In this document: positions 1 to 64,000 of the stretch, piece after piece | How positions within the stretch are numbered: position 1 is the first letter of the stretch | How the letters are laid out: each line of letters begins with the position of its first letter | Origin: Brachyspira hampsonii 30446 | GTDB lineage: Bacteria > Spirochaetota > Brachyspiria > Brachyspirales > Brachyspiraceae | Direction of reading: 5' to 3' | DNA: 64,000 nucleotides | Assembly: GCF_000316195.1 (NCBI RefSeq) | Contig: NZ_JH994111.1 | Location: forward strand, 828,885 to 892,884 | Program-made: the position numbers and the translations under genes | Notes under the pieces: generated by a model | The model's input: only the letters and a program-made list of their open reading frames with translations | The model's database searches: none | Told to the model about the DNA's origin: nothing

Positions 1-2
1 AG

Positions 3-155
3 AGTATAAGAAAAAGAGATGAGTTTGACTCAAATAGAGAAGATAGTCCGCTTGTTGTAGCTAAAAATGCAAATATAATAGATACTACCAGCATGACTAT
101 TGATGAAGTTGTTGAAAAAATCGCTAATGTGATTTTTAATATAAAATCTAATTAA
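3..155 (+). CDS. cmk: Cytidylate kinase, C-terminal end (partial)
   Basis: The gene begins before the window; only the last 50 codons are visible. They read RKRDEFDSNRED, SPLVVAKNA and IIDTTSMTIDEVV. This is the usual C-terminus of bacterial CMP kinase, where the R-x-x-x-D-S-x-R segment belongs to the CMP/ATP binding lid and the IDTT motif lies before the last helix. The enzyme phosphorylates CMP and dCMP to the diphosphates in the cytoplasm. The gene directly downstream encodes ribosomal protein S1, and a cmk-rpsA pair is a widely conserved arrangement, which supports the call. The stop lies 48 bases before the rpsA start, so the two genes are probably co-transcribed. Confidence 0.85.
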   Translation, partial: SIRKRDEFDSNREDSPLVVAKNANIIDTTSMTIDEVVEKIANVIFNIKSN

Positions 156-203
156 ATATTAGATATTTTTTAACCTGTCAAAGTACAGGAGGGAGAAGGA
201 ACA

Positions 204-1868
204 ATGGAAGATAATAAAAATTTATCAAATGATGAAATTGAATTTCGTAAGGCTTTAGAAGAAAGTGATAATACATTTTTAAGCCGAGGCAAAATCGTTA
301 AAGGCAAAGTAGTGCAGTTTGATGACACTGATGTTTTTATAGATTTTGATTCTAAATCTGAAGGTAAAATAAAAAGAAGTGAATTTGATAAAGAACCTAC
401 TATTGGAGAGGAAATAGAAGCTATTGTTTCAGGCGAAGATGATAAAGGTTATGTTATATTGTCTAAGAGTGAAATAGATAAGAGAAAATCTCAGGAATTA
501 ATAGATAATGCTGTGAAAAATAATGCCTCAGTTACAGGAGTTGTTAAAGAGGTTATTAAAGGCGGATTTAAAGTATCTATAATGGGACATCAGGCATTCT
601 GTCCTTTTTCTCAAATAGATTTGGCTAGAGGAATTAAAGAATCTGATTATATAGGTAAAGAATATGAGTTTAGAGTAATTAAGAAAAATGGAAGAGATGT
701 TGTAGTTTCAAGAAGAGTTTTATTAGAAGAAGCTCAAAATGCCGGAATAGAAACATTCTTAAATAATCTTCAGGAAAATGATATTATTAATGGTAAGGTA
801 AAAAATATAGAGAAATTCGGAGCTTTTGTTGAAATCACTCCGGGTTTTGACGGATTTCTTGCTATACCGAATATGTCTTGGGATAAAGTTGTAAATCCTA
901 AATCTATAATATCAAAAGGTGAAGAGAGAATGTTTAAAGTTCTTCATATTGATAAAGAAAACAAAAAAGTTGATTTAGGTATTAAACAATTAGATGAAGA
1001 TCCTTGGGGCAAATTTGTTGAGCAGTATCATATAGGCGATGTTATTCAGGGTGAAGTTACTAATGTCAAAAAATTCGGAGCTTTTGTTAAAGTTACTGAT
1101 GGTATAGAGGGACTTGTTCATGTTTCAGATTTAAGTTGGAATTCTCATGTTAACAATCCTGCTGATTTCGTTAAAAAAGGTGCTTTCTTAGAGTGTAAAA
1201 TACTTGATATGAATGCTGCTGAAAGAAAACTTACTTTAGGATTAAAGCAGGTTAAAGAAAATCCTTGGGATACAGTTGAAAGAGATTTTCCTGTTAAATC
1301 TGCTGTAAAATGTAAAGTAAAAAGAATCATTAAAAACTTTGCTGTATTTGAACTTCCTAATGGCTTGGAAGGAATATGCGATATAAGCGACTTCGATTGG
1401 AGAAACAATATAGTTAATATGAAAGACTATGTAAAAGAAGGCGAAGAAGCTAATATGGTTATAATGTCTATAGACAGAGATAAGCAAAGAATTAAATTAA
1501 GTTATAAACACACTAAAGACAGTCCTTGGAGATTATTTGAAAAAGCACATCCTCAAGGTTCTATAGTTGATGGTACTGTAAAAGCTATAGTTGATTCAGG
1601 TGCCATTATTTCTTTAGAAGATGATTTGGAAGGATATATGCATGTTTCTCAGGTAGAAATTCCTAAAGGTAGCACTTTAGAAGATGTTCTAAAAGTAGGA
1701 GAAACTTATCCTTTTGTTGTAAGAGAAGTTAATAAAAGTAAAAGAAGAATCTCTCTATCCAGAAGAGAATACATGGAAGCTCAAAATAAAAAAGAAACAC
1801 AAAATTATATTTCTAAAGCAGAGCCTACTTCTCTCACTTACAATCCTTTTGATAATATTAATAACTAA
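204..1868 (+). CDS. rpsA: 30S ribosomal protein S1
   Basis: The 554-aa protein is built from six S1 RNA-binding (OB-fold) repeats at about residues 25-95, 108-173, 194-262, 279-348, 366-435 and 452-520. Repeats 3 and 4 are the most canonical (KFGAFVEI..GFDGF and KFGAFVKV..GIEGLVHVSDLSW). S1 binds mRNA on the 30S subunit and helps start translation. The six-repeat length matches the full-size form. A strong Shine-Dalgarno (AGGAGGGAGAAGGA) lies just before the ATG, and the gene follows cmk as in many bacteria. An intrinsic terminator follows the stop. Assignment is confident from repeat structure and context. Confidence 0.96.
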   Translation: MEDNKNLSNDEIEFRKALEESDNTFLSRGKIVKGKVVQFDDTDVFIDFDSKSEGKIKRSEFDKEPTIGEEIEAIVSGEDDKGYVILSKSEIDKRKSQELIDNAVKNNASVTGVVKEVIKGGFKVSIMGHQAFCPFSQIDLARGIKESDYIGKEYEFRVIKKNGRDVVVSRRVLLEEAQNAGIETFLNNLQENDIINGKVKNIEKFGAFVEITPGFDGFLAIPNMSWDKVVNPKSIISKGEERMFKVLHIDKENKKVDLGIKQLDEDPWGKFVEQYHIGDVIQGEVTNVKKFGAFVKVTDGIEGLVHVSDLSWNSHVNNPADFVKKGAFLECKILDMNAAERKLTLGLKQVKENPWDTVERDFPVKSAVKCKVKRIIKNFAVFELPNGLEGICDISDFDWRNNIVNMKDYVKEGEEANMVIMSIDRDKQRIKLSYKHTKDSPWRLFEKAHPQGSIVDGTVKAIVDSGAIISLEDDLEGYMHVSQVEIPKGSTLEDVLKVGETYPFVVREVNKSKRRISLSRREYMEAQNKKETQNYISKAEPTSLTYNPFDNINN

Positions 1869-1891
1869 TTTTATAAATGATTATTTGAAAT

Positions 1892-1930
1892 AAAAAAATC
1901 CTAGTATCATTATGGTATTAGGATTTTTTA
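1892..1930 (+). terminator. Intrinsic terminator after rpsA
   Basis: AAATCCTAGTATCAT and its near-complement TATGGTATTAGGATTT form a hairpin with one or two mismatches, followed by a T run. It lies 24 bases after the rpsA stop. Confidence 0.85.
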
Positions 1931-1949
1931 TTATAATATTTTGATATTA

Positions 1950-1977
1950 TTGACAAATGAATCAATTAAAGTATAAT
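1950..1977 (+). promoter_or_regulatory. Sigma-70 type promoter for the glycosyltransferase gene
   Basis: TTGACA at 1950-1955 and TATAAT at 1972-1977 are separated by 16 bases. The box sits between the rpsA terminator and the ATG at 2008, giving a 5' leader of about 24 bases. Confidence 0.75.
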
Positions 1978-2007
1978 TATTAGATATATTTTTTGAGAAG
2001 GTATTTT

Positions 2008-3141
2008 ATGAAAAAGATTCTTATTATATCGTCGGAATATACAGGACATGGACACAAAAGTGTTCATACTTCACTTTTACAAGGTTTTAAATCATTGTAT
2101 GGTGAAGAAATAGAATGCAAAGTTGTGAATGGTTTTACACTCGGAAATTGGGCTCTTATGGCGACAGAAAGGCTTTATAATAGCTGCATAAAATATGCAC
2201 CAAAATTATGGTACAGAATTTTTAAATTTTCTTTTAAAAATAGAGATATTATCAATAAAAATAATGCTTTTCATGTTAAAAGCAAATTTTTAAAACTTAT
2301 AGATGAATATAAGCCAGATATAATCATCAATGTTCACCCAATGTTCAGCGGCAGCCTTTTGAATATCTTAAAGAAGAAAAATATAAATATAAAATTTTTC
2401 ATTATAATAACAGATTTAATTACAATAAGTAAGTTATGGTTTGATAATAGGGCAGATAAAATCATAAGTCCTTCTTATGAGGCTTCTGAATATATGATGA
2501 AAAATGGTGTAGATAAGGAAAAAATTATTACATTCGGCTTGCCTGTAAGAGAAGGATTCTCTTCATCATTTAAAAGTAAAGAAGAGGTTGTAAAAAATAC
2601 AAATATTAATAATACATTGAAAATACTTCTTCTCAACAATTCTGAAAGAACTAAAAGACTTATTTATATAATAGATGGTTTATATGAAAGATATAAATGT
2701 GAAGTAACGGTTGTATGCGGAAGAAATGAAAAAACATTTAATACATTAAATAAAGTATATTCTTCAAAAGAGAATAAGCCTGTTATAATAGGATACACAC
2801 AAGAGCTTCCTAGATTATTTCATGAGAATGATATCTTAATAACAAGATCCGGTCCTACAGCTATTATAGAAGCTATTAACTGTTTAATACCTATTGTATC
2901 TATGGGGGCTTTACCTGGACAGGAAGAGGGAAATCCTATATATATTGATAATAATGGATTAGGGTATGATACTAGTTCTACAGATGATATATTTAATAAA
3001 ATAGATTTGCTTGTTGCTAATAATAGAGAGAATTTAGTAAAAATGAGAGAGAAGCAATTTGATTATTACGGCAGAGATGTAAGAGAAAAGATAGTTAAAT
3101 ATATTGCTGATGAATTATTTAAAGACTCTGAAAATAAATAA
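2008..3141 (+). CDS. MGDG-synthase/UgtP-like diacylglycerol glycosyltransferase
   Basis: The 377-aa protein starts MKKILIISSEYTGHGHKS, the N-terminal motif of the MGDG synthase / processive diacylglycerol glucosyltransferase group (GT28 family), where GxGH contacts the acceptor side. The C-terminal half has the GT-B donor domain with ITRSGPTAIIEAI and MGALPGQEEGNP, matching the sugar-nucleotide binding region of GT28. The family transfers glucose or galactose to diacylglycerol at the inner membrane face. Brachyspira makes glycolipids, so the role fits, but sugar specificity cannot be read from the sequence. A TTG in frame at 1993 would add five residues, but the Shine-Dalgarno GAGAAGG lies between it and the ATG at 2008, so 2008 is chosen. 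The gene has its own promoter and stands alone. Confidence 0.82.
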   Translation: MKKILIISSEYTGHGHKSVHTSLLQGFKSLYGEEIECKVVNGFTLGNWALMATERLYNSCIKYAPKLWYRIFKFSFKNRDIINKNNAFHVKSKFLKLIDEYKPDIIINVHPMFSGSLLNILKKKNINIKFFIIITDLITISKLWFDNRADKIISPSYEASEYMMKNGVDKEKIITFGLPVREGFSSSFKSKEEVVKNTNINNTLKILLLNNSERTKRLIYIIDGLYERYKCEVTVVCGRNEKTFNTLNKVYSSKENKPVIIGYTQELPRLFHENDILITRSGPTAIIEAINCLIPIVSMGALPGQEEGNPIYIDNNGLGYDTSSTDDIFNKIDLLVANNRENLVKMREKQFDYYGRDVREKIVKYIADELFKDSENK

Positions 3142-3191
3142 AATATTTTTATAATAATAAAAAATATCATGTAGATTAAGAGGTTAATATA

Positions 3192-3662
3192 TTGATTACT
3201 AATGCAAAGATGAAAGAGATTATTTCAGATATTGATTTATCAAATATAGAATTAAAAAACTATTATTCTATATTTGAAAGAGAAAATTATAAAAATGAAA
3301 AATATTGGGTTATTAGTAATGAGTCAGATTGTACTATGTGTAAAGCTCCTGCAGATATAGAGAATCTTTCTAATTTTGAATGGGATAATAATGAGATATA
3401 TATAGCAAACAGCTTAGACATAAAACATGTTTTAAATTTATCTTTAAAAATGTTTATGTCTTTGAAAAAGGTTCTTGAAGAAAATTATCATTATCAGGTA
3501 TTTGATTTAATATTATCTATATCAGAAATGAAAGATGATATTGCTCCTAATGCCAATATAAGATTTTATGCTGTAAGAGATAATTTTAGAATAATAGATT
3601 TAGAAAATATTGACAATTATAAATCACAAGCACTTTTAATAGAAACAGTTAATCAAAATTAA
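3192..3662 (+). CDS. Hypothetical protein, 156 aa, unusual TTG start
   Basis: I do not recognise a family. The protein is soluble, acidic and leucine/isoleucine rich with no signal peptide or membrane segment. It has one CxxC-like pair (DCTMCKAP, about residues 45-52) and a predicted mixed alpha/beta pattern (SLKMFMSLKKVLEENYHYQVFDLILSISEM). The start is taken as TTG at 3192 because AAGAGG lies eight bases upstream; the next in-frame ATG at 3210 has no comparable ribosome binding site. It begins 50 bases after the glycosyltransferase stop with no obvious promoter between, so it may be read through from that gene. Confidence 0.65.
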   Translation: MITNAKMKEIISDIDLSNIELKNYYSIFERENYKNEKYWVISNESDCTMCKAPADIENLSNFEWDNNEIYIANSLDIKHVLNLSLKMFMSLKKVLEENYHYQVFDLILSISEMKDDIAPNANIRFYAVRDNFRIIDLENIDNYKSQALLIETVNQN

Positions 3663-3741
3663 TATTTTAAGTTTTGAATATATTATCCATTTTTCTTAAT
3701 TCACTAATCTGTATATAAAAAATAAATTATATAAAATACAC

Positions 3742-3770
3742 TTGATATTTATTTATTAAAATGTTATAAT
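3742..3770 (+). promoter_or_regulatory. Promoter for the Fe-S assembly group
   Basis: TTGATA at 3742-3747 and TATAAT at 3765-3770 with a 17-base spacer. Transcription would start near 3777, about 87 bases before the BFD-like gene. Confidence 0.7.
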
Positions 3771-3863
3771 ATTCTAACAATGGAAGGTTATAAAATAGAT
3801 TAATGTGTAGATTCATGTTTTTCTATTTCTTAAAATTAATTAGATAAATAGGAGAATCTAAAA

Positions 3864-4040
3864 ATGGCTGATAAGACAATATGTTTTTGTATGGCGGTAA
3901 CTGAAAATCAAATTAGAGATGCTATCAAATCAAAAAAATTAAAAACAGTAGAAGAAGTTTCTAATGCCACTAAAGCCGGCACCGGATGCGGCGGATGTCA
4001 GGCTGCAATAAAACAAATCTTAGATGAGATGAATAAATAA
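3864..4040 (+). CDS. BFD-like [2Fe-2S] protein, 58 aa
   Basis: This small gene has a GGAGA ribosome binding site about nine bases before its ATG. The protein carries CFC at residues 7-9 and GTGCGGC ending at 45, giving Cys7, Cys9, Cys42 and Cys45. These four ligands in this spacing define the bacterioferritin-associated ferredoxin (BFD-like) [2Fe-2S] fold. The sequence closely tracks the central domain of the NifU protein encoded next door (K-T-V-x-E-V, AGxGCGxC), so it looks like a free-standing copy of that domain. A role in electron transfer or cluster handling beside NifU/NifS is likely but inferred from context. Confidence 0.85.
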   Translation: MADKTICFCMAVTENQIRDAIKSKKLKTVEEVSNATKAGTGCGGCQAAIKQILDEMNK

Positions 4041-4072
4041 TTTAAAAAATAAAAAATATTTTTATATTCCAA

Positions 4073-4102
4073 AATAATTTAATATATTTATATTAAATTA
4101 TT
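4073..4102. repeat. AT-only perfect inverted repeat before nifU
   Basis: AATAATTTAATA (4073-4084) and TATTAAATTATT (4091-4102) are exact complements around a 6-base loop. It lies 21 bases before the nifU ATG. It could be an operator or an mRNA processing hairpin; in DNA this AT-rich chance is also possible. Confidence 0.45.
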
Positions 4103-4123
4103 AACTTAGATGGAGGTAAGAAC

Positions 4124-4957
4124 ATGTGGGAATATACAGATAAAGTAAAGGATCATTTTATAAATCCTAGAAATGTAGGGGAGATAGAAAATCCCGATGC
4201 AGAAGCTATGACAGGCAGTATTGTCTGCGGAGATGCACTTAAATTAACATTAAAAATTAATAAAGATAGTGAAGTCATAGAAGATGCAAAATTTCAAACA
4301 TTCGGCTGTGCTTCAGCTATAGCAAGCAGCAGTATATTAACTGAGATGATTAAGGGTAAAACTCTTGATGAAGCTGCCAAAATTACTAACAAAGATATAG
4401 CTGTTGAATTAGGTGGTCTTCCTGAAGAGAAGATGCACTGTTCTGTTATGGGAATGGAAACTTTAGAAAAGGCAATTAATAATTACAGAGGAATTGCCAC
4501 TGAAGATGATGAACATGATGAGGGTGCTATTATTTGTAAATGTTTTGGTATAACAGATACTAAAATAAAAAGAGCAATTAGAGAAAATAACTTAAAAACT
4601 GTAGATGAAGTTACTTTCTACACTAAAGCAGGCGGCGGATGCGGAGCTTGTAAAGTTAAAATTGAAGATATACTTAATGAAGAGTTAGCTGAGATGGAGA
4701 GAGAGGCTAAAAATGCTCCGATGACTACCGTTCAGAAAATTAAAAAGATAGAAGAAGCTTTGGAGAGAGTTATTAATCCTATGCTTAAAATGGACGGCGG
4801 AAGCTGCAGACTTGTAGATGTTGATGGCAATAAAGTTATGATAGAGTTTAAGGGAGCTTGTTCAGCTTGTGCTTCTTCAAAAAATACTTTGAAAGGTTTT
4901 GTTGAGCCTAAATTGCAGGAACTAGTAAGTAAAGATTTAGAAGTTGTTGGTGTTTGA
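4124..4957 (+). CDS. nifU: NifU, three-domain Fe-S cluster scaffold
   Basis: The 277-aa protein has the full NifU architecture. Residues 1-125 form the IscU-like scaffold with Cys35 (VCGD), Cys62 (GCAS) and Cys106 (HCSVMG). Residues 135-190 form the BFD-like [2Fe-2S] domain with Cys138, Cys140, Cys173 and Cys176. Residues 205-277 form the C-terminal Nfu domain with GGSC and the CSAC pair (Cys246, Cys249). NifU accepts sulfur from NifS and builds [2Fe-2S] and [4Fe-4S] clusters. TGGAGG lies close upstream of the ATG. The nifS gene follows after 12 bases, so the two are one transcription unit. The full-length form is shared with epsilonproteobacteria and nitrogen fixers; no nitrogenase genes are visible, so it is probably the general assembly system. 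Confidence 0.95.
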   Translation: MWEYTDKVKDHFINPRNVGEIENPDAEAMTGSIVCGDALKLTLKINKDSEVIEDAKFQTFGCASAIASSSILTEMIKGKTLDEAAKITNKDIAVELGGLPEEKMHCSVMGMETLEKAINNYRGIATEDDEHDEGAIICKCFGITDTKIKRAIRENNLKTVDEVTFYTKAGGGCGACKVKIEDILNEELAEMEREAKNAPMTTVQKIKKIEEALERVINPMLKMDGGSCRLVDVDGNKVMIEFKGACSACASSKNTLKGFVEPKLQELVSKDLEVVGV

Positions 4958-4969
4958 TGGGAGCGGTAT

Positions 4970-6136
4970 ATGTCAGATAAAAAAATTATATATATGGATA
5001 ATAATGCCACAACTAGTGTATATCCTGAAGTTTTGGAGGCTATGCTTCCTTATTTTAAGGATCAGTATTTTAATCCTTCTAGTATGTACACTCCTGCAGG
5101 GGCAGTTCATAAAGAGATGGAAAAGGCTAGAGCTGAAGTGGCAGATTTTTTAGGATGCGAACCTATAGAAGTATGTTTCGTTTCTTGCGGAAGTGAGGGT
5201 GATAATATGGCTATTAGGGGAACTATAGAAGCATATCCTACTAAGAATCATATTATTACTACAAAAGTAGAACACCCTGCAGTTATAGAGACATGCAAAG
5301 ATTTGGAAAGACATGGCTATAGAGTTACTTATCTTTCTGTAGATAATGACGGTAATATTGATATTAATGAGCTTAAAAGTGCAATTAATGAAAATACTGC
5401 TATAGTATCTATAATGTATGCCAATAATGAAACAGGTGTTATTTATCCTATAAAAGAGATAGGGCAGATAGTAAAAAATGCTGGGGCAGTATTTCATGTT
5501 GATGCTGTTCAGGCTGCCGGTAAATTGCCTCTTAATATGAAAGATGAATCATATATTGACATGCTTACAATAGCTGGTCATAAAATTCATGCCCCTAAAG
5601 GAATTGGTGCTTTATATATAAAAAATGGTACTAAATTAAGAACTGTTTTAACAGGAGGGCATCAGGAGAGAGGACGCCGTGCTGGTACTGAGAATGTTCC
5701 TTATATTATTGGTTTGGGCAAAGCTGCTTCTATGGTTAAGGCTGAACTTCCTAGATTTATAGAGCATACTGCTAAACTCAGAGATACTTTAGAGGCTGAA
5801 GTCTTAAAAAGAATAACTGATGTTAAAATAAATGGTAAGAATGCTAATAGAGTAAGCAATACAGCGAATATTAGTTTCAAAAATATAGAAGGCGAAGCCA
5901 TACTCCTTTTATTAGATGGGTATGGAATTTGTACTTCAAGCGGAAGTGCCTGTTCATCTGGTACATTAGAACCTTCCCCTGTACTTCAAGCTATGGGAGT
6001 GCCTTTTGAATATGCACACAGTTCTACAAGATTTTCTTTCTCATTGGATAATACTATGGATGAGATAATGTATGCTGCTGATGCTATAGAAAAGATTGTG
6101 GCAAGATTAAGGGATATATCTCCTTATAGAAATTAA
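4970..6136 (+). CDS. nifS: Cysteine desulfurase NifS
   Basis: The 388-aa PLP enzyme takes sulfur from cysteine and passes it to NifU as persulfide. Visible motifs are NNATT near the N-terminus, HVDAVQAAGK (about 176-185), the PLP lysine in AGHK (Lys205) and the mobile catalytic cysteine in SGSACSSG (Cys328). The short SACSSGTLEPSP loop places it in the NifS/IscS (group I) class. It starts with ATG 12 bases after nifU, with GGGAG as ribosome binding site. A strong terminator follows. No iscR-like regulator is seen nearby. Confidence 0.95.
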   Translation: MSDKKIIYMDNNATTSVYPEVLEAMLPYFKDQYFNPSSMYTPAGAVHKEMEKARAEVADFLGCEPIEVCFVSCGSEGDNMAIRGTIEAYPTKNHIITTKVEHPAVIETCKDLERHGYRVTYLSVDNDGNIDINELKSAINENTAIVSIMYANNETGVIYPIKEIGQIVKNAGAVFHVDAVQAAGKLPLNMKDESYIDMLTIAGHKIHAPKGIGALYIKNGTKLRTVLTGGHQERGRRAGTENVPYIIGLGKAASMVKAELPRFIEHTAKLRDTLEAEVLKRITDVKINGKNANRVSNTANISFKNIEGEAILLLLDGYGICTSSGSACSSGTLEPSPVLQAMGVPFEYAHSSTRFSFSLDNTMDEIMYAADAIEKIVARLRDISPYRN

Positions 6137-6160
6137 GAATTAATATTTTAATTTTTTAAT

Positions 6161-6189
6161 AGCTCATCATTTATATGATGAGCTTTTTT
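6161..6189 (+). terminator. Intrinsic terminator after nifS
   Basis: A perfect 10-bp stem, AGCTCATCAT (6161-6170) and ATGATGAGCT (6175-6184), with loop TTAT, is followed by TTTTT. Confidence 0.93.
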
Positions 6190-6229
6190 ATTAATTATAT
6201 AATAAAATATACAAAATTATTATAAAATA

Positions 6230-6257
6230 TTGACAAATAAATATTATAGTATATACT
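6230..6257 (+). promoter_or_regulatory. Strong promoter upstream of the TCGCA microsatellite
   Basis: TTGACA at 6230-6235 and TATACT at 6252-6257, spacer 16 bases. Transcription would begin near 6264, so the microsatellite at 6306-6355 would lie in the transcribed leader of the 6491-8994 module. Confidence 0.75.
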
Positions 6258-6294
6258 TAATTAATAAAGATACTAATATAAGGTTTATTTAATT

Positions 6295-6372
6295 ATGCTG
6301 TTTAATCGCATCGCATCGCATCGCATCGCATCGCATCGCATCGCATCGCATCGCATTATAATATCTTACTAA
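6295..6372 (+). other. Possible 25-codon leader ORF spanning the microsatellite
   Basis: ATG at 6295 opens a reading frame MLFN followed by repeats of RIASH and ending at TAA 6370-6372. AAGG lies about 11 bases before it. Each change of one repeat unit (5 bases) would shift its frame. It is very short and may not be translated; an in-frame stop at 6473 excludes fusion to the next gene in that gene's frame. Confidence 0.3.
6306..6355 (+). repeat. Pentanucleotide microsatellite (TCGCA)10
   Basis: Ten perfect tandem copies of TCGCA. It is far richer in G+C than its surroundings and perfect throughout, which indicates recent or continuing slipped-strand change. It lies in the 5' leader between the promoter at 6230-6257 and the gene at 6491. 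The remaining intergenic sequence up to 6490 holds only a weak hairpin (AATGCC 6444-6449 with GGCATT 6459-6464). Confidence 0.98.
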
Positions 6373-6490
6373 ACTTTATAAACTCATTCTATCAAATAAC
6401 TAGCAAAAATTTATTTCAATCTTTGGAAATACTTAAATATATTAATGCCATCTCTTTCGGCATTGCAAAAAATAATTACAGGAGTTTTTT

Positions 6491-6820
6491 ATGAACGATT
6501 ACAATAACTATGATGATAATTCAAACAAACCTGCCCAATCTGGAATAGTACCTTGGATACCTTTAATATTAGCATTAATATACACAGTTTCACCTGTAGA
6601 TTTAGTACCTGATGTCATACCAATAGTAGGCTGGTTTGAGGATGCATTATTACTGGTTGTAGGCGGACTTAACGGCATACAGAATGGAGTTTTAGAAGCT
6701 AATAGTTCATTAAGGGGTATAGTAAAATTTTTAAAATGGGGACTTTTAATAGTTGGAGGAATAGGAATTATTATAGTAGTTCTTCTAGCAGTATTAGTTT
6801 TTAAAATAGCTGCAAATTAA
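6491..6820 (+). CDS. YkvA-type (DUF1232) membrane protein
   Basis: The 109-aa protein has the DUF1232 signature: a membrane stretch ending in the conserved YTVSPVDLVPDVIPIVGWFEDA block at about residues 32-53, matching Y-x-x-S-P-I-D-L-I-P-D-x-I-P-x-x-G-x-x-D-D. A second hydrophobic segment lies at about residues 82-107. The function of the family is unknown; members are small inner-membrane proteins. GGAG lies six bases before the ATG. It is the first of three closely spaced genes (gaps of 22 and 13 bases) behind the microsatellite. Confidence 0.85.
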   Translation: MNDYNNYDDNSNKPAQSGIVPWIPLILALIYTVSPVDLVPDVIPIVGWFEDALLLVVGGLNGIQNGVLEANSSLRGIVKFLKWGLLIVGGIGIIIVVLLAVLVFKIAAN

Positions 6821-6842
6821 TTTTTTAAGGAGTAATAATATT

Positions 6843-7262
6843 ATGAATGAAAATACATCTAATGATATCAATAATCAATTAACTAGTGTAAATAATAAAC
6901 TTAGCAGATCTTTAAATGAATTAAATAATTCACAGCAGGCAGGCGGAATAGTGGGAACTATAGCATCAGCAGTTGTAAGTATGAAAGAGATAGAAAAAGA
7001 TATGATGGTAATAGAAAAACAATTTCAATATTTGATGAAAAAAGCAGATATTGATTTAGAAAAATTTAAACATAGTTTTAATTTAACTTCTAATATGCTT
7101 AATAATATTTCTAACAATTTAAATTTATTTGCTCAGCAAGTGTTAAGTATACCTACAGATACAATAAATGAAAATGAAATAAAGCATAGAACAGAACTTT
7201 TAAATATGGTTAATAATTTTAACATGACAATATCCCAAATGTTAATCAATTTATTAAAGTAA
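6843..7262 (+). CDS. Hypothetical coiled-coil protein, 139 aa
   Basis: No family is recognised. The protein is rich in Asn, Leu and Ile and is predicted to be almost all helical with long heptad-like stretches (NNKLSRSLNELNN near the start, MKEIEKDMMVIEKQFQYLMKK near the middle). A short glycine/alanine segment (AGGIVGTIASAVVSM, about residues 32-47) is the only non-polar part and resembles a membrane-inserting hairpin. AAGGAG precedes the ATG. It sits between a DUF1232 protein and a large membrane protein, so it may form part of one membrane-associated assembly. Confidence 0.7.
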   Translation: MNENTSNDINNQLTSVNNKLSRSLNELNNSQQAGGIVGTIASAVVSMKEIEKDMMVIEKQFQYLMKKADIDLEKFKHSFNLTSNMLNNISNNLNLFAQQVLSIPTDTINENEIKHRTELLNMVNNFNMTISQMLINLLK

Positions 7263-7275
7263 TGGAGATAAATAA

Positions 7276-8994
7276 ATGCCTAATAAATTATTGAATGATG
7301 AAGAGTTTTTACAAATAAAAAAAGAGCTTGATGATATATTTGCAACAATAGATAGATTAGCATCGCCTTGGATAGATTTAGGAAATGCAGTTGCTGGAAT
7401 AGGAGTATTATCTGCTTTTTTTATAAATCCGTTAGTAGGACTCGGAGCAGCCGCTGCAGGAGCATTTTTAGGATATAGTAAAAAACAAAAAGCATTAGAA
7501 GATAAAAGAAAAAAATTTTATGAAGCTTTACCCACACTAAAAAATACTGCCAGAACAAAAATGTCTGCTGTTAAAGAAAATATGATTCTTCTAAATAATA
7601 ATATAAATTTAACAGAGCAATTAATGATTAATGATTCCAAGTCAATATTGTCGGAAAATAATAAGCAAAATAAGGAGCATTTAATTAACGGTATAAGTTC
7701 ATCTTTTAAATCTTATTGCAGAGTTTCTTATATGCTTGAATTATATCAATATGCTTTAGATACATTTGAAGCTTGGCTTAATGAGGAGTATTCAGCAGAT
7801 TATCAATGTCCGAATATAGATGATAGTAATGCTAAATGTACTATTAAGCTTTATAACAATTCTGATTTTTATACTGTTGCCTCTAATAATCCAACCATAG
7901 GAACATTATTTATAGTAAATAATAACAATGATGATGATGTAAAATTTATACCTAAAATAGTAGCAGAAAATATTTATAGGTCATATAGCTATGATGATAT
8001 CATATTTAAAAATAGAAATAATACAAATTTACGTTTTACTAATTTATATTTTAAATATAAAAGTTACAGAAGAGATAATGTTTTAAGAAGCTTATATGGA
8101 TATTATGATAAAATGAATGTAGTTTTACCTATAGTTTTTATAATATCTTTTTTTATATCAATGTTAGCAGATGCTAATGCATATAATATTGGAATAGTTA
8201 AATTTATATTTTTATCTATATTGCCTGCTTCCGTAATAACTGGTATTACAGCATTAATATGGTTTATAAGTTATCATTATTTATTTAATATTAGGTTTAA
8301 ATTTTATACAACTAATTTAATAAAATCATCTTTATATTTACTGTCAGTGCTTTTAATATTAATTGGTCTTCCTACAGTATATGGATATTTATATGCTAAT
8401 AATTATAGGCAGAAAAACATTGAATATATTAATTTATCAAGTAATGAAATTTCAAATTTGATAGAAAATAAACAATTTGATGATGCCTATAATAAAAATG
8501 ATTCACTATATTTAAAATATATTTATCCTTTAGCTGATATTAATGAGGCTGGTACTGTGAAAAAATATAAAAAAGAATTATATGATAATATGTCTACAAA
8601 CTTTTTTATTAATTTTGAAAATGCTCTTAATAGTGATATGAATTATTCAAATTACCAATATGTATTTGATGCTTATAATGATAGAAACAAATATTATAAA
8701 AAAATACCAGATGAAAATTATAAGAATGAGATAAAAGAATTACTTTCAAATATTGATAAAGAAATTGATAAGAAAAGACATGAATATTTATTGTCAGAAG
8801 TTAATATTATAAATAATTTAATAAATACTAATAAATCAAAAGCCATAGAGTTACTAGATGATATGAAACACTTTTCTAAAGATAAATTTAAACTATCTGA
8901 TGATAAAAAATTTATGATTTTTAATGATACTATTTCATACAAAGAATATTGGGAAAAACAGAGAGAAGAATTATTATCAAAAATAAGTAATTAA
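7276..8994 (+). CDS. Large hypothetical membrane protein with glycine zipper
   Basis: The 572-aa protein is not recognised. Residues about 34-68 (GNAVAGIGVLSAFF, VGLGAAAAGAFLGY) form a glycine/alanine-rich hydrophobic hairpin similar to glycine-zipper segments. Three further membrane segments lie near 277-298 (VVLPIVFIISFFISML), 309-337 and 352-378. The part between about 70 and 270 and the C-terminal 190 residues are soluble and helical. GGAG precedes the ATG, and the gene starts 13 bases after the previous stop. The module ends in a hairpin terminator. Function is unknown. Confidence 0.72.
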   Translation: MPNKLLNDEEFLQIKKELDDIFATIDRLASPWIDLGNAVAGIGVLSAFFINPLVGLGAAAAGAFLGYSKKQKALEDKRKKFYEALPTLKNTARTKMSAVKENMILLNNNINLTEQLMINDSKSILSENNKQNKEHLINGISSSFKSYCRVSYMLELYQYALDTFEAWLNEEYSADYQCPNIDDSNAKCTIKLYNNSDFYTVASNNPTIGTLFIVNNNNDDDVKFIPKIVAENIYRSYSYDDIIFKNRNNTNLRFTNLYFKYKSYRRDNVLRSLYGYYDKMNVVLPIVFIISFFISMLADANAYNIGIVKFIFLSILPASVITGITALIWFISYHYLFNIRFKFYTTNLIKSSLYLLSVLLILIGLPTVYGYLYANNYRQKNIEYINLSSNEISNLIENKQFDDAYNKNDSLYLKYIYPLADINEAGTVKKYKKELYDNMSTNFFINFENALNSDMNYSNYQYVFDAYNDRNKYYKKIPDENYKNEIKELLSNIDKEIDKKRHEYLLSEVNIINNLINTNKSKAIELLDDMKHFSKDKFKLSDDKKFMIFNDTISYKEYWEKQREELLSKISN

Positions 8995-9004
8995 ATTTTT
9001 TTTT

Positions 9005-9083
9005 AATGTATAAATAAAAAACTAGTTAATAATCATTTACTAAATTATTAACTAGTTTATTTTTTTAATCTATTTACCGTGCG
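9005..9083. repeat. 79-bp inverted-repeat element, copy A (also a terminator)
   Basis: The right end is TATTTACCGTGCG (9071-9083), the same terminal repeat as copies B and C; the left end is degraded. The core is a perfect 14-bp inverted repeat, AACTAGTTAATAAT (9020-9033) and ATTATTAACTAGTT (9044-9057), followed by a T run. It separates two convergent genes and can act as terminator for the plus-strand module. Confidence 0.75.
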
Positions 9084-9099
9084 TTATGATTAAATAAAA

Positions 9100-12000
9100 T
9101 TAATCTCCAAAAACGCTTTTTACTATACTGTAAATTGAAGAAGCAAATCTTTTTTCTACTTTTAGAGGATTAATTATGGTTTCAATGCCGTCATTTATCT
9201 CGCAAAACTCTATATCGCCAAACTCAACATCTTCATTAGCATCCATTCCAAAATACATATAATCAAATGAGATATGAACAGCAATATTAAGATAAGTATC
9301 TTTTAATATGTACTCGCAGAAACTTCCTCCGTCCATAGTCTCGCCTCTAGTCATGTCGTATTTATTTGCTAATGACATCAATACGCCTGCTTTTATTTTT
9401 TTGGAATTAAGAGAAGTAATTTTATCTTCGATTATATCTTTTTCTTTAATATCAGAATATTTGAAATCAAGCTGTTCTATAGGCTGCAATATCTCATAGT
9501 CTGATAATTGAGTTTTCCATTTTGCTATAATGTCAGAGTTTAATTCTGAAGGATGCACTAAAGTTATTAAAGCATTTTCTTTGAGAGTGTATTCTTCTTC
9601 ATCAACCGTATTGAAAGTGCCGTCTTCCATATACCTGAAACTTTCTATTAAATTGTTATTCTCATCATAAACGCCCCATATAAGTTTTAATGCAAATAGA
9701 TTCATTATAGGGTTTTCAACAAATACAGTTTTGAAATTATCATAAGTCCATTTTCTGCCGTTTAATAATACTTTCTGAAGTCTTATTTTCTGACTCTGTA
9801 TTAAAGTTTTTATTTCTTTTTTGAGAGCAGTGCATTCTTTTTTGGCATTATCAGCTTCTGTTTTGTCGTCTTTGCTGTTTGGAGCTGGGAGTGATTTTAT
9901 TATTTTTTGTTTGTCATTATCTGTTATTGTGAGTTCAAGATCATTGTTTATTGATAATGTAAATGTTCTTTTTGCCTCGCCTCCGTAGCTTAAAACTTTT
10001 TCACCTTTTCTGTCAAATCCGAAATTAGGTATTATTCTGTCTGAAAGCTCATCGGCTGTCATATCAAGTAAGTATGCAACATTTTCCATAGTCTCTATTG
10101 CTACTTCTTTTATTTTTGCAGTAGGTGCTTTTCTTGTGAGGCTGTCTACCAATATTAATGCATAGCTTTTTCCATTTAATGCAATACATTTTACAATAAA
10201 TGCCCCCATAACAGTGCGGGAACCTTTAGCAAACTCTTTTATAAGCGGATAAACTTTATCTATCTTTGAATTATCAGAATATAAAAGATAAGGTATTAAA
10301 ATATTTTTTTTATTAGCCTCGTAATTAGAATCTTTCCAATAAATATATAACATTTCTAAAGCATTTGTAAATGAAGAAGTATCAAGAATCTCAGTAAGCA
10401 TATCGCAGTCTTTTAATCTGGTAGGCTCAACTAAGTTCATATATTCCATAATAATATATTTAAATATTCTCTCATCAGCCAATTTTCCATTATTGTATAA
10501 AACCTTTGTTAAGTGAATATCATCTAAAAACTTAATATTTTTTTCATAATTTGTATTGTAATAAGTATCAATAAACTCCAAAGCCTCGTCAATACTTTTG
10601 AAATTATCACCGTATTTTTTAAGATTCCAATTCTTAATAATATTTTTTAATGCCCCTTTAAGTTCTGATGATCTTGTTTTCTCTGACATCTTTTCAACAT
10701 ATTCTCTTGTAATAGATTCATTATCAGAAATAGCTTTAATACAATATCTTTTTACTTCTGCCCTCTTTGTATTTTCAAGAACTGTATAAATCAAATGATA
10801 ATTTTCATAATTATATTTATTATACATTGTTCTTAATATATCCAATGCTGTATTTTTATAGCCTGCTATATTATCTTTTATAAACTCATCATCATTTAAA
10901 ATATTTGTTATATCTTCAAAATAGCTTTTAAATAACTCGTCTTTTACACTGTTTATAATAACATTATTATTTTCATCTACGCATCTAAGCTCTTTATATA
11001 ATGTAGGAAGATATTTTCCGCCATAATCATAATAATAATTTGAAAAATCACCCGCATAATCAAAATAGTATGATAGTAAAATTTCTTTTAATGTAATATT
11101 TAATTCTTTATTATTTAATAAACTATCGATAACTTCTTTTAAAGTTTTACTTCCTATAGATGCCTGCACTTCTATATATTTTCTTATTCCAAGATGAATT
11201 GGTAAATATTTAAAAATATCAATAGCAAACTTTTTATAGTTTTTCATTTCTGCACTATCATAATTAAATAAAGAGTATAAATAATAAAGTTCTGTCTCAA
11301 GTCTAATATCAGGACTCCTGTCATATCTGCTGTATAAATCGTATATATTTTTTTTGTCTGTATAATAATCTATAAGCGTATAAAAAAGTTTATTTTTATC
11401 TTTATCAAATATTTCTTCTATTTTTTCTGTAGTTGTAAATGCTGGTCTTTTATTATATCTATCCGAATTATCTTCTGTAAATTTATTCACTATAGTTTGT
11501 AATACATGTTCTGCTACTTTTAAATTATTTGTGTCTATTTTATTATCATTATGCTCTAATAAAACGCCGCTAAGAACTATAAATATTCTTTTGTTTCTAT
11601 CATTTTTTAAGTCATTTCCTACTAAGTGATAAATTTTATAAAAATCTTCTCTATAGTTTAAATATAAATCTCTTGCCCCATAAATAAACTCATAATTAAA
11701 ATAATCTTCAAAATGTTTAGCTATAAATATAAAAGAGTTTGGGTAATTTATTGCCATTAGGAATTTATCTTTAGCTTTATAAGGATTGCTGTAATCTAAT
11801 AATCTTAAATAGTGACCAATTTCAATATTCATATCAATAATATATTCTTCATTATTATTAAGCACTTCTACAAATTTATTTTTTATATCTTCATTTTTAT
11901 CTAAAAGAGAAGCTATTACATTTAAAGTGTCATAAAGATTAGGAAAAACATCAAATGATTTTATAGCCGCATTTATATATTTTTCATCGCATTCTTTATT

Positions 12001-12531
12001 ATTTTTTATAACAGAACATATTGCAATCAATGGTATTACAGCATCTCTTCCCATTTTATGAAGTATTTTTTTATTGTCATTGTTATTAATAATATCAATA
12101 TATTTATCTGTGTATTCTTGAAACTCTTTACTGAAGTATTTATTAAAGTCTTCAAAAACTGTATATATTAAACTTTCACCATTTAGAGTTCTTACATTCT
12201 CTTTATGTCTTTTCTCATATCCGTAAGCCATATATCTGAGCGACTTTTCAAAATCTTTACTTACTATATAATCAAGAATAACATATCTAGTTCCACCTTC
12301 TCCTTCCTTGTCATTTCCGTAAAGAAGTATCTTAACGAAATGTTCATATCTTTTCTTTAATGCTTCATCTTCTATAGAAAAATAATCTTGCAAAAAAGCA
12401 TCTCTACCATAAAAATAGTCATAAGAATTCTTTTTTATTTTACTAAAATCATTTGTAGATTCGCATTTCTTCATATCATCTTCTATAGGAGAGTTTTTAT
12501 AGTACGCTTCAAGTTTTTCTTCTAAGTTCAT
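9100..12531 (-). CDS. DUF4132 protein, 1143 aa, with HEAT-like helical repeats
   Basis: The C-terminal third carries the DUF4132 signature: GRKWTYDNFKTVFVENPIM, LIWGVYDENN, a HPSELN-type HP motif, and W-K-T-Q-L-S-D-Y-E-I-L-Q-P-I-E-Q-L, as in E. coli MolR/YehI-type proteins. The N-terminal two thirds is made of long alpha-helical repeats rich in Tyr, Asn and Lys. There is no signal peptide, so it is probably cytoplasmic. The biochemical role of DUF4132 is not established. A GGAGG site seven bases before the ATG and a consensus promoter support the start. It is monocistronic. The size is normal to slightly long for the family. Confidence 0.8.
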   Translation of the reverse strand: MNLEEKLEAYYKNSPIEDDMKKCESTNDFSKIKKNSYDYFYGRDAFLQDYFSIEDEALKKRYEHFVKILLYGNDKEGEGGTRYVILDYIVSKDFEKSLRYMAYGYEKRHKENVRTLNGESLIYTVFEDFNKYFSKEFQEYTDKYIDIINNNDNKKILHKMGRDAVIPLIAICSVIKNNKECDEKYINAAIKSFDVFPNLYDTLNVIASLLDKNEDIKNKFVEVLNNNEEYIIDMNIEIGHYLRLLDYSNPYKAKDKFLMAINYPNSFIFIAKHFEDYFNYEFIYGARDLYLNYREDFYKIYHLVGNDLKNDRNKRIFIVLSGVLLEHNDNKIDTNNLKVAEHVLQTIVNKFTEDNSDRYNKRPAFTTTEKIEEIFDKDKNKLFYTLIDYYTDKKNIYDLYSRYDRSPDIRLETELYYLYSLFNYDSAEMKNYKKFAIDIFKYLPIHLGIRKYIEVQASIGSKTLKEVIDSLLNNKELNITLKEILLSYYFDYAGDFSNYYYDYGGKYLPTLYKELRCVDENNNVIINSVKDELFKSYFEDITNILNDDEFIKDNIAGYKNTALDILRTMYNKYNYENYHLIYTVLENTKRAEVKRYCIKAISDNESITREYVEKMSEKTRSSELKGALKNIIKNWNLKKYGDNFKSIDEALEFIDTYYNTNYEKNIKFLDDIHLTKVLYNNGKLADERIFKYIIMEYMNLVEPTRLKDCDMLTEILDTSSFTNALEMLYIYWKDSNYEANKKNILIPYLLYSDNSKIDKVYPLIKEFAKGSRTVMGAFIVKCIALNGKSYALILVDSLTRKAPTAKIKEVAIETMENVAYLLDMTADELSDRIIPNFGFDRKGEKVLSYGGEAKRTFTLSINNDLELTITDNDKQKIIKSLPAPNSKDDKTEADNAKKECTALKKEIKTLIQSQKIRLQKVLLNGRKWTYDNFKTVFVENPIMNLFALKLIWGVYDENNNLIESFRYMEDGTFNTVDEEEYTLKENALITLVHPSELNSDIIAKWKTQLSDYEILQPIEQLDFKYSDIKEKDIIEDKITSLNSKKIKAGVLMSLANKYDMTRGETMDGGSFCEYILKDTYLNIAVHISFDYMYFGMDANEDVEFGDIEFCEINDGIETIINPLKVEKRFASSIYSIVKSVFGD

Positions 12532-12560
12532 AATTTTACCTCCGAAATCTATATTAATAT

Positions 12561-12589
12561 ATAGTATATGTATTTTTGTTTATTGTCAA
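12561..12589 (-). promoter_or_regulatory. Promoter of the DUF4132 gene
   Basis: On the minus strand TTGACA (12589-12584) and TACTAT (12566-12561) are separated by 17 bases, 30 bases before the ATG. Confidence 0.7.
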
Positions 12590-12619
12590 TATATAAATGC
12601 TGATAAAAATTAATTATAA

Positions 12620-12651
12620 TAAAAAAGCCCATGTTTTATTACATAGGCTTT
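12620..12651 (-). terminator. Intrinsic terminator after the 35-aa ORF
   Basis: Read on the minus strand, AAGCCTATGT and ACATGGGCTT form a hairpin around AATAAA, followed by TTTTT. It lies 25 bases after the stop of the small ORF at 12676. Confidence 0.8.
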
Positions 12652-12675
12652 AAGGAGAAACAAATAATGTAATTC

Positions 12676-12783
12676 TTATATGTATTTACCTATTATTTCA
12701 TAATATTCGCTTATTAATGATCCGTAGTCTTCATCACTAAGAAAAGTACATTCGTTATTTAAAATATTAAATAATTTAGTCAT
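12676..12783 (-). CDS. Small ORF, 35 aa, with strong ribosome binding site
   Basis: ATG at 12783 is preceded by AAGGAGG at ideal spacing, and the reading frame of 35 codons is followed by a clear terminator. The peptide begins MTKLFNILNNECTF and is acidic in its middle (SDEDYGSLISEYYEIIGKYI at the end). It has no membrane segment and matches nothing I know. The combination of Shine-Dalgarno, ORF and terminator makes a real small gene more likely than chance. It lies upstream of the DUF4132 gene on the same strand. Confidence 0.6.
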   Translation of the reverse strand: MTKLFNILNNECTFLSDEDYGSLISEYYEIIGKYI

Positions 12784-13012
12784 AATATACCTCCTTTTCT
12801 GCACTAATTTACCTTTATATTTTATGTGAATTAATTACTATATATTGTAGTTATTTATCACAATCATCTATTAATAATATAATAAATTGTATGATAAAGG
12901 CAATAACTTTTTAATAATTATTAAAAAATATTAAAAAATGTAATTGATTATTATAAATTTCTAAAATATAATATTATCAGTAATAATTATGAATAGTTAA
13001 GTTTTTATATAA

Positions 13013-13048
13013 AAAAGCAATATACTTATAATAGAGTATATTGCTTTA
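13013..13048 (-). terminator. Terminator after the outer-membrane protein gene
   Basis: AAAGCAATATACT (13014-13026) and AGTATATTGCTTT (13035-13047) are exact complements around an 8-base loop. On the minus strand it is followed by a T run. Confidence 0.85.
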
Positions 13049-13070
13049 TATTTAAATTCTGATAAATTAA

Positions 13071-14156
13071 TTAGTATCGCCAAATGCCCCAAATATCCAA
13101 TCCGCCGCCGAATGCATTATATATATTAAAGTCGGCACTTTTTCTCATTATTCCCTGACCCTCAGCATATCCCGTCAAACCGAATGTAAAATTTTCAACC
13201 AAAGTAACTCGAATTTCTCCTTCAACGCCATAATGCAAATTATATTCACCGTCCACCTTATATATTTTACCCTCAAACATAAGTCTAGGCATTACATAGG
13301 TATATATTGCCCCCAATTTAGCTTCAAATTTAGCCGGCATTAATAGGTAGAAATACATACTATCAGTAGATCTTCCACCAGCATCATCATATAAATAATT
13401 AAGAGAAGCATCTTCAGCATATCCTGCATCTATAGTAGCCCATCTGGCACCTATACCATAGTAGAAACCTAATTTTACAGGAAGACTTATTTGAACAGGA
13501 TAATTATCAAATCTTGTAAGCATTATACTTCCGTATAAAGAACCTCCTAATACCATAGGAGCTATTTTTGTTCCTCCTACATCATTTGTAACACTAGAAA
13601 GCTGTATACCGTAATGAAGCGACATTGTAAATTCATCTAATAAACCGCCCCTAAACATAAAAGAAAATTTAGGCGTTGTACTTACAGAAATTTTTCCTCC
13701 ATAATATGAAGGATCTCCTACAGAAACAGAAACAGGTAATGATAATCTGTATTTATCTGTAGCAAAACCGAAAGAAAATGAATGACTATGTGCAATGGGA
13801 CTGTTTTTATTATTAAGATCATTATATAAACTAAATTGATATCCGAATCCAAATATACCGTAGCTTAATCCTACAAAACCTTTAGGCAAAAAAGCTAATT
13901 TTCTGCTTCCGTCAGCATTTGTATGACTATTATCAACTATATGTGATAAATCTAATATTGCTACTCCTAATTTAAAAGGGGTATTATGATTCATAAGCGG
14001 AGCAAAATCATATATGGTGCTTACTCTATCTGAGCCGAATCTTGTTGAGGTTACTCCTTCTATTAAATTATGCATATTATCTTTATCTATTATATCATCT
14101 ATAGCAAAAGCAAAAGAGTTTAATATTAATAGCATCATAAATATTATTTTTTTCAT
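13071..14156 (-). CDS. Predicted outer-membrane beta-barrel protein
   Basis: The 361-aa protein begins with a signal peptide (MKKIIFMMLLILNSFAFA, cleavage near 18-19). The rest alternates short amphipathic strands with turns rich in Gly, Asn and Asp, and ends in WGIWRY, with a terminal aromatic residue typical of beta-barrel outer-membrane proteins. Examples of strand-like stretches are GFVGLSYGIFGFGYQFSLY and FTFGLTGYAEGQG. It resembles spirochaete surface proteins in general design, but I cannot assign it to the Vsp family from sequence alone. A longer frame opens 11 codons earlier, but GGAG five bases before ATG 14156 and the signal peptide fix the start here. Confidence 0.72.
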   Translation of the reverse strand: MKKIIFMMLLILNSFAFAIDDIIDKDNMHNLIEGVTSTRFGSDRVSTIYDFAPLMNHNTPFKLGVAILDLSHIVDNSHTNADGSRKLAFLPKGFVGLSYGIFGFGYQFSLYNDLNNKNSPIAHSHSFSFGFATDKYRLSLPVSVSVGDPSYYGGKISVSTTPKFSFMFRGGLLDEFTMSLHYGIQLSSVTNDVGGTKIAPMVLGGSLYGSIMLTRFDNYPVQISLPVKLGFYYGIGARWATIDAGYAEDASLNYLYDDAGGRSTDSMYFYLLMPAKFEAKLGAIYTYVMPRLMFEGKIYKVDGEYNLHYGVEGEIRVTLVENFTFGLTGYAEGQGIMRKSADFNIYNAFGGGLDIWGIWRY

Positions 14157-14347
14157 TTTTTCTCCACTTATCATTATACTATAATACAAAACAGATATTA
14201 TTTAATAATGTAAATAATTTAATCGTCGTAATAGTTTATAGTATAAACTCTATTTTTTCAAGTGCATACTTTATTTATATTTTTATATAAGCTTAAGAGT
14301 AAATTAAAAGACATTTTCTTCCGATAAATTCATACACGGAATTAAAA

Positions 14348-15256
14348 ATGATAAAAGATTTTTTTTATTTTATAGTTATTATATTAACTAAAACTATAAT
14401 AGATTTATTCAGATCATTCGGAAGTATCATAATATTCGGATTTATTTTATATGTTCTTTCTTCTATTACTAGGCGAATATTTGCTAAAACATTAGGCTCT
14501 AAGACAGAAGTTTATATTACAGGCTGGATAGGTACTCCTATACATGAGCTTTCACATGCCTTATTTTGTTTATTATTCAAACATAAAATCAATGATATAA
14601 AATTATTTAATACAAAATCAGATACTATAGGTTATGTTCTTCATAGTTATGATTCAAGAAGCTGGTATCAGCAAATGGGTAATTTTTTTATAGGGGTAGG
14701 GCCGATTATTATTGGTACTTTAATAGTTTATTTATTATTTATTTTACTAGCTCCTGAATTAAAAAATAATATTTTTGAAATCCCTAGTATAAAATATAAA
14801 CAAGTATTTAATTCTGATATATTATCAATATTTTACTATACAATATCAAATATATTTGTATATACTTATAATATTTTTATTAATATTATAAAAAATGTTG
14901 TAGAGTATTCTTCTTTTAAAAATATTACTTTTTGGATATTCTTATATTTATCAATAGCAATAGCTTCTCATATGGAGTTAAGTCCTGCTGATATTTCACA
15001 TGCTTCAAAAGGTATTATAGTGATATTTGCTTTGTCATTAATATTAAATACAATATTTATTATACTGAAAGTATTTTTGAAATTTGATATTCCTATTTTT
15101 ATAAATCATTTCTTTAATAGAATTTTAGAAACATATAACATGCTGTTAATATTTTCAGCCATAATATCATTATTTAATTTCCTGATATCTTATATCATTT
15201 TAACGCCTATTAATTTAATAAAAAACGGCGGATTGATCAATCCATTTACAAGCTGA
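14348..15256 (+). CDS. Membrane protein with HELSH motif (M50-like)
   Basis: The 302-aa protein has about seven hydrophobic segments. HELSH at residues 66-70 fits the HExxH zinc-protease motif and lies in GWIGTPIHELSHALFCLLF, next to a membrane segment as in M50 site-2-type proteases. NFFIGVGPI (about 112-120) resembles the family's second core segment, and SPADISHA (about 216-223) offers an Asp that could be the third ligand. Substrate and role are unknown, and a non-proteolytic relative is possible. The ATG has only a weak upstream ACGGA. The gene is single and is followed by intergenic repeats. Confidence 0.65.
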   Translation: MIKDFFYFIVIILTKTIIDLFRSFGSIIIFGFILYVLSSITRRIFAKTLGSKTEVYITGWIGTPIHELSHALFCLLFKHKINDIKLFNTKSDTIGYVLHSYDSRSWYQQMGNFFIGVGPIIIGTLIVYLLFILLAPELKNNIFEIPSIKYKQVFNSDILSIFYYTISNIFVYTYNIFINIIKNVVEYSSFKNITFWIFLYLSIAIASHMELSPADISHASKGIIVIFALSLILNTIFIILKVFLKFDIPIFINHFFNRILETYNMLLIFSAIISLFNFLISYIILTPINLIKNGGLINPFTS

Positions 15257-15264
15257 TTAAAACT

Positions 15265-15367
15265 TATATTTTAGTATATAAATATGAAGTCTTTTTCAAT
15301 GCTGACACATTCTGTAGGTACGACTTACTTTACGGATAGCATCTAAAAAGAAGTAGTTTGGTACAAT
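15265..15367 (+). repeat. Truncated ~300-bp family element
   Basis: The segment contains the conserved TATATAAATATG(A)AGTCTTTT start of the element core and a degenerate right end (TAGTTTGGTACAATAGACC, to about 15371). The left half is missing. It directly abuts the complete element at 15368. Confidence 0.5.
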
Positions 15368-15685
15368 AGACCTGTTGCAATTTTGTATTTTTATACAGTT
15401 AAGATTAAAAATATATAGTATAAATTTTATTTATATTAATTTTACATATTGTTTTTTTGTTTTAAATGTAACATAATATTATATAAATAATATATAAATA
15501 TGCAGTCCTTTTGCTTCTCGCCGAAGGCGTACTTTGTATGGGTCACCACCGAGTAGGTGCCTATTCGGCAAAAGAAGTGGGGTTTGGTTTGGGGCAAAGC
15601 CCCAATTATTAAAACTATAAATATTATTTTTAAATTTATTATATAATAATATCACTATATGTATGTATAAAATTGCAACATGTCT
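15368..15685 (+). repeat. ~300-bp inverted-repeat element R1
   Basis: Terminal inverted repeats AGACCTGTTGCAA (15368-15380) and TTGCAACATGTCT (15673-15685) differ at one base. The middle is a GC-rich island: TATATAAATATGCAGTCC, a hairpin CCGAGTAGGTGCCTATTCGG (15549-15568), GGCAAAAGAAGTGGGG, and a GGGGC-AAA-GCCCC hairpin (15591-15603). No credible ORF lies inside. Related copies are R2, R3 and R4. It separates the convergent HELSH gene and csrA. Confidence 0.8.
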
Positions 15686-15840
15686 AATAAGTATTTAGAG
15701 TGATGCGGTTATTGCCAACAATTATAAATAAAATTAGTTTGAAATAAGTCTATTAGTGATATTATTTATTATATTTTTTAATAAAAATAATGAAGTTTAT
15801 ATTTTATAAGAATTTTAAGAAAATAATATTTATTTAATTA

Positions 15841-16086
15841 CTATTTTTTACCAAATTTATTTTTAACAAAATTACTCAAAATATTCAATTTATCAGCAGT
15901 AGCTTCTTTTGATGCCTCTAAGTTTTGGCTTTCTATTTCCTCATAAACTTCTTTTCTGAATATTTTTACATTTTTAGGAGCATTAATACCAAGTTTTATT
16001 TGATCTCCTCGTATATCTACGAGCATTATTTCTATATTATCTCCTATTACTATGCTTTGATTGATTTTCCTAGAAAGTACAAGCAT
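15841..16086 (-). CDS. csrA: Carbon storage regulator CsrA
   Basis: The 81-aa protein shows the CsrA signature [20 protein letters not shown], with [29 protein letters not shown] following. CsrA is a dimeric RNA-binding protein that represses translation at GGA-containing hairpins over ribosome binding sites; in flagellated bacteria it controls flagellin and is held inactive by FliW. It starts two bases after the fliW stop, with GGAAAGGAG inside the end of fliW as ribosome binding site. The extra C-terminal tail (about 20 residues, ending NKFGKK) is longer than in E. coli CsrA (61 aa). Confidence 0.96.
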
Positions 16087-16088
16087 TG

Positions 16089-16565
16089 TTATGAACTCCT
16101 TTCCTCTGTATTGACATTTTCTGAAGAGTCATTATCTTCTAAAAGAATTGAATGTCTGGTTGTATATTTATCGCCTGAGACAGTGCATTGTTTAGCTTTA
16201 TGATTCTTTATATTAAAAACTACAGGTGCTACTAAGTTAGCACTCATAGATTTAAAATCGCTATTTGGAATGCTGACAATAGTAAGAAGGTATAAATCTT
16301 CATTATTTTCTATACCTAAATATTTTATATCATCATCATGCACATCAGGTTCATAATTTTTAAATATCAAAAACGGATCTATAAGTATAAAGCATACATT
16401 TTTATTATCTTTAGACTGAAGTATTTTAAAAGTTCCTTCTTCATCCATATTGACAAGATAAAATTCATCATAGTCCTCAAATGCTAGTATAGTACCATTT
16501 AGATGGTATAATGAGTCATCTGAAACTTCTATTTTTCCTAATATCCTAGATTCTATTTCCGGCAT
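16089..16565 (-). CDS. fliW: Flagellar assembly factor FliW
   Basis: The 158-aa protein matches FliW, with the motifs [16 protein letters not shown] near the start, [16 protein letters not shown] in the middle and the C-terminal [17 protein letters not shown]. FliW binds CsrA allosterically and also binds flagellin, so secretion of flagellin frees FliW to relieve CsrA repression. The AAAGGAAATAATTTT stretch before the ATG includes a GGA. The gene lies between flgL and csrA on the same strand with tight spacing to csrA, the standard arrangement. Confidence 0.95.
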
Positions 16566-16625
16566 AAAATTATTTCCTTTTATACATTAAAAATATTTTA
16601 TATTGTCAGCATTTTATTTTTTATA

Positions 16626-17879
16626 TTATCTCAAATAGTCCATAAGAGTTCTGCCTAATAATCTTCCGGCTGTTTGTAATGAAGCATTATGAGCATATTC
16701 CCACATATTAAAATTGATAATCTCTTCAGCATAATCTATATTTTCATTTTTAGCCAAAGCTTCTTGAATAGCAAGTTTTTGATCTTCAAAGCTGGTATAA
16801 CCCATATCAAGTCTTGTTACTTTAGAAGAGGCATTAGCCTGAACAGTGGCAACATTATCTAAAGAACTGTCTATATATCCTAACGCTTCGCCCCCTATGG
16901 CTCTTACATCATCATTTAGCATAGCATCTCTTAAATAGATTAAACTTTCAAATATGCTTTTTCCTGTTACTAAAGTGCTAGGTTCATAATTATTTTCCGG
17001 ACTATTGGCAGCACCTTCTCTTACTAATCCTATATCCTGTAAAACTGTGCCTCCTGATAAATCCTGTAAAAGTATTTTATGAGGAGATCCTGTTTTTAGC
17101 TGTATAACTTTTTCTCCGCCTTTTAAATCTCCTATGCTTGCACTTACATTTCCATTAGCATCATTTATTCTCTGTACTACAGCTTCAATATTATCACCTT
17201 GCTTAATATTGATAACCATATCATCTATCATAATATCCTGATCTTCAGCAGCAATATAAGTTGAAGCATCTGTTGTAGATATTATTTCCATGTCAGTACC
17301 CCAGAAAGCATAATTACCAGGAGTTGCTATATTAATAACTTGTCCGTTTTCTATTTCTCTATTTTGAGCATTTCCATCGCCTTCATACATAACGGATTGT
17401 ACTATAGAGCGTCCTGCTTTTTCATCATATCCGTAAAATGCTCTGAAAGGTGCTGTTTTAATACTAGTTCCTGAGAATATAAACTCTCCTTTACTTTGAG
17501 TTTTGGATATATCATATATTCTCTCTATCATTTCTTCTACTTCCATAGCCATTTTAGCTCTGTCATCAGCACCGTATGTACTGTTTGCACCTTGTACTGC
17601 TAAATCTCTAGCTCTGTTTAATGCTTCTCTTATTGCTGACATAGAATCATGTGCTACACTCAATCTTTCTTTACCATCAACTATATTGTTCTGATATCTG
17701 TCTACTGATGACATTCTTGTTCTATAGTAGATAGAGTTAATAGTTGCTGTAACATTCTGGTGAGGGTACTGTACCCTTTGACCAGTGGAAAGCCTTGTTT
17801 TAGAAGCTCCCATTTCCATTTTATTTCTTCTTATTGCACTAACTGATCCATTTAATTGGGATTGTTCAGTAACTCTCAT
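16626..17879 (-). CDS. flgL: Flagellar hook-associated protein 3 (FlgL)
   Basis: The 417-aa protein has the flagellin-like N-terminal helix (MRVTEQSQ, RNKMEMGASKTRLSTGQRVQYPHQN) and the C-terminal helix (AIQEALAKNENIDYAEEIINFN, ASLQTAGRLLG). These two ends form the coiled-coil core in FlgL, which joins the hook to the flagellar filament. In spirochaetes the filament is periplasmic. AGGAGATAAAA precedes the ATG. A flgK gene is usually next to flgL; it is not present upstream here, where a methyltransferase gene follows after 357 bases. A weak sigma-28-like promoter is seen upstream. Confidence 0.93.
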   Translation of the reverse strand: MRVTEQSQLNGSVSAIRRNKMEMGASKTRLSTGQRVQYPHQNVTATINSIYYRTRMSSVDRYQNNIVDGKERLSVAHDSMSAIREALNRARDLAVQGANSTYGADDRAKMAMEVEEMIERIYDISKTQSKGEFIFSGTSIKTAPFRAFYGYDEKAGRSIVQSVMYEGDGNAQNREIENGQVINIATPGNYAFWGTDMEIISTTDASTYIAAEDQDIMIDDMVINIKQGDNIEAVVQRINDANGNVSASIGDLKGGEKVIQLKTGSPHKILLQDLSGGTVLQDIGLVREGAANSPENNYEPSTLVTGKSIFESLIYLRDAMLNDDVRAIGGEALGYIDSSLDNVATVQANASSKVTRLDMGYTSFEDQKLAIQEALAKNENIDYAEEIINFNMWEYAHNASLQTAGRLLGRTLMDYLR

Positions 17880-17913
17880 TTTTATCTCCTGTTTTAATAT
17901 AGAAATGATTATT

Positions 17914-17941
17914 ATATCGCTTCTATTTTCGTAATAATCTA
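17914..17941 (-). promoter_or_regulatory. Possible sigma-28 type promoter for flgL
   Basis: On the minus strand TAGA (17941-17938) and AGCGATAT (17921-17914) with a 16-base gap approximate the flagellar sigma consensus TAAA-N15-GCCGATAT. Two to three positions differ, so this is tentative. The rest of the 17880-18236 gap is AT-rich and holds only a solo element end at 18107-18124. Confidence 0.35.
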
Positions 17942-18106
17942 AAATTCTTTTATTATTTTTTCTTGCTACATATTTTCAATAAAAATTGTTCGCTTAATTT
18001 GATAAATATTCTATACTCTCACAATTTTTAGCTTCATAGCTTTAAAATTTTATTATTGCTGATAATAAAACTATTTCTTATTATCGGAATATAAATTATA
18101 AAAAAG

Positions 18107-18124
18107 TAGTTTTGGAACAAGTCT
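18107..18124 (+). repeat. Solo terminal repeat of the ~300-bp family
   Basis: TAGTTTTGGAACAAGTCT differs by one base from the right end of elements R2, R3 and R4. No core or left end is present nearby, so it is a relic. Confidence 0.6.
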
Positions 18125-18236
18125 AATATTTCAATTTATAATAATTTTTAATGCAGATTTTGATTCTTTATTATACAAACAATATTTTCAATTTATAAAA
18201 AGTTTTTATATTATTAGAAATAGCATCTAATTTTAA

Positions 18237-19073
18237 TCATTCTTTAGTTTTACCTATGATAGCTTGCTGGCATATATCATTATATCTTGTATCTCTTTTT
18301 CTTTTTTCTATTATTACTATGCCGTCATAATAGTGAATAGAGTAGGTGCTGTCTGTAAAAGCATTTGGAAATAAATCATCTTCTTCTGTAGCCCAATATG
18401 CATTAAGATAATCTATTAAATTTTTTGTATATTCTATATATGAATTAGGATTTTTATAACCGCCTCCAAAATTTGGCCAATACGAAGTATAAACATCTTC
18501 GCATAAATAAAGTCCGTCATCTTTTATATGTTCATACATCTCTTCAAAAGTTATAATTTGCTGATTCATTCTATGTCCGCCATCATCTATTAAAATATCT
18601 AATTTTGGAATTTTATTTTTTACTTCTTTTAAAAAATCTCTGTCATCTTGAGAGCCTATAAATATTTTTATATTATCCTGTTCAAATTGTTTGCATTTAG
18701 GATTTTTATCTATCGCATATATATTAACATTAGCTTTAGCGTTATTGTTTTTAAAATATTCTCTCCACATCTTTACAGCTCCGCCGCTTCCTACACCGAT
18801 TTCCATCATATTGATATCTTTACCTCTATATTTTGAAAAATGTCTTTCATATATATCAAAAAAAGGAAGATGTTTAAAAATTGCTTCTCCTTTATTATTC
18901 AAAAAGTAATTATGCAAATCATATTTAGACTTATCTTCATCATTATTTATGAGTATATCTCTAATAGTTTCTAACTTTCTTTTATCTTCTTCACTGTCGC
19001 TTTTTACGAGCAAAAGATTTTTATGTTTTTTCACTCTTAATTTTTTTATTTCTGACTTTTTACCTTTTTTCAT
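18237..19073 (-). CDS. SAM-dependent methyltransferase, MycE/CmcI-like
   Basis: The 278-aa protein has a lysine-rich N-terminus and then a Rossmann methyltransferase domain. Motif I is MEIGVGSGGAVKMW (about 91-104), with a following DKNP acidic loop at the end of strand 2. The segment DILIDDGGHRMNQQIITFEEM and LYLCEDVYTSYWPNFGG match sugar and macrolide O-methyltransferases such as mycinamicin MycE, where the DDGGH and ED residues bind metal. The substrate is probably a glycan or secondary metabolite sugar, but this is inference. It is a single gene between flgL and a divergent small gene. Confidence 0.75.
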   Translation of the reverse strand: MKKGKKSEIKKLRVKKHKNLLLVKSDSEEDKRKLETIRDILINNDEDKSKYDLHNYFLNNKGEAIFKHLPFFDIYERHFSKYRGKDINMMEIGVGSGGAVKMWREYFKNNNAKANVNIYAIDKNPKCKQFEQDNIKIFIGSQDDRDFLKEVKNKIPKLDILIDDGGHRMNQQIITFEEMYEHIKDDGLYLCEDVYTSYWPNFGGGYKNPNSYIEYTKNLIDYLNAYWATEEDDLFPNAFTDSTYSIHYYDGIVIIEKRKRDTRYNDICQQAIIGKTKE

Positions 19074-19341
19074 CTGATTGCCTCAAATTAATAAATACAG
19101 TTAATATTATGTTAATTCTTTATACTATAAAATTTTAAATTGTCAAGAATATAAAATGTTGTTAAAAGTGAATATATTGAAGATTTTAAAGTTTAAAAAA
19201 ATATAAGTAATACTTTATATTAAATTAATACTTCTTATTTTATATTTATTACATAATTATATTTTTAATATTATTTATTGAATAATAAAATAAAATAGTT
19301 TATCTTTATTAAATATGATATTTATTTTTTGGGGTTAAATT

Positions 19342-19935
19342 ATGAATAATTATATTGATAAAATTATAGAACTTTCTAATACTAATCAGAATAAAGCATT
19401 TAATATTATAAATGAGCTTGATATTGAAAATGCTTTTAAAAATATTGGTGCTAGAGTTAATTTAGTAGGTTCTTTAAAAATGGGACTTTTAGTGAAAAAT
19501 AAAGATATTGATTTTCATGTTTATACATCTGAATTAAATATAGAGAAAAGTTTTTATGCTATATCTAAGATAGCTTCAAATGAAAATATACAAAAAATCA
19601 CATATACAAATTTAATATATACAGATGAGCATTGTATAGAGTGGCATTTATTTTATGAATACAGTGAAGATGAAATTTGGCAGATTGATATTATCCATAT
19701 ACTAGAAGGATCTTATTATGACGGATATTTTGAAAAAGTGGCTTATGATATAATAAACATGCTTACTGAAGAGAAAAGAAATATAATATTGAAATTAAAA
19801 TATGAAACTCCTGATGATATAAAAATAATTGGTATGGAATATTATAAAGCCGTTTTACAAAATAACATTACAACATTTGAAGACTTTATCAAATGGAGAG
19901 ATAAACAATTTTTTAATGGTATAATAAAGTTTTAA
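19342..19935 (+). CDS. Nucleotidyltransferase-fold protein
   Basis: The 197-aa protein contains NLVGSLKMGLLVKNKDIDFHVY at about residues 40-61. GS followed after about 13 residues by D-I-D is the active-site pattern of the DNA polymerase beta-like nucleotidyltransferase superfamily. A third carboxylate could be in WQIDIIHI (about 113-120). The substrate is unknown. It might modify a small molecule, or a protein or tRNA as the MNT antitoxins do; no HEPN partner gene is adjacent. GGGG lies 11 bases before the ATG. It converges on the GT-C gene with 15 bases between stops. Confidence 0.65.
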   Translation: MNNYIDKIIELSNTNQNKAFNIINELDIENAFKNIGARVNLVGSLKMGLLVKNKDIDFHVYTSELNIEKSFYAISKIASNENIQKITYTNLIYTDEHCIEWHLFYEYSEDEIWQIDIIHILEGSYYDGYFEKVAYDIINMLTEEKRNIILKLKYETPDDIKIIGMEYYKAVLQNNITTFEDFIKWRDKQFFNGIIKF

Positions 19936-19950
19936 TTATATTCTATTTAA

Positions 19951-21216
19951 TTATATTCTATAAATAAAAATAGCTATAATATTTAATAAAGCATATAAGC
20001 AAATATAGTTTATATATTTATTTTTTGTGTACTTTATATTTTCTATAAAATATATTATAGGTACGAATCCTAAAGTAAATGATGAATAAAAATAATGCGG
20101 TCTTCCAGCTCCTATATTGGCAAGCATATAGAATACTATAGAAGTTATCACATATATAATATAGAATAATAATAAATCTTTTAATGTATCTGTTTTTTTA
20201 TCATTATCTGTTAACATCTTCTTAGTAAAGAAATGTTTATAAGCGTAAACTAAGGCTGTCAAAGCAAATATAAATGATAATATATAAAATATAAAAGTAA
20301 AAATATATAAAGGATTGCTTCCAAAATAAATGTTTATTATATCTTTTATTCCATTTATATATTTATTTCCAGGTTCATTTGTAGTGAAAAGAAATATTGA
20401 ATAAATTTGAGGCGGCTGTATTATATTAACTGCATCTATTTCTGATTTTCTTCCAAATATTTTTGATATGCTTTCAAAATTATTTGGAAATTGATATATT
20501 AAATAAGGAAGGTAAGTGAGAAATGATATGAATACTCCTATAGACAATGGGATTATATTTTCTTTTGTATCTTTTTTCCATTTTATTATTAAAAATATTA
20601 TAAGAGATGGAATTAGAGAAAAGAAATTTGAAAAATGGCATTGTGCTGATAATGCTAAGATTGGAAACAGCAAAACAGCATATATGAATTTTTTTTCATT
20701 ATATAAATATTCAAAAAGTACAGGTAAAAAAATAAAAGATAGTATTAAGGGATTATGAGGATTATATATATTATTTCCAGCATTTAAAAAGTATACATTA
20801 ACAGACATAAGCATTAACATAATACTAAATGTGGTTAGCGAAAATCTTTTATAAAGCCAAACAAAAAATATAATACTTGCTAGTATAGAAATGAGCATAT
20901 TGATAAATCTTGCTCCTTCATAAGTTTTTCCGCCTATAAGATATTTCAGCATATATGATAAATAAAAATATCCTCCGGGAACTCTTGAATTCTCTTCACT
21001 ATAATATGTATCTGGAGTATTTAGAAAAACACCTTCTACTGGAAATCTATTTTCATTAAGATGTTTTTGTAATTGATAGAATTGATATTCTCCATCTAGT
21101 CCTATAGGGTATCCGTGTACTGATTTATTGTATATATAAAATCTTAAAAATATTCCTATTATAATTGCTATTATTGAAAGTGTTATTAATGATTTTTTAC
21201 TAGCTAAGTTTAGCAT
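19951..21216 (-). CDS. Multi-membrane GT-C (family 39-like) glycosyltransferase
   Basis: The 421-aa protein has about ten hydrophobic segments. Between the first two is a periplasmic loop with GLDGEYQFYQLQKHL and a conserved-type DxE pair, followed by RVPGGYFYLSYMLKY, as in polyprenyl-phosphate-dependent GT-C enzymes such as ArnT and PMT. It overlaps the end of the upstream GT2 gene by seven bases, so the two are translationally coupled. Together they probably add sugars to a lipid or surface glycan: the GT2 enzyme could make the polyprenyl-phosphate sugar and this protein use it. Acceptor and sugar are unknown. Confidence 0.65.
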   Translation of the reverse strand: MLNLASKKSLITLSIIAIIIGIFLRFYIYNKSVHGYPIGLDGEYQFYQLQKHLNENRFPVEGVFLNTPDTYYSEENSRVPGGYFYLSYMLKYLIGGKTYEGARFINMLISILASIIFFVWLYKRFSLTTFSIMLMLMSVNVYFLNAGNNIYNPHNPLILSFIFLPVLFEYLYNEKKFIYAVLLFPILALSAQCHFSNFFSLIPSLIIFLIIKWKKDTKENIIPLSIGVFISFLTYLPYLIYQFPNNFESISKIFGRKSEIDAVNIIQPPQIYSIFLFTTNEPGNKYINGIKDIINIYFGSNPLYIFTFIFYILSFIFALTALVYAYKHFFTKKMLTDNDKKTDTLKDLLLFYIIYVITSIVFYMLANIGAGRPHYFYSSFTLGFVPIIYFIENIKYTKNKYINYICLYALLNIIAIFIYRI

Positions 21217-22049
21217 TTTTTATCCTTATAAACATTTTCTTTTTTGGATATATTAAATTTTGAAAGTATATAAACAATGCCTATTAAGAATCTTAAGAAG
21301 TACATAGATACTGAGTAAATAGGGTGGGCTAATAGTTTTTTCCATTTGCCATTTTCTATATAAACACCAATATAACGATAAAATATTCCAAATTGCTTTT
21401 TAGTAGTTTTATCATGTCCCCATTTTTTGAAGTAGTTGTCAAAATTTGAAGCATAATAGCTTTTTTTTACTATATATTGTTTTAGAGTATGATTTTCATG
21501 ATGATATAATGGGGATTTTATTATGTCAGTTTTTCCTGTTTCTTTTATTCTTCTGTCTATATCCCAATCTTCAGTACCATTTAAGTTTAAATCAAACCCT
21601 CCTATTTTTATAAATGCTTCTTTTCTGAAGAATCTTACAGCATCTATAACAGTAGCATCATAAAATGAACGTTCAAAACTTCTTACTCTATTAAAAAAAC
21701 TTTTTCCGTAAATTTTTTCAGGTATATAAATAGCCTGCACATCTTTATTGTTTTCAAAAATTTCCAAGCATTCTGTTATAACATTTTCTGATAAAGTCAT
21801 ATCAACATCTAAAAATCCTATTATTTCTCCGCCTGACATTTCAGCCCCATAATTTCTTTGAGCAGATCGTTCTGGACCTTTAATAAAAGTTTTGGCACCT
21901 AATTCTTTAGCTATTTCTACTGTTCTGTCAGTTGAATTATTATCTACCAATATTATTTCAGTATCTTTATAATTAGAATTTTTTACAGCATTTATACAAT
22001 CAGCGATAAAATTTTCTGAGTTTTTAGTTGTGATGATTATGCTTACCAT
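21210..22049 (-). CDS. Family 2 glycosyltransferase
   Basis: The 279-aa protein has a GT-A domain starting MVSIIITTKNSENFIADCI, with VDNNSTDRT (about 36-44) and the metal-binding FLDVDM (about 79-84). NGTEDWDIDRRIKETG matches the (E/D)D catalytic loop of GT2 enzymes. A hydrophobic stretch near residues 244-266 (YFLRFLIGIVYILSKF) may anchor it to the membrane. It overlaps the GT-C gene downstream. A role in glycolipid or surface polysaccharide synthesis is likely. Confidence 0.85.
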   Translation of the reverse strand: MVSIIITTKNSENFIADCINAVKNSNYKDTEIILVDNNSTDRTVEIAKELGAKTFIKGPERSAQRNYGAEMSGGEIIGFLDVDMTLSENVITECLEIFENNKDVQAIYIPEKIYGKSFFNRVRSFERSFYDATVIDAVRFFRKEAFIKIGGFDLNLNGTEDWDIDRRIKETGKTDIIKSPLYHHENHTLKQYIVKKSYYASNFDNYFKKWGHDKTTKKQFGIFYRYIGVYIENGKWKKLLAHPIYSVSMYFLRFLIGIVYILSKFNISKKENVYKDKKC

Positions 22050-22153
22050 TTATTTACCAATTTTTATTTATGATTTATAAATAATATATTCATAATAAAA
22101 AAATAACAATATTATTTAACTATTTTTAATTTTTAAAAGGTATAATTATAAAA

Positions 22154-22493
22154 AGTAAGCGGAGCTATAAGCCGTATTCTGTCATTTAAGGTAAACATTT
22201 ATCTTGATATTATATTGCTATAATATTCCAGCGAGCCACCTGAAACTTAGGAAAAGGGCAATCCGTTTCTGTTTGCTCTTGCCTCTCATGGGGTTTACAC
22301 TGCCATTCATGTCGCCACAAATGCGGTATGCTCTTACCATGCCTTTTCACCCTTACCAAATTGGCGGTATATTTTCTGCTGCACTTTCCATAGACTTTCG
22401 TCTTCAAGCCGTTAGCTTGCATGATGCCCTTTAGAGGTACGGACTTTCCTCAGTATTAGTTACTTAAATACCGCGTTTACCCGCTCCGCATGC
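22154..22493 (-). ncRNA. rnpB: RNase P RNA (class A)
   Basis: Read on the minus strand, the region shows the universal RNase P RNA cores: CTGAGGAAAGTCC (CR-I) near the 5' side and ACAGAATACGGCTTATA (CR-V) near the 3' end. The P1 helix pairs GCGGAGC at the 5' end with GCTCCGC at the 3' end. The RNA cleaves the 5' leader from pre-tRNAs together with RnpA. It is clearly richer in G+C than its surroundings, as expected for a structured RNA. The ends are accurate to about five bases. Confidence 0.96.
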
Positions 22494-22498
22494 CGATT

Positions 22499-22527
22499 AC
22501 TCTATTATAAAAATTATAAAATGTCAA
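22499..22527 (-). promoter_or_regulatory. Promoter of rnpB
   Basis: On the minus strand TTGACA (22527-22522) is followed after 17 bases by TAGAGT (22504-22499). A start seven bases on would be at about 22492, which agrees with the P1 helix 5' end. Confidence 0.6.
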
Positions 22528-22552
22528 TCATAATTTTTTAATATTAAATTAA

Positions 22553-22581
22553 TTGCTTTTTTTATATTTGATTATTATACT
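22553..22581 (+). promoter_or_regulatory. Promoter giving a leaderless start at 22588
   Basis: TTGCTT (22553-22558), 17-base spacer, TATACT (22576-22581). The expected transcription start is the A of the ATG at 22588. No Shine-Dalgarno is present. Confidence 0.6.
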
Positions 22582-22587
22582 TAATAT

Positions 22588-24036
22588 ATGAATACAGAAA
22601 TTATTGAAAATACATTATTAACATTAATAAATGAATTTAAAAAAGATGAAAAAGAAAAATATAATGCATTAGAAAATACTATAAAGTCTATACATAAATC
22701 ATTTTTAGAGGAAGAAGAATTAAAAACAAATAGATTAAATGAAATCTTCTCTAAAATTAAAATAATAATAGAAGAAGTAAAAGAGGAAATGAAAAAATAT
22801 CCTCCTCAGTTTTGTATATTTGAGGCAGTAAATTTACAAAGACATGAGAATTATAATAGTAATTTACTCGCCAATTTTCTTAAAATAAATATAAAGTATG
22901 GAGAAAATACTGAATTAAGTTTTGTTAAAGATTTTTTACTATATTTGCATAATAAATTTAATTGGGATTACGGATTAAAAAACATTGAAGAAGAAATAAA
23001 GCATTCATATATAAATATAAAAAGAGAAGAAAAAGCAGACACTAGAAGAATAGATTTATTTATATCTTATAAAAAAGAGTTTGCAATTATTATAGAAAAT
23101 AAAATATATGCTTCAGAGCAGACAAATCAATTAGATGATTATTATAAGAATAAGAAAAAAGATAATTACAAAAATTTATATATGATTTTTCTCAATCCTT
23201 CAGGTTATGAGGCTTCTACTTTATCAGAAGAATCAAAAAAGGAACTTGGAGATAATTTTCAAACATTAAAACATAGCGATATAGCTTTATGGCTTGAGAA
23301 TATTTTAGAAAATAAAAAATATTCTTTTCTTCATAGTGATAATATTTTAGATAATGATAATAAATATATAAGAGATTATAGGCTTTTGAAATCTGCTATG
23401 ATACAGACTATACATAATGCCAATATGATAAGCAATAATACAGAGGAGCTTGATATGACAAGAGAAAAAATACAAAAACTATTGGAATATAACCTTTTTA
23501 ACGACATACAAACAGTAGAAGATGTTGATGAATATATAAAAATATTTAATAGTGTTAATGAACTTCTTGAAAATAAAAAGTCAGAAATAAAAAAGAATAA
23601 TATTATTAAGTATATAAAACCTTATTTGGAATTTAGAAAAAAAATGTTATTATATTTAGAAAGTAATATAGAATTAGAATATTATATAATAAATGAAAAT
23701 GATATTATTGATAATATTAATAATTATGATGGTAGTTCTCATTATATTAAATTTTTATTTAAAAATGGTGCTGTAGGTCTTTATTTAGATAATCATACTT
23801 GGAATAGTTTTGATTTATGTGTTTATATAGAAGTTGATGAAAATGAAAGAAGATATAAAGCTATATATAATAAATTAAAATCATTAGAGAATGATAATGC
23901 ATATATTTATAAATTTATAAAAACAGAAGATGAAAGAGAATTTTTTAGATATAAAATAAATACAGAAAAAGACAGCCCAGAAGAAATTGCTGATGTTATG
24001 ATTAAGATTTATAATCTTTTGAAAGATAATTTATAA
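22588..24036 (+). CDS. PD-(D/E)XK nuclease superfamily protein
   Basis: The 482-aa protein has an N-terminal helical part (1-70), then FCIFEAVNLQRHENYNSNLLANFL and the nuclease core RRIDLFISYKKEFAIIIENKIYASEQTNQL (about 150-180). D-x(n)-E-N-K with the following Q fits the PD-(D/E)XK pattern of the PDDEXK_4 type. The C-terminal half is helical and charged. Members are often restriction- or defence-associated, but no methylase or specificity gene is nearby and the role is open. The gene has no ribosome binding site, and its -10 box is placed for a leaderless mRNA. Confidence 0.72.
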   Translation: MNTEIIENTLLTLINEFKKDEKEKYNALENTIKSIHKSFLEEEELKTNRLNEIFSKIKIIIEEVKEEMKKYPPQFCIFEAVNLQRHENYNSNLLANFLKINIKYGENTELSFVKDFLLYLHNKFNWDYGLKNIEEEIKHSYINIKREEKADTRRIDLFISYKKEFAIIIENKIYASEQTNQLDDYYKNKKKDNYKNLYMIFLNPSGYEASTLSEESKKELGDNFQTLKHSDIALWLENILENKKYSFLHSDNILDNDNKYIRDYRLLKSAMIQTIHNANMISNNTEELDMTREKIQKLLEYNLFNDIQTVEDVDEYIKIFNSVNELLENKKSEIKKNNIIKYIKPYLEFRKKMLLYLESNIELEYYIINENDIIDNINNYDGSSHYIKFLFKNGAVGLYLDNHTWNSFDLCVYIEVDENERRYKAIYNKLKSLENDNAYIYKFIKTEDEREFFRYKINTEKDSPEEIADVMIKIYNLLKDNL

Positions 24037-24216
24037 TTATTAAATATGGACTTATTTTATATTAAAAAAATTTTAAGTTTGTAAAAAATTAGTTTCTTGT
24101 ATTTTGACTATTTTATGGTACTAGTCCTACGAAGTATGCAAATGCACCGAATATAAAGTTCTTTTGTGACCGAATGGGGGCATATTATATGATCAAAAAA
24201 TAATCAAAAAGACTAT

Positions 24217-24516
24217 AGACTTGTTTCAAAAGTACTTGACAAATAATTTTAATGGTTTGTTATTTTATGCTAATTTATATAATATTAATTATTACATAAA
24301 TTATATGTTTTATATGTTGTATAATTTATCGTTTTAATATATAAATATGCATTCCTTTTGCTTCTCGCCGCAGGCGGACTTTTCCTGGGGCACCACCGAG
24401 TAGGTGCCTATTCGGCAAAAGAAGTGGGGTCTGGGGCAAAGCCACATTTATAAAAACAAAAATAATAAAAATTAAAATAGTATAAATATTTCTTAATTTA
24501 GTTTTGAAACAAGTCT
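24217..24516 (+). repeat. ~300-bp inverted-repeat element R2
   Basis: The left end AGACTTGTTTCAAAAGTA (24217) and the right end TAGTTTTGAAACAAGTCT (to 24516) are complements with one mismatch. The core has TATATAAATATGCATTCC, a GC-rich segment with the same CCGAGTAGGTGCCTATTCGG hairpin as R1 (24396-24415), and GGCAAAAGAAGTGGGG. There is no ORF. Bases 24100-24180 just before it look like a degraded fragment of a similar core. Confidence 0.85.
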
Positions 24517-24547
24517 TATATTTTTAACATAAAACTAGAGTATTATA

Positions 24548-24651
24548 CAACTTTTGCTGCATATTCTTAAAATATTAAGCTGTAGTATATGCGTTTTTCG
24601 TGAAGCGTATCCGAAGGATAAAACCGCAGAGCGTGTGCGGCAAAAAAGTTG
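24548..24651. repeat. Shorter related inverted-repeat element R5
   Basis: CAACTTTTGCTGCA (24548-24561) and TGCGGCAAAAAAGTTG (24636-24651) form the ends. Inside is GTGAAGCGTATCCGA, a module that also occurs in R3 near 28211, and a CCGCA/TGCGG hairpin (24624-24640). It lies before the TauE/SafE gene's 3' end. Confidence 0.55.
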
Positions 24652-24710
24652 ATAATTCTATATAAAGACATCAGTTGACAAACTTAAAAATTTGAGTATA
24701 TACTATATTT

Positions 24711-25478
24711 CTATCTCATTATATCTATTAATATTTTTAATGTAGTAAGTAGTGATATAGTTACAAATATTGGTTTTATTACTTTTATTCCTTTTTTAAT
24801 TGCAAACTTAGCACCAAAGTAGGTGGATATCATTATAAAAGGTATAACAAATATTCCAGCCATATAATTAACTTTTCCTTCTATTGCAAATATTATTAAT
24901 GAACATAAATTGCTTGTAAGATTCAAAGCCTTGGCATTACCAGATGCAAGAAGAAAATCCATTTTATAATAAAGCACAAAAAACATTATTAAAAAACTTC
25001 CTGTTCCGGGTCCGAATACGGCATCATAAAACCCTAAAAGAAAAGCAAAAAACATACCTACTATATAATTTTTTCTTTTTAAATTATTTTCATCAAATAG
25101 GTTATCGGTTCCAAAGGTTTTAGAAAATAAAGTATAAATACCAACTGCTAAAATAAGTATCATTATTAAAGGCTGCAATATTTTAGCATCTATTAATACT
25201 ATAACCTGTACACCTACGATAGAACCTAATATTGTCATAGGTATTAAAAACTTTATTAGTTTAGTTGTAAGTTTACCATTTTTGAAGAATGTAAAAGCAG
25301 AAACTATAGCACCAGATGTTGAAGTGAATTTATTAGTAGCTAATGCAGTATGCGGAGGAATACCGGCTATTAAATATGCCGGAAGACTTATAAGTCCGCC
25401 ACCTCCTGCTGCAGCATCCACAAAACCTGCTATTGAACAGCCTATAATTATTATAATTAGATTTTCTATACTCAGCAT
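24711..25478 (-). CDS. TauE/SafE (TSUP) family membrane transporter
   Basis: The 255-aa protein has about eight membrane segments and the family signature near the N-terminus: AGFVDAAAGGGGLISLPAYL, followed by GIPPHTALATNKFTSTSG. A second family motif, GFYDAVFGPGTGSFL, begins the second half. TSUP proteins move sulfite, sulfonates or organic anions across the inner membrane; the substrate here is unknown. The gene stands alone on the minus strand. The 307 bases upstream (to 25785) are AT-rich; I see only weak promoter-like boxes there. Confidence 0.85.
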   Translation of the reverse strand: MLSIENLIIIIIGCSIAGFVDAAAGGGGLISLPAYLIAGIPPHTALATNKFTSTSGAIVSAFTFFKNGKLTTKLIKFLIPMTILGSIVGVQVIVLIDAKILQPLIMILILAVGIYTLFSKTFGTDNLFDENNLKRKNYIVGMFFAFLLGFYDAVFGPGTGSFLIMFFVLYYKMDFLLASGNAKALNLTSNLCSLIIFAIEGKVNYMAGIFVIPFIMISTYFGAKFAIKKGIKVIKPIFVTISLLTTLKILIDIMR

Positions 25479-25785
25479 AATACAACACCGCTAATTTATT
25501 TTTTATTAGTTAAAAATACTATACCTATGATAATTTTTTGTCAAATGATATTAGTGAATTTATTTATTATAGATATACTTTTTTAATTTTTATTGTTGAT
25601 AATAATTATTTAATATATGAGTGTGGATTAAGAAATTATCACTTATATTAAAATATTAAGTATATGAGAAGTTATTAATAATAATAAATTGTTGTTGATT
25701 TATTTTTATATGTTGTATATTATATAATTATGTAAAGTAAACATAATATAATTTAAGCTATATATAAAGTATAGAGGAAAAACTT

Positions 25786-26997
25786 ATGAATAAATCAATA
25801 CCATTTTCACCTCCGGATATAACAGACAGTGAAATAGAAGCAGTAGTTAAAGTATTAAAATCAGGATGGATAACTACAGGACCAGTTAATAAAGAGTTTG
25901 AAGAAGAGCTTTGTAAATATATAGATGTAAAAAGAGTAAAACTATTATCAAGTGCCACATCCGCTATGGAGCTTGCATTAAAAATATTTGGAGTAGGCGA
26001 TGGTGATGAAGTAATAGTTCCTGCTTATACTTATGCTTCAACTGCAAATGTAATTGTTCATCTTGGAGCTAAAGTTGTATTTATAGATGCTAATACTAAT
26101 GATTTTAATATAGACTTAGGAAAATTAGAAAAATCTGTAACAAATAAAACTAAGGCAGTCATTGCAGTGGATATTGGAGGAAAGCCATGCGATTATGACA
26201 GCATTATAAAAATACTTGAAAGTAAAAAAGAATTATTTAATGCTTCAGAAAATAAATATCAAAAAGAATTAAAAAGACCATTATTCTTACTTGATGCTGC
26301 TCATTCTATAGGGGCAGTTTATAAAGGAAAAAGAACAGGATCTCAGGCTGATATTTCTTCTTTTTCTTTTCATGCTGTTAAAAATATTACAACTGCTGAG
26401 GGAGGGGCTTTATCTTTTAATGATATAGGCAGTATCAATGCTGATGATATATATAAAGAGCTTTCTATATTATCGCTTCATGGACAAAATAAAAGTGCTT
26501 TGGATAAAAGTAAAGGAGGCAGAGGGGCTTGGAGATACAGTATTGAATTGGCAGGATATAAAGCTAATATGAGCGATTTGCATGCTGCCATAGGTTTATC
26601 TCAGCTTAAAAGGTATGATTCTATGCTTAATAACAGAAAAAAAATAGTAAGTATTTATAATGATATTTTATCTAAAAATAAAAGAATAATACTTCCTAGT
26701 TTTAAGGATAGTTTTAGTGAGTCTTCTTATCATTTATATCTGATTAGAATAAATGATTTTGAAGAAAATGATAGAGATTTGCTTATAGATAAAATGTCTG
26801 AAATTGGAATAACTTTAAATGTTCATTATCTGCCTCTTCCAGCACAGAAGGCTTATATTGATTTGGGCTATGATATTAATAATTATAAAAATGCTTTTAA
26901 TATGTACAAAAATCAAATAACTCTTCCATTATACAGCACTTTAAATGAGGAGGATGCTGTATATATTGCTGAGAATATTATTAAGTATTTGAATTAA
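25786..26997 (+). CDS. DegT/DnrJ/EryC1/StrS sugar aminotransferase
   Basis: The 403-aa PLP enzyme shows GWITTGPVNKEFEEEL (28-42), SATSAMELAL (56-65), VPAYTYASTANVI (78-90), DAAHSIGA (170-177) and the PLP lysine in SFHAVKNITTAEGG (Lys199). It belongs to the ArnB/PseC/WecE-type group that aminates keto sugars bound to nucleotides. There is an insertion around residues 146-164 (SKKELFNASENKYQKEL) that many homologues lack. The product is probably an amino sugar for a surface glycan, which fits the glycosyltransferases a few kb upstream; a direct link is inference. GAGG precedes the ATG. Confidence 0.88.
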   Translation: MNKSIPFSPPDITDSEIEAVVKVLKSGWITTGPVNKEFEEELCKYIDVKRVKLLSSATSAMELALKIFGVGDGDEVIVPAYTYASTANVIVHLGAKVVFIDANTNDFNIDLGKLEKSVTNKTKAVIAVDIGGKPCDYDSIIKILESKKELFNASENKYQKELKRPLFLLDAAHSIGAVYKGKRTGSQADISSFSFHAVKNITTAEGGALSFNDIGSINADDIYKELSILSLHGQNKSALDKSKGGRGAWRYSIELAGYKANMSDLHAAIGLSQLKRYDSMLNNRKKIVSIYNDILSKNKRIILPSFKDSFSESSYHLYLIRINDFEENDRDLLIDKMSEIGITLNVHYLPLPAQKAYIDLGYDINNYKNAFNMYKNQITLPLYSTLNEEDAVYIAENIIKYLN

Positions 26998-27007
26998 TGT
27001 TTTATTT

Positions 27008-27036
27008 TTGACAAAATAGTTTGTTTTTAGTATAAT
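27008..27036 (+). promoter_or_regulatory. Consensus promoter giving a leaderless start at 27043
   Basis: TTGACA (27008-27013), 17-base spacer, TATAAT (27031-27036). The start site seven bases on is the A of ATG at 27043. It begins within 20 bases of the previous stop. Confidence 0.8.
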
Positions 27037-27042
27037 AAAATC

Positions 27043-28032
27043 ATGAAAGAGATTAACAGACTTAATGATTTATTTGTACGATATCTAATTGGTACTGAAG
27101 GTGATGAAGATATATTAGAAAATATTGTTAATGCTGTTTTAAATGATGTTGGTTTTGAATCTGTGAATAATCTTGAAATAATCAATCCTTACAATTTAGC
27201 AGAAAATGAGAATTTAAAAGAATCAATCCTCGATGTTAAAGCAAAAACCAAAGATGGTAAAAAGATACTTATAGAAGTACAGTTAGTTGGAAATAATAAT
27301 TTTATAAAAAGAATATTGTATTATATTGCAAAAAATATAGCTTCTGAATTAAAAGAAAGTGATTTATACATTGGTATAAGCCAGATGATTAGTATTAGTT
27401 TTATAAATTTTAATTTGGATATAGGAAGCGATACTGATATAAAAAGAGAGCATAAATGTTTAATATTTGCTGATATCAATAATCCTAATCTTAGACTTGA
27501 CGATTTACAGATACATTTTATAGAGATTAAAAGATTTGCAGAAATATTAAAAAATGCTAGTATAGATGAATATAATAAAAATAAACTTTTATCTTGGATT
27601 GATTTTTTTACTACTAAAGATTTAGAGAAAGATGTTAATAAACTCATAGGAGGAAATACAATTATGAGTAAGGTAATAGATAAATATAAAAGATTTGTAG
27701 CTGATGAAAAAGAGATGTCAGCGTATAATGAAAGAGATACTTTTCTTTATGGACAGGCTGCTATGCTTCAGTATGAGAGAGCAGAAGGAAGAAAAGAAGG
27801 TATTGAGATAGGATTTCAGCAAGGTATAGAGAAAGGTATAGAGAAAGGTATAGAGAAAGGTATAGAGAAAGGTATAGAGAAAGGTATAGAGAAAGGTATA
27901 GAGAAAGGTATAGAGAAAGGTATAGAACAAGAAAAATATTTATTAGCTAAAAATATGAAAAATAAAAATATGGATATTGAGCTTATTAGTGAATTAACAG
28001 GACTCAGTATAGAAAAAATAAAAAACTTGTGA
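27043..28032 (+). CDS. PD-(D/E)XK (Rpn/PDDEXK_2-type) nuclease with GIEK repeats
   Basis: The 329-aa protein belongs to the PD-(D/E)XK transposase-like family (Rpn / PDDEXK_2). The N-terminal RLNDLFVRYLIGTEGDEDIL, the core ILDVKAKTKDGKKILIEVQL (Asp and E-x-Q near residues 64-84) and RILYYIAKNIASELKE are typical. These proteins are recombination-promoting nucleases, often multicopy in Brachyspira. Residues 261-296 are a perfect GIEK repeat (eight copies, then GIEQ) encoded by a 12-base tandem repeat; many family members have a similar charged tail, but its perfect DNA repetition is notable. The mRNA appears leaderless. Confidence 0.85.
   Translation: MKEINRLNDLFVRYLIGTEGDEDILENIVNAVLNDVGFESVNNLEIINPYNLAENENLKESILDVKAKTKDGKKILIEVQLVGNNNFIKRILYYIAKNIASELKESDLYIGISQMISISFINFNLDIGSDTDIKREHKCLIFADINNPNLRLDDLQIHFIEIKRFAEILKNASIDEYNKNKLLSWIDFFTTKDLEKDVNKLIGGNTIMSKVIDKYKRFVADEKEMSAYNERDTFLYGQAAMLQYERAEGRKEGIEIGFQQGIEKGIEKGIEKGIEKGIEKGIEKGIEKGIEKGIEQEKYLLAKNMKNKNMDIELISELTGLSIEKIKNL
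27823..27930 (+). repeat. 12-bp coding tandem repeat (GGTATAGAGAAA)
   Basis: Eight perfect copies run from 27823 to 27918, followed by one variant copy (GGTATAGAACAA). Each unit encodes Gly-Ile-Glu-Lys. Copy-number change keeps the reading frame. Confidence 0.97.
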
Positions 28033-28088
28033 GAGCATGATATTTATAATAATTGGTAGGAATTGTTACAAACAGTTTTTTATATATA

Positions 28089-28399
28089 AGACTTGTTTCA
28101 AAACTACTTGACAAGATTAATTATTAAAATTATTTAATTTGAAAATTACAAATATTATGTTTTATATGTTGTACAATTTATTGTTCTGGTATATAAATAT
28201 GCAGTCTTTCGCGAAGCGTATCCGAGCTTGTCGAGGATATAGCTTCTCGCCTGCCGAAGGCACGCACAGCGAGGCGTACTTCGTATGTGCCACACCGAAG
28301 GCGGACAGCGTCACAAAAGAAGTGGGGGTGTGGCAACGCAGTGTACTTCGTAGGGCTAGTCCCCACAAAATTATAAAAAATTAGTTTTGAAACAAGTCT
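28089..28399 (+). repeat. ~300-bp inverted-repeat element R3
   Basis: The left end AGACTTGTTTCAAAACTA (28089) and the right end TAGTTTTGAAACAAGTCT (to 28399) are exact inverse complements of 18 bases. The core carries TATATAAATATGCAGTC, GCGAAGCGTATCCGA, two TACTTCGTA motifs and AAAAGAAGTGGGG. It is longer and more rearranged than R1 and R2. Open frames on both strands are short, overlap each other and lack ribosome binding sites. Confidence 0.9.
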
Positions 28400-28528
28400 A
28401 TAGATAAAAAATAGAAAAATTATAAATTAAGATATATAATTTAATTAAAATTTTATTTAGTTCTATATTTAAGTAAATGGTTTTAATAAATAATAAAATT
28501 TATTATATGAATAAAGCATAATAAAATA

Positions 28529-29482
28529 ATGATTTACATTGTTATAATTTCAATATTATTATTAATTTTGTTTTTTATTTTTGTTTATCTTTATGATAAT
28601 TTTAATATTGTCTTAAAAAATAATGAAAGTATTAAAAATAAAAAAGAAATACCATTTATAATATCAGTAAAAAATTATGATGATAATTTGATAGATATAA
28701 TAAATAAAACCAATATATCAGGCATAATAATAAATATAGATAATTTGGATATTGAAAATCTTGATAAAATAATAAAAAAAATAAAGAGAAAGATTAAAAG
28801 AAAAATACTTATAGCAATAGATCAGGATTATAAAAATACTTATAATTTATACTATGATAAGAAGTTTAAAGTTTTTTCTAGTTATATAGGCGAGAGAAAA
28901 AGCGAGGAGTATGCATACAAAATAGCATCTGAAAGAGCATTAAAATTAAAGTCGGTAGGCATTAATATGATTTTATCTCCGATATGTAATACTTATTGTA
29001 GTGAAAAATCGCATCTTAAAGAGCATATATTCTCAGATGATAAAATACTAGCTTCTAATCTTATATACCAAACAGTAAAGGCATATAAAGACAGCGGACT
29101 TATAACAGCAGTAAAATATTTTCCAAAATACTATAATGATGAGTTATATATAGATGAAAATATAGAAAATATAGAAAGTATTATTGATAATAGAGAAACT
29201 TTTTTAGCTGGTATAAAAGCTAATACTGATATTATAGTTATGTCTCATATAAAAGATAATTATAAATATAGAGATTTTTTATTTAATAATATGAAGTTTA
29301 AAGGCATTATAATGACCGATTATATTAATAATGATAAAAATATTATTAATTATGCCGTTAATGTACTTTCATCTAATTATTATAAAGATATAAATAAATT
29401 AAAAAATATTATAGAAAATAATATAAAAGAAACGGATACTGTATTATGTTCAAAACTGTTAAAATTAATAAAAAAATTGTAA
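28529..29482 (+). CDS. GH3-like protein with lost catalytic motifs
   Basis: The 317-aa protein starts with one membrane anchor (residues 1-26). The rest aligns by eye with the GH3 glycosidase encoded next: IAIDQDYKNTYNL stands where IDQEGGEVNRI is expected, AVKYFPKYYNDE replaces the KHFPGHGDT loop, and GIIMTDYINND stands for VITDDLAM. The aspartate of the nucleophile position may remain, but the acid/base His loop and the EGG substrate motif are gone. It is therefore probably inactive as a hydrolase, perhaps a binding or regulatory partner. It overlaps the next gene by 37 bases. No Shine-Dalgarno is seen; CATAAT ends seven bases before the ATG. Confidence 0.7.
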   Translation: MIYIVIISILLLILFFIFVYLYDNFNIVLKNNESIKNKKEIPFIISVKNYDDNLIDIINKTNISGIIINIDNLDIENLDKIIKKIKRKIKRKILIAIDQDYKNTYNLYYDKKFKVFSSYIGERKSEEYAYKIASERALKLKSVGINMILSPICNTYCSEKSHLKEHIFSDDKILASNLIYQTVKAYKDSGLITAVKYFPKYYNDELYIDENIENIESIIDNRETFLAGIKANTDIIVMSHIKDNYKYRDFLFNNMKFKGIIMTDYINNDKNIINYAVNVLSSNYYKDINKLKNIIENNIKETDTVLCSKLLKLIKKL

Positions 29483-30549
29483 AGGCTGTATTGTATTTTA
29501 TAATAATTTTATTTATAGTCTATGCATGTAAAACAACATCAAATATATTAAATGAAAAAATATATATAAAGCAATTAAAAGAAAAATACCCAGACTTAAG
29601 CTACTATATAGATGAAGTATCTAAAATGAGTAAAAAAGAAAGGAGAGGACTTTTACTTATGGTAGGAATAAAGGATAAAGTTCTTTCAGAAGAAACAATT
29701 AAAACTCTTAAAGATAATAATATAATGGGGGTAATACTTTTTGATTATAACATAAAAGATGAACAGCAATTAAAGCAATTGACAAGCGACTTAAGAAAAT
29801 ATGTTAACTCAAATATGTTAATTTCTATAGATCAGGAAGGAGGCGAAGTCAACCGCATAGACTTTGACCCTATTAAAGATATTTCACCTAAATATATAGG
29901 GGATTCAAATAGTATTGAATATGCATATAATATAGCATACAAAAAATCAAAGTTTTTACTAGATTTAGGCATTAATGTAATATTAGGACCTTTATGCGAT
30001 ATACCAAGCGATACAAATTCTTATTTATATAACCGAAGTTTTTCTACTAATGCAGATATAGTTTCAGAAATGGTTTCAAATACAGTAAAAGCCCAAAGAG
30101 ATGCTGGGATCATAAGCGTATTAAAACATTTTCCAGGTCATGGAGATACTATAGTTAATTCTCATGATGATTTTCCTATAATTGATAAAACTACCAATGA
30201 ATTATTATCAAGTGAATTTATACCATTTAAAAGCGGTATAGAGGTAGGTGCTGAAATGGTTTTAGTATCACATATAAAAAATAAATATATAGATAGTGAA
30301 CTTCCTGCAAGTATGTCAAGAAAATATGCTGATATATTAGAAAATGAATTAGAATTTAATGGTGTGGTTATTACAGATGATTTAGCTATGACAGGAAGTA
30401 TTGATAAAGGTATAGATTTCGGTATTAATTTGATAAGTAATATATATGAGAATGTAGAATATATGTTTAAAGATATAGATGCCGATATACTTTCATGTGC
30501 GAGAGTTCTAAAGATGGCTTCAGAAAATATACTTTCTTCCCGCACATAG
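29446..30549 (+). CDS. Glycoside hydrolase family 3 (NagZ-like), membrane-anchored
   Basis: The 367-aa protein has an N-terminal hydrophobic segment ending in VYAC (Cys28), a possible lipobox. The GH3 barrel follows with IDQEGGEVNRI (128-138), KHFPGHGDT (227-235) and VVITDDLAMTG (nucleophile Asp311). NagZ enzymes release N-acetylglucosamine from peptidoglycan fragments. The catalytic dyad loop normally reads D-S-H; here it reads N-S-H (Asn238, His240), so the Asp partner of the His is replaced. Export suggests action in the periplasm, unlike cytoplasmic NagZ of E. coli. It overlaps the upstream degenerate paralogue, which points to a tandem duplication. GGAT lies near its start. Confidence 0.85.
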   Translation: MFKTVKINKKIVKAVLYFIIILFIVYACKTTSNILNEKIYIKQLKEKYPDLSYYIDEVSKMSKKERRGLLLMVGIKDKVLSEETIKTLKDNNIMGVILFDYNIKDEQQLKQLTSDLRKYVNSNMLISIDQEGGEVNRIDFDPIKDISPKYIGDSNSIEYAYNIAYKKSKFLLDLGINVILGPLCDIPSDTNSYLYNRSFSTNADIVSEMVSNTVKAQRDAGIISVLKHFPGHGDTIVNSHDDFPIIDKTTNELLSSEFIPFKSGIEVGAEMVLVSHIKNKYIDSELPASMSRKYADILENELEFNGVVITDDLAMTGSIDKGIDFGINLISNIYENVEYMFKDIDADILSCARVLKMASENILSSRT

Positions 30550-30563
30550 AAATATCATTCATT

Positions 30564-30860
30564 TTAATTGGCCTGTTTCTTTTTTCTATTGCTGTTAGGA
30601 TTTCTTTTGTATGTTAGTGTTTCATCTAACCCTGATTTCACATATTCATTAATAATGTTTACAACGGTGTGATAAGTAACATTATACTGCTTAGCTATAT
30701 CAGTATGTGTAAGTCCTGTGTTTTTCTTTTCATCTAATGCCAAAATGATATTTGCCCTAGAAATAAGTCTTTTTGATTTTCCTTCCTTTTTAATAAATTC
30801 TTTGATTTTTTCTTTTTCCTCTTCACTTAAGGATATCATGTGTTTAGTTGTTATACTCAT
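30564..30860 (-). pseudogene. IS630-type transposase N-terminal HTH fragment
   Basis: The 98-aa reading frame starts well (AGGAGG before the ATG) and matches the helix-turn-helix half of IS630-family transposases: LSEEEKEKIKEFIKKEGKSKRLISRANIIL, then THTDIAKQYNVTYHTVVNIINEYVKSG. The DDE catalytic half is absent: the frame ends at KKKQAN and the DNA beyond is the 3' end of the GH3 gene. It is either a relic or a small domesticated DNA-binding protein. No inverted repeats bound it. Confidence 0.75.
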
Positions 30861-31168
30861 TCGAACCTCCTATTAAAAGAATACATATAACTAAAGTTAA
30901 GAATAAAGAGATTTTGAAGAATAAAATTATAAAAATATAGTCAAAGAATAAAATATAAAAATCATTTATATAAATTAGATTAAAAATAAAGATAATCTAA
31001 TATATTTTTATTCCAATGTATATTTTATAAACCTTGTTGTTATTGAAAGATTATCATAATATGAATAAAATATCAATATGAAAAAATAAAATTAGAATTT
31101 TGTATAACAAATCTTACATTTTATAACATAATTTCATATAAAAAGAATATAATAAATATTATTTATTG
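30861..31168. other. AT-rich intergenic region without visible genes
   Basis: 308 bases between two minus-strand genes. Apart from the ribosome binding site of the HTH fragment at its left edge I see no ORF, hairpin with T run, or repeat shared with other regions. Confidence 0.6.
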
Positions 31169-31813
31169 TTATATTCTAAATAATAATATTTGCTTTTCTA
31201 TATTATAAAAATTATTTTCCACAGTGTTTATATATTTTTCTGTATTTGTTTTTATATCATTTAAAAATACATTATCCTCTATAAGAGGTATATTTATATT
31301 AATATTAAGTACAGAACCCTTAGCACATGCAAATGCTAAAATATAAGCCGAAGCAATATCTGTAATAACATTATTGTTTCCATATTTAATCACTGTTTCA
31401 AAAAACGGCATCAATTCGTAACATGATTTTAAAGCATTGAAAGGAACATCTATAGCTTTTTTGGCAGCTTCAGATATTGCATTTTTTCTTTTTGTCTTTT
31501 CTTCTTCAGTATCTTTAGGAAGTTTCATAGCTTCCATAAAAGCATTAAAACTTTCTGCATCTTTATCTACTATCTCCATTAGTCTGCATTTAATATTTCT
31601 TATATTTTCTATAGCATTATTAAAGTTATCTTGTTCCTGCTGAGATAATTCTAAAAACTTTTTTTTATTAACAGTAAGATATCCAACCATACCCGCTAAT
31701 GCACAAGCCAAACTTCCTACAGCTCCCATAACACTTCCGCCTCCCGGAGCAGGAAGAGAACTATCAACATCATTAATATAATCTGATAATTTTTTATCGA
31801 TCAACTTTGACAT
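31169..31813 (-). CDS. Cyclodeaminase/cyclohydrolase (FTCD C-terminal type)
   Basis: The 214-aa helical protein begins LSDYINDVDSSLPAPGGGSVMGAVGSLACALAGMV, the signature of formiminotetrahydrofolate cyclodeaminase / FchA-type methenyl-THF cyclohydrolases. DKDAESFNAFMEAMKLP in the middle is also typical. The family converts formimino-THF or methenyl-THF in one-carbon metabolism. No histidine-degradation gene is adjacent, so which reaction it performs is uncertain. It is a single gene with its ATG near 31813. Confidence 0.88.
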   Translation of the reverse strand: MSKLIDKKLSDYINDVDSSLPAPGGGSVMGAVGSLACALAGMVGYLTVNKKKFLELSQQEQDNFNNAIENIRNIKCRLMEIVDKDAESFNAFMEAMKLPKDTEEEKTKRKNAISEAAKKAIDVPFNALKSCYELMPFFETVIKYGNNNVITDIASAYILAFACAKGSVLNININIPLIEDNVFLNDIKTNTEKYINTVENNFYNIEKQILLFRI

Positions 31814-31956
31814 ATATAATAACTCCGAAAATATTTATATCATTATTGAAACTGATTTTAATATATCATAAAATAAATATCAATAGTAAAATATAATATT
31901 AGATTGTTATTTATTATTTTTGTGATATTATATATTAAAAAAATTAAGGATTTTTT

Positions 31957-32565
31957 ATGAAAAATATTGTACTTACTTTATTTCTTTCTTTGTTTTTTGT
32001 AAGCTGTTTAGATTATACACAGTATGTAACTATAGATGAAGATAAAAATGTAACAGTTGTGGCAATAGTTACTGTATCTAAATCTTTAATAGAATTGGCA
32101 GCATATTCGGAAGGTTATGAAAATGCTGTTCCTGACTACTATTATGAAGAAATATTGAAAGATATGGAAAATGAAGCTAGAGATTCTTATCCTAGAAATT
32201 TTAAATTCAAGCATATAAATAATGATAATGAAATAGGTCTTTATGTAAATGGTGTTATAAAAGAAAGAGATATAACAGAAGATATAAATTCATTGCTGCC
32301 TGTAAGAAATGGAAATAAATTCTCATTTATGCCTTTTAAAGATTCTCAAAATACATCTGAATATAGTGAATATGAATCTATGTATAGTTCTATGAAAATG
32401 AAATTAATAGTTTCAAAAGATTATATACCTACAGTAAGTTCATGTTATCTTTCTTCTTATGATGATATAAAAGATGTTAATGTTTATGATTTAAAAGATG
32501 CATTTTTAATAGAAATACCTATATTTTCAGGTATAGACAGCCCTGTTTTATATATTGAATTATAA
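31957..32565 (+). CDS. Lipoprotein, 202 aa, unknown function
   Basis: The signal peptide MKNIVLTLFLSLFFVSC has a lipobox FVSC with Cys17, so the protein is probably lipidated. The mature part (LDYTQYVTIDEDKNVTVVAIVTVSKSLI) begins with a beta-rich domain, followed by acidic, serine/tyrosine-rich sequence. I do not recognise a family. AAGGA precedes the ATG. It lies 88 bases before the zinc group and has no visible link to it. Confidence 0.75.
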   Translation: MKNIVLTLFLSLFFVSCLDYTQYVTIDEDKNVTVVAIVTVSKSLIELAAYSEGYENAVPDYYYEEILKDMENEARDSYPRNFKFKHINNDNEIGLYVNGVIKERDITEDINSLLPVRNGNKFSFMPFKDSQNTSEYSEYESMYSSMKMKLIVSKDYIPTVSSCYLSSYDDIKDVNVYDLKDAFLIEIPIFSGIDSPVLYIEL

Positions 32566-32612
32566 TGGGAAATATTATTATTTTATTTGAACAATAAAAA
32601 TAAATATTCACT

Positions 32613-32641
32613 ATAATTGACAATTATTTATTATCAATTAT
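32613..32641. promoter_or_regulatory. 29-bp dyad over the zinc-operon promoter (Fur/Zur-like)
   Basis: ATAATTGA and TCAATTAT are exact complements 13 bases apart; over the full 29 bases, 12 of 14 arm pairs match. Within it TGACAAT-N5-ATTATCA resembles the Fur-family half-sites TGATAAT/ATTATCA. It covers the -35 box and reaches the -10 box. Confidence 0.5.
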
Positions 32642-32644
32642 AAT
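32617..32644 (+). promoter_or_regulatory. Promoter of the His-rich protein / zinc group
   Basis: TTGACA (32617-32622), 16-base spacer, TATAAT (32639-32644). The expected start (about 32651) is only about three bases before the ATG at 32654. Confidence 0.8.
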
Positions 32645-32653
32645 AATATTATT

Positions 32654-32947
32654 ATGAGATTAGTATTAATATTATTTGTTTTTATCATATCCATATATGT
32701 TTTTCCAGCATTTTATATAATTTATCATTCACATCATCATAATCATCATTTAAATGCAGATTGTGAAACTTGTATGGAAATATTTTTTATAGTAAAAACG
32801 GTAAGCAAAATAATAAAATTTCATAATATATATAATTCAGTAATAATATATTTAGCAGTTTTATGCATATTTTTCTTAGGAATAAGAAAAAAGATATTTT
32901 ACTTGAATAATAGCCCTATTAAGTTAAAGGTAAAACTTACAAATTGA
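32654..32947 (+). CDS. Small His-rich membrane protein upstream of znuA
   Basis: The 97-aa protein has two membrane segments (about 2-23 and 60-77). Between them is HSHHHNHH (about 25-32) followed by DCETC (about 36-40). The His cluster and CxxC pair could bind zinc or a similar metal on one face of the membrane. It has no Shine-Dalgarno and a promoter placed for a near-leaderless mRNA. The znuA gene follows after 76 bases, so a role in zinc sensing or hand-over is a reasonable inference; the family is not known to me. Confidence 0.7.
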   Translation: MRLVLILFVFIISIYVFPAFYIIYHSHHHNHHLNADCETCMEIFFIVKTVSKIIKFHNIYNSVIIYLAVLCIFFLGIRKKIFYLNNSPIKLKVKLTN

Positions 32948-33023
32948 TTTTATATCCTTTATTATTTTTAATAATTATATTTTACATTACTATTATAATT
33001 TTTAATATAAAGGATTTTTTATT

Positions 33024-34034
33024 ATGATAAAGAAAATATTAATTTTAATTTTTATTATATCAGTATTATCTATTTCATGTAATACTAATAAGTCATCAAA
33101 CGGCACTGCTGCAAACGAAGAAAACAATAAAATAAAAGTTGTAACTACAATATTTCCAATATATGATTTTACGAGAAATATAGCCGGAGATAATGTAAAT
33201 TTACAAATGATAGTAAAACCCGGTATAGAAATTCATTCATTTAATACTACCCCTGCAGATGTTATAGATATACAAAATGCCGATGTATTTATTTATATAG
33301 GCGGTGAAAGTGAAGAGTGGGCTGAAAAAGTTGTATCTTCTATGGATACTAATGGGAAAAAAATAGTTAGACTTATAGATTATGTAAAAGCATTAGATGA
33401 AGAAATTGTAGAAGGTATGGAGCATGATGCAGATCATAATCATGAAGAAGAGGCTAATCACAATGAACATGAAGATGCTTCTGAAGAAAGTCATACACAT
33501 GAAGGCATTTATGATGAACATATATGGACTTCTCCTAAAAATGCTAAGTTAATGGTTAGTGCAATATGCAATGCTTTATCTGAAATTGATTCTGATAATG
33601 CTGATATATATAAATCAAATTCTGATAAATATAATGAGGAATTAACAGTTTTAGATAATGAAATAAGAAATGCAGTAAATTCCTCTAAAAGAAAAAATAT
33701 AGTATTCGGAGATAGATTTCCATTTAGATATTTGGCAGAAGAATATGGATTGGAATATAGAGCACCTTTTAATGGATGCAGCAGTCAGGTTGATGCTAGT
33801 CCGAAAACTATTGCCTATTTGATAAATTATATCAATGATAATAATATACCTTATTTGTATTATATAGAATTGAGCAATGAAAAAATAGCAAATACACTAA
33901 TTGAACAGACAGGTGCAGAAAAATTGAAGCTTCATTCAGGACAAAATATAAGTAAAGAGGAATTTGATTCAGGAGCTACATATTTATCTATAATGATGGA
34001 TAATTTAGAGAGTTTGAAAAAAGGCTTAAATTAA
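33024..34034 (+). CDS. znuA: Zinc ABC transporter, substrate-binding lipoprotein ZnuA
   Basis: The 336-aa protein starts with a lipoprotein signal (ISVLSISC) and continues with VVTTIFPIYDFTRNIAGDNV, the cluster A-I metal-binding fold. Metal ligands are expected at IEIHSFNTTPADV, DEHIWTSPKNA and in the later FGDRFPFRYLAEEYG region. A His/Glu-rich loop at about residues 133-167 (DADHNHEEE, EESHTHEG) is the hallmark of zinc rather than manganese binding members. AAGGA lies before the ATG. The transporter genes znuC and znuB follow directly. Confidence 0.93.
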   Translation: MIKKILILIFIISVLSISCNTNKSSNGTAANEENNKIKVVTTIFPIYDFTRNIAGDNVNLQMIVKPGIEIHSFNTTPADVIDIQNADVFIYIGGESEEWAEKVVSSMDTNGKKIVRLIDYVKALDEEIVEGMEHDADHNHEEEANHNEHEDASEESHTHEGIYDEHIWTSPKNAKLMVSAICNALSEIDSDNADIYKSNSDKYNEELTVLDNEIRNAVNSSKRKNIVFGDRFPFRYLAEEYGLEYRAPFNGCSSQVDASPKTIAYLINYINDNNIPYLYYIELSNEKIANTLIEQTGAEKLKLHSGQNISKEEFDSGATYLSIMMDNLESLKKGLN

Positions 34035-34054
34035 TATAAAAGGGTGAAAAATTG

Positions 34055-34747
34055 ATGTTGAATATTAAAGATTTATCAGTATTTTATGACAATAATGAGG
34101 TATTATCCAATATCAATTTTTCTTTATGCAAAGGAGACTACCTTTCAATAATAGGCGAAAATGGTTCAGGTAAAACTACTTTAATAAAAACTATACTAGG
34201 ATTAATTAAGCCTAAAAAAGGTACTATTTCTTTTGATATTATAAAGAAAAATGAAGTGGGATATCTTCCTCAGCAGGGAATAGTGCAGAAATCATTTCCG
34301 GCAAGTGTATTTGAAGTTGTGATTTCTGGCAGGTTAAATAAGAAGAAGTTTCTTCCTTTCTATACTTCTAAAGATAAAAAAATAACTTTGGATAATTTGA
34401 AAAAACTTAATATAGAAAATTTAAAAAATAAGTCATATAAAGATTTATCAGGAGGACAGCAGCAGAGAGTGGCATTGGCTAGGGCATTATGTTCTGCTAA
34501 AGAATTATTAATACTTGATGAGCCTTCTACAGGACTTGATCCAATAGCTACTGCTGATTTATATAATTTAATAAAGAAATTGAATAATGAGGTCACTATT
34601 ATAATGGTTTCTCATGATATATCGAATGCGGTTAAATATTCTAATAAGATACTTCATATAAATAAAAATATTCTTTTCTTTGGAAGTACAGAGGACTATA
34701 TAAAAACAGATATATATAAAAGAATATCAGGGGAGGATATGAGATGA
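34055..34747 (+). CDS. znuC: Zinc ABC transporter ATPase ZnuC
   Basis: The 230-aa ATPase has Walker A (GENGSGKTT, about 35-43), Q-loop (GYLPQQG), signature LSGGQQQRVALARAL and Walker B LLILDEPSTGLDP, then the SHD switch His. It powers zinc import through ZnuB. AGGGTG lies eight bases before ATG 34055; a TTG immediately before would add one residue. The stop overlaps the znuB start (ATGA). Confidence 0.95.
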   Translation: MLNIKDLSVFYDNNEVLSNINFSLCKGDYLSIIGENGSGKTTLIKTILGLIKPKKGTISFDIIKKNEVGYLPQQGIVQKSFPASVFEVVISGRLNKKKFLPFYTSKDKKITLDNLKKLNIENLKNKSYKDLSGGQQQRVALARALCSAKELLILDEPSTGLDPIATADLYNLIKKLNNEVTIIMVSHDISNAVKYSNKILHINKNILFFGSTEDYIKTDIYKRISGEDMR

Positions 34748-35571
34748 TTGCTTTGATTCAGGAACTTTTTTCATATACCTTCATTGTGAGGGCAGTTATA
34801 GTTGGTATATTGGTATCATTATGTGCTGCACTTTTAGGCGTTAATTTGGTTTTAAAAAGATATTCTATGATAGGTATTGGGCTTTCTAATGTAGGATTTG
34901 GGGCTTTATCTCTTTCACTTATGTTTGGATTTTCTACGCTTCAGCTTTCAATACCTATAGTTGCTATAGCTTCAATACTTCTTTTAAGGTTAAGCGAAAA
35001 CAGTAAAATAAAAGGAGATGCTGCTATTGCTTTAATATCAAGTGTATCTTTGGCTGTGGGTATTATTGCTATTACTGTGAAAACAGGCATAAATACAGAT
35101 GTATGTAATTATATGTTTGGAAGTATACTTGCTATGAGTAAGAGCGATGTTTATATAAGTATTGCTGTTAGTATTGTAGTTATAGTGCTTTATGTTCTTT
35201 TCTATAATAAGATATTTTTGGTAACATTCGATGAGAATTTTGCCCGTGCGGTTGGAATAAATGCCGAATTTTATAATATGCTTATATCTATACTCACTTC
35301 TTTGATTATAGTATTAGGTATGAGAATGATGGGGGCTATGCTTATATCAAGTTTGATAATATTTCCGGCACTAACTTCTATGCGTATATTTAATACTTTT
35401 AAGAGTGTTGTAATTTCATCGGCTGTATTATCTGTATTTTGCTTTTTTATAGGCATAATAGCTTCTTTTCAGCTTGAATATCCTACAGGGGCATGTATTG
35501 TTATGGTGAATTTGGCTATGCTTTTAATATTTTCCGTTGTAGGAAGGTTTATAAGATTAGGTGTAAAATAA
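34744..35571 (+). CDS. znuB: Zinc ABC transporter permease ZnuB
   Basis: The 275-aa membrane protein has about eight membrane segments and the ABC-3 family features: VSLCAALLGVNLVLKRYSMIGIGLSNVGFGAL near the N-terminus and VTFDENFARAVGINAEFYNMLISILTSLIIVLGMRMMGAMLISSLIIFPA in the second half, the coupling helix and metal-path region. Translation is coupled to znuC by an ATGA overlap. Confidence 0.94.
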   Translation: MIALIQELFSYTFIVRAVIVGILVSLCAALLGVNLVLKRYSMIGIGLSNVGFGALSLSLMFGFSTLQLSIPIVAIASILLLRLSENSKIKGDAAIALISSVSLAVGIIAITVKTGINTDVCNYMFGSILAMSKSDVYISIAVSIVVIVLYVLFYNKIFLVTFDENFARAVGINAEFYNMLISILTSLIIVLGMRMMGAMLISSLIIFPALTSMRIFNTFKSVVISSAVLSVFCFFIGIIASFQLEYPTGACIVMVNLAMLLIFSVVGRFIRLGVK

Positions 35572-35589
35572 AAAAAGGAGGAATATTTT

Positions 35590-36153
35590 ATGAAAAAAGT
35601 ACTATTTTTATTTTTTGTATTATTAGCATTTTCTTCTTGTTCAAAAAAAGAATACAATGACGGTTGGTTTGATATAGAAAAAAATTATGTTGATATACCA
35701 AAGAAGAAATACGACTATAGCGGTATTCAAAACAAATCTTCTGATAATAATGAGCTTAAACAGGATAAAATAGATACATCAAGTTTGGATATGAATAATA
35801 TCATAGAAATAAAAGAGAGAATGTTTATAAATCAATGTAATGATGTTTATTTGAATCCTGAAGATTACAGGGGTAAATTAATAAAATTAGAAGGCATATA
35901 CGACGGATTTACAGATGAGGATACGGGAGAGAAACTTAATTTTGTATTCAGATATGGTCCGGGCTGCTGCGGATATGATGGTGTTGCGGGTTTTGAATTT
36001 GATTATAAAGGCAATATACCTAATCCTCAGGATTGGATAGAGGTTGTAGGAGTTGTAGAAATATTAGAGATAGACAATTATGAGACTGTAAGACTTAATG
36101 CTATAAGTTTGAATGTTTTAGACAAGAGGGGAAAAGAATTCGTAGCTAATTAA
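35590..36153 (+). CDS. Lipoprotein with DUF1980/YcgQ-like C-terminal domain
   Basis: The 187-aa protein has a lipoprotein signal (LLAFSSC, Cys17) and a polar linker. The C-terminal half (about 90-180) has YRGKLIKLEGIYDGF, a Cys pair in RYGPGCCGYDGVAGFEF, and IPNPQDWIEVVGVVEI. This resembles the C-terminal OB-type domain of the TIGR03943/DUF1980 proteins, which carry a CC-x-A-D motif. GGAGG precedes the ATG, 18 bases after znuB, so it belongs to the zinc operon. A periplasmic zinc-binding or zinc-transfer role is inferred. Confidence 0.72.
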   Translation: MKKVLFLFFVLLAFSSCSKKEYNDGWFDIEKNYVDIPKKKYDYSGIQNKSSDNNELKQDKIDTSSLDMNNIIEIKERMFINQCNDVYLNPEDYRGKLIKLEGIYDGFTDEDTGEKLNFVFRYGPGCCGYDGVAGFEFDYKGNIPNPQDWIEVVGVVEILEIDNYETVRLNAISLNVLDKRGKEFVAN

Positions 36154-36194
36154 TTTTTGACAATATCGTATTTATATTTTATAAACCATGTTGC

Positions 36195-36234
36195 GGACAG
36201 GATAATAAAGGATATATTATCCTGTCCATTTTTA
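36195..36234 (+). terminator. Terminator of the zinc operon
   Basis: A perfect 13-bp stem, GGACAGGATAATA (36195-36207) and TATTATCCTGTCC (36215-36227), with a 7-base loop, is followed by ATTTTTATT. Confidence 0.93.
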
Positions 36235-36245
36235 TTCCTTTATAA

Positions 36246-37274
36246 TTATTTCCAAAAAGCCCCCGCTCTTTTTTTTACATTTTCTTTTAAATCATAATAG
36301 TAAAGAGCAATATCATAAACATGGTAAACACCTTTTTCAAAAATTCCTCCGCCTCTTACATAAAAGTCATCAGCATTTATAGTGCTGCATTTTACAACAC
36401 CTCTTGCCTTATCTACTTTGGCATCGGCTATTTTTGAAGGCTTTCCTGCATTTGTAACTATGTTGGATTTAGGGTTTCCATAATTATGTGATATATTTGC
36501 ACCTAAACTCTGTTCTTTTTCAGCTAGAGTTTCATCTAATGTCCAAGATATAGGATTTATTGAAATAGCTCCTTCAAGAAGTGTAGGGTTATATCCATTA
36601 AAATCAGGCGCTTCTGTATTATAAGAAATTATTACTCCTGTATCATATTCTCCGTTTGCAAATCTCAAATGAGGATTTTCATCTAAATCTTTCTTTGTAA
36701 CTGAATATCCGAATATATATGCTGCTATCATTCTGTTTTTTAAATTTTCATTTGTTTTGAAATAGTCTATGAGTATTTGTTTTATCATCATAGCTCCTTG
36801 AGAATGCCCTGCCAATATAAACGGTTTTCCATTATTATAATTTTTAATATAATAATCGAATGCTGCTATTGCATCTTCTTTTGGTGAAGAATAAAAATAC
36901 TTATCCTGTTCTTCTTTACTAATATTATTATTTGTATTCATCAAGTATAAAGCATCAGCCTGTCTGTAAAATGGAGCATACACATTTGCTGTTTCTTCAA
37001 ATATTCCTGTTTGTTCAAGCATAGAATTTGTAACTGTTTTTCTCATAGGTTCATAGTCTATAGGACATACTATACTGTCATTTGAATTTGCTCTGCTCCA
37101 TGTTGTAGGATATAGATAAAATACATCTGCTTCATTTGATGTTGAAGGGATATTAAGCCAATTATTTTTGTCTGAATAATCTGTTAGTTTTGTTTCTGCT
37201 GCTGTGTTATTGTTATTTGCTGTGCAGCTTAGAATTATAATACTTGATAAAATAGTAATAAAAATTTTTATCAT
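36246..37274 (-). CDS. DUF3089 alpha/beta-hydrolase lipoprotein
   Basis: The 342-aa protein has a lipoprotein signal (SSIIILSC, Cys17) and then a DUF3089 domain: VFYLYPTTW, VYAPFYRQADAL, the nucleophile elbow FILAGHSQGAMM (GHSQG), and AYIFGYSVT. The catalytic acid and His are likely in the C-terminal part (GVYHVYDIALYY). The family consists of predicted esterase/lipase-type hydrolases of unknown substrate. A longer frame opens 21 codons upstream, but GAGAGGAATTAAA lies before the ATG at 37274 and only this start gives a proper signal peptide. Confidence 0.82.
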   Translation of the reverse strand: MIKIFITILSSIIILSCTANNNNTAAETKLTDYSDKNNWLNIPSTSNEADVFYLYPTTWSRANSNDSIVCPIDYEPMRKTVTNSMLEQTGIFEETANVYAPFYRQADALYLMNTNNNISKEEQDKYFYSSPKEDAIAAFDYYIKNYNNGKPFILAGHSQGAMMIKQILIDYFKTNENLKNRMIAAYIFGYSVTKKDLDENPHLRFANGEYDTGVIISYNTEAPDFNGYNPTLLEGAISINPISWTLDETLAEKEQSLGANISHNYGNPKSNIVTNAGKPSKIADAKVDKARGVVKCSTINADDFYVRGGGIFEKGVYHVYDIALYYYDLKENVKKRAGAFWK

Positions 37275-37579
37275 TTTAATTCCTCTCATTATTTTTTTAA
37301 TAAGAGAAATATTATAATGTATAAAAATTAAAATCAATAATAATTTTTTATTGCTGTTAATATTACTAACTAATAAGAATTATATATTAATCATATTATA
37401 AGTTTCTAGTGAATTTATTACTGGCATCAATTATTAATAAAATATATCAACTTTTATCATGGCAAAAGCTTCCAAAAAACACATATATAAAGTTGTAAAT
37501 AATGAAATGTAAAAAAGTTTTTTTATTCACACACTTTATATTTTACAAATAAAGTTATCAGCTTATCATTTATATAGCT

Positions 37580-38812
37580 TTAATTATTATAAGTTATTTC
37601 TTTTCCTATGAAGCTGTCTGTGAATTTGCCATTATCATATACTGTATTTCCGCGTACTATAGTAGTTAAAACTTTGCCTCCTCTTTGAAAACCTATATAA
37701 GGAGACCAGCCTGCTTTAGTGATTATATCTTTTTCTTCTATTTCTGAATGGTCATTTAAATCTATTATTACTAAATCAGCATCATAATTTTCTTTTAATA
37801 ATCCTTTCTCTTTCATAGAGAAAATTTCTGCTGCTTTTTCACTCATAATTTTTGTAAGCAGTTTTAAATCTATAGTATTGTCATTAACTTTTTTAAGCAT
37901 CAATTCAAGCGAATGTTCAACAGAAGGAACGCCGAATGTAAGTTTTTCTAATTTTTCACTTATCAAATGAGGAGCATGATCTGTTCCTATTGTATCTATA
38001 GTACCATCTGATATCGCTTTCCATAATGCTTTATTATCTGATTTTTCTCTTAATTCAGGCTTCATTCTAAGTAGCATTTTATTTCTATCATTTTTGTTTA
38101 CATCTTCAGTATTTAAAAATAAATGATGAGGAGTAACTTCCCCATAAATTATCATTCCTGAGTCTTTTGCTTTTTTTAATGAATCAATTTCACTTTCTAG
38201 TGATAAATGGCATAAATATAATGGAGTATTAGTATTCTTTGCTATTTTTATTGCCTTATCAACCATTTTATCTTCTGCATGAACTGTAACTATTTTTGAA
38301 ACTTCAAATAACTTTTCTAATATTTTATCATCTTCTACAAGCATATTTCCTGTAGAAGCATTAAAGAAAATTTTTGTTGATGCTGCATCATTAATAATAT
38401 TTTTTATATCATCAGTATTATCTGCTTTGCTTCCTCCAAAATGAAAGCCGTAATCCACATAAGATTTTCCAATCATCATAGATTTTTTGGCAATGAGATT
38501 TTCTTTTGAAATAGTATTTGGTATAGTATTAGGCATATCCAAAAATACTGTAATCCCTCCTCTTGCACATGCTTTGCTTCCGGAATTAAAATCTTCTTTA
38601 TGAGTGAGTCCTGGATCTCTCATATGTGTATGTGGATCTATTATTCCTGAAATCACATAATTGAAATTAGCATCTATTATATCATCTGTTTTATTATCAG
38701 ACTTATATTTTTCAAAGTTGTTATCAGAATCTATAGTTTTTATTTTTCCATTTTCTATTATTATAGAAACTATTTTTTCATTGTTTGGTATTTTAGCATT
38801 TTTGATTATCAT
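37580..38812 (-). CDS. pyrC: Dihydroorotase
   Basis: The 410-aa amidohydrolase closes carbamoyl-aspartate to dihydroorotate in pyrimidine synthesis. DPHTHMRDPGLTHKEDFNSGSKACARGGIT (about 60-90) holds the HxH zinc ligands, VTHPHHL-like EVTPHHLFL and VTVHAEDK carry further His, and DTIGTDHAPH has the catalytic Asp. It is the type I (PyrC of Gram-positives, about 410-430 aa) form. It lies 16 bases after pyrB on the same strand, so pyrB-pyrC form one operon. Confidence 0.93.
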   Translation of the reverse strand: MIIKNAKIPNNEKIVSIIIENGKIKTIDSDNNFEKYKSDNKTDDIIDANFNYVISGIIDPHTHMRDPGLTHKEDFNSGSKACARGGITVFLDMPNTIPNTISKENLIAKKSMMIGKSYVDYGFHFGGSKADNTDDIKNIINDAASTKIFFNASTGNMLVEDDKILEKLFEVSKIVTVHAEDKMVDKAIKIAKNTNTPLYLCHLSLESEIDSLKKAKDSGMIIYGEVTPHHLFLNTEDVNKNDRNKMLLRMKPELREKSDNKALWKAISDGTIDTIGTDHAPHLISEKLEKLTFGVPSVEHSLELMLKKVNDNTIDLKLLTKIMSEKAAEIFSMKEKGLLKENYDADLVIIDLNDHSEIEEKDIITKAGWSPYIGFQRGGKVLTTIVRGNTVYDNGKFTDSFIGKEITYNN

Positions 38813-38828
38813 AATTTATCTTAATAAT

Positions 38829-39908
38829 TTATTTACCTATTTCTCTATTGCAGTAATAACAGAAATCTCCGTATCCCTTTTTCACAACTCTATTTTTTGT
38901 CTCTTCAAAATGTGTAACGCATTTATTATTTGGACAAACTATTTCTTTATTTTCTACAACCTCATAATTCATCTCTTTTCTTTTTACCTTAGATTTTATA
39001 ACATCTGTAGCCAAAGCCATCATAGCCATTCTTGTAGGCACCCCGTTTCTAGCCTGTATAAAATATTTAGCATATTTGGTATCATCTAAATCTATATTAA
39101 TTTCATCAACTCTTGGAAGCGGATGAAGTATTATCATATCATCTTTACACTTTCCTATAATATCGTCTTTTGATATTCTGAATGCATTTTTTACTTCTTC
39201 ATATTCATTAATATCATCAAATCTTTCTTTTTGTATTCTAGTCATATATAGGCAGTCTATTTCTTTTAATACTTCTTCATAGTTGCTAAGTTTTTTATAT
39301 TTTATTTTAGCATTATCCAATTCTTTTAATACATAATCCGGTATTTGTATAACATCAGGAGATATAAAATAAAACTCTCCATTAAACATCATTAAGCCAT
39401 CTACTAGAGAGTGAACAGTTCTTCCATATCTTGTATCTCCTACAAAAGCAATTTTTTTATTTTCTATACTTCCTAATTCTTCTCTTAATGTGTATAAATC
39501 TAGTAGAGTTTGACTAGGGTGTTCATTAGCACCATCTCCAGCATTTATAATAGGACAGTTTGTAACTTCTTCAGCAAATTTAGCAGCTCCATCAATACTA
39601 TGCCTCATAACTATAATATCTGAATATGCAGAAACCATAATTATGGTGTCTCTTAAAGATTCTCCTTTTTTTATGGAACTTTGTTCTGGGTTATCAAATC
39701 CTAATTCTTTGCATCCTAATCTGTAAGCGGCTGATGTGAATGATAATCTTGTCCTAGTAGAAGGCTCAAAGAATATACTAGTCATTATCATTCCGTCCAT
39801 AATCTTCCTTCTTTCTCTACTATCAGTGTTATCTAATTCCTTAGCTACATCTAATACTTCAATAACTTCCTCTTTTGATAACTCTTTGATAGATATAAAG
39901 TTCCTCAT
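38829..39908 (-). CDS. pyrB: Aspartate carbamoyltransferase fused to a PyrI zinc knuckle
   Basis: The 359-aa protein has a complete catalytic chain (about 1-308): FFEPSTRTRLSF (carbamoyl-phosphate site), HPSQTLLDLYT, the 80s-type loop KKGESLRDT and ILHPLPRVDEI. It makes carbamoyl-aspartate, the first committed step of pyrimidine synthesis. After the catalytic chain comes a 46-residue tail with CPNNKC and CYYC, which matches the zinc-binding C-terminal subdomain of the regulatory chain PyrI (Cys-x4-Cys and Cys-x2-Cys). The nucleotide-binding allosteric domain of PyrI is absent. AAGGGAG lies before the ATG. An attenuator-like leader precedes the gene. Confidence 0.93.
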   Translation of the reverse strand: MRNFISIKELSKEEVIEVLDVAKELDNTDSRERRKIMDGMIMTSIFFEPSTRTRLSFTSAAYRLGCKELGFDNPEQSSIKKGESLRDTIIMVSAYSDIIVMRHSIDGAAKFAEEVTNCPIINAGDGANEHPSQTLLDLYTLREELGSIENKKIAFVGDTRYGRTVHSLVDGLMMFNGEFYFISPDVIQIPDYVLKELDNAKIKYKKLSNYEEVLKEIDCLYMTRIQKERFDDINEYEEVKNAFRISKDDIIGKCKDDMIILHPLPRVDEINIDLDDTKYAKYFIQARNGVPTRMAMMALATDVIKSKVKRKEMNYEVVENKEIVCPNNKCVTHFEETKNRVVKKGYGDFCYYCNREIGK

Positions 39909-39938
39909 TATTTCTCCCTTAAAAAATAGTTAATTATT

Positions 39939-40091
39939 TTATTGAAATTCGGCATAAAAAAAAGGAATAAAATTGTTAAAGATAACAACCTTATTCCTTT
40001 TAAAAAATTCCAAATTCGTAAATTTAAATAAGTAAATATAATAGGTGTGCAAATAAAAAATTATCCTGTGCTTAAGAAATATATTTTTCAT
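39939..40091 (-). CDS. Putative pyr leader peptide, 50 aa (PyrL-like)
   Basis: ATG at 40091 is preceded by ACAGGATAAAAA and opens a 50-codon frame that ends at 39939, 30 bases before pyrB. The peptide is rich in Phe (11) and Tyr (5) because the RNA is U-rich. The frame runs right through the intrinsic terminator at 39956-40000, so a ribosome close behind the polymerase would prevent the hairpin from forming. This matches the logic of the E. coli pyrBI leader. The peptide itself need not have a function. Translation is inferred. Confidence 0.5.
   Translation of the reverse strand: MKNIFLKHRIIFYLHTYYIYLFKFTNLEFFKRNKVVIFNNFIPFFYAEFQ
39956..40000 (-). terminator. Leader terminator (attenuator) before pyrB
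   Basis: On the minus strand AAAGGAATAAGGTTGTTA pairs with TAACAATTTTATTCCTTT (18 bp, two G-U pairs, loop TCTT), followed by TTTTT. It lies inside the leader, 50 bases before the pyrB ATG. Confidence 0.85.
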
Positions 40092-40121
40092 TTTTTATCC
40101 TGTTCTTTACAAATTGAAAGG

Positions 40122-40149
40122 ATTATATCATGTATATAAAAAAAATCAA
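40122..40149 (-). promoter_or_regulatory. Promoter of the pyrB leader
   Basis: On the minus strand TTGATT (40149-40144), 16-base spacer and TATAAT (40127-40122). The leader from about 40115 to pyrB would be about 205 bases. Confidence 0.65.
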
Positions 40150-40242
40150 GCATGAATTTGTAATTTATATATTTCTGGTATATTGAAATAAAATGTTTTA
40201 TGGTTATAATATAAGTTTATAACTTTAATTTTAGGGCTTTAT

Positions 40243-42096
40243 ATGTACTTAGAATATGTTAATACTCCTTCTGATATAAAGAAACTGAATATAGAAGAAT
40301 TGAAATCATTATCTTCAGAGATAAGAGAATTTTTAATAAAAAATGTATCAAATACAGGCGGACATTTAGGCAGTAATTTAGGCGTAGTAGATTTAACTTT
40401 GGTACTGCATTATTTGTTTGATTCCCCTAAAGATGCTTTTATATTTGATGTAGGCCATCAATCATATACTCATAAGATTCTTACAGGAAGAAAAGATAAA
40501 TTTAATACTTTAAGAACTTACGGCGGTATATCCGGTTTTCCCAAAAGGATAGAATCAGAGCATGATATTGAGGAAACAGGACATTCATCTACTTCATTGT
40601 CATTTGCTTACGGTCTTGCTTGTTCAAAAGAAATTTTAGGACTTAGGGGTGATGTTATAGCTATTATTGGGGACGGTGCTATGACAGGCGGAATGGCTTT
40701 GGAAGCTATGAATAATATTGCAAATACAAATAAAGATATAATAATTGTTTTGAATAATAATGAAATGTCTATAGGCAAAAATATAGGTGCTGTATCCAAG
40801 TTTTTAAATACAACATTAAATGATAGTTTAGTTCAGGAAGCATCAGAGAAGGTTAGGGGATTTGTATCGGCATTGCCTTTCGGAGATATTGCTAATGAAT
40901 TTATAGATAGAGGTAAAGGAGCTATAAGGACTTTTGTTGCTCCGGGAATTGCATTCAGAGAAATGGGATTTAAATATTTCGGACCTGTTGATGGGCATAA
41001 TTTTGAAGATTTAATCAGCACTTTTCAGAAAGTAAAATCAATAAGAGGTCCCAGATTAGTTCAGGTTAATACTATCAAAGGTAAAGGATATAAAATAGCA
41101 GAGGAAAATCCTGCTAAATTTCATGGCATAGCTCCTTTCAATATAGAAACAGGAGAATTGAAAAATAAATCCTATTCAAAAACTTTTTCTAATCTGGCAG
41201 GCGAATGTATAATAAAAGCAGCTGAAGAAAATAAAAATATTGTTGCTATAACTGCAGCTATGGAATCAGGTACAGGTTTGACTGAATATGCTAAACTTTT
41301 TAAAGAGAGATTCTTTGATGTAGGAATAGCCGAGCAGCATGCTATTACTTTTGCTGTAGGACTTTCTGAAAATGGTATAATACCTTTTGTATGTTTGTAT
41401 TCTACATTTCTGCAAAGAGGATATGATCAGGTTATACATGATATTGGTATAATGAATGCTAATGTTAAACTTATGATAGATAGGGCAGGGCTTGTTCCTG
41501 AAGATGGAGATACTCATCAGGGTGTATTTGATGTATCTTTTTTGAGAATTGTACCTAATATAACAATTATGGCTCCGGTTGGAGAAAAAGATTTTAGGGA
41601 TATGATAAAAAAATGTATAGAATATAGAGGTCCTACAGTTATGAGGTATAATAAAGCATCTATAAGAGAATTGAAAAAAAATATTGTATCTGATAATTTT
41701 GAAATAGGAAAGGCACATATTGTAAGAGAATATAATAAACAAAAAAACCTTATTATTAGTTATGGTCCTACACTCATTGATATAGCTGATGCTGCTGATG
41801 AACTTAATTTTGATTGTTCAATATTGAATCTTTCTACTTTAAAGCCTCTTGATGAGGAAACTATTTTAAGTACGATTAGAAAAGCTGATAAAGTTTTGAT
41901 AATAGAAGAAAGTATGAAAAAAGGAGGAATTGGAAGTGCGATATTGGAGTTAATGTCTGATAATGAAATATTTAAAAGTGTAAAAATTCATGCTTTACCT
42001 GATAAGTTTTTTGAAGTTGCTACAAGAAATGAGCTTTTACAAATTTATAAATTGGATAAAGACGGCATAAAAGAAATTATTAAAAGTTATTTTTAA
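40243..42096 (+). CDS. dxs: 1-deoxy-D-xylulose-5-phosphate synthase
   Basis: The 617-aa thiamine-diphosphate enzyme joins pyruvate and glyceraldehyde 3-phosphate at the head of the MEP isoprenoid pathway. Motifs: FDVGHQSYTHKILTGRKDKF (about 67-86), the ThDP motif GDGAMTGGMALEAMNNI (about 145-161), KFFGPVDGHN-type FGPVDGHNFEDL, and DVGIAEQHAITFA in the pyrimidine domain. The length is standard. It is transcribed away from pyrB and ends five bases before the convergent HD gene. Confidence 0.96.
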   Translation: MYLEYVNTPSDIKKLNIEELKSLSSEIREFLIKNVSNTGGHLGSNLGVVDLTLVLHYLFDSPKDAFIFDVGHQSYTHKILTGRKDKFNTLRTYGGISGFPKRIESEHDIEETGHSSTSLSFAYGLACSKEILGLRGDVIAIIGDGAMTGGMALEAMNNIANTNKDIIIVLNNNEMSIGKNIGAVSKFLNTTLNDSLVQEASEKVRGFVSALPFGDIANEFIDRGKGAIRTFVAPGIAFREMGFKYFGPVDGHNFEDLISTFQKVKSIRGPRLVQVNTIKGKGYKIAEENPAKFHGIAPFNIETGELKNKSYSKTFSNLAGECIIKAAEENKNIVAITAAMESGTGLTEYAKLFKERFFDVGIAEQHAITFAVGLSENGIIPFVCLYSTFLQRGYDQVIHDIGIMNANVKLMIDRAGLVPEDGDTHQGVFDVSFLRIVPNITIMAPVGEKDFRDMIKKCIEYRGPTVMRYNKASIRELKKNIVSDNFEIGKAHIVREYNKQKNLIISYGPTLIDIADAADELNFDCSILNLSTLKPLDEETILSTIRKADKVLIIEESMKKGGIGSAILELMSDNEIFKSVKIHALPDKFFEVATRNELLQIYKLDKDGIKEIIKSYF

Positions 42097-42100
42097 ATTA

Positions 42101-43237
42101 TTATAGTTTAGCTTTTTTGATTTCTTTTAAGTATTCTATAAATATATCTGTAATTATAGGGTCAAGCATTATCTCTTTTTCCAAGAAATTTTCTATCATA
42201 AAAGAAATAGCTTCTTTTTGAGTTTTATTCATACCCATTGTAAGAGTATCATAAACATCAATTACTTCAAGCATTTTGGCAGGAAGATATGTAAGACTTT
42301 GCAATGTTAATATATCTTTATAATCATAAGATACTATGTATTCTATTTTATGATTAGGGTTTCTTCTTAATACAGCTTTATATAATTCTGTAAAAAGTCC
42401 ATATCCATGACTATAATATTCATGATGAAGCGATACAGTTAAAGCAACTCCCTCATTACCACGCATAAAATATTTAGCAAACCCATAGTCTTTTATCGAA
42501 TGATTATCTTTTTCTTCGCTTTGTATAGGTATATAATCTTTGGGTTTATCCAAAGAAATATCATGCATTAATACTCCTATAGCAATTTCCGAAATAGTGC
42601 TGTTTTCTATTTTTCTTACACCTAATTTTACATTTGAATCTAATGTATTTGTATTGTTTAAGTTATATCTTTTATATATTCTTTCTGAGAATTTATAGTA
42701 TGTTTTTTTGAAGTCAATTCTCATTTTATTTGCAGCACCTTTGCTGAGTTTTTTATTGAAGAAGCAAGTTGCTTCAATTATCATAAAAAATATTCTTAGG
42801 CAATGCCCTATTATAGTATTAGATTTTAAAGCATAAAAATTATCAAATATGTTATTAGTTTCATATTCTTTTGAATATATTATCATCGCTATTTCTGATA
42901 TAAGAATCTGAAGTATTTTAGATAAATTATTTATATCATAATCATCATTTTTTAATGTATTATTTTCTTTATCTTTCAAATAATTAATATATTGTATTCT
43001 TAATACAAAACTTATTTCCATGAGTATTTTACATATAAGTTCTGCAGTTTCTGAATCTAAAAAGTTTTTTCTGTAAGAAGCTAATTTTGCTGCATACTGT
43101 CTCATATAAGATGCTGTTTCTTTATTAGACATATTTATTATATTATCTAATATCTCTTCTTCTTTTTTAGCTATTTCTTTATCAGATGAAATACAATATT
43201 GAAATTTCTTATAAAATTCTTCTGTCTTACTGTTCAA
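42101..43237 (-). CDS. HD-domain (HD-GYP-like) protein
   Basis: The 378-aa protein has a helical N-terminal half with no recognised domain and a C-terminal half with HD-type features: IAIGVLMHDISLDKP (HD doublet near residue 213) and ALTVSLHHEYYSHGYGLFTELY (about 255-276), which recalls the HHE-x-x-x-G-x-G part of HD-GYP phosphodiesterases. YLPAKMLEVIDVYDTLTM also fits HD-GYP helices. The full GYP triad is not seen, so c-di-GMP hydrolysis cannot be claimed. The gene is convergent with dxs. Confidence 0.7.
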   Translation of the reverse strand: MNSKTEEFYKKFQYCISSDKEIAKKEEEILDNIINMSNKETASYMRQYAAKLASYRKNFLDSETAELICKILMEISFVLRIQYINYLKDKENNTLKNDDYDINNLSKILQILISEIAMIIYSKEYETNNIFDNFYALKSNTIIGHCLRIFFMIIEATCFFNKKLSKGAANKMRIDFKKTYYKFSERIYKRYNLNNTNTLDSNVKLGVRKIENSTISEIAIGVLMHDISLDKPKDYIPIQSEEKDNHSIKDYGFAKYFMRGNEGVALTVSLHHEYYSHGYGLFTELYKAVLRRNPNHKIEYIVSYDYKDILTLQSLTYLPAKMLEVIDVYDTLTMGMNKTQKEAISFMIENFLEKEIMLDPIITDIFIEYLKEIKKAKL

Positions 43238-43300
43238 TTTTCTAACTCTTTAAAATATTTCATTAATAGTATATCGGAATTATTTTTATATATTTAAAAA

Positions 43301-44050
43301 TTATCTTTTTGTTTCATTAGTAATAATGAATGTAGTTATATTTTCATTTGTATTGCCCACATAATCTATAGTTTCTGCTGCAGTATTAGTCTCAGTACTT
43401 ATTTGATTTTTGATATTATTAATATCTATTTTTTCATCAACTACAGTTTCAACATAAGGCATTGATATTATTTCATTTATAGTATTAGTTAAATCTTGAT
43501 TTAATTCTATATCTTTTATAGATAGTTTATTTGAATTATCTATATTAGCTTCCATAAACTGATTAACTTTAGTTCCATTGATTTCTCCGTCTCCGTATAT
43601 GAATTGTGCTTTTGTGTTTCCATTTGTGTATGATATTGAAGCAACTCCTGATACTTTAATATTAGCATTTGAAGTAGAAACTATAATAGAGTCTGGTTTA
43701 GCATTAGATGAAACTGCTATTAAAAAATCTCCTTTATTTAAATGGAGTTTTGTATTTCCTGTTTTATCATAAGATTCATCTATATTTAAAGAAGAGTTTT
43801 CTTTAACTTTGAATATATTATTACTTTCCAAATATGAAGTAAGAGATGAATTTCCTTCTGTAGAAATGTTATCTTTACTAAATAATAAATCTCCGTTTTG
43901 TGCAGGTTTTACTATAGCTTTTTGGGAAGATATTTTTACTCTTCCTTTAACATCTATAACTTTCATATATTGATTGCTTTTATAAGCTGACTGCAAAGAG
44001 AAAGCTATAGAAAGCATTAATAGTATAGAAATAATTTTTTTATTCAACAT
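43301..44050 (-). CDS. Secreted FecR-domain protein
   Basis: The 249-aa protein starts with a signal peptide (MLNKKIISILLMLSIAFSLQSA). Residues about 30-150 form a FecR-type beta domain: VIDVKGRVKISSQ, AQNGDLLFSKDNISTEGNSSL, VKENSSLNIDES and VSTSNANIKVSGVASISY. There is no membrane anchor or sigma-factor gene nearby, so it is likely a periplasmic structural or binding protein rather than an iron-signal transducer. GGAG nine bases before ATG 44050 decides the start; a longer frame opens eight codons earlier. Confidence 0.75.
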   Translation of the reverse strand: MLNKKIISILLMLSIAFSLQSAYKSNQYMKVIDVKGRVKISSQKAIVKPAQNGDLLFSKDNISTEGNSSLTSYLESNNIFKVKENSSLNIDESYDKTGNTKLHLNKGDFLIAVSSNAKPDSIIVSTSNANIKVSGVASISYTNGNTKAQFIYGDGEINGTKVNQFMEANIDNSNKLSIKDIELNQDLTNTINEIISMPYVETVVDEKIDINNIKNQISTETNTAAETIDYVGNTNENITTFIITNETKR

Positions 44051-44126
44051 AAATAAAACTCCATAAAAATACATATTTCACTATAAATATTATCGGTATT
44101 AAAAAATTTATCAATACTGTTTTTTT

Positions 44127-46703
44127 TTACTGTACATGTATTTTAACAGAAGGACTTTTTACAGTTTCTCCTTCTTCAGTTTTTGCTTCTATATAAAAAG
44201 TATAATCACCTTGTTTTAGATTCCATCTTATGTATTCTTTTTTTAAGTCATTAATATTCGCTATAGCTTCATTATTGCAAAATAGTGTAGCAGTTACAAT
44301 ATTTTTTGGTATGTATGATGATATGAATATGTTTTGATACTCTATAGGCAGAGTGGAATCTATTTTGTATACGGAGTTATCAGTAGGCTCTTTTATCGAA
44401 AGCCTTTCTTTTATATTATTTATGCCGCTGTCAGTTTTTATCTCAGATAAAGTGTTATAAGTATTGATATTATTTACATTCATTTGAACTCTGTCAGCTG
44501 AATTTAAATCAAAACTCTTTTCTTGATTTATAGTTTCCAAATTACTATTTCGATTATTATTTTTCATTCTGTTATATGCATATATATTATTAACCTTTGT
44601 CCATTCTGAAGTAGGGCGTTCTATTTGCTGCTCTCTTATCCAGCCATTATATTCATTAGGAAGATTAATAAAAACTTTTTCTGTAACAGAACCGTCAGAA
44701 TTATTTTTTATATATAAGTTATGAACATCGCATTCTTCTTTAGGAACATTTATATGTGAGAACTCTTCAACTCTTGTTTCTTTGCAGAAATCTCCTCTAA
44801 GTTTTCCGCTTATAAGACATATTTCTCTTTTTACTATAGTGTCTGGTTTATCCCATTTAGTTTCTTTCTGACTTTTATTAAGCATAGTAAATAAATCATA
44901 AAGTATAGGTACAGCACCATTTCCGCCTGTTATATTAATCATCTCACTTCCTGCAAAATCCCCAAGCCAAATACCCACTATATAATCTTTAGTATAACCT
45001 ACAGCCCATGCATCTCTTGAGCCTTTTGATGTACCTGTTTTTATTGCTATAGAAAATGGATATACTATTCCTTTATAACTTCTGAAAGAACCCATTCTTG
45101 CATTTCTGTCAGAGAGTATGCTTGTTATTAAATAGGCACTTTCTTCTGATATGACTTTTCTAGTTGTTTTTTTAGGAAGTGTTATAATTTCTCCGTTTGC
45201 TTTTTTTAATGAAGTTATTGAGTAATGATTTATAAATGTACCAGAGTTTGGAAATATTGTGTATGCAGAGGCTAAATCTATTAAACGAACTTCAGCACTT
45301 CCAAGCACCAAAGAATATCCGTAATAGTCTGGATTTTTATCTATAGAGCTTAATCCAGATTTTAAAAGTATATTCTGAAAATCTCTTATACTGTATCTTG
45401 CAAGCCATTTTACAGCTGGTATATTAAGTGAATTAGCTAATGCATCTCTTATAGTAACGGGACCTCTGTATTTATGGTCAAAGTTTTCTGGTATATAATC
45501 TCCCCCCGGGGAATTAATATAAGTTTTAATATCAGCTATAACAGAGGCAGGGGATTCTCCTTTATCAAATATATATGCATACATAAAAGGTTTTAATGTA
45601 CTTCCAGCCTGTCTTAATGCAGTTGCTCCATTCACTGCCCCATGAGTTTCTGCATCAAAATAGTCCATAGAGCCTATCATTGAAAGCACTTCTCCTGTTT
45701 TGGCATTAAGTATCACACATGAAATATTTCGTACATTAAATGTATGAAGAGACTGACTTGAATTGCTTATTACCAAAACCGCTTCTTTTTGCATATTATA
45801 GTCTAATGTAGTTCTTAATTCTGTTACTCCTGTATATTTTAACTGTTCTAATGATTCTCTAGCATACATTGTAAAATGAGGAGCTTTGAAAGTATATTTA
45901 TCTTTATCATTATAAATATTTAATTTTTCATTAATACTTTTATTATAATCTTCTTCTGTGATAAAGTTATTATTTTTCATTTCGCTTAATACATATATTC
46001 TTCTTGATTTTAATCTCTCTTCATATTTATAAGGATTAAACTTTGTACCAGACTTTATTATAGAAGCAAGCATTGCAGATTCATTATTATTTAAATCATT
46101 AACTTTTTTATGAAAGTACAAATCACTTGCAGCACCAACTCCATAGCAGTTGTTTCCAAAAAATACTCTATTTAAATATTCAGTGAGTATTTCTTTTTTT
46201 GTGAGATTTTTTTCTAGTCTTACTGCATCAAGTGCCTCATAGAACTTATTAATATATGTTCTTTCACGAGGAATTATACTTTTAGCTAGCTGCTGAGTGA
46301 TTGTACTTCCTCCAGAAACTACCTTTCCGCTCATTAAGTTTGATAAAAATGCTCTTATTATAGCTTTATAGTCTATACCGTTGTGATTAAAGAAGTTTTT
46401 ATCCTCTGCACTTACTACAGCATTAATTAAATTTGTTGATAAATCTTTGTATTTAACCTCTTCAAAAAATCCGCCATGCTTTGGAAATATAGTTGATATT
46501 AGTATTGAGTTTCTGTCATATATTTTTAAAGCTCTCTCTTCGTTTATGGATAATTCGTCTTTTGAAAATGGTTTGTTTATATATTCTTTGCAATATTTAT
46601 AAAAATAATAGCCTTTTGGTATGAATATAATTGAAATTACTATTATAGATAATAACAATGCATATATTATAGTTAAAGCCGTTTTTCTTATAATTTTTTC
46701 CAT
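44127..46703 (-). CDS. pbpC: Penicillin-binding protein 1C
   Basis: The 858-aa bifunctional peptidoglycan synthase has an N-terminal membrane anchor (10-32), a GT51 transglycosylase domain with the catalytic Glu in SAEDKNFFNHNGID (Glu100) and GGSTITQQLAK, and a transpeptidase domain with STLK (Ser368), SLN (425-427) and KTG (555-557). The C-terminal part (about 770-858) is a BiPBP_C-type beta domain (TVKSPSVKIHVQ at the end). It polymerises and cross-links murein in the periplasm. Domain order and length fit PBP1C. It has no alpha-2-macroglobulin partner gene here. Confidence 0.92.
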   Translation of the reverse strand: MEKIIRKTALTIIYALLLSIIVISIIFIPKGYYFYKYCKEYINKPFSKDELSINEERALKIYDRNSILISTIFPKHGGFFEEVKYKDLSTNLINAVVSAEDKNFFNHNGIDYKAIIRAFLSNLMSGKVVSGGSTITQQLAKSIIPRERTYINKFYEALDAVRLEKNLTKKEILTEYLNRVFFGNNCYGVGAASDLYFHKKVNDLNNNESAMLASIIKSGTKFNPYKYEERLKSRRIYVLSEMKNNNFITEEDYNKSINEKLNIYNDKDKYTFKAPHFTMYARESLEQLKYTGVTELRTTLDYNMQKEAVLVISNSSQSLHTFNVRNISCVILNAKTGEVLSMIGSMDYFDAETHGAVNGATALRQAGSTLKPFMYAYIFDKGESPASVIADIKTYINSPGGDYIPENFDHKYRGPVTIRDALANSLNIPAVKWLARYSIRDFQNILLKSGLSSIDKNPDYYGYSLVLGSAEVRLIDLASAYTIFPNSGTFINHYSITSLKKANGEIITLPKKTTRKVISEESAYLITSILSDRNARMGSFRSYKGIVYPFSIAIKTGTSKGSRDAWAVGYTKDYIVGIWLGDFAGSEMINITGGNGAVPILYDLFTMLNKSQKETKWDKPDTIVKREICLISGKLRGDFCKETRVEEFSHINVPKEECDVHNLYIKNNSDGSVTEKVFINLPNEYNGWIREQQIERPTSEWTKVNNIYAYNRMKNNNRNSNLETINQEKSFDLNSADRVQMNVNNINTYNTLSEIKTDSGINNIKERLSIKEPTDNSVYKIDSTLPIEYQNIFISSYIPKNIVTATLFCNNEAIANINDLKKEYIRWNLKQGDYTFYIEAKTEEGETVKSPSVKIHVQ

Positions 46704-46920
46704 AGTAAAATTATTCTATAATAAAAAAATAATTAGTCAAATTATATTAAATATATTGATTTATATATTTTTCATATTTTTGTGTATAAAACTATGTGTG
46801 TATGACAATGTTTTAATACATAATTAAAAATATGATAAAAAATATATATGTTTAACTTAAAATAAAATTATATATAGACTTTTTATTTATTAAAAAATAT
46901 TAAAAAATTATATTATTTTC

Positions 46921-46948
46921 TTGACTGTTATTTTATTCATTGTATTAT
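46921..46948 (+). promoter_or_regulatory. Promoter of the rnc-rpe pair
   Basis: TTGACT (46921-46926), 16-base spacer, TATTAT (46943-46948), about 24 bases before the ATG at 46972. Confidence 0.6.
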
Positions 46949-46971
46949 AAATACAATACTGTTAGGCAGAT

Positions 46972-47733
46972 ATGGTTATGAATATAGATAAAATCTTAAA
47001 TAATTGTCAATCGGCTATAAATTATGAGTTTAGAAATAAAGCTTATCTGTTAGAGGCTATAACTCATAGAACTTATGCTAATGAATCTAAAAAGAAAATG
47101 AAATATAATCAGAGATTGGAGTTTTTAGGAGACTCTGTGCTTTCTCTTGTTATATCAGATTATCTATTTAAAAAATACAACAGCAGTAAAGAGGGATTAT
47201 TATCTAAAGTTAAATCTTCTTTAGTATCTCAAAAGAGTTTGGCTGATATTTCAAAAGAGCTTAAACTTGGAGATTTTCTGCTTTTGGGACATGGCGAAGA
47301 AGCTTCAGGTGGTAGGTATAGAGACAATATGCTTGAGGATTTATTTGAGGCCATAGTCGGAGCAATATATTTGGATTCTGGCATTACAAGTGCGTACAAA
47401 TTTGTTATGCGTTCTTATAAAGAAAGACTTAGTAATTTGGATATTGAAAACTTTGACAAAGATTATAAAACTATATTTCAAGAACTTATACAGAAAAAAC
47501 ATAAAACTAGTCCTATATATAAATCTTGTGAATTCCATGATGAAAATAATAATGATATGTTTAAAGCTGAAGTTTATGTTAATGATAAAACATTTGCTTT
47601 AGGTATAGGTAAAAGCAAGAAAGAAGCAGAAACTAATGCTGCAAAAAAAGCATTGGATAAAATAGAGTATGTAAGAAGTGCTATAAAAAGAAATAGGCAA
47701 AATAAAAATTATCAATTAACTAATAATAAATAA
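46972..47733 (+). CDS. rnc: Ribonuclease III
   Basis: The 253-aa double-strand-specific RNase has the endonuclease signature RLEFLGDSVLSLVISDYLF (about 45-63), LLGHGEEASGG and LEDLFEAIVGAIYLDSG, with the acidic Mg-binding residues. A C-terminal double-stranded RNA-binding domain (about 160-230, FQELIQKKHKTSP, KSKKEAETNAAKKALDKI) follows. It processes rRNA and structured mRNAs. Two in-frame ATGs (46972 and 46978) are possible; AGG at 46964 suits the first only tightly. The rpe gene follows after 10 bases. Confidence 0.95.
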   Translation: MVMNIDKILNNCQSAINYEFRNKAYLLEAITHRTYANESKKKMKYNQRLEFLGDSVLSLVISDYLFKKYNSSKEGLLSKVKSSLVSQKSLADISKELKLGDFLLLGHGEEASGGRYRDNMLEDLFEAIVGAIYLDSGITSAYKFVMRSYKERLSNLDIENFDKDYKTIFQELIQKKHKTSPIYKSCEFHDENNNDMFKAEVYVNDKTFALGIGKSKKEAETNAAKKALDKIEYVRSAIKRNRQNKNYQLTNNK

Positions 47734-47743
47734 AGGAAAAATT

Positions 47744-48397
47744 ATGAATAGAGTTATGGTAGCTCCCTCAATACTTACAGCATCTTTCTCAAATTTAGAA
47801 AATACTATAAAAGAACTTGAAGAGGCAGGAAGCGATTATCTTCATTTGGATATAATGGACGGAGTATTTGTTCCGCAGATTACATTTGGTGCTAAAGTTG
47901 TTTCGGATATAAAAAAGGTAAGTAAAATACCTCTTGATGCTCATCTTATGATAGTAAATCCAGAAAAGCATATTGATGATTTTGCTAAGGCTGGTGCCGA
48001 TATTATAAGCGTTCATTTTGAGGGTAATATTCATATACATAGATTAATTTATCAAATAAAAGCACATAATATTAAAGCGGGTATTGTGCTTAATCCGCAT
48101 ACTAGAGCTGATGTTATAGAGCCTATTATTGATGATATTGATTATGTACTTATTATGAGTGTTAATCCGGGATTCGGCGGACAAAAGTTTATCGAATCAT
48201 CATTAAAAAAGATAGAAGAAGCTAAAAAAATGATTGGTAATAGAGATATAATTCTTGCAGTAGACGGCGGAGTTAATCTTAATACTTGTAATAGTGTAAT
48301 TGATGCAGGTGCTGATTTCCTTGTTGCTGGAAGTGCTATAATTGACAGCGATAATAAAAAAGATACTATTAAAAAACTTAGAGGAAATAAATTTTAA
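47744..48397 (+). CDS. rpe: Ribulose-phosphate 3-epimerase
   Basis: The 217-aa TIM-barrel enzyme interconverts ribulose 5-phosphate and xylulose 5-phosphate. Signatures are APSILTASFSNLE, DYLHLDIMDGVFVPQITFG, AHLMIVNPEKHI, MSVNPGFGGQKF and VDGGVNLNT. AAGGA lies before the ATG. It is cotranscribed with rnc. Confidence 0.96.
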   Translation: MNRVMVAPSILTASFSNLENTIKELEEAGSDYLHLDIMDGVFVPQITFGAKVVSDIKKVSKIPLDAHLMIVNPEKHIDDFAKAGADIISVHFEGNIHIHRLIYQIKAHNIKAGIVLNPHTRADVIEPIIDDIDYVLIMSVNPGFGGQKFIESSLKKIEEAKKMIGNRDIILAVDGGVNLNTCNSVIDAGADFLVAGSAIIDSDNKKDTIKKLRGNKF

Positions 48398-48761
48398 AAA
48401 TATAAAAATGCTATAAACATAAAGATATAAATATCTGAAATATACTGTTTGAAATATATAGAATAAGAAAAGCATAGTTTATAAATATAGTTTTCTTGGT
48501 CTGTCATTATGTATTTTTTATATATTTTTCTTAATTTATCAAAAAGAAAAAATATTTTTTCAACGCAATAACACTTTGACAATCAATTACTTTATGAAAA
48601 TTCTCTTTAATAAAATATTAACATAATTATTTTTTATTGAAACAGGTCTAATATACGAATAAATGTAAGATTTAATTTTTTGAAATATTTAAAAAGTATG
48701 TATTGAAAATATTTTTATTAAATTCTATTATTGCATGCAAAAAATTATCTTGGATATATTT
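48398..48761. other. Intergenic region with a solo element end
   Basis: The only recognisable item is TTGAAACAGGTCT (48637-48649), matching the right terminal repeat of the ~300-bp family. The rest is AT-rich with no convincing ORF or terminator. Confidence 0.5.
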
Positions 48762-49619
48762 ATGTCAAACAATAATAATAAATCTATTTTACTAGCTTCA
48801 GCTGCATATATAATGTGGGGGCTTCTTCCTCTTTATTGGAAATCTGTTCAGAATTTTGATTCTGCTTTTGTTTTAGGAATTAGAGTTATAACTACTTTTG
48901 TATTTACTTTGATAATTATTATATATAAAAAAGCAAATTTATACAGAGGTGCTAAGCCTTTAATATCTATAATAATAGCGGGCATTTTTTTAGGGTTAAA
49001 TTGGTATTTATATATTTATACTGTTAATTCTGGGCATGTTCTTGAAGCGGGGCTTGCTTATTATATAGCACCTATTTTAAGTATATTAATCGGTATTATA
49101 GTTTTTAGAGAGAAAAAAACAGCATTAGAATATTCGGCAATTATTTTAATGTTTATTGGTATGATATATCAAACAATCACTCTTGGAAAACCGCCTGTAA
49201 TGGCTTTTTTTATAGGGCTTACTTTTTCAATATATGGTTTATTCAAAAAGATAACTATATATTCAGGTTGGGAGAGTTTATTTTTGGAAACGGCTGCGAT
49301 AATCATACCGTCTATAATTTTAAGTAAAATATATTTCCCGGCATCTTCTCAGCCTATTCATACTTGGATTGCTTTAATGTTTGCAGGGATTGCTACGGGA
49401 ATACCTTTATATTTATATGCTAAGGCAGCAAAGAATCTTCAAGTTTCTACTTTAGGTTTTCTTCAGTTTTTTGTACCTTTATTTGCTACTTTGCTTGCAA
49501 TTTTTGTTTATAAAGAAGAAGTTAATTTGAATAGGGCTATTACTTTAGCTATAATAATATTGGCAGCTGTTCTTTATGCTTTGTCCATATTTAAAAATTC
49601 TGCTAATAAAAATAATTAA
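48762..49619 (+). CDS. rarD: RarD-type EamA family transporter
   Basis: The 285-aa protein has about ten membrane segments in two EamA repeats. The N-terminal AYIMWGLLPLYWKSVQNF and ANLYRG regions, GHVLEAGLAYYIAPIL, and STLGFLQFFVPLFATLLAIFVYKE are typical of RarD. The substrate of the subfamily is not known. An ATG nine codons earlier (48735) lacks a ribosome binding site, while TGGAT lies before the ATG at 48762, so the latter is preferred. Confidence 0.87.
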   Translation: MSNNNNKSILLASAAYIMWGLLPLYWKSVQNFDSAFVLGIRVITTFVFTLIIIIYKKANLYRGAKPLISIIIAGIFLGLNWYLYIYTVNSGHVLEAGLAYYIAPILSILIGIIVFREKKTALEYSAIILMFIGMIYQTITLGKPPVMAFFIGLTFSIYGLFKKITIYSGWESLFLETAAIIIPSIILSKIYFPASSQPIHTWIALMFAGIATGIPLYLYAKAAKNLQVSTLGFLQFFVPLFATLLAIFVYKEEVNLNRAITLAIIILAAVLYALSIFKNSANKNN

Positions 49620-49682
49620 ATATTATAATTATTTCAAAACTGCTTTATGAAATTATAATTTTATATTTTATTGTTATTGATA

Positions 49683-49760
49683 CGCACGGTAAATAGATTT
49701 TTATTTTAATATAGTTAATTATTCAGTTTAAATTATTAACTAGTTTTTATTATTCGTGCG
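49683..49760. repeat. 79-bp inverted-repeat element, copy B
   Basis: The left end CGCACGGTAAATA (from 49683) and the right end TATTCGTGCG (to 49760) are inverted copies. The middle contains TAGTTAATTATTCAG and AATTATTAACTAG, the same core as copies A and C. It lies between two convergent genes. Confidence 0.8.
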
Positions 49761-49866
49761 GTTGATATTCTAAAAATTTAAATAACACTTGGGTGGGTGT
49801 GCTTTTTTGTTTAAAGTATTTAAGAAAAATAAAGTTAAAATATTAAAATAAATTAATAAGACTATA

Positions 49867-49914
49867 GGGTGGGATTTAGAATAAAATTAAAAAAACTATT
49901 TAGAATTCCCACCC
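49867..49914. repeat. GGGTGGGA/TCCCACCC hairpin
   Basis: GGGTGGGA (49867-49874) and TCCCACCC (49907-49914) are exact complements, separated by 32 AT-rich bases and followed by AATTTTTCTT. A GGGTGGG motif also occurs at about 49791. It may terminate one of the convergent genes or be a relic of a repeat. Confidence 0.5.
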
Positions 49915-49968
49915 CAATTTTTCTTAGCAACAATAATAGGTAATATTTTTAATTAAACAATATGCTGA

Positions 49969-50715
49969 TTATTTTTCTATTCTTTTTCTGAAATATCTTG
50001 ATAAATCTACAGGTGTTTCTTCAAGCCAAGATGACATAATGCATTCATATTTACCTTTACTTTTACTTAATTTGTAAATTTGATATTCCACTCTTTCATT
50101 GCTTCCGCCTACTATCTCTCTCGATTCTACAAGCATTTCATATATTCCGTCTCCATCAATATCTTCAAAGATATTATCCATTTGAGTAATAACAGAGCTT
50201 TTCATAGAATTAATTTCTTTATAAAAAACTACATCTGCAATGAATTTTATACTAGCACCATCTATCCTAAACATATACATATATATGTCTCTATCCTGTC
50301 CGTCATCATTTATGATATAGTATTTTATTATTCCAATTTCATTTTTTTTATCATAAAAATTTTCTAAATCTATAGCGGCATTTTTTCCTATTCTATCTGT
50401 CTTATAAGAAAATTCTTCATTATCTTTATTGTATATAGATATTTTATCTCCCTGAGCAGAAGACATTAATGCTATAAATTCATTACCTTCTTTAGGAAGA
50501 ACATCAGCAATAACTATGGAATATACTTCATATCCTTTAGCTTGAAGTTCGGATTTTAATTTTTCAGCCTGACTATATTCAGCATTATTTATATTATCGC
50601 TTTTATAATAAACAATTTCTCCATTGTTTGAAAGATTAAATAAACTCTGCACATCAATAGAGTAAAGCGGCATAGTTAATATTAGTAAAGTTATAATTGA
50701 TAATATTTTTTTCAT
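49969..50715 (-). CDS. Secreted hypothetical protein with acidic DxDGDG loop
   Basis: The 248-aa protein has a signal peptide (MKKILSIITLLILTMPLYS). The mature part is mixed alpha/beta. FEDIDGDGIYEMLVESRE (about 190-207) looks like the calcium-binding loop of FG-GAP/EF-hand-like repeats, and NDDGQDRDIYMYMF is a second acidic turn. No family is certain. It follows the next gene upstream on the same strand by 17 bases, so the two are an operon of exported proteins. Confidence 0.7.
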   Translation of the reverse strand: MKKILSIITLLILTMPLYSIDVQSLFNLSNNGEIVYYKSDNINNAEYSQAEKLKSELQAKGYEVYSIVIADVLPKEGNEFIALMSSAQGDKISIYNKDNEEFSYKTDRIGKNAAIDLENFYDKKNEIGIIKYYIINDDGQDRDIYMYMFRIDGASIKFIADVVFYKEINSMKSSVITQMDNIFEDIDGDGIYEMLVESREIVGGSNERVEYQIYKLSKSKGKYECIMSSWLEETPVDLSRYFRKRIEK

Positions 50716-50732
50716 AATTTTCTATCCATTTA

Positions 50733-51392
50733 TTATTTATAAGTTTTTATATCAACAAATTCTATTTCAGAATTAACTTTTCCGTCAGAGCTTTTATATT
50801 TAATTGTCTTAGGCAAAGTGTATTCCTCTATTTCCTGATACGAAATATTTACATCATATATTCTAGAGTTTTTATTATAATATTCGGCTCTTTCTATTAT
50901 ATAATTTTCTTTGTTTACTGTGTAAGCTACACTATAGTTCTCATTTTCTCCTTTTGCTCTCAATGTTATCTTGTATTCATCTTTTTTATCTTCTATATTT
51001 TCAAAAGTAAATTTTTTGGATATAGAACTATAATTATTATCATTTCCAACTAAAGTATAAAATCCAATAGTTTCCAAAGCTCCCTCAAATACAGAAAACA
51101 TGTTTCTATAAAAACTATCCACATTTTCAAGTATTATTGTAGGCTTATATCCTTTCTCAAAAGTAAATCTTAATTTTATATCATCTTTAGTTTTTACATA
51201 ACTTTTTGCAGGAATAGTATCTATTTGTCTTTGTACTATTTTACCATCTATATATGCCTCAAATTTTCTAGGGTACATTTCTGAATATTTTTCCTTTATC
51301 TTTTCGTATATATCCTGAAAATTTAGCTCTTGTGAATAGGTGTAGCTATATGCACTGCATATTATAATCATTATTAATATTATTTTTTTCAT
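50733..51392 (-). CDS. Secreted hypothetical protein, LolA-like fold possible
   Basis: The 219-aa protein has a signal peptide (MKKIILIMIIICSAYSYTYS). The mature domain alternates beta strands (SYVKTKDDIKLRFTF, YKITLRAKGENENYSVAYTV, RIYDVNISYQEIEEYTLPKTIKY), a pattern seen in LolA/outer-membrane lipoprotein-sorting type proteins. That assignment is a weak inference. The closest neighbour downstream is another exported protein. Confidence 0.65.
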   Translation of the reverse strand: MKKIILIMIIICSAYSYTYSQELNFQDIYEKIKEKYSEMYPRKFEAYIDGKIVQRQIDTIPAKSYVKTKDDIKLRFTFEKGYKPTIILENVDSFYRNMFSVFEGALETIGFYTLVGNDNNYSSISKKFTFENIEDKKDEYKITLRAKGENENYSVAYTVNKENYIIERAEYYNKNSRIYDVNISYQEIEEYTLPKTIKYKSSDGKVNSEIEFVDIKTYK

Positions 51393-51530
51393 ACTTTTAC
51401 TATTCTCGTAATATTTTTAATTAGCAGTAATAAAAAATAATTTTATTTTTTTCATAAAAATTGAAATTTTCCTATTAATATTACCAAGATTATCTTATAT
51501 TTATATTAACACTATTAATACATTATAATC

Positions 51531-51559
51531 TTGACTTTAATTTTAAAGTTTGTTATACT
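51531..51559 (+). promoter_or_regulatory. Promoter of the 51595-54904 operon
   Basis: TTGACT (51531-51536), 17-base spacer, TATACT (51554-51559); the start would be near 51566, about 29 bases before the ATG. Confidence 0.75.
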
Positions 51560-51594
51560 CTTATTATAAAAAATATAATTTATGGTAAGTATTT

Positions 51595-51900
51595 ATGAGC
51601 GAAGAACAAAACGAACAATTGTCAGAAACAGGTATATATTGTGCCAATTGCCGATATTGTGTTTTATTCAGAAAAGTAAGCGGTATAGATGGTAATCAAT
51701 ATTTGCTAAGAGTAAAATGTGCCCAAGAGCAATGGCGTAAAAAACTTGGCGAAGAAAAAATGTATAAGTATTTTACAGTAGCAAGACGAACTGTAGAAAA
51801 ATGCGATGACTATAAGGAAATGGGTGATTTGAGAAGTTTCCTTAAGACTTTGCGTAAAAGTTTGCCTGTACGAGATGAAGTATATACTATAAAGAAATAA
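51595..51900 (+). CDS. Conserved Cys-rich small protein, 101 aa
   Basis: The protein carries YCANCRYCVLF (Cys15, Cys18, Cys21 approximately), VKCAQEQW and VEKCDDYKEM, giving five Cys in a metal-binding arrangement. It is basic in its C-terminal half and has no membrane segment. Such short zinc-ribbon-like proteins occur in spirochaetes, but I do not know a function. It begins an operon with a TPR lipoprotein, a membrane TPR protein and rsmA. Confidence 0.72.
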   Translation: MSEEQNEQLSETGIYCANCRYCVLFRKVSGIDGNQYLLRVKCAQEQWRKKLGEEKMYKYFTVARRTVEKCDDYKEMGDLRSFLKTLRKSLPVRDEVYTIKK

Positions 51901-51910
51901 TGGATTTTTA

Positions 51911-52345
51911 GTGAAAAAAGATTTTATTTTTTTAGCGGCGGTTGTTTTTTTATTGATTTCATGTGCTTCAGCTGTTAAAATTTCTGTAGAGGAAGAACAG
52001 TATCCTAAAATAATAGCTGAAAAAGGGTATACTGAATTCGGTAATAAAAATTATAAAACTGCTATAGCCTATTATCAGTACATAATAGATAATTTTGATA
52101 GAGAAAATTATGCTAAAGATGTCGCTTGGGCTTATTATGAAATAGGTTTTTGCTATTACTATCAGAAAAAGTATGAGGAAGCTTTAGAATATTTTGATAT
52201 AGTTTTGAATAATTTTACGGTTTTATCGCCTAAAATTTTAGCTCAAAAGGTTATTCAGGATATTTATGAAGAAAAACCTAAATTAAAACCTCAGGAAATT
52301 ATAGAAGAGGAAATAGAAGTTATTGAAGAAAATATAGACTCATGA
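51911..52345 (+). CDS. TPR lipoprotein, 144 aa
   Basis: The start is GTG at 51911, ten bases after the previous stop, with TGGA as a weak ribosome binding site. A lipoprotein signal (FLLISC) precedes about two tetratricopeptide repeats (YPKIIAEKGYTEFGNKNYKTAIAYYQYII, AWAYYEIGFCYYYQKKYEEALEYFDIVL) and an acidic tail (EEEIEVIEENIDS). It resembles BamD/YbgF-type periplasmic scaffold proteins in design. Its stop overlaps the next start (ATGA). Confidence 0.82.
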   Translation: MKKDFIFLAAVVFLLISCASAVKISVEEEQYPKIIAEKGYTEFGNKNYKTAIAYYQYIIDNFDRENYAKDVAWAYYEIGFCYYYQKKYEEALEYFDIVLNNFTVLSPKILAQKVIQDIYEEKPKLKPQEIIEEEIEVIEENIDS

Positions 52346-54069
52346 AAAAAGAAAGCAGTATTACAAAGAGTATTATAATAAGTTTTCTATTACTTAGTAT
52401 TTTAAGTATATTTGTTATACTTTTTGTATATATTTTGTATAGAAGAGGAGAAGGAGAGGATTATGCTCTTTCTACCTATGTTCTGTATAGTTTAGTATTC
52501 TTTAAAAGCTATATACCTTATGTAATAGCATTATCAGTTTATTTTTCATTTTTTAGAGCTAAATATTGGCATCAGGAAAGTATATCAAAGGTCATAGCTT
52601 ATCCTATAGGATTAATTGTTTTACTTGTTTGTTTTTATGCAGTATACGATTATTCATTCACTAATATATTTATTTCTAAACTGAGAGAATATAACAGTAT
52701 TAGAGAAGCAAAACTATATTATGAATATGAATTAAAGCTGAAAAATGAGGCATATGAAGCAGCAAGAGTAGAATTGATATCAGGAAATTTGGATGCTGCA
52801 TCTAGTTTAGCAGAAGAAGCTTTATTTTATGATAAAAATGATGGAAATACTCTTCTGCTCATCAAATCTATACAAAAAGAAAAGATGCTTAAAGAGGCTG
52901 AGATTCATAAGGAAAAATTCAATAATATAACTAATTTAATGAGTTTAGGTACTAGAGAGTTCAGTTTATCTAATTATAATTCAGCGAGCAGATATTTTAG
53001 TCAGGTATTGGAATTGGATAATAATAATCCTATGGCATTGTATTATATGAATAGGATTAATATAGCTATGAATAAAAAGCCTTTGTATTATGGTAATCTT
53101 ACTCCTCAGGAAGCATCTATATATGCTAAATTATCAGAAGCTATTGATATGTATGAAAGCGGATATTTATGGAGGTCTTATGATAATATTTCCGATCTTT
53201 ATTTGAATTATCCTAATATAGCCGAAATAAATAACTATTATTCTATTATAAGAGATGCTATAAGCAGATATGATTTCTTTATTAAAGAAGCACAAGAGGT
53301 TAGAGATGCGTATATTGATAATCCTGATTTATTGAAATATTCCTCTGGTTTTAGTCATAATGGTATAAATTTGATGTTAAGTAAGAATGTTTTGCTGTCT
53401 TCAGCAACTAGTGCTGTATTTAAAAATAGTCTGTATATATTCGATATTTCACTTATAGAGTTAGATGATGAATTGAAAATTGTAAGATGTGATAATTTTT
53501 TATATGGAAAAATAGCTGATTCTTTTAATTCTACAAATAATGCTAAAAATATAATATTGAAGGCTTATTTTGATACTAATAAAAATGAATATATATATAA
53601 TGATTCTATTAGCAGAGTTATTCCTATTAATATATCATACAGTACATTAAATATTATTAAGAATTATACTTCTATAGATTTAAAATATGTTAATTTATTA
53701 GAGCTATTTACATTAAGAAAGGAAATTAAAAAAATTGGATATTCAGATAAAGATATTAATTTTGAACTTTTAGTTAAGAATATAGAACCTATAGCTTATT
53801 TATTCTTATTTATGATAATAGCATATTATTCATTCAGATTCAGACTTGCAGCCTCTACTGAAAAATTTCATTTCTACAATAGAATTACAGGTATTTTAGG
53901 CACCTTATTATTTGTTATAGTTTATAAAGTTTTAATAAATTATCTTGTAATGTTAATGTTAATGGCATCTCATATAACGATTAGTGTTATCATTGTTGTT
54001 ATTATATTTGCATTCCTTATACTATATGTTATATTCCAAATGGCCAGAATTCCTAGAGATGTTAGATAA
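52342..54069 (+). CDS. Membrane protein with central TPR domain
   Basis: The 575-aa protein has three N-terminal membrane segments (about 10-32, 45-70, 82-105), a long soluble region with TPR-like helices (AYEAARVELISGNLDAASSLAEEALFYD, FSLSNYNSASRYFSQVLELDNNNP) and three or four C-terminal membrane segments (from about 480). I do not recognise the family. It overlaps the upstream lipoprotein by four bases and the rsmA start by about 11, so all are translationally coupled. Confidence 0.72.
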   Translation: MKKESSITKSIIISFLLLSILSIFVILFVYILYRRGEGEDYALSTYVLYSLVFFKSYIPYVIALSVYFSFFRAKYWHQESISKVIAYPIGLIVLLVCFYAVYDYSFTNIFISKLREYNSIREAKLYYEYELKLKNEAYEAARVELISGNLDAASSLAEEALFYDKNDGNTLLLIKSIQKEKMLKEAEIHKEKFNNITNLMSLGTREFSLSNYNSASRYFSQVLELDNNNPMALYYMNRINIAMNKKPLYYGNLTPQEASIYAKLSEAIDMYESGYLWRSYDNISDLYLNYPNIAEINNYYSIIRDAISRYDFFIKEAQEVRDAYIDNPDLLKYSSGFSHNGINLMLSKNVLLSSATSAVFKNSLYIFDISLIELDDELKIVRCDNFLYGKIADSFNSTNNAKNIILKAYFDTNKNEYIYNDSISRVIPINISYSTLNIIKNYTSIDLKYVNLLELFTLRKEIKKIGYSDKDINFELLVKNIEPIAYLFLFMIIAYYSFRFRLAASTEKFHFYNRITGILGTLLFVIVYKVLINYLVMLMLMASHITISVIIVVIIFAFLILYVIFQMARIPRDVR

Positions 54070-54904
54070 TTTATATTCAAAAAGAGAAGTTACAGAATAT
54101 TTGAAATGCAAGTCTATATTTCCTAATAAAAATAGAGGTCAGAATTTTTTATGCGATAAGAATATAGCATATAATATTGCAAATACAATACCAAATAATT
54201 TGACAAGATCTGAATATGCATTAGAGATAGGAGGAGGTCTTGGTTCTTTAAGCAATATGCTTTATTCTATATATAAAAATAATCTTACCATAGTAGAATA
54301 TGATAATGCTTTATATAACCATCTAATAGAAAAGTTTAATGATATCAATATAATACATAAAGATATACTAACATTTAATATTGATGATTCGGAAAGAAAA
54401 TATGATATATATGGAAATATACCATACAATATAGCAAGTCCTATAATAGAATGGCTTTTATATAAATGTTATGATAAATGGAATTATGCTGTATTTATGG
54501 TTCAAAGCGATTTTGCACAAAGACTGATAGCAAAAGAAAATACTGAGAACTATTCCTCTTTAACTTTATTTGCGAATTTTATGTCTGATATTAAATTGGA
54601 ATTTAATGTTTCAAAAGATGTATTTTATCCTATTCCAAAGGTTACTTCATCAGTTATTAGTATTATACCTAAAAAGGCTGATATTAACATAATTGAAGTA
54701 TTTAAATCTGTTTCAAAGACTTTATTTCATAATAGGAGAAAGACTATACGAAATAATTTTATTAGCTCACCATATTTGAATATAGATAAAGCATATATTG
54801 ATGAAATATTTAATAAGGCAAATATTGACGGCAATATAAGAGGAGAGACTCTATCTATAGATAAAGTTATAGAACTTTCCAATATAGTAAAAAAATATAT
54901 TTAA
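54059..54904 (+). CDS. rsmA: 16S rRNA adenine dimethyltransferase RsmA/KsgA
   Basis: The 281-aa enzyme dimethylates two adjacent adenines in helix 45 of 16S rRNA. Motifs: RGQNFLCDKNIAYNI near the N-terminus, SAM motif I LEIGGGLGSLSNML, and the catalytic NIPYNIASPII. A frame opening 25 codons earlier lies fully inside the upstream gene; ATG 54059 gives the family's usual length. The gene ends four bases into the stop of the convergent lipoprotein gene. Confidence 0.93.
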   Translation: MLDNLYSKREVTEYLKCKSIFPNKNRGQNFLCDKNIAYNIANTIPNNLTRSEYALEIGGGLGSLSNMLYSIYKNNLTIVEYDNALYNHLIEKFNDINIIHKDILTFNIDDSERKYDIYGNIPYNIASPIIEWLLYKCYDKWNYAVFMVQSDFAQRLIAKENTENYSSLTLFANFMSDIKLEFNVSKDVFYPIPKVTSSVISIIPKKADINIIEVFKSVSKTLFHNRRKTIRNNFISSPYLNIDKAYIDEIFNKANIDGNIRGETLSIDKVIELSNIVKKYI

Positions 54905-55464
54905 TTATTAGTATTAGAAGAATCTACAATTCTAACAGATTTAATAATATTTTCTATTTCTCTATCATCTTTTTTGCTATTAGCATTGTACATGCATATT
55001 ATTTGAAGCAGTCCGTTTTCATGAACCATTGAAAAAGATTTATGATAAGTTTTATTAGGACCATAGTAAAAACTAAGTAAAATTTTATAAGAATTGTTTG
55101 GTCCTTCTACAGGTCCTTCATTAACTATTTCAAATTCTTTAATAAATTGATTGTTTTTTAATCCATTTACTATATCGTTTCTTGCTTTTTCTAAAGTTAC
55201 AGCTCCATTATATATAGGCTTATATTTTGTATATGCAACAGTATATATGGCGGTATTTCTTTCTACTCCATAAGATTCATTGAATGCCACTGTATTATCA
55301 ATGGCAACTGTACCATCTAAGAATCCTGCTTTAAAATCTTCAGGCACATCTACTGCTATATTTGTAAGAGTTATAGTTTTAGTTCTTTGACTGCATGAAG
55401 AAAATAATAATATAATTGAGATTATTATCAGAGTATTAATTAAATTTTTTAATATTTTATCCAT
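54901..55464 (-). CDS. Lipoprotein, 187 aa, unknown function
   Basis: A signal peptide with lipobox FSSC (near residue 24) precedes a mature domain of beta strands: ITLTNIAVDVPEDFKAGFLDG, TAIYTVAYTKYKPIYNG, YKILLSFYYGPN, then MVHENGLLQIICMYNANSKKDDREIENIIKSVRI. The last part resembles PsbP/DUF1795-type lipoproteins, in which a helix follows a strand hairpin. I do not assign a family. It converges on rsmA with overlapping stops. Confidence 0.75.
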   Translation of the reverse strand: MDKILKNLINTLIIISIILLFSSCSQRTKTITLTNIAVDVPEDFKAGFLDGTVAIDNTVAFNESYGVERNTAIYTVAYTKYKPIYNGAVTLEKARNDIVNGLKNNQFIKEFEIVNEGPVEGPNNSYKILLSFYYGPNKTYHKSFSMVHENGLLQIICMYNANSKKDDREIENIIKSVRIVDSSNTNN

Positions 55465-55632
55465 ACTAATATTATATACTATATTATATATTTTTAAAGT
55501 AGAAATTATAATATATTGATTTTTTTTATAAAAATAAAAAATTATTTTTAATTATTGAATTATTTTTTTATATTTAAACATATATTTGATTTTAATTTTG
55601 AATGAAAATAAGAATTGAAAGGATACTTTATA

Positions 55633-57066
55633 ATGAGAAAAACAAAAATAATAGCAACTTTAGGCCCAAGATGGTCTAATGAAGATATGATAAGAAAGAT
55701 TATAGAAAATGGGGCAGATGTATGCAGGTTAAATTTTTCTTTTGGAAGTTATGATGAGCATTTAGAGAGAATAAATATAATAAGAAAAGTATCGAGTGAG
55801 TTAAAAAAACCTGTTGCAATATTAGCAGATTTGCAAGGACCTAAAATAAGAATAGGTAAATTGAAAGAACCTATCACTGTAAAAGAAGGTGATATAGTAA
55901 AACTTAGCGGATATAAAGAAACTAATGATGAAAGTATAATACCTACAACACATTCCAATATAGCTCATGATGTAAAATCTGGTTCTATGCTGCTAATATC
56001 TGACGGTACTATACAGCTTATAGTAGAATCAAGTGATGAGGCTTCAAAACTTGTTGTATGTAAGGTTATAACAGGAGGTACTATATTAAGCAGTAAGGGT
56101 ATTAATCTTCCGGGGGCACATGTTACAACAGAAGTTCTTACCGAAAAAGATGTTAATGATGCTTTATTTGCTGCTAAGAATGGAGTTAATTATTTAGGAA
56201 TGAGTTTTGTAAGAAAGGCTGAAGATGTTATTAGGCTTAGAAAGATATTAGATGATAATAATCTTAATGATGTTGGTATTGTTTCAAAGATAGAAAATAC
56301 TGAATCGCTTGAGAATTTAGAAGATATAATAAAGCATTCTGACGGTGTAATGGTGGCTAGAGGCGATTTAGGAGTAGAAATACCATTTGGAGAAGTACCT
56401 GTTTGGCAGAAAAAGATATTAAGAATGGCAAATGATATAGGAAAAATCACTATTATAGCAACACAAATGCTTGAAAGTATGACAAAAAGCCCTGTACCTT
56501 CAAGAGCTGAGGCTAGTGATGTTGCGAATGCTGTTTTAGACGGTACTGATGTTGTTATGATGTCTGCTGAAACTGCTTCTGGAGATTATCCTATAGAATC
56601 TGTTAAAGCTATGGTTTCTATAGTAGAGGCTGCAGAAAAATCTGTTATAAGAGATTTGCATGAAAATATGTCTTATTTAGATAGTGGGGTTAATGATGCT
56701 TTAACTGACAGTGCTTCTTATTTATCATATTGTTTAGATAATAAAGTTATTATTGCTCTTTCAAGATCTGGACATACTGTTAAAAATTTATCTAAAAAAA
56801 GACCTAAAACGCCTATAGTTTTTATGTCTGCTGATACTGATTTATGTAACAGACTTTCTATATGTCATAATGTTTATACTATACTCATGCCTGAAGATTT
56901 GAATTTCAGTGCTGGTATAAGTCATGGCGGACAGATTGATATACTTGAAGATACATTAATCAAACATAATTTAGCTAATCATGGAGATATTGCTATACTT
57001 GTCAGCGGAAGCAAATGGCAGGGAAGATGGCAGGAAAACAGTGTTCGTGTAGTTGTAATACATTAA
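55633..57066 (+). CDS. pyk: Pyruvate kinase
   Basis: The 477-aa enzyme makes pyruvate and ATP from phosphoenolpyruvate and ADP. Signatures: MRKTKIIATLGP at the start, RLNFSFGSYDEH, ADLQGPKIRIG, VSKIENTESLENL, MVARGDLGVEIPF and ATQMLESM. The C-terminal domain (about 360-477) is present. A six-codon longer frame exists, but AAAGGA lies between it and ATG 55633. Transcription ends at the strong hairpin downstream. Confidence 0.96.
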   Translation: MRKTKIIATLGPRWSNEDMIRKIIENGADVCRLNFSFGSYDEHLERINIIRKVSSELKKPVAILADLQGPKIRIGKLKEPITVKEGDIVKLSGYKETNDESIIPTTHSNIAHDVKSGSMLLISDGTIQLIVESSDEASKLVVCKVITGGTILSSKGINLPGAHVTTEVLTEKDVNDALFAAKNGVNYLGMSFVRKAEDVIRLRKILDDNNLNDVGIVSKIENTESLENLEDIIKHSDGVMVARGDLGVEIPFGEVPVWQKKILRMANDIGKITIIATQMLESMTKSPVPSRAEASDVANAVLDGTDVVMMSAETASGDYPIESVKAMVSIVEAAEKSVIRDLHENMSYLDSGVNDALTDSASYLSYCLDNKVIIALSRSGHTVKNLSKKRPKTPIVFMSADTDLCNRLSICHNVYTILMPEDLNFSAGISHGGQIDILEDTLIKHNLANHGDIAILVSGSKWQGRWQENSVRVVVIH

Positions 57067-57086
57067 TTTATATATTATATGGCTTT

Positions 57087-57119
57087 AAGGGTTGCTATTA
57101 ATTATAGTAACCCTTTTTT
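57087..57119 (+). terminator. Intrinsic terminator after pyk
   Basis: AAGGGTTGCTAT (57087-57098) and ATAGTAACCCTT (57104-57115) pair over 12 bp with one G-U pair and loop TAATT, followed by TTTT. Confidence 0.93.
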
Positions 57120-57149
57120 ATTGCTTTATAATTATATGTTTGATAATTA

Positions 57150-57400
57150 TACTTATTTAAAAAATACTTAGAAAGATTATATTTAAAAATTTTGTAATTT
57201 ATAGATTATAAAAATAATGTTTTACATGTTGTTTAAATTATTATTTTTATTATATAAACATGCAGTCCTTCGCCTGCCTAAACCTGCCTGCACAAAATAT
57301 GTACTTCGTATGTACGCACCGCATGCTTCTCAGCAAATACCAAATTATAATTTAAAAATATTAAATTAAAAATTTATAAATTTAGTTTTGAAACAAGTCT
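57150..57400 (+). repeat. ~300-bp inverted-repeat element R4, left end degraded
   Basis: The right end TAGTTTTGAAACAAGTCT (to 57400) is perfect. The core has TATATAAACATGCAGTCC, a short GC-rich segment and TACTTCGTATG, but lacks the GAGTAGGTG hairpin of R1 and R2. The left end is not recognisable beyond a loose match near 57150. Confidence 0.7.
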
Positions 57401-57517
57401 ATTGTATTATATAACAAAAAATTAAATAAAAAATTAATATTTTATAAATTACTACTTGAAGTAATTTATAAATTTTGTATAATATTATTATTAATAAACT
57501 TTATGGAGTGGTTTTAT

Positions 57518-58906
57518 ATGGATAATGAAAAAAGAGAGAGGTTATCTAATCGAATTGGTTTTATTATTGTATCAGCCGGATGTGCTATAGGGCTTGGCAA
57601 TATATGGCGATTTCCTTATATAACAGGAAAATACGGAGGAGCTCTTTTTGTCATTATATATTTAATATGTTTAGCTATTGTAGGGCTTCCTATACTCATA
57701 ATGGAATTTAGTATAGGAAGGGCAGGACAAAAAGATATTGCAGGTTCATATAAGGTAATAGAGAAAAAAGGCTCTAAATGGCATTTAATAGGCTATGTTC
57801 AAATGCTAGGCTGTTTAATACTTATGATGTTCTATACTAGTGTTACAGGATGGACTATTACTTATGGTTATTATATGGCTTCAGGAGTTACTTTGGGACT
57901 TACACCTGAGGGTATAGGTGAGTTTTTTGGCAAGATGCTTTCAAATCCTGCGATAATGGTTTTCAGCTTATTCATTGCGGTATTTTTAGGAATATTGATA
58001 TGCTTTAAAGGACTGCAAAAAGGGGTTGAAAGGGCATCTAAGATTATGATGTCATCATTATTTGTTATAGTAATAGTATTAATAATTAGATCTGTTACTT
58101 TAGAAGGTGCCATAGAGGGTATAAAATTCTATTTGCTTCCTGACTTATCAAAAATGGTCAATGGTGGAGTAGAGAATTTTTTTGAGGTTATATATGCGGC
58201 TTTAGGTCAGGCATTTTTTACATTGGGAATAGGTGTTGGTAGTATGACTATATTTGGAAGCTACATAGGAAAGGAAAGATCCTTAACTAATGAATCTATA
58301 ATAATAGTGATATTAGATACTTTGATAGCATTTCTTGCTGGGCTTGTTATATTTCCGGCTTGTTTTGCATTTGGAGTTAATCCAGGTGAGGGAGCTGGTT
58401 TAGCTTTTGTAACATTGCCTAATATATTCAATTCAATGCCTATGCCTAGATTATGGGGAACATTGTTCTTTTTATTTTTAGCTATGGCAGCATTAACTAC
58501 TGTTGTTACTGTATTTGAAAATTTAATAGCTTTTACTATGTCTGAATTTAATATGCCTAGAAATAAGGCTTCTATATTAGTAGGAATAGTAGTATTTATA
58601 TGTTCGCTTCCTACTGCTTTAGGTTTTAATGTATTATCATTCATACAGCCTATGGGACAAAATACTAGCTTTTTAGATTTATTTGATTTTATAGTAAGTT
58701 ATAATTTGGTTGAGCTTGGAGGTATATATATAATAATATTCTGTGTATCAAAATATGGATGGGGCTGGGATAATTTCATTAATGAAGTAGATTCTGGTTT
58801 GGGTATAAAATTTCCTAAATTTTCCAGAGTTTATGTAACTTATTTTTTGCCTGTAATATTATTTGCTATGTTTATTATTAATTATATATATAAATTTTTT
58901 ATTTAG
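57518..58906 (+). CDS. Sodium-dependent transporter, NSS family
   Basis: The 462-aa protein has 11-12 membrane segments. AGCAIGLGNIWRFPYITGKYGG in segment 1 is the NSS/SNF signature with the Na+ and substrate sites. SMTIFGSYIGKE and ALTTVVTVFENLIAF are also typical. Bacterial members take up amino acids with sodium. A frame opens five codons upstream (57503), but GGAG lies between it and ATG 57518, so the later start is used. A terminator follows. Confidence 0.92.
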   Translation: MDNEKRERLSNRIGFIIVSAGCAIGLGNIWRFPYITGKYGGALFVIIYLICLAIVGLPILIMEFSIGRAGQKDIAGSYKVIEKKGSKWHLIGYVQMLGCLILMMFYTSVTGWTITYGYYMASGVTLGLTPEGIGEFFGKMLSNPAIMVFSLFIAVFLGILICFKGLQKGVERASKIMMSSLFVIVIVLIIRSVTLEGAIEGIKFYLLPDLSKMVNGGVENFFEVIYAALGQAFFTLGIGVGSMTIFGSYIGKERSLTNESIIIVILDTLIAFLAGLVIFPACFAFGVNPGEGAGLAFVTLPNIFNSMPMPRLWGTLFFLFLAMAALTTVVTVFENLIAFTMSEFNMPRNKASILVGIVVFICSLPTALGFNVLSFIQPMGQNTSFLDLFDFIVSYNLVELGGIYIIIFCVSKYGWGWDNFINEVDSGLGIKFPKFSRVYVTYFLPVILFAMFIINYIYKFFI

Positions 58907-58926
58907 AATATTGTATTAAATATTAT

Positions 58927-58957
58927 AGCCAAGTATAGTTTTATACTTGGCTTTATT
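58927..58957 (+). terminator. Intrinsic terminator after the NSS transporter
   Basis: AGCCAAGTATA (58927-58937) and TATACTTGGCT (58942-58952) are perfect complements with a short loop, followed by TTATTT. The remaining gap to 59286 is AT-rich and I see nothing else in it. Confidence 0.88.
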
Positions 58958-59286
58958 TATTGTTTTTTATAGTTTTTATTCATTTGTATAGTCAAAATAG
59001 TAAATATTGTCTTTAATATTTTTTTATGTTATACTTATAATATCAAATATTTTCTATAGATAATTTAATAATAAAAAATTAATTAAATTTCTAATTACAA
59101 AATATATTTATTAATATCAAGTTCAGTTACTATAATATTAATTGAATTTTTAAATAATAAAAGCATATTTATAATAGTTATATAAGTTATATGTTAATGA
59201 AATTTGCAAGATTGATAAAAATATAAATTGAATATTTTACAATACAAAATAAATTATTGATTAAAATTATATTAGGAGTTATTAAG

Positions 59287-59703
59287 ATGTCAGAAAAAGA
59301 AATTTTTGAAAGAATAAAAAAGAGATTTGAATCTCAGGATTTTTTATCTTTTGTTGGAATGAAGCTTGAACATGTAGAAAAGGGAAAAGCTGTAATATCA
59401 TGTGAGAATAAAAAAGAGTTTTCACAATATTTGGGATATATGCATGGAGGTATGGTTTCAGCTATTGCAGATACGGCCGGAGGGCATGCCGCTGCTACTA
59501 TGCTTGAGGAGGGATATAAAACAGTAACTTCTGAATTGAAAATACACTTTTTAAAGCCTGTTGTTTCTAAAAAAGTAATAGCAACAGGAGAGGTTATAAG
59601 TGCCGGTAAAAGATTAATCATAGTAGAAGCTACTCTAAGAGATGAAGAAGATAATATGCTTGCCAAAATGATCTCTACTATGTTCGTAATAGAACCTTCT
59701 TAA
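59287..59703 (+). CDS. PaaI-type hotdog thioesterase
   Basis: The 138-aa hotdog-fold protein has SQYLGYMHGGMVSAIADTAGGHAA, the HGG-x-x-x-x-x-x-D active-site pattern of PaaI-like acyl-CoA thioesterases, followed by TVTSELKIHFLKPV. It hydrolyses acyl- or aryl-CoA esters; the substrate is unknown. AGGAG eight bases before ATG 59287 fixes the start; a longer frame opening ten codons earlier lacks one. It is monocistronic. Confidence 0.88.
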   Translation: MSEKEIFERIKKRFESQDFLSFVGMKLEHVEKGKAVISCENKKEFSQYLGYMHGGMVSAIADTAGGHAAATMLEEGYKTVTSELKIHFLKPVVSKKVIATGEVISAGKRLIIVEATLRDEEDNMLAKMISTMFVIEPS

Positions 59704-59860
59704 AAATTATTTTTATAGGGCAGATATTGTAATAAGGTTTTAAAATATATTTTCATTCCACGCCCATTTTTATTTATTGCGTTTATTTATATTTTAATGC
59801 TTATTATCTTATCAATCAAATATAATTTTCTAGCTTTATTTAAATTTTTGTTATTGACAC

Positions 59861-59939
59861 CGCACGATAAATAAGAATTAGTTTATAATTATTTACTGAA
59901 TTATTAACTAGCTTAAATTTAAAATATATTTACCGTGCG
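59861..59939. repeat. 79-bp inverted-repeat element, copy C
   Basis: CGCACGATAAATA (59861-59873) and TATTTACCGTGCG (ends 59939) form the ends with one mismatch. Inside, AGTTTATAATT and AATTATTAACT pair with one mismatch around ATTTACTG. It lies between two co-oriented genes, and TTGACA directly precedes it. Confidence 0.85.
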
Positions 59940-60057
59940 TATTTATCATAATATTAATTTTATAAAGGCATATAATATTTGTAGCAATACTCATTATTAA
60001 GTATTATGATTTTTAGTTTGATATGTCATAAAAATAAATCTATATACAATTAAATTA

Positions 60058-60085
60058 TTGACTTAATAATTTTTATTTATATACT
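60058..60085 (+). promoter_or_regulatory. Promoter of the M20 amidohydrolase gene
   Basis: TTGACT (60058-60063), 16-base spacer, TATACT (60080-60085), about 23 bases before the expected leader start and 30 before the ATG at 60115. Confidence 0.75.
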
Positions 60086-60114
60086 AATACAAAATAATTG
60101 TCGAGGCAGATAAA

Positions 60115-61263
60115 ATGGATTACAAAAAATTAAATGATATTATAGTTTCTATGAGAAGAGATCTGCATCAAATTCCTGAAGTTGGAACAGATCTTCCTCA
60201 GACAAAAAATTATGTTACAAATAAATTAAAAGAATTAGGACTTTCCTATAAAGAATCTTCACTTGACAGCGGATTAATCTGCGATATAGGAAGCGGAGAT
60301 AATGTGGCTGCCATAAGAGCAGATATGGATGCTTTGCCTATACAGGAAGAAACAGGATTCGAATACGCTTCTAAAAACGGAAATATGCATGCATGCGGAC
60401 ATGATGTGCACACTGCTTGTCTTTTAGGTGCTGCACTTTATTTGAAGGAAAATGAATCAAGGCTGAAAGGAACTGTAAGACTTGTATTTCAGGCTGCAGA
60501 AGAATTGGCTGTAGGGGCACATAATATGCTTAATTCAGGTTTACTGAATGGAGTTAAAGCTATAGTTGGAACACATATAGGTACTTTGTCTGCGGATACT
60601 CCAAGCGGAGAGTTTATATTGAAAGAAGGTCCTTTAATGGCTTCTAATGACAGGATATTTATTAAAGTTATAGGAAAAGGTTCGCATGGAGCATATCCTC
60701 ATCTTTCTGTTGATCCTATTCTTACAGCAAGCCAAATAATACAGGGTATTTATAATATAAAAAGCAGAGAAATACTTGCAACAGATCCTGTTATAATATC
60801 TATATGTATGATTCATGGCGGAACTCAATATAATGTAATACCTACAGAAGTGAATATCGAAGGCACTTTCAGAACTTTCAGTGAGGAGAATAGAGCATTC
60901 ATAACAGAAAGAATAAAAGAGGTTGCAGAATCTATCGCCATAGCCAACAGAGCCAAAGCTGAAGTTGTGATAAAAAGAAGGGGAGCACCTGTTGTTAATA
61001 ATGCTAAAATATACGAGCAGTTAAATGAAGTTTGTAATGAACTTGGATTTAAAAAAGCATCTCATTATAGTTTATCTATGGCTGGTGAAGATTTTGCTGA
61101 TTATTTGGAGAAGATTGACGGAGCTTTTATATTATTTTCTACTATGACAGAAAAGAATATAGCTCATCATAATAGTAAATTTGAAGTAGATGAGTCAAAA
61201 TTATATCAGCCGCCTGTTTTGATGAGTGAATGGGCTATTAAATATTTAGAAAATAATAAATGA
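60115..61263 (+). CDS. M20 family amidohydrolase (aminoacylase/hippuricase type)
   Basis: The 382-aa protein has MHACGHDVHTACLLGAAL (about 96-113), the metal-binding Glu-Glu in QAAEELAVGAHNML, and the dimerisation/substrate domain GSHGAYPHLSVDP. These mark the M20D amidohydrolases that hydrolyse N-acyl amino acids, such as N-acetyl-diaminopimelate deacetylase or hippuricase. The exact substrate is unknown. It is followed after 38 bases by the PflX-type gene, possibly cotranscribed. Confidence 0.9.
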   Translation: MDYKKLNDIIVSMRRDLHQIPEVGTDLPQTKNYVTNKLKELGLSYKESSLDSGLICDIGSGDNVAAIRADMDALPIQEETGFEYASKNGNMHACGHDVHTACLLGAALYLKENESRLKGTVRLVFQAAEELAVGAHNMLNSGLLNGVKAIVGTHIGTLSADTPSGEFILKEGPLMASNDRIFIKVIGKGSHGAYPHLSVDPILTASQIIQGIYNIKSREILATDPVIISICMIHGGTQYNVIPTEVNIEGTFRTFSEENRAFITERIKEVAESIAIANRAKAEVVIKRRGAPVVNNAKIYEQLNEVCNELGFKKASHYSLSMAGEDFADYLEKIDGAFILFSTMTEKNIAHHNSKFEVDESKLYQPPVLMSEWAIKYLENNK

Positions 61264-61301
61264 TTATAATTTAAAAAAGTTAATATATAGATTAAAAATT
61301 A

Positions 61302-62282
61302 TTGGAATATACTGTGAATTATAATGAAAAACATTTAAAAAAAATAGATGAAGCCTTAGAAAAAGCAGAACTTCTTTATGATAAATGTATTTGCTGCGGA
61401 CATATATGCGGCATCGATAGAAATAAGAATAAGATAGGAAGATGCAAAATTTTTGAAGATACTAATCATATAAAAACAGCATCTCATACACTTCATTTTG
61501 GAGAAGAACCTATGCTTGTAGGAGATGGCGGAAGCGGCACTGTGTTTTTTTCAAGCTGTAATTTAAATTGTGTATTTTGTCAGAATCATCAAATAAGTTC
61601 TGAAGGATTGGGTGATATAATTGATGCTGAGACTTTGTCAGATTATTTTTTGGATTTAGAAAGACAAGGTGCAGAAAATATTAATCTGGTGAGTGCGACG
61701 CATGTTATTTATCCTGTATTAAAAGGCTTAAAAATAGCTTTAGAAAAAGGGCTTAATCTTCCTATAGTTTATAATACCAATGGTTATGATACTAAAGAGT
61801 TATTAGATTGTTTAGATGGTATTGTAGATATATATTTACCTGATTTAAAATATGTATTTGATGATAAGGCTTTTAAATATTCTAGGGCTGAAAATTATTT
61901 TAGTACGGCAATAAATGCAATAGAAATAATGAAAAAGCAAACAGGGGATTTAGTAGTTAATGAAAAAGGGATTGCTGAAAGCGGTATAATAATAAGGCAT
62001 TTAATACTTCCGAATAATGAGTCTGATTCTTATGATGTATTAATAGAACTTAAAGAGAGAGGTTTTTTAAATACGGCTATATCTTTAATGTCTCAGTATA
62101 ATCCCAAATTTAAGGCTTGTAATTTTGAAAATATAAATAGAAAGCTGTATAAAAAAGAGTATGATGATTTAGTTGATTATGCTTTGGATTTAGGATTTGA
62201 AAATTTATTTATTCAGGAAATGGAAAGTTCTGATAATTATAATCCTGATTTTACGAAAGAAAAACCTTTTCAGATGCAGTGA
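61302..62282 (+). CDS. Radical SAM protein, PflX family
   Basis: The 326-aa protein has an N-terminal Cys cluster (CICCGHICGIDRNKNKIGRC, about 28-48), GEEPMLVGDGGSGTVFFSSCNLNCVFCQNHQIS (about 70-103) with the CxxxCxxC cluster motif, and a TIM-barrel remainder. This is the COG1313 group related to pyruvate formate-lyase activase. The first cluster suggests a second Fe-S site. Its partner protein is unknown. The start is uncertain: TTG at 61302, or GTG at 61314 with GGA about eight bases before it. Confidence 0.88.
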   Translation: MEYTVNYNEKHLKKIDEALEKAELLYDKCICCGHICGIDRNKNKIGRCKIFEDTNHIKTASHTLHFGEEPMLVGDGGSGTVFFSSCNLNCVFCQNHQISSEGLGDIIDAETLSDYFLDLERQGAENINLVSATHVIYPVLKGLKIALEKGLNLPIVYNTNGYDTKELLDCLDGIVDIYLPDLKYVFDDKAFKYSRAENYFSTAINAIEIMKKQTGDLVVNEKGIAESGIIIRHLILPNNESDSYDVLIELKERGFLNTAISLMSQYNPKFKACNFENINRKLYKKEYDDLVDYALDLGFENLFIQEMESSDNYNPDFTKEKPFQMQ

Positions 62283-62353
62283 TATTTATTTGAATATGAA
62301 AGTTAATGTATATTAATATTTTATATTTTAAATTTAATTAAATAGTTTTATTT

Positions 62354-62381
62354 TGACAAAAATATTATATGATGTATAATA
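62354..62381 (+). promoter_or_regulatory. Promoter of the HEAT-mini / ParA pair
   Basis: TTGACA (62354-62359), 16-base spacer, TATAAT (62376-62381). The leader to the ATG at 62426 would be about 38 bases. Confidence 0.82.
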
Positions 62382-62425
62382 TATAATGAGTATAGTGTTA
62401 TTTATTAGATTTTAAGGAAGAAACT

Positions 62426-62620
62426 ATGAATAAAATTTTTTCACTTTTAGAAAGCGAAGAAGTTGAAAAAAGACTAGAAGCTCTTGAAGAGTTGGCAAAA
62501 AATGTAGAAAATTCCGATAAAACTACTGTAATTAAAGCTTTAAAGCCGCATATATTAGATTGGGATGAGAATGTTCGTCTAAAAGTGGCTCAAGTATTAA
62601 AATTGTATACGGGACAATAA
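62426..62620 (+). CDS. Small HEAT-like protein, 64 aa
   Basis: The 64-aa protein consists of about two helical hairpins: EEVEKRLEALEELAKNVENSDKTTVIKALKPHILDWDENVRLKVAQVLKLYTG, with the DxxxxVR-type turn common to HEAT/PBS repeats. AAGGA precedes the ATG. It ends two bases before the ParA-like gene, so the two proteins are made together. A role as partner or regulator of that ATPase is inferred. Confidence 0.75.
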   Translation: MNKIFSLLESEEVEKRLEALEELAKNVENSDKTTVIKALKPHILDWDENVRLKVAQVLKLYTGQ

Positions 62621-62622
62621 TT

Positions 62623-63423
62623 ATGGGAAGAATAATATCTTTTTCTAGCGGAAAAGGCGGTGCAGGCAAAACTTTATGTTCAGTTAATTTCTCGGCGGAA
62701 TTAGCTTCAAGAGGATATAAAGTTTTAGTTTTTGATATAGATATTAACTGTTCAAATGTATTTATTTTATTACATGTAAAACCGCAGTCTAAATTGCAGG
62801 AATATTTTGAAGGCAGTCTCACATTAAAAGATTGTGTTATAAAAAGTGAGTATGGTATAGATGTTATTAGTGCCGGAGTTAATATACAGAGATTTGTTCA
62901 GTTTGAGAATGATTTTAATTTGTCAAACCTTGCTAAAGATTTAAAGGTTTTAGCTGAAGATTATGATTATGTTATAATAGACTATGCTGCAGGTATTACT
63001 CAGCCTATGATGCGTTTCTATGAAATGTCAGATGATATAATACTTGTTGCCAATCCGGAAATTACAGCTCTTACAGATCTTTACAGACTTATGAAGATGA
63101 TTTATGTCAATAATATGACAGATAAGATGTATTTGATAGTAAATAAAGTAAAAAATATAGATTGGGCTATCAATTTATACAGAGAAATAAAAAAGGTAAC
63201 GGCAAAGTTTTCTCTTGATATTAATTTGGTTCTTTTAGGACCTGTACTATTTGATGAAGAAAAGGTTATGCTATCTGTTCAAAAGAGAGTGCCTATAATA
63301 ATATTATATCCTAAAACTCCTATAAAAGGCGGTTTTTCATTGGCAGTTACTAGATATTTATATGATATAGGTGTAATGAAAGATGAAAATGCAAGAGAAA
63401 AAACTTTCTCGGATTTCTTCTGA
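62623..63423 (+). CDS. ParA/MinD family ATPase (FlhG-like)
   Basis: The 266-aa protein has the deviant Walker A GKGGAGKT near residue 9, DIDINCSNVF (Walker A' region), DYVIIDYAAGI (Walker B-like) and ANPEITALTDLYRLMK, which resemble the FlhG/MinD subgroup. These ATPases dimerise on ATP and position other structures. The Asp-rich nucleotide site lacks the canonical DxDxQ/DLDP wording. Flagellar number control (FlhG) is possible in a spirochaete, but no flhF is seen here. Confidence 0.8.
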   Translation: MGRIISFSSGKGGAGKTLCSVNFSAELASRGYKVLVFDIDINCSNVFILLHVKPQSKLQEYFEGSLTLKDCVIKSEYGIDVISAGVNIQRFVQFENDFNLSNLAKDLKVLAEDYDYVIIDYAAGITQPMMRFYEMSDDIILVANPEITALTDLYRLMKMIYVNNMTDKMYLIVNKVKNIDWAINLYREIKKVTAKFSLDINLVLLGPVLFDEEKVMLSVQKRVPIIILYPKTPIKGGFSLAVTRYLYDIGVMKDENAREKTFSDFF

Positions 63424-63615
63424 TTATTATATAAAATATCGAAAAAGTCAAAGTCCTTTTATTTTTATAGCATATTTTTATTTTAAAACGGATTTTTATA
63501 TTAGTAAAAATTTTTTTTATTAATAATAAAGTTCTGTATGTTTTACTTATAAAAAATTAATGATAAATATTCTAAAAGATTTATACTTTAATATAAGAAA
63601 AGAAGTAGTTTAAAT

Positions 63616-63644
63616 TTGACAAATACAGATAATATTGGTAAACT
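63616..63644 (+). promoter_or_regulatory. Promoter of the cytidylate-kinase-like gene
   Basis: TTGACA (63616-63621), 17-base spacer, TAAACT (63639-63644); GGAGG follows at 63661. Confidence 0.7.
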
Positions 63645-63676
63645 ATTAACAGAATATATTGGAGGTATATGGTTAT

Positions 63677-64000
63677 ATGAGTAAAAATATTGTTATAACT
63701 ATAAGTAGAGAATTCGGAAGCGGCGGAAGATATATTGGAGAAATGGTTGCTAAGGATTTAAATATACCTTTTTATGATAAAGCTATAATAGAAATGGCAT
63801 CAGATAAAACAGGATTTTCTCCGGAATATATTAAAGAAAATGAACAGAAATTAACAGGGGCTTCTCTTTTTAATTTTGCTATAGCAGGCTCTTATGCTGG
63901 CAATATGGTATTTGGTAATGGCGAGTCTTTGCAAGATACTATGTTTTTTGCACAGAGTAATGTTATAAAAGAAGTGGCTTCTAAACATTCATGCGTTATA
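63677..64000 (+). CDS. Cytidylate kinase-like protein, N-terminal part (runs off the window)
   Basis: The reading frame is open to the window end (108 codons). ATG 63677 follows a GGAGG; an ATG eight bases earlier hits a stop after three codons. MSKNIVITISREFGSGGRYIGEMVAKDLNIPFYDKAII is the signature of the cytidylate kinase-like family (AAA_26 type), with the P-loop in REFGSGG. These are related to CMP kinase but of unsettled substrate. It is distinct from the CMP kinase end at the window start. Confidence 0.85.
   Translation, partial: MSKNIVITISREFGSGGRYIGEMVAKDLNIPFYDKAIIEMASDKTGFSPEYIKENEQKLTGASLFNFAIAGSYAGNMVFGNGESLQDTMFFAQSNVIKEVASKHSCVI

Follow-up and report, generated by a model that had tools for sequence, protein, structure and literature searches.

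Attenuation of pyrBI is a textbook case known from the enterobacteria. In the pyrBI leader of E. coli and Salmonella, which encodes the peptide PyrL, the promoter is followed by a short leader ORF, a U-rich stretch, an intrinsic terminator lying in or overlapping the ORF, and pyrB; the Brachyspira leader described here shares this order. UTP-dependent reiterative transcription has been documented in E. coli at pyrBI, carAB P1, codBA and upp, and stuttering at carAB P1 requires a run of three T residues and is enhanced when transcription starts with A (PMC6245113). Attenuation acts neither at carAB P2 nor at other arginine-biosynthesis genes of E. coli, and P1 is under initiation control (PMC6245113). 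The PyrR-dependent attenuation of the Bacillus pyr genes has in common with Brachyspira a terminator upstream of pyr genes and a PyrR homologue, and differs from it in that the Brachyspira genus carries neither the PyrR RNA element nor an antiterminator fold. Our search of the open-access literature yielded no account of control of this kind in spirochaetes.

Results

Organization of the pyrB leader

We analysed a 64,000-nt window of a Brachyspira chromosome, in which the pyrB leader lies on the minus strand (Table 1). The next gene upstream of the leader, dxs, is oriented divergently and therefore the leader hairpin cannot terminate the transcript of another gene. The terminator is placed between a conserved promoter and pyrB, as an attenuator of the pyrBI type requires. 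The original prediction had put a promoter at 40149-40122, an ORF of 50 codons preceded by AGGA at 40091-39939, U-rich runs ahead of a terminator inside this ORF, and pyrB 30 bases further on. The promoter was found there as TTGATT-16-TATAAT, the ORF, its AGGA and the 30 nt between the ORF end and the pyrB ATG (at 39908) were all confirmed in place, and the U-rich runs correspond to U6 at 40060-40055 and 40007-40002. The stem was correctly located inside the ORF, and its length had to be corrected from 18 bp at 40000-39961 to 19 bp at 40001-39960. Three features considered below had been overlooked: the conservation of AATTT in the start region, the leader of carA, and the fusion of PyrB to a PyrI-like zinc domain.

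Table 1. Features of the pyrB leader and operon, in positions of the window, and the carA leader
Feature	Position	Strand	Remarks
pyrB promoter: -35 TTGATT (40149-40144), 16-nt spacer, TG-extended -10 TATAAT (40127-40122)	40122..40149	-	
AATTTG, predicted initial transcribed region, candidate reiterative-transcription (UTP) site	40110..40115	-	6 nt past -10
Leader ORF Shine-Dalgarno, AGGA	40098..40101	-	
Leader ORF, 50 codons, MKNIFLKHRIIFYLHTYYIYLFKFTNLEFFKRNKVVIFNNFIPFFYAEFQ	39939..40091	-	open into 5' arm in 24/24 genomes
U6 run, candidate UTP-sensitive pause stretch	40055..40060	-	
U6 run abutting the terminator (GGAATTTTTT)	40002..40007	-	conserved despite frame shifts between species
Terminator stem-loop, 19 bp, loop UCUU	39960..40001	-	6 pairs with compensatory changes
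Terminator U8 tract; first bases pair with A-run at stem base	39956..39963	-	invariant U run in alignment
pyrB Shine-Dalgarno, AAGGGAG	39914..39920	-	
pyrB, aspartate carbamoyltransferase with C-terminal PyrI-like zinc domain	38829..39908	-	TIGR00670, 364 bits
pyrC-type dihydroorotase, second gene of the operon	37580..38812	-	
carA leader, ~160 to 60 nt before carA in locus L108 (position: that of the locus)	G000:C4:440399-441448		homologues L115-L135

A profile search for the zinc domain gave a weak PyrI_C match at PyrB residues 323-357 that remains below the Pfam cut-off. The PyrB of Brachyspira (window positions 38829-39908) is closest to that of Fusobacteriota (62%, L040), while matches in the remaining genera of the family to which Brachyspira belongs reach only ~1e-45, a pattern that suggests transfer of the gene. 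The window also carries a class A RNase P RNA at 22152-22492 (RF00010, 276 bits).

The promoter and the AATTT start region

For the comparative analysis we used the 24 Brachyspira genomes having this pyrB, all of whose leaders are distinct. Both the -35 and the -10 of pyrB are kept across these genomes, and AATTT occurs at identical spacing, 6 nt past the -10, in 23 of the 24 leaders. Over its five sites we counted a single change, against about 4 per site in the surroundings: the six nucleotides before AATTT accumulated 27 changes and the seven nucleotides after AATTTG another 23. As a control, the 20 nt downstream of the carA -10 show no comparable conserved island, so that the start region of carA is unconserved in Brachyspira, whereas in E. 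coli carAB the same region is a stuttering site.

Reiterative initiation of the pyrBI type calls for A(A)TTT where a start site would be expected relative to the -10, and the pyrB sequence provides it. In E. coli MG1655 the pyrBI sequence reads TATAATGCCGGACAATTTG, that is TATAAT-7 nt-AATTTG, as against 6 nt in Brachyspira. The purine start and three-T run of the E. coli stuttering promoters are also conserved at Brachyspira pyrB, here as a likeness of sequence. The +1 of the pyrB transcript presumably lies at AATTT. AATTT is itself AT-rich and stands in an AT-rich genome, which counts against its significance, and a loose AATTT promoter pattern fits seven sites in the genome, pyrB and six other promoter-like ones. 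Because of these seven matches we dropped the rarity of the pattern as an argument and rely on conservation.

The leader ORF

Taken from a single genome, the evidence for the ORF is marginal, given that 4-9% of dinucleotide shuffles leave the frame open to the hairpin. Across the genus, all 24 genomes have the ORF with a conserved ATG, and its frame continues without a stop into the terminator's 5' arm (in L016 and L017 the ORF begins at the second ATG), while the other two frames mostly contain stops. Counting along the tree of pyrB genes, we found 172 substitutions in the stretch from ATG to hairpin; 5.8% of random substitutions would be nonsense, so that about 9.9 were expected and none was observed (P ~4e-5). 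In the first 14 codons the changes at the three codon positions numbered 19, 10 and 35, third positions varying most. The leader ORF is presumably translated.

Further downstream, indels between species change the frame in which the U-run and the hairpin are read, and the frame always stays open. The bases AATTTGGAATTTTTTAAA are translated as LEFFK or WNFLK depending on the species; for the stem the readings are NKVVIFNNFIPFF and GIKLLSLTILFLFF, and all of these are open. Given that the U-rich bases persist despite the change of frame, it is the RNA and not the codons that is conserved, and near the hairpin selection is on openness rather than on the peptide, as judged from the alignment. A frame held open into the stem fits a ribosome being needed to break the hairpin. 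The leader peptide gives no match to the PyrBI_leader family (PF08052), to which E. coli PyrL matches at 3.1e-34, and membership of that family was rejected.

The position of the stop varies: it may lie within the 5' arm, in the loop or a little beyond the start codon of pyrB, and in distance it ranges from 88 nt upstream of pyrB to beyond its start codon. One could suppose that the ORF is translated only for coupling into pyrB by reinitiation and that the hairpin is a plain terminator setting the basal level, since in many species the ORF stops near pyrB (30 nt away in this genome) and in L034 and L035 it extends over the pyrB start codon. We regard this as very improbable: a stop that may fall anywhere in that range is at odds with it, pyrB possesses its own Shine-Dalgarno, and in 6 of the 24 leaders the ORF ends within the stem-loop (inside the stem in L018; in the loop in L016, L017, L021, L022 and L024), too distant for coupling. 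A ribosome terminating at these early stops would still cover the 5' arm. ORF and hairpin were thus shared by all 24 genomes, as the original prediction expected, and the stop position was not; this is no obstacle because the mechanism does not require a fixed stop. The combination of a kept hairpin with a broken ORF, which would have spoken against the prediction, did not occur: the hairpin was always kept and the ORF was never broken before the 5' arm.

The terminator and the U-runs

The leader folds with z = -4.26, and none of 200 shuffles folded equally well. The stem is kept in 24/24 genomes, with compensatory changes at 6 of its 19 pairs; none of 500 shuffles scored as high and the signal vanished when the partners were slid against each other. 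A U-rich region, in which the U6 runs are conserved, precedes the terminator, as in leaders of the pyrBI type, and is a candidate for polymerase pausing. When the 3' arm was omitted, the consensus fold of the 24 leaders contained no alternative structure, and the leader held no conserved structure other than the terminator. An antiterminator of the kind used in amino-acid or PyrR attenuators was accordingly rejected; its absence is expected of pyrBI-type control because the ribosome itself would be the antiterminator.

These results bear on two other ways of controlling the terminator. An ORF with a terminator is compatible with any ribosome-mediated attenuator, and Phe, Leu, Ile and Tyr are abundant in the peptide encoded by the pyrB leader, so that leader translation might govern termination in response to the general translation rate or to one of these amino acids, as in the phe and leu attenuators. 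This is unlikely: no run of a single codon is conserved, the frame shifts alter the peptide near the stem and spare the U-rich bases, the carA peptide is unconstrained by codon position, and stalling models need the antiterminator fold that was not found. Alternatively, PyrR or another RNA-binding protein might act on the terminator, the ORF being incidental, and a PyrR homologue is indeed encoded in the genome (153.8 bits; cut-off 140). We consider such control very improbable, given that the Rfam PyrR element (RF00515) stayed below its cut-off in all 26 Brachyspira genomes searched and was not called in the window, in agreement with the original prediction, which recognised no PyrR-type binding sequence; a PyrR-regulated leader was rejected on these grounds. 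Moreover, the leader lacks conserved structure except the terminator, the pyrR gene is isolated and distant from the pyr genes, and PyrR would leave the maintained open frame unexplained. The stand-alone homologue (L045 1456-1983, minus strand), away from the pyr genes, is possibly only a uracil phosphoribosyltransferase.

The carA and pyrK leaders

At carA, too, a leader ORF stays open until it enters an intrinsic terminator, which lies ~60 nt before the gene; this holds for all 22 Brachyspira genomes with carA. Here 124 substitutions gave 7.3 expected and 0 observed nonsense changes (P 5.6e-4). The ORF has no codon-position bias, indicating that openness and not the peptide is selected, and it has no strong Shine-Dalgarno. 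Ahead of its terminator, the carA leader carries a small hairpin (CTGC...GCAG) and a U-run.

Upstream of pyrK (pyrK-pyrD-pyrFE) a hairpin is present in 19 of 25 genomes and absent from the B. pilosicoli group, and a short ORF often stops just ahead of the stem. In L136 (1640-1800, minus strand) this region comprises a promoter with CAATTTTC before the ATG, a seemingly leaderless ORF of 12 codons and a strong terminator. We treat control by the pyrK leader as a lead only.

In 464 kb of this genome, ordinary gene terminators start at a median of 23 nt past the stop codon and none of 63 overlaps the stop. This spacing fits coupled translation because ribosomes would disturb a stem lying nearer.

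Other spirochaete and Fusobacteriota leaders

We extended the survey to pyrB loci of other spirochaetes (~45) and to a few of Fusobacteriota. In L068, L069, L075, L089, L105, Treponema vincentii (L044), L062 and a Fusobacteriales MAG (L042), a short ORF before pyrB enters a terminator or reaches up to it. The spirochaete examples come from families other than that of Brachyspira, and those of L068 and L075 look leaderless. In the MAG, an AT-rich leader ORF of 60 codons, ~330-70 nt before pyrB, stops in the terminator loop. Since these leaders were picked by eye and by a filter for having an ORF, we did not pool them into one P; most are not significant alone, L042 being the only one that is (P 0.0018). 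Fusobacteria are listed as a phylum with runaway transcription (PMC13323073).

Discussion

Our data make it probable that the Brachyspira pyrB leader is a ribosome-dependent attenuator comparable to that of E. coli pyrBI, with UTP as the likely signal. RNA polymerase would begin at AATTT, and the leader of the transcript would code for a short peptide. With ample UTP, part of the starts would stutter at AAUUU and abort, and the polymerases that escape would cross the U-rich leader fast and outrun the ribosome; with the ribosome left behind, the 19-bp hairpin would form and transcription would end before pyrB-pyrC. When UTP is scarce, there would be little stuttering and the polymerase would pause at the U-runs, so that the ribosome on the leader ORF would catch up and cover the hairpin's 5' arm; transcription would then proceed into pyrB-pyrC.

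This reading is supported at the level of sequence by the presence of the parts, selection for the open frame, drift of the peptide near the stem, covariation of the stem, conservation of AATTT and the parallel at carA. Against it we count the PyrR homologue, the marginal ORF of the single leader, the lack of a strong Shine-Dalgarno and of codon-position bias in the carA leader ORF, and the AT-richness of AATTT. The kept hairpin and the unbroken ORF in 24 genomes bear out the PyrL-like attenuation of the original prediction; that UTP is what is sensed we infer from the conserved AATTT start region and the U-runs, which point to it. Unlike E. coli pyrBI, the Brachyspira locus has an AT-rich stem, a PyrI-like domain fused to PyrB, pyrC as the next gene and a peptide whose frame drifts.

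More tentatively, and with rather less confidence than we place in the pyrB attenuator itself, these leaders may form a regulator-free pyrimidine regulon of spirochaetes, in which a leader ORF enters a terminator at pyrB-pyrC, at carAB and perhaps at pyrK-pyrD-pyrFE, ribosome-polymerase coupling would be the common UTP sensor, and pyrB would join a stuttering start to the attenuator, an arrangement reached independently of E. coli. Use at carAB would be new, given that carAB of E. coli is not described as attenuated (PMC6245113). Spirochaetota are not among the phyla listed as having runaway transcription (PMC13323073).

The two-stage layout is kept by selection across a spirochaete genus with an unrelated peptide, which points to convergent evolution or to a distribution of this control much broader than that recorded so far. 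We know of no measurement of transcription-translation coupling in Spirochaetota. Such attenuators work only where ribosomes closely trail RNA polymerase, and the pyrB leader would thus allow coupling in Spirochaetota to be tested directly, which bears on the question of which phyla couple translation to transcription.
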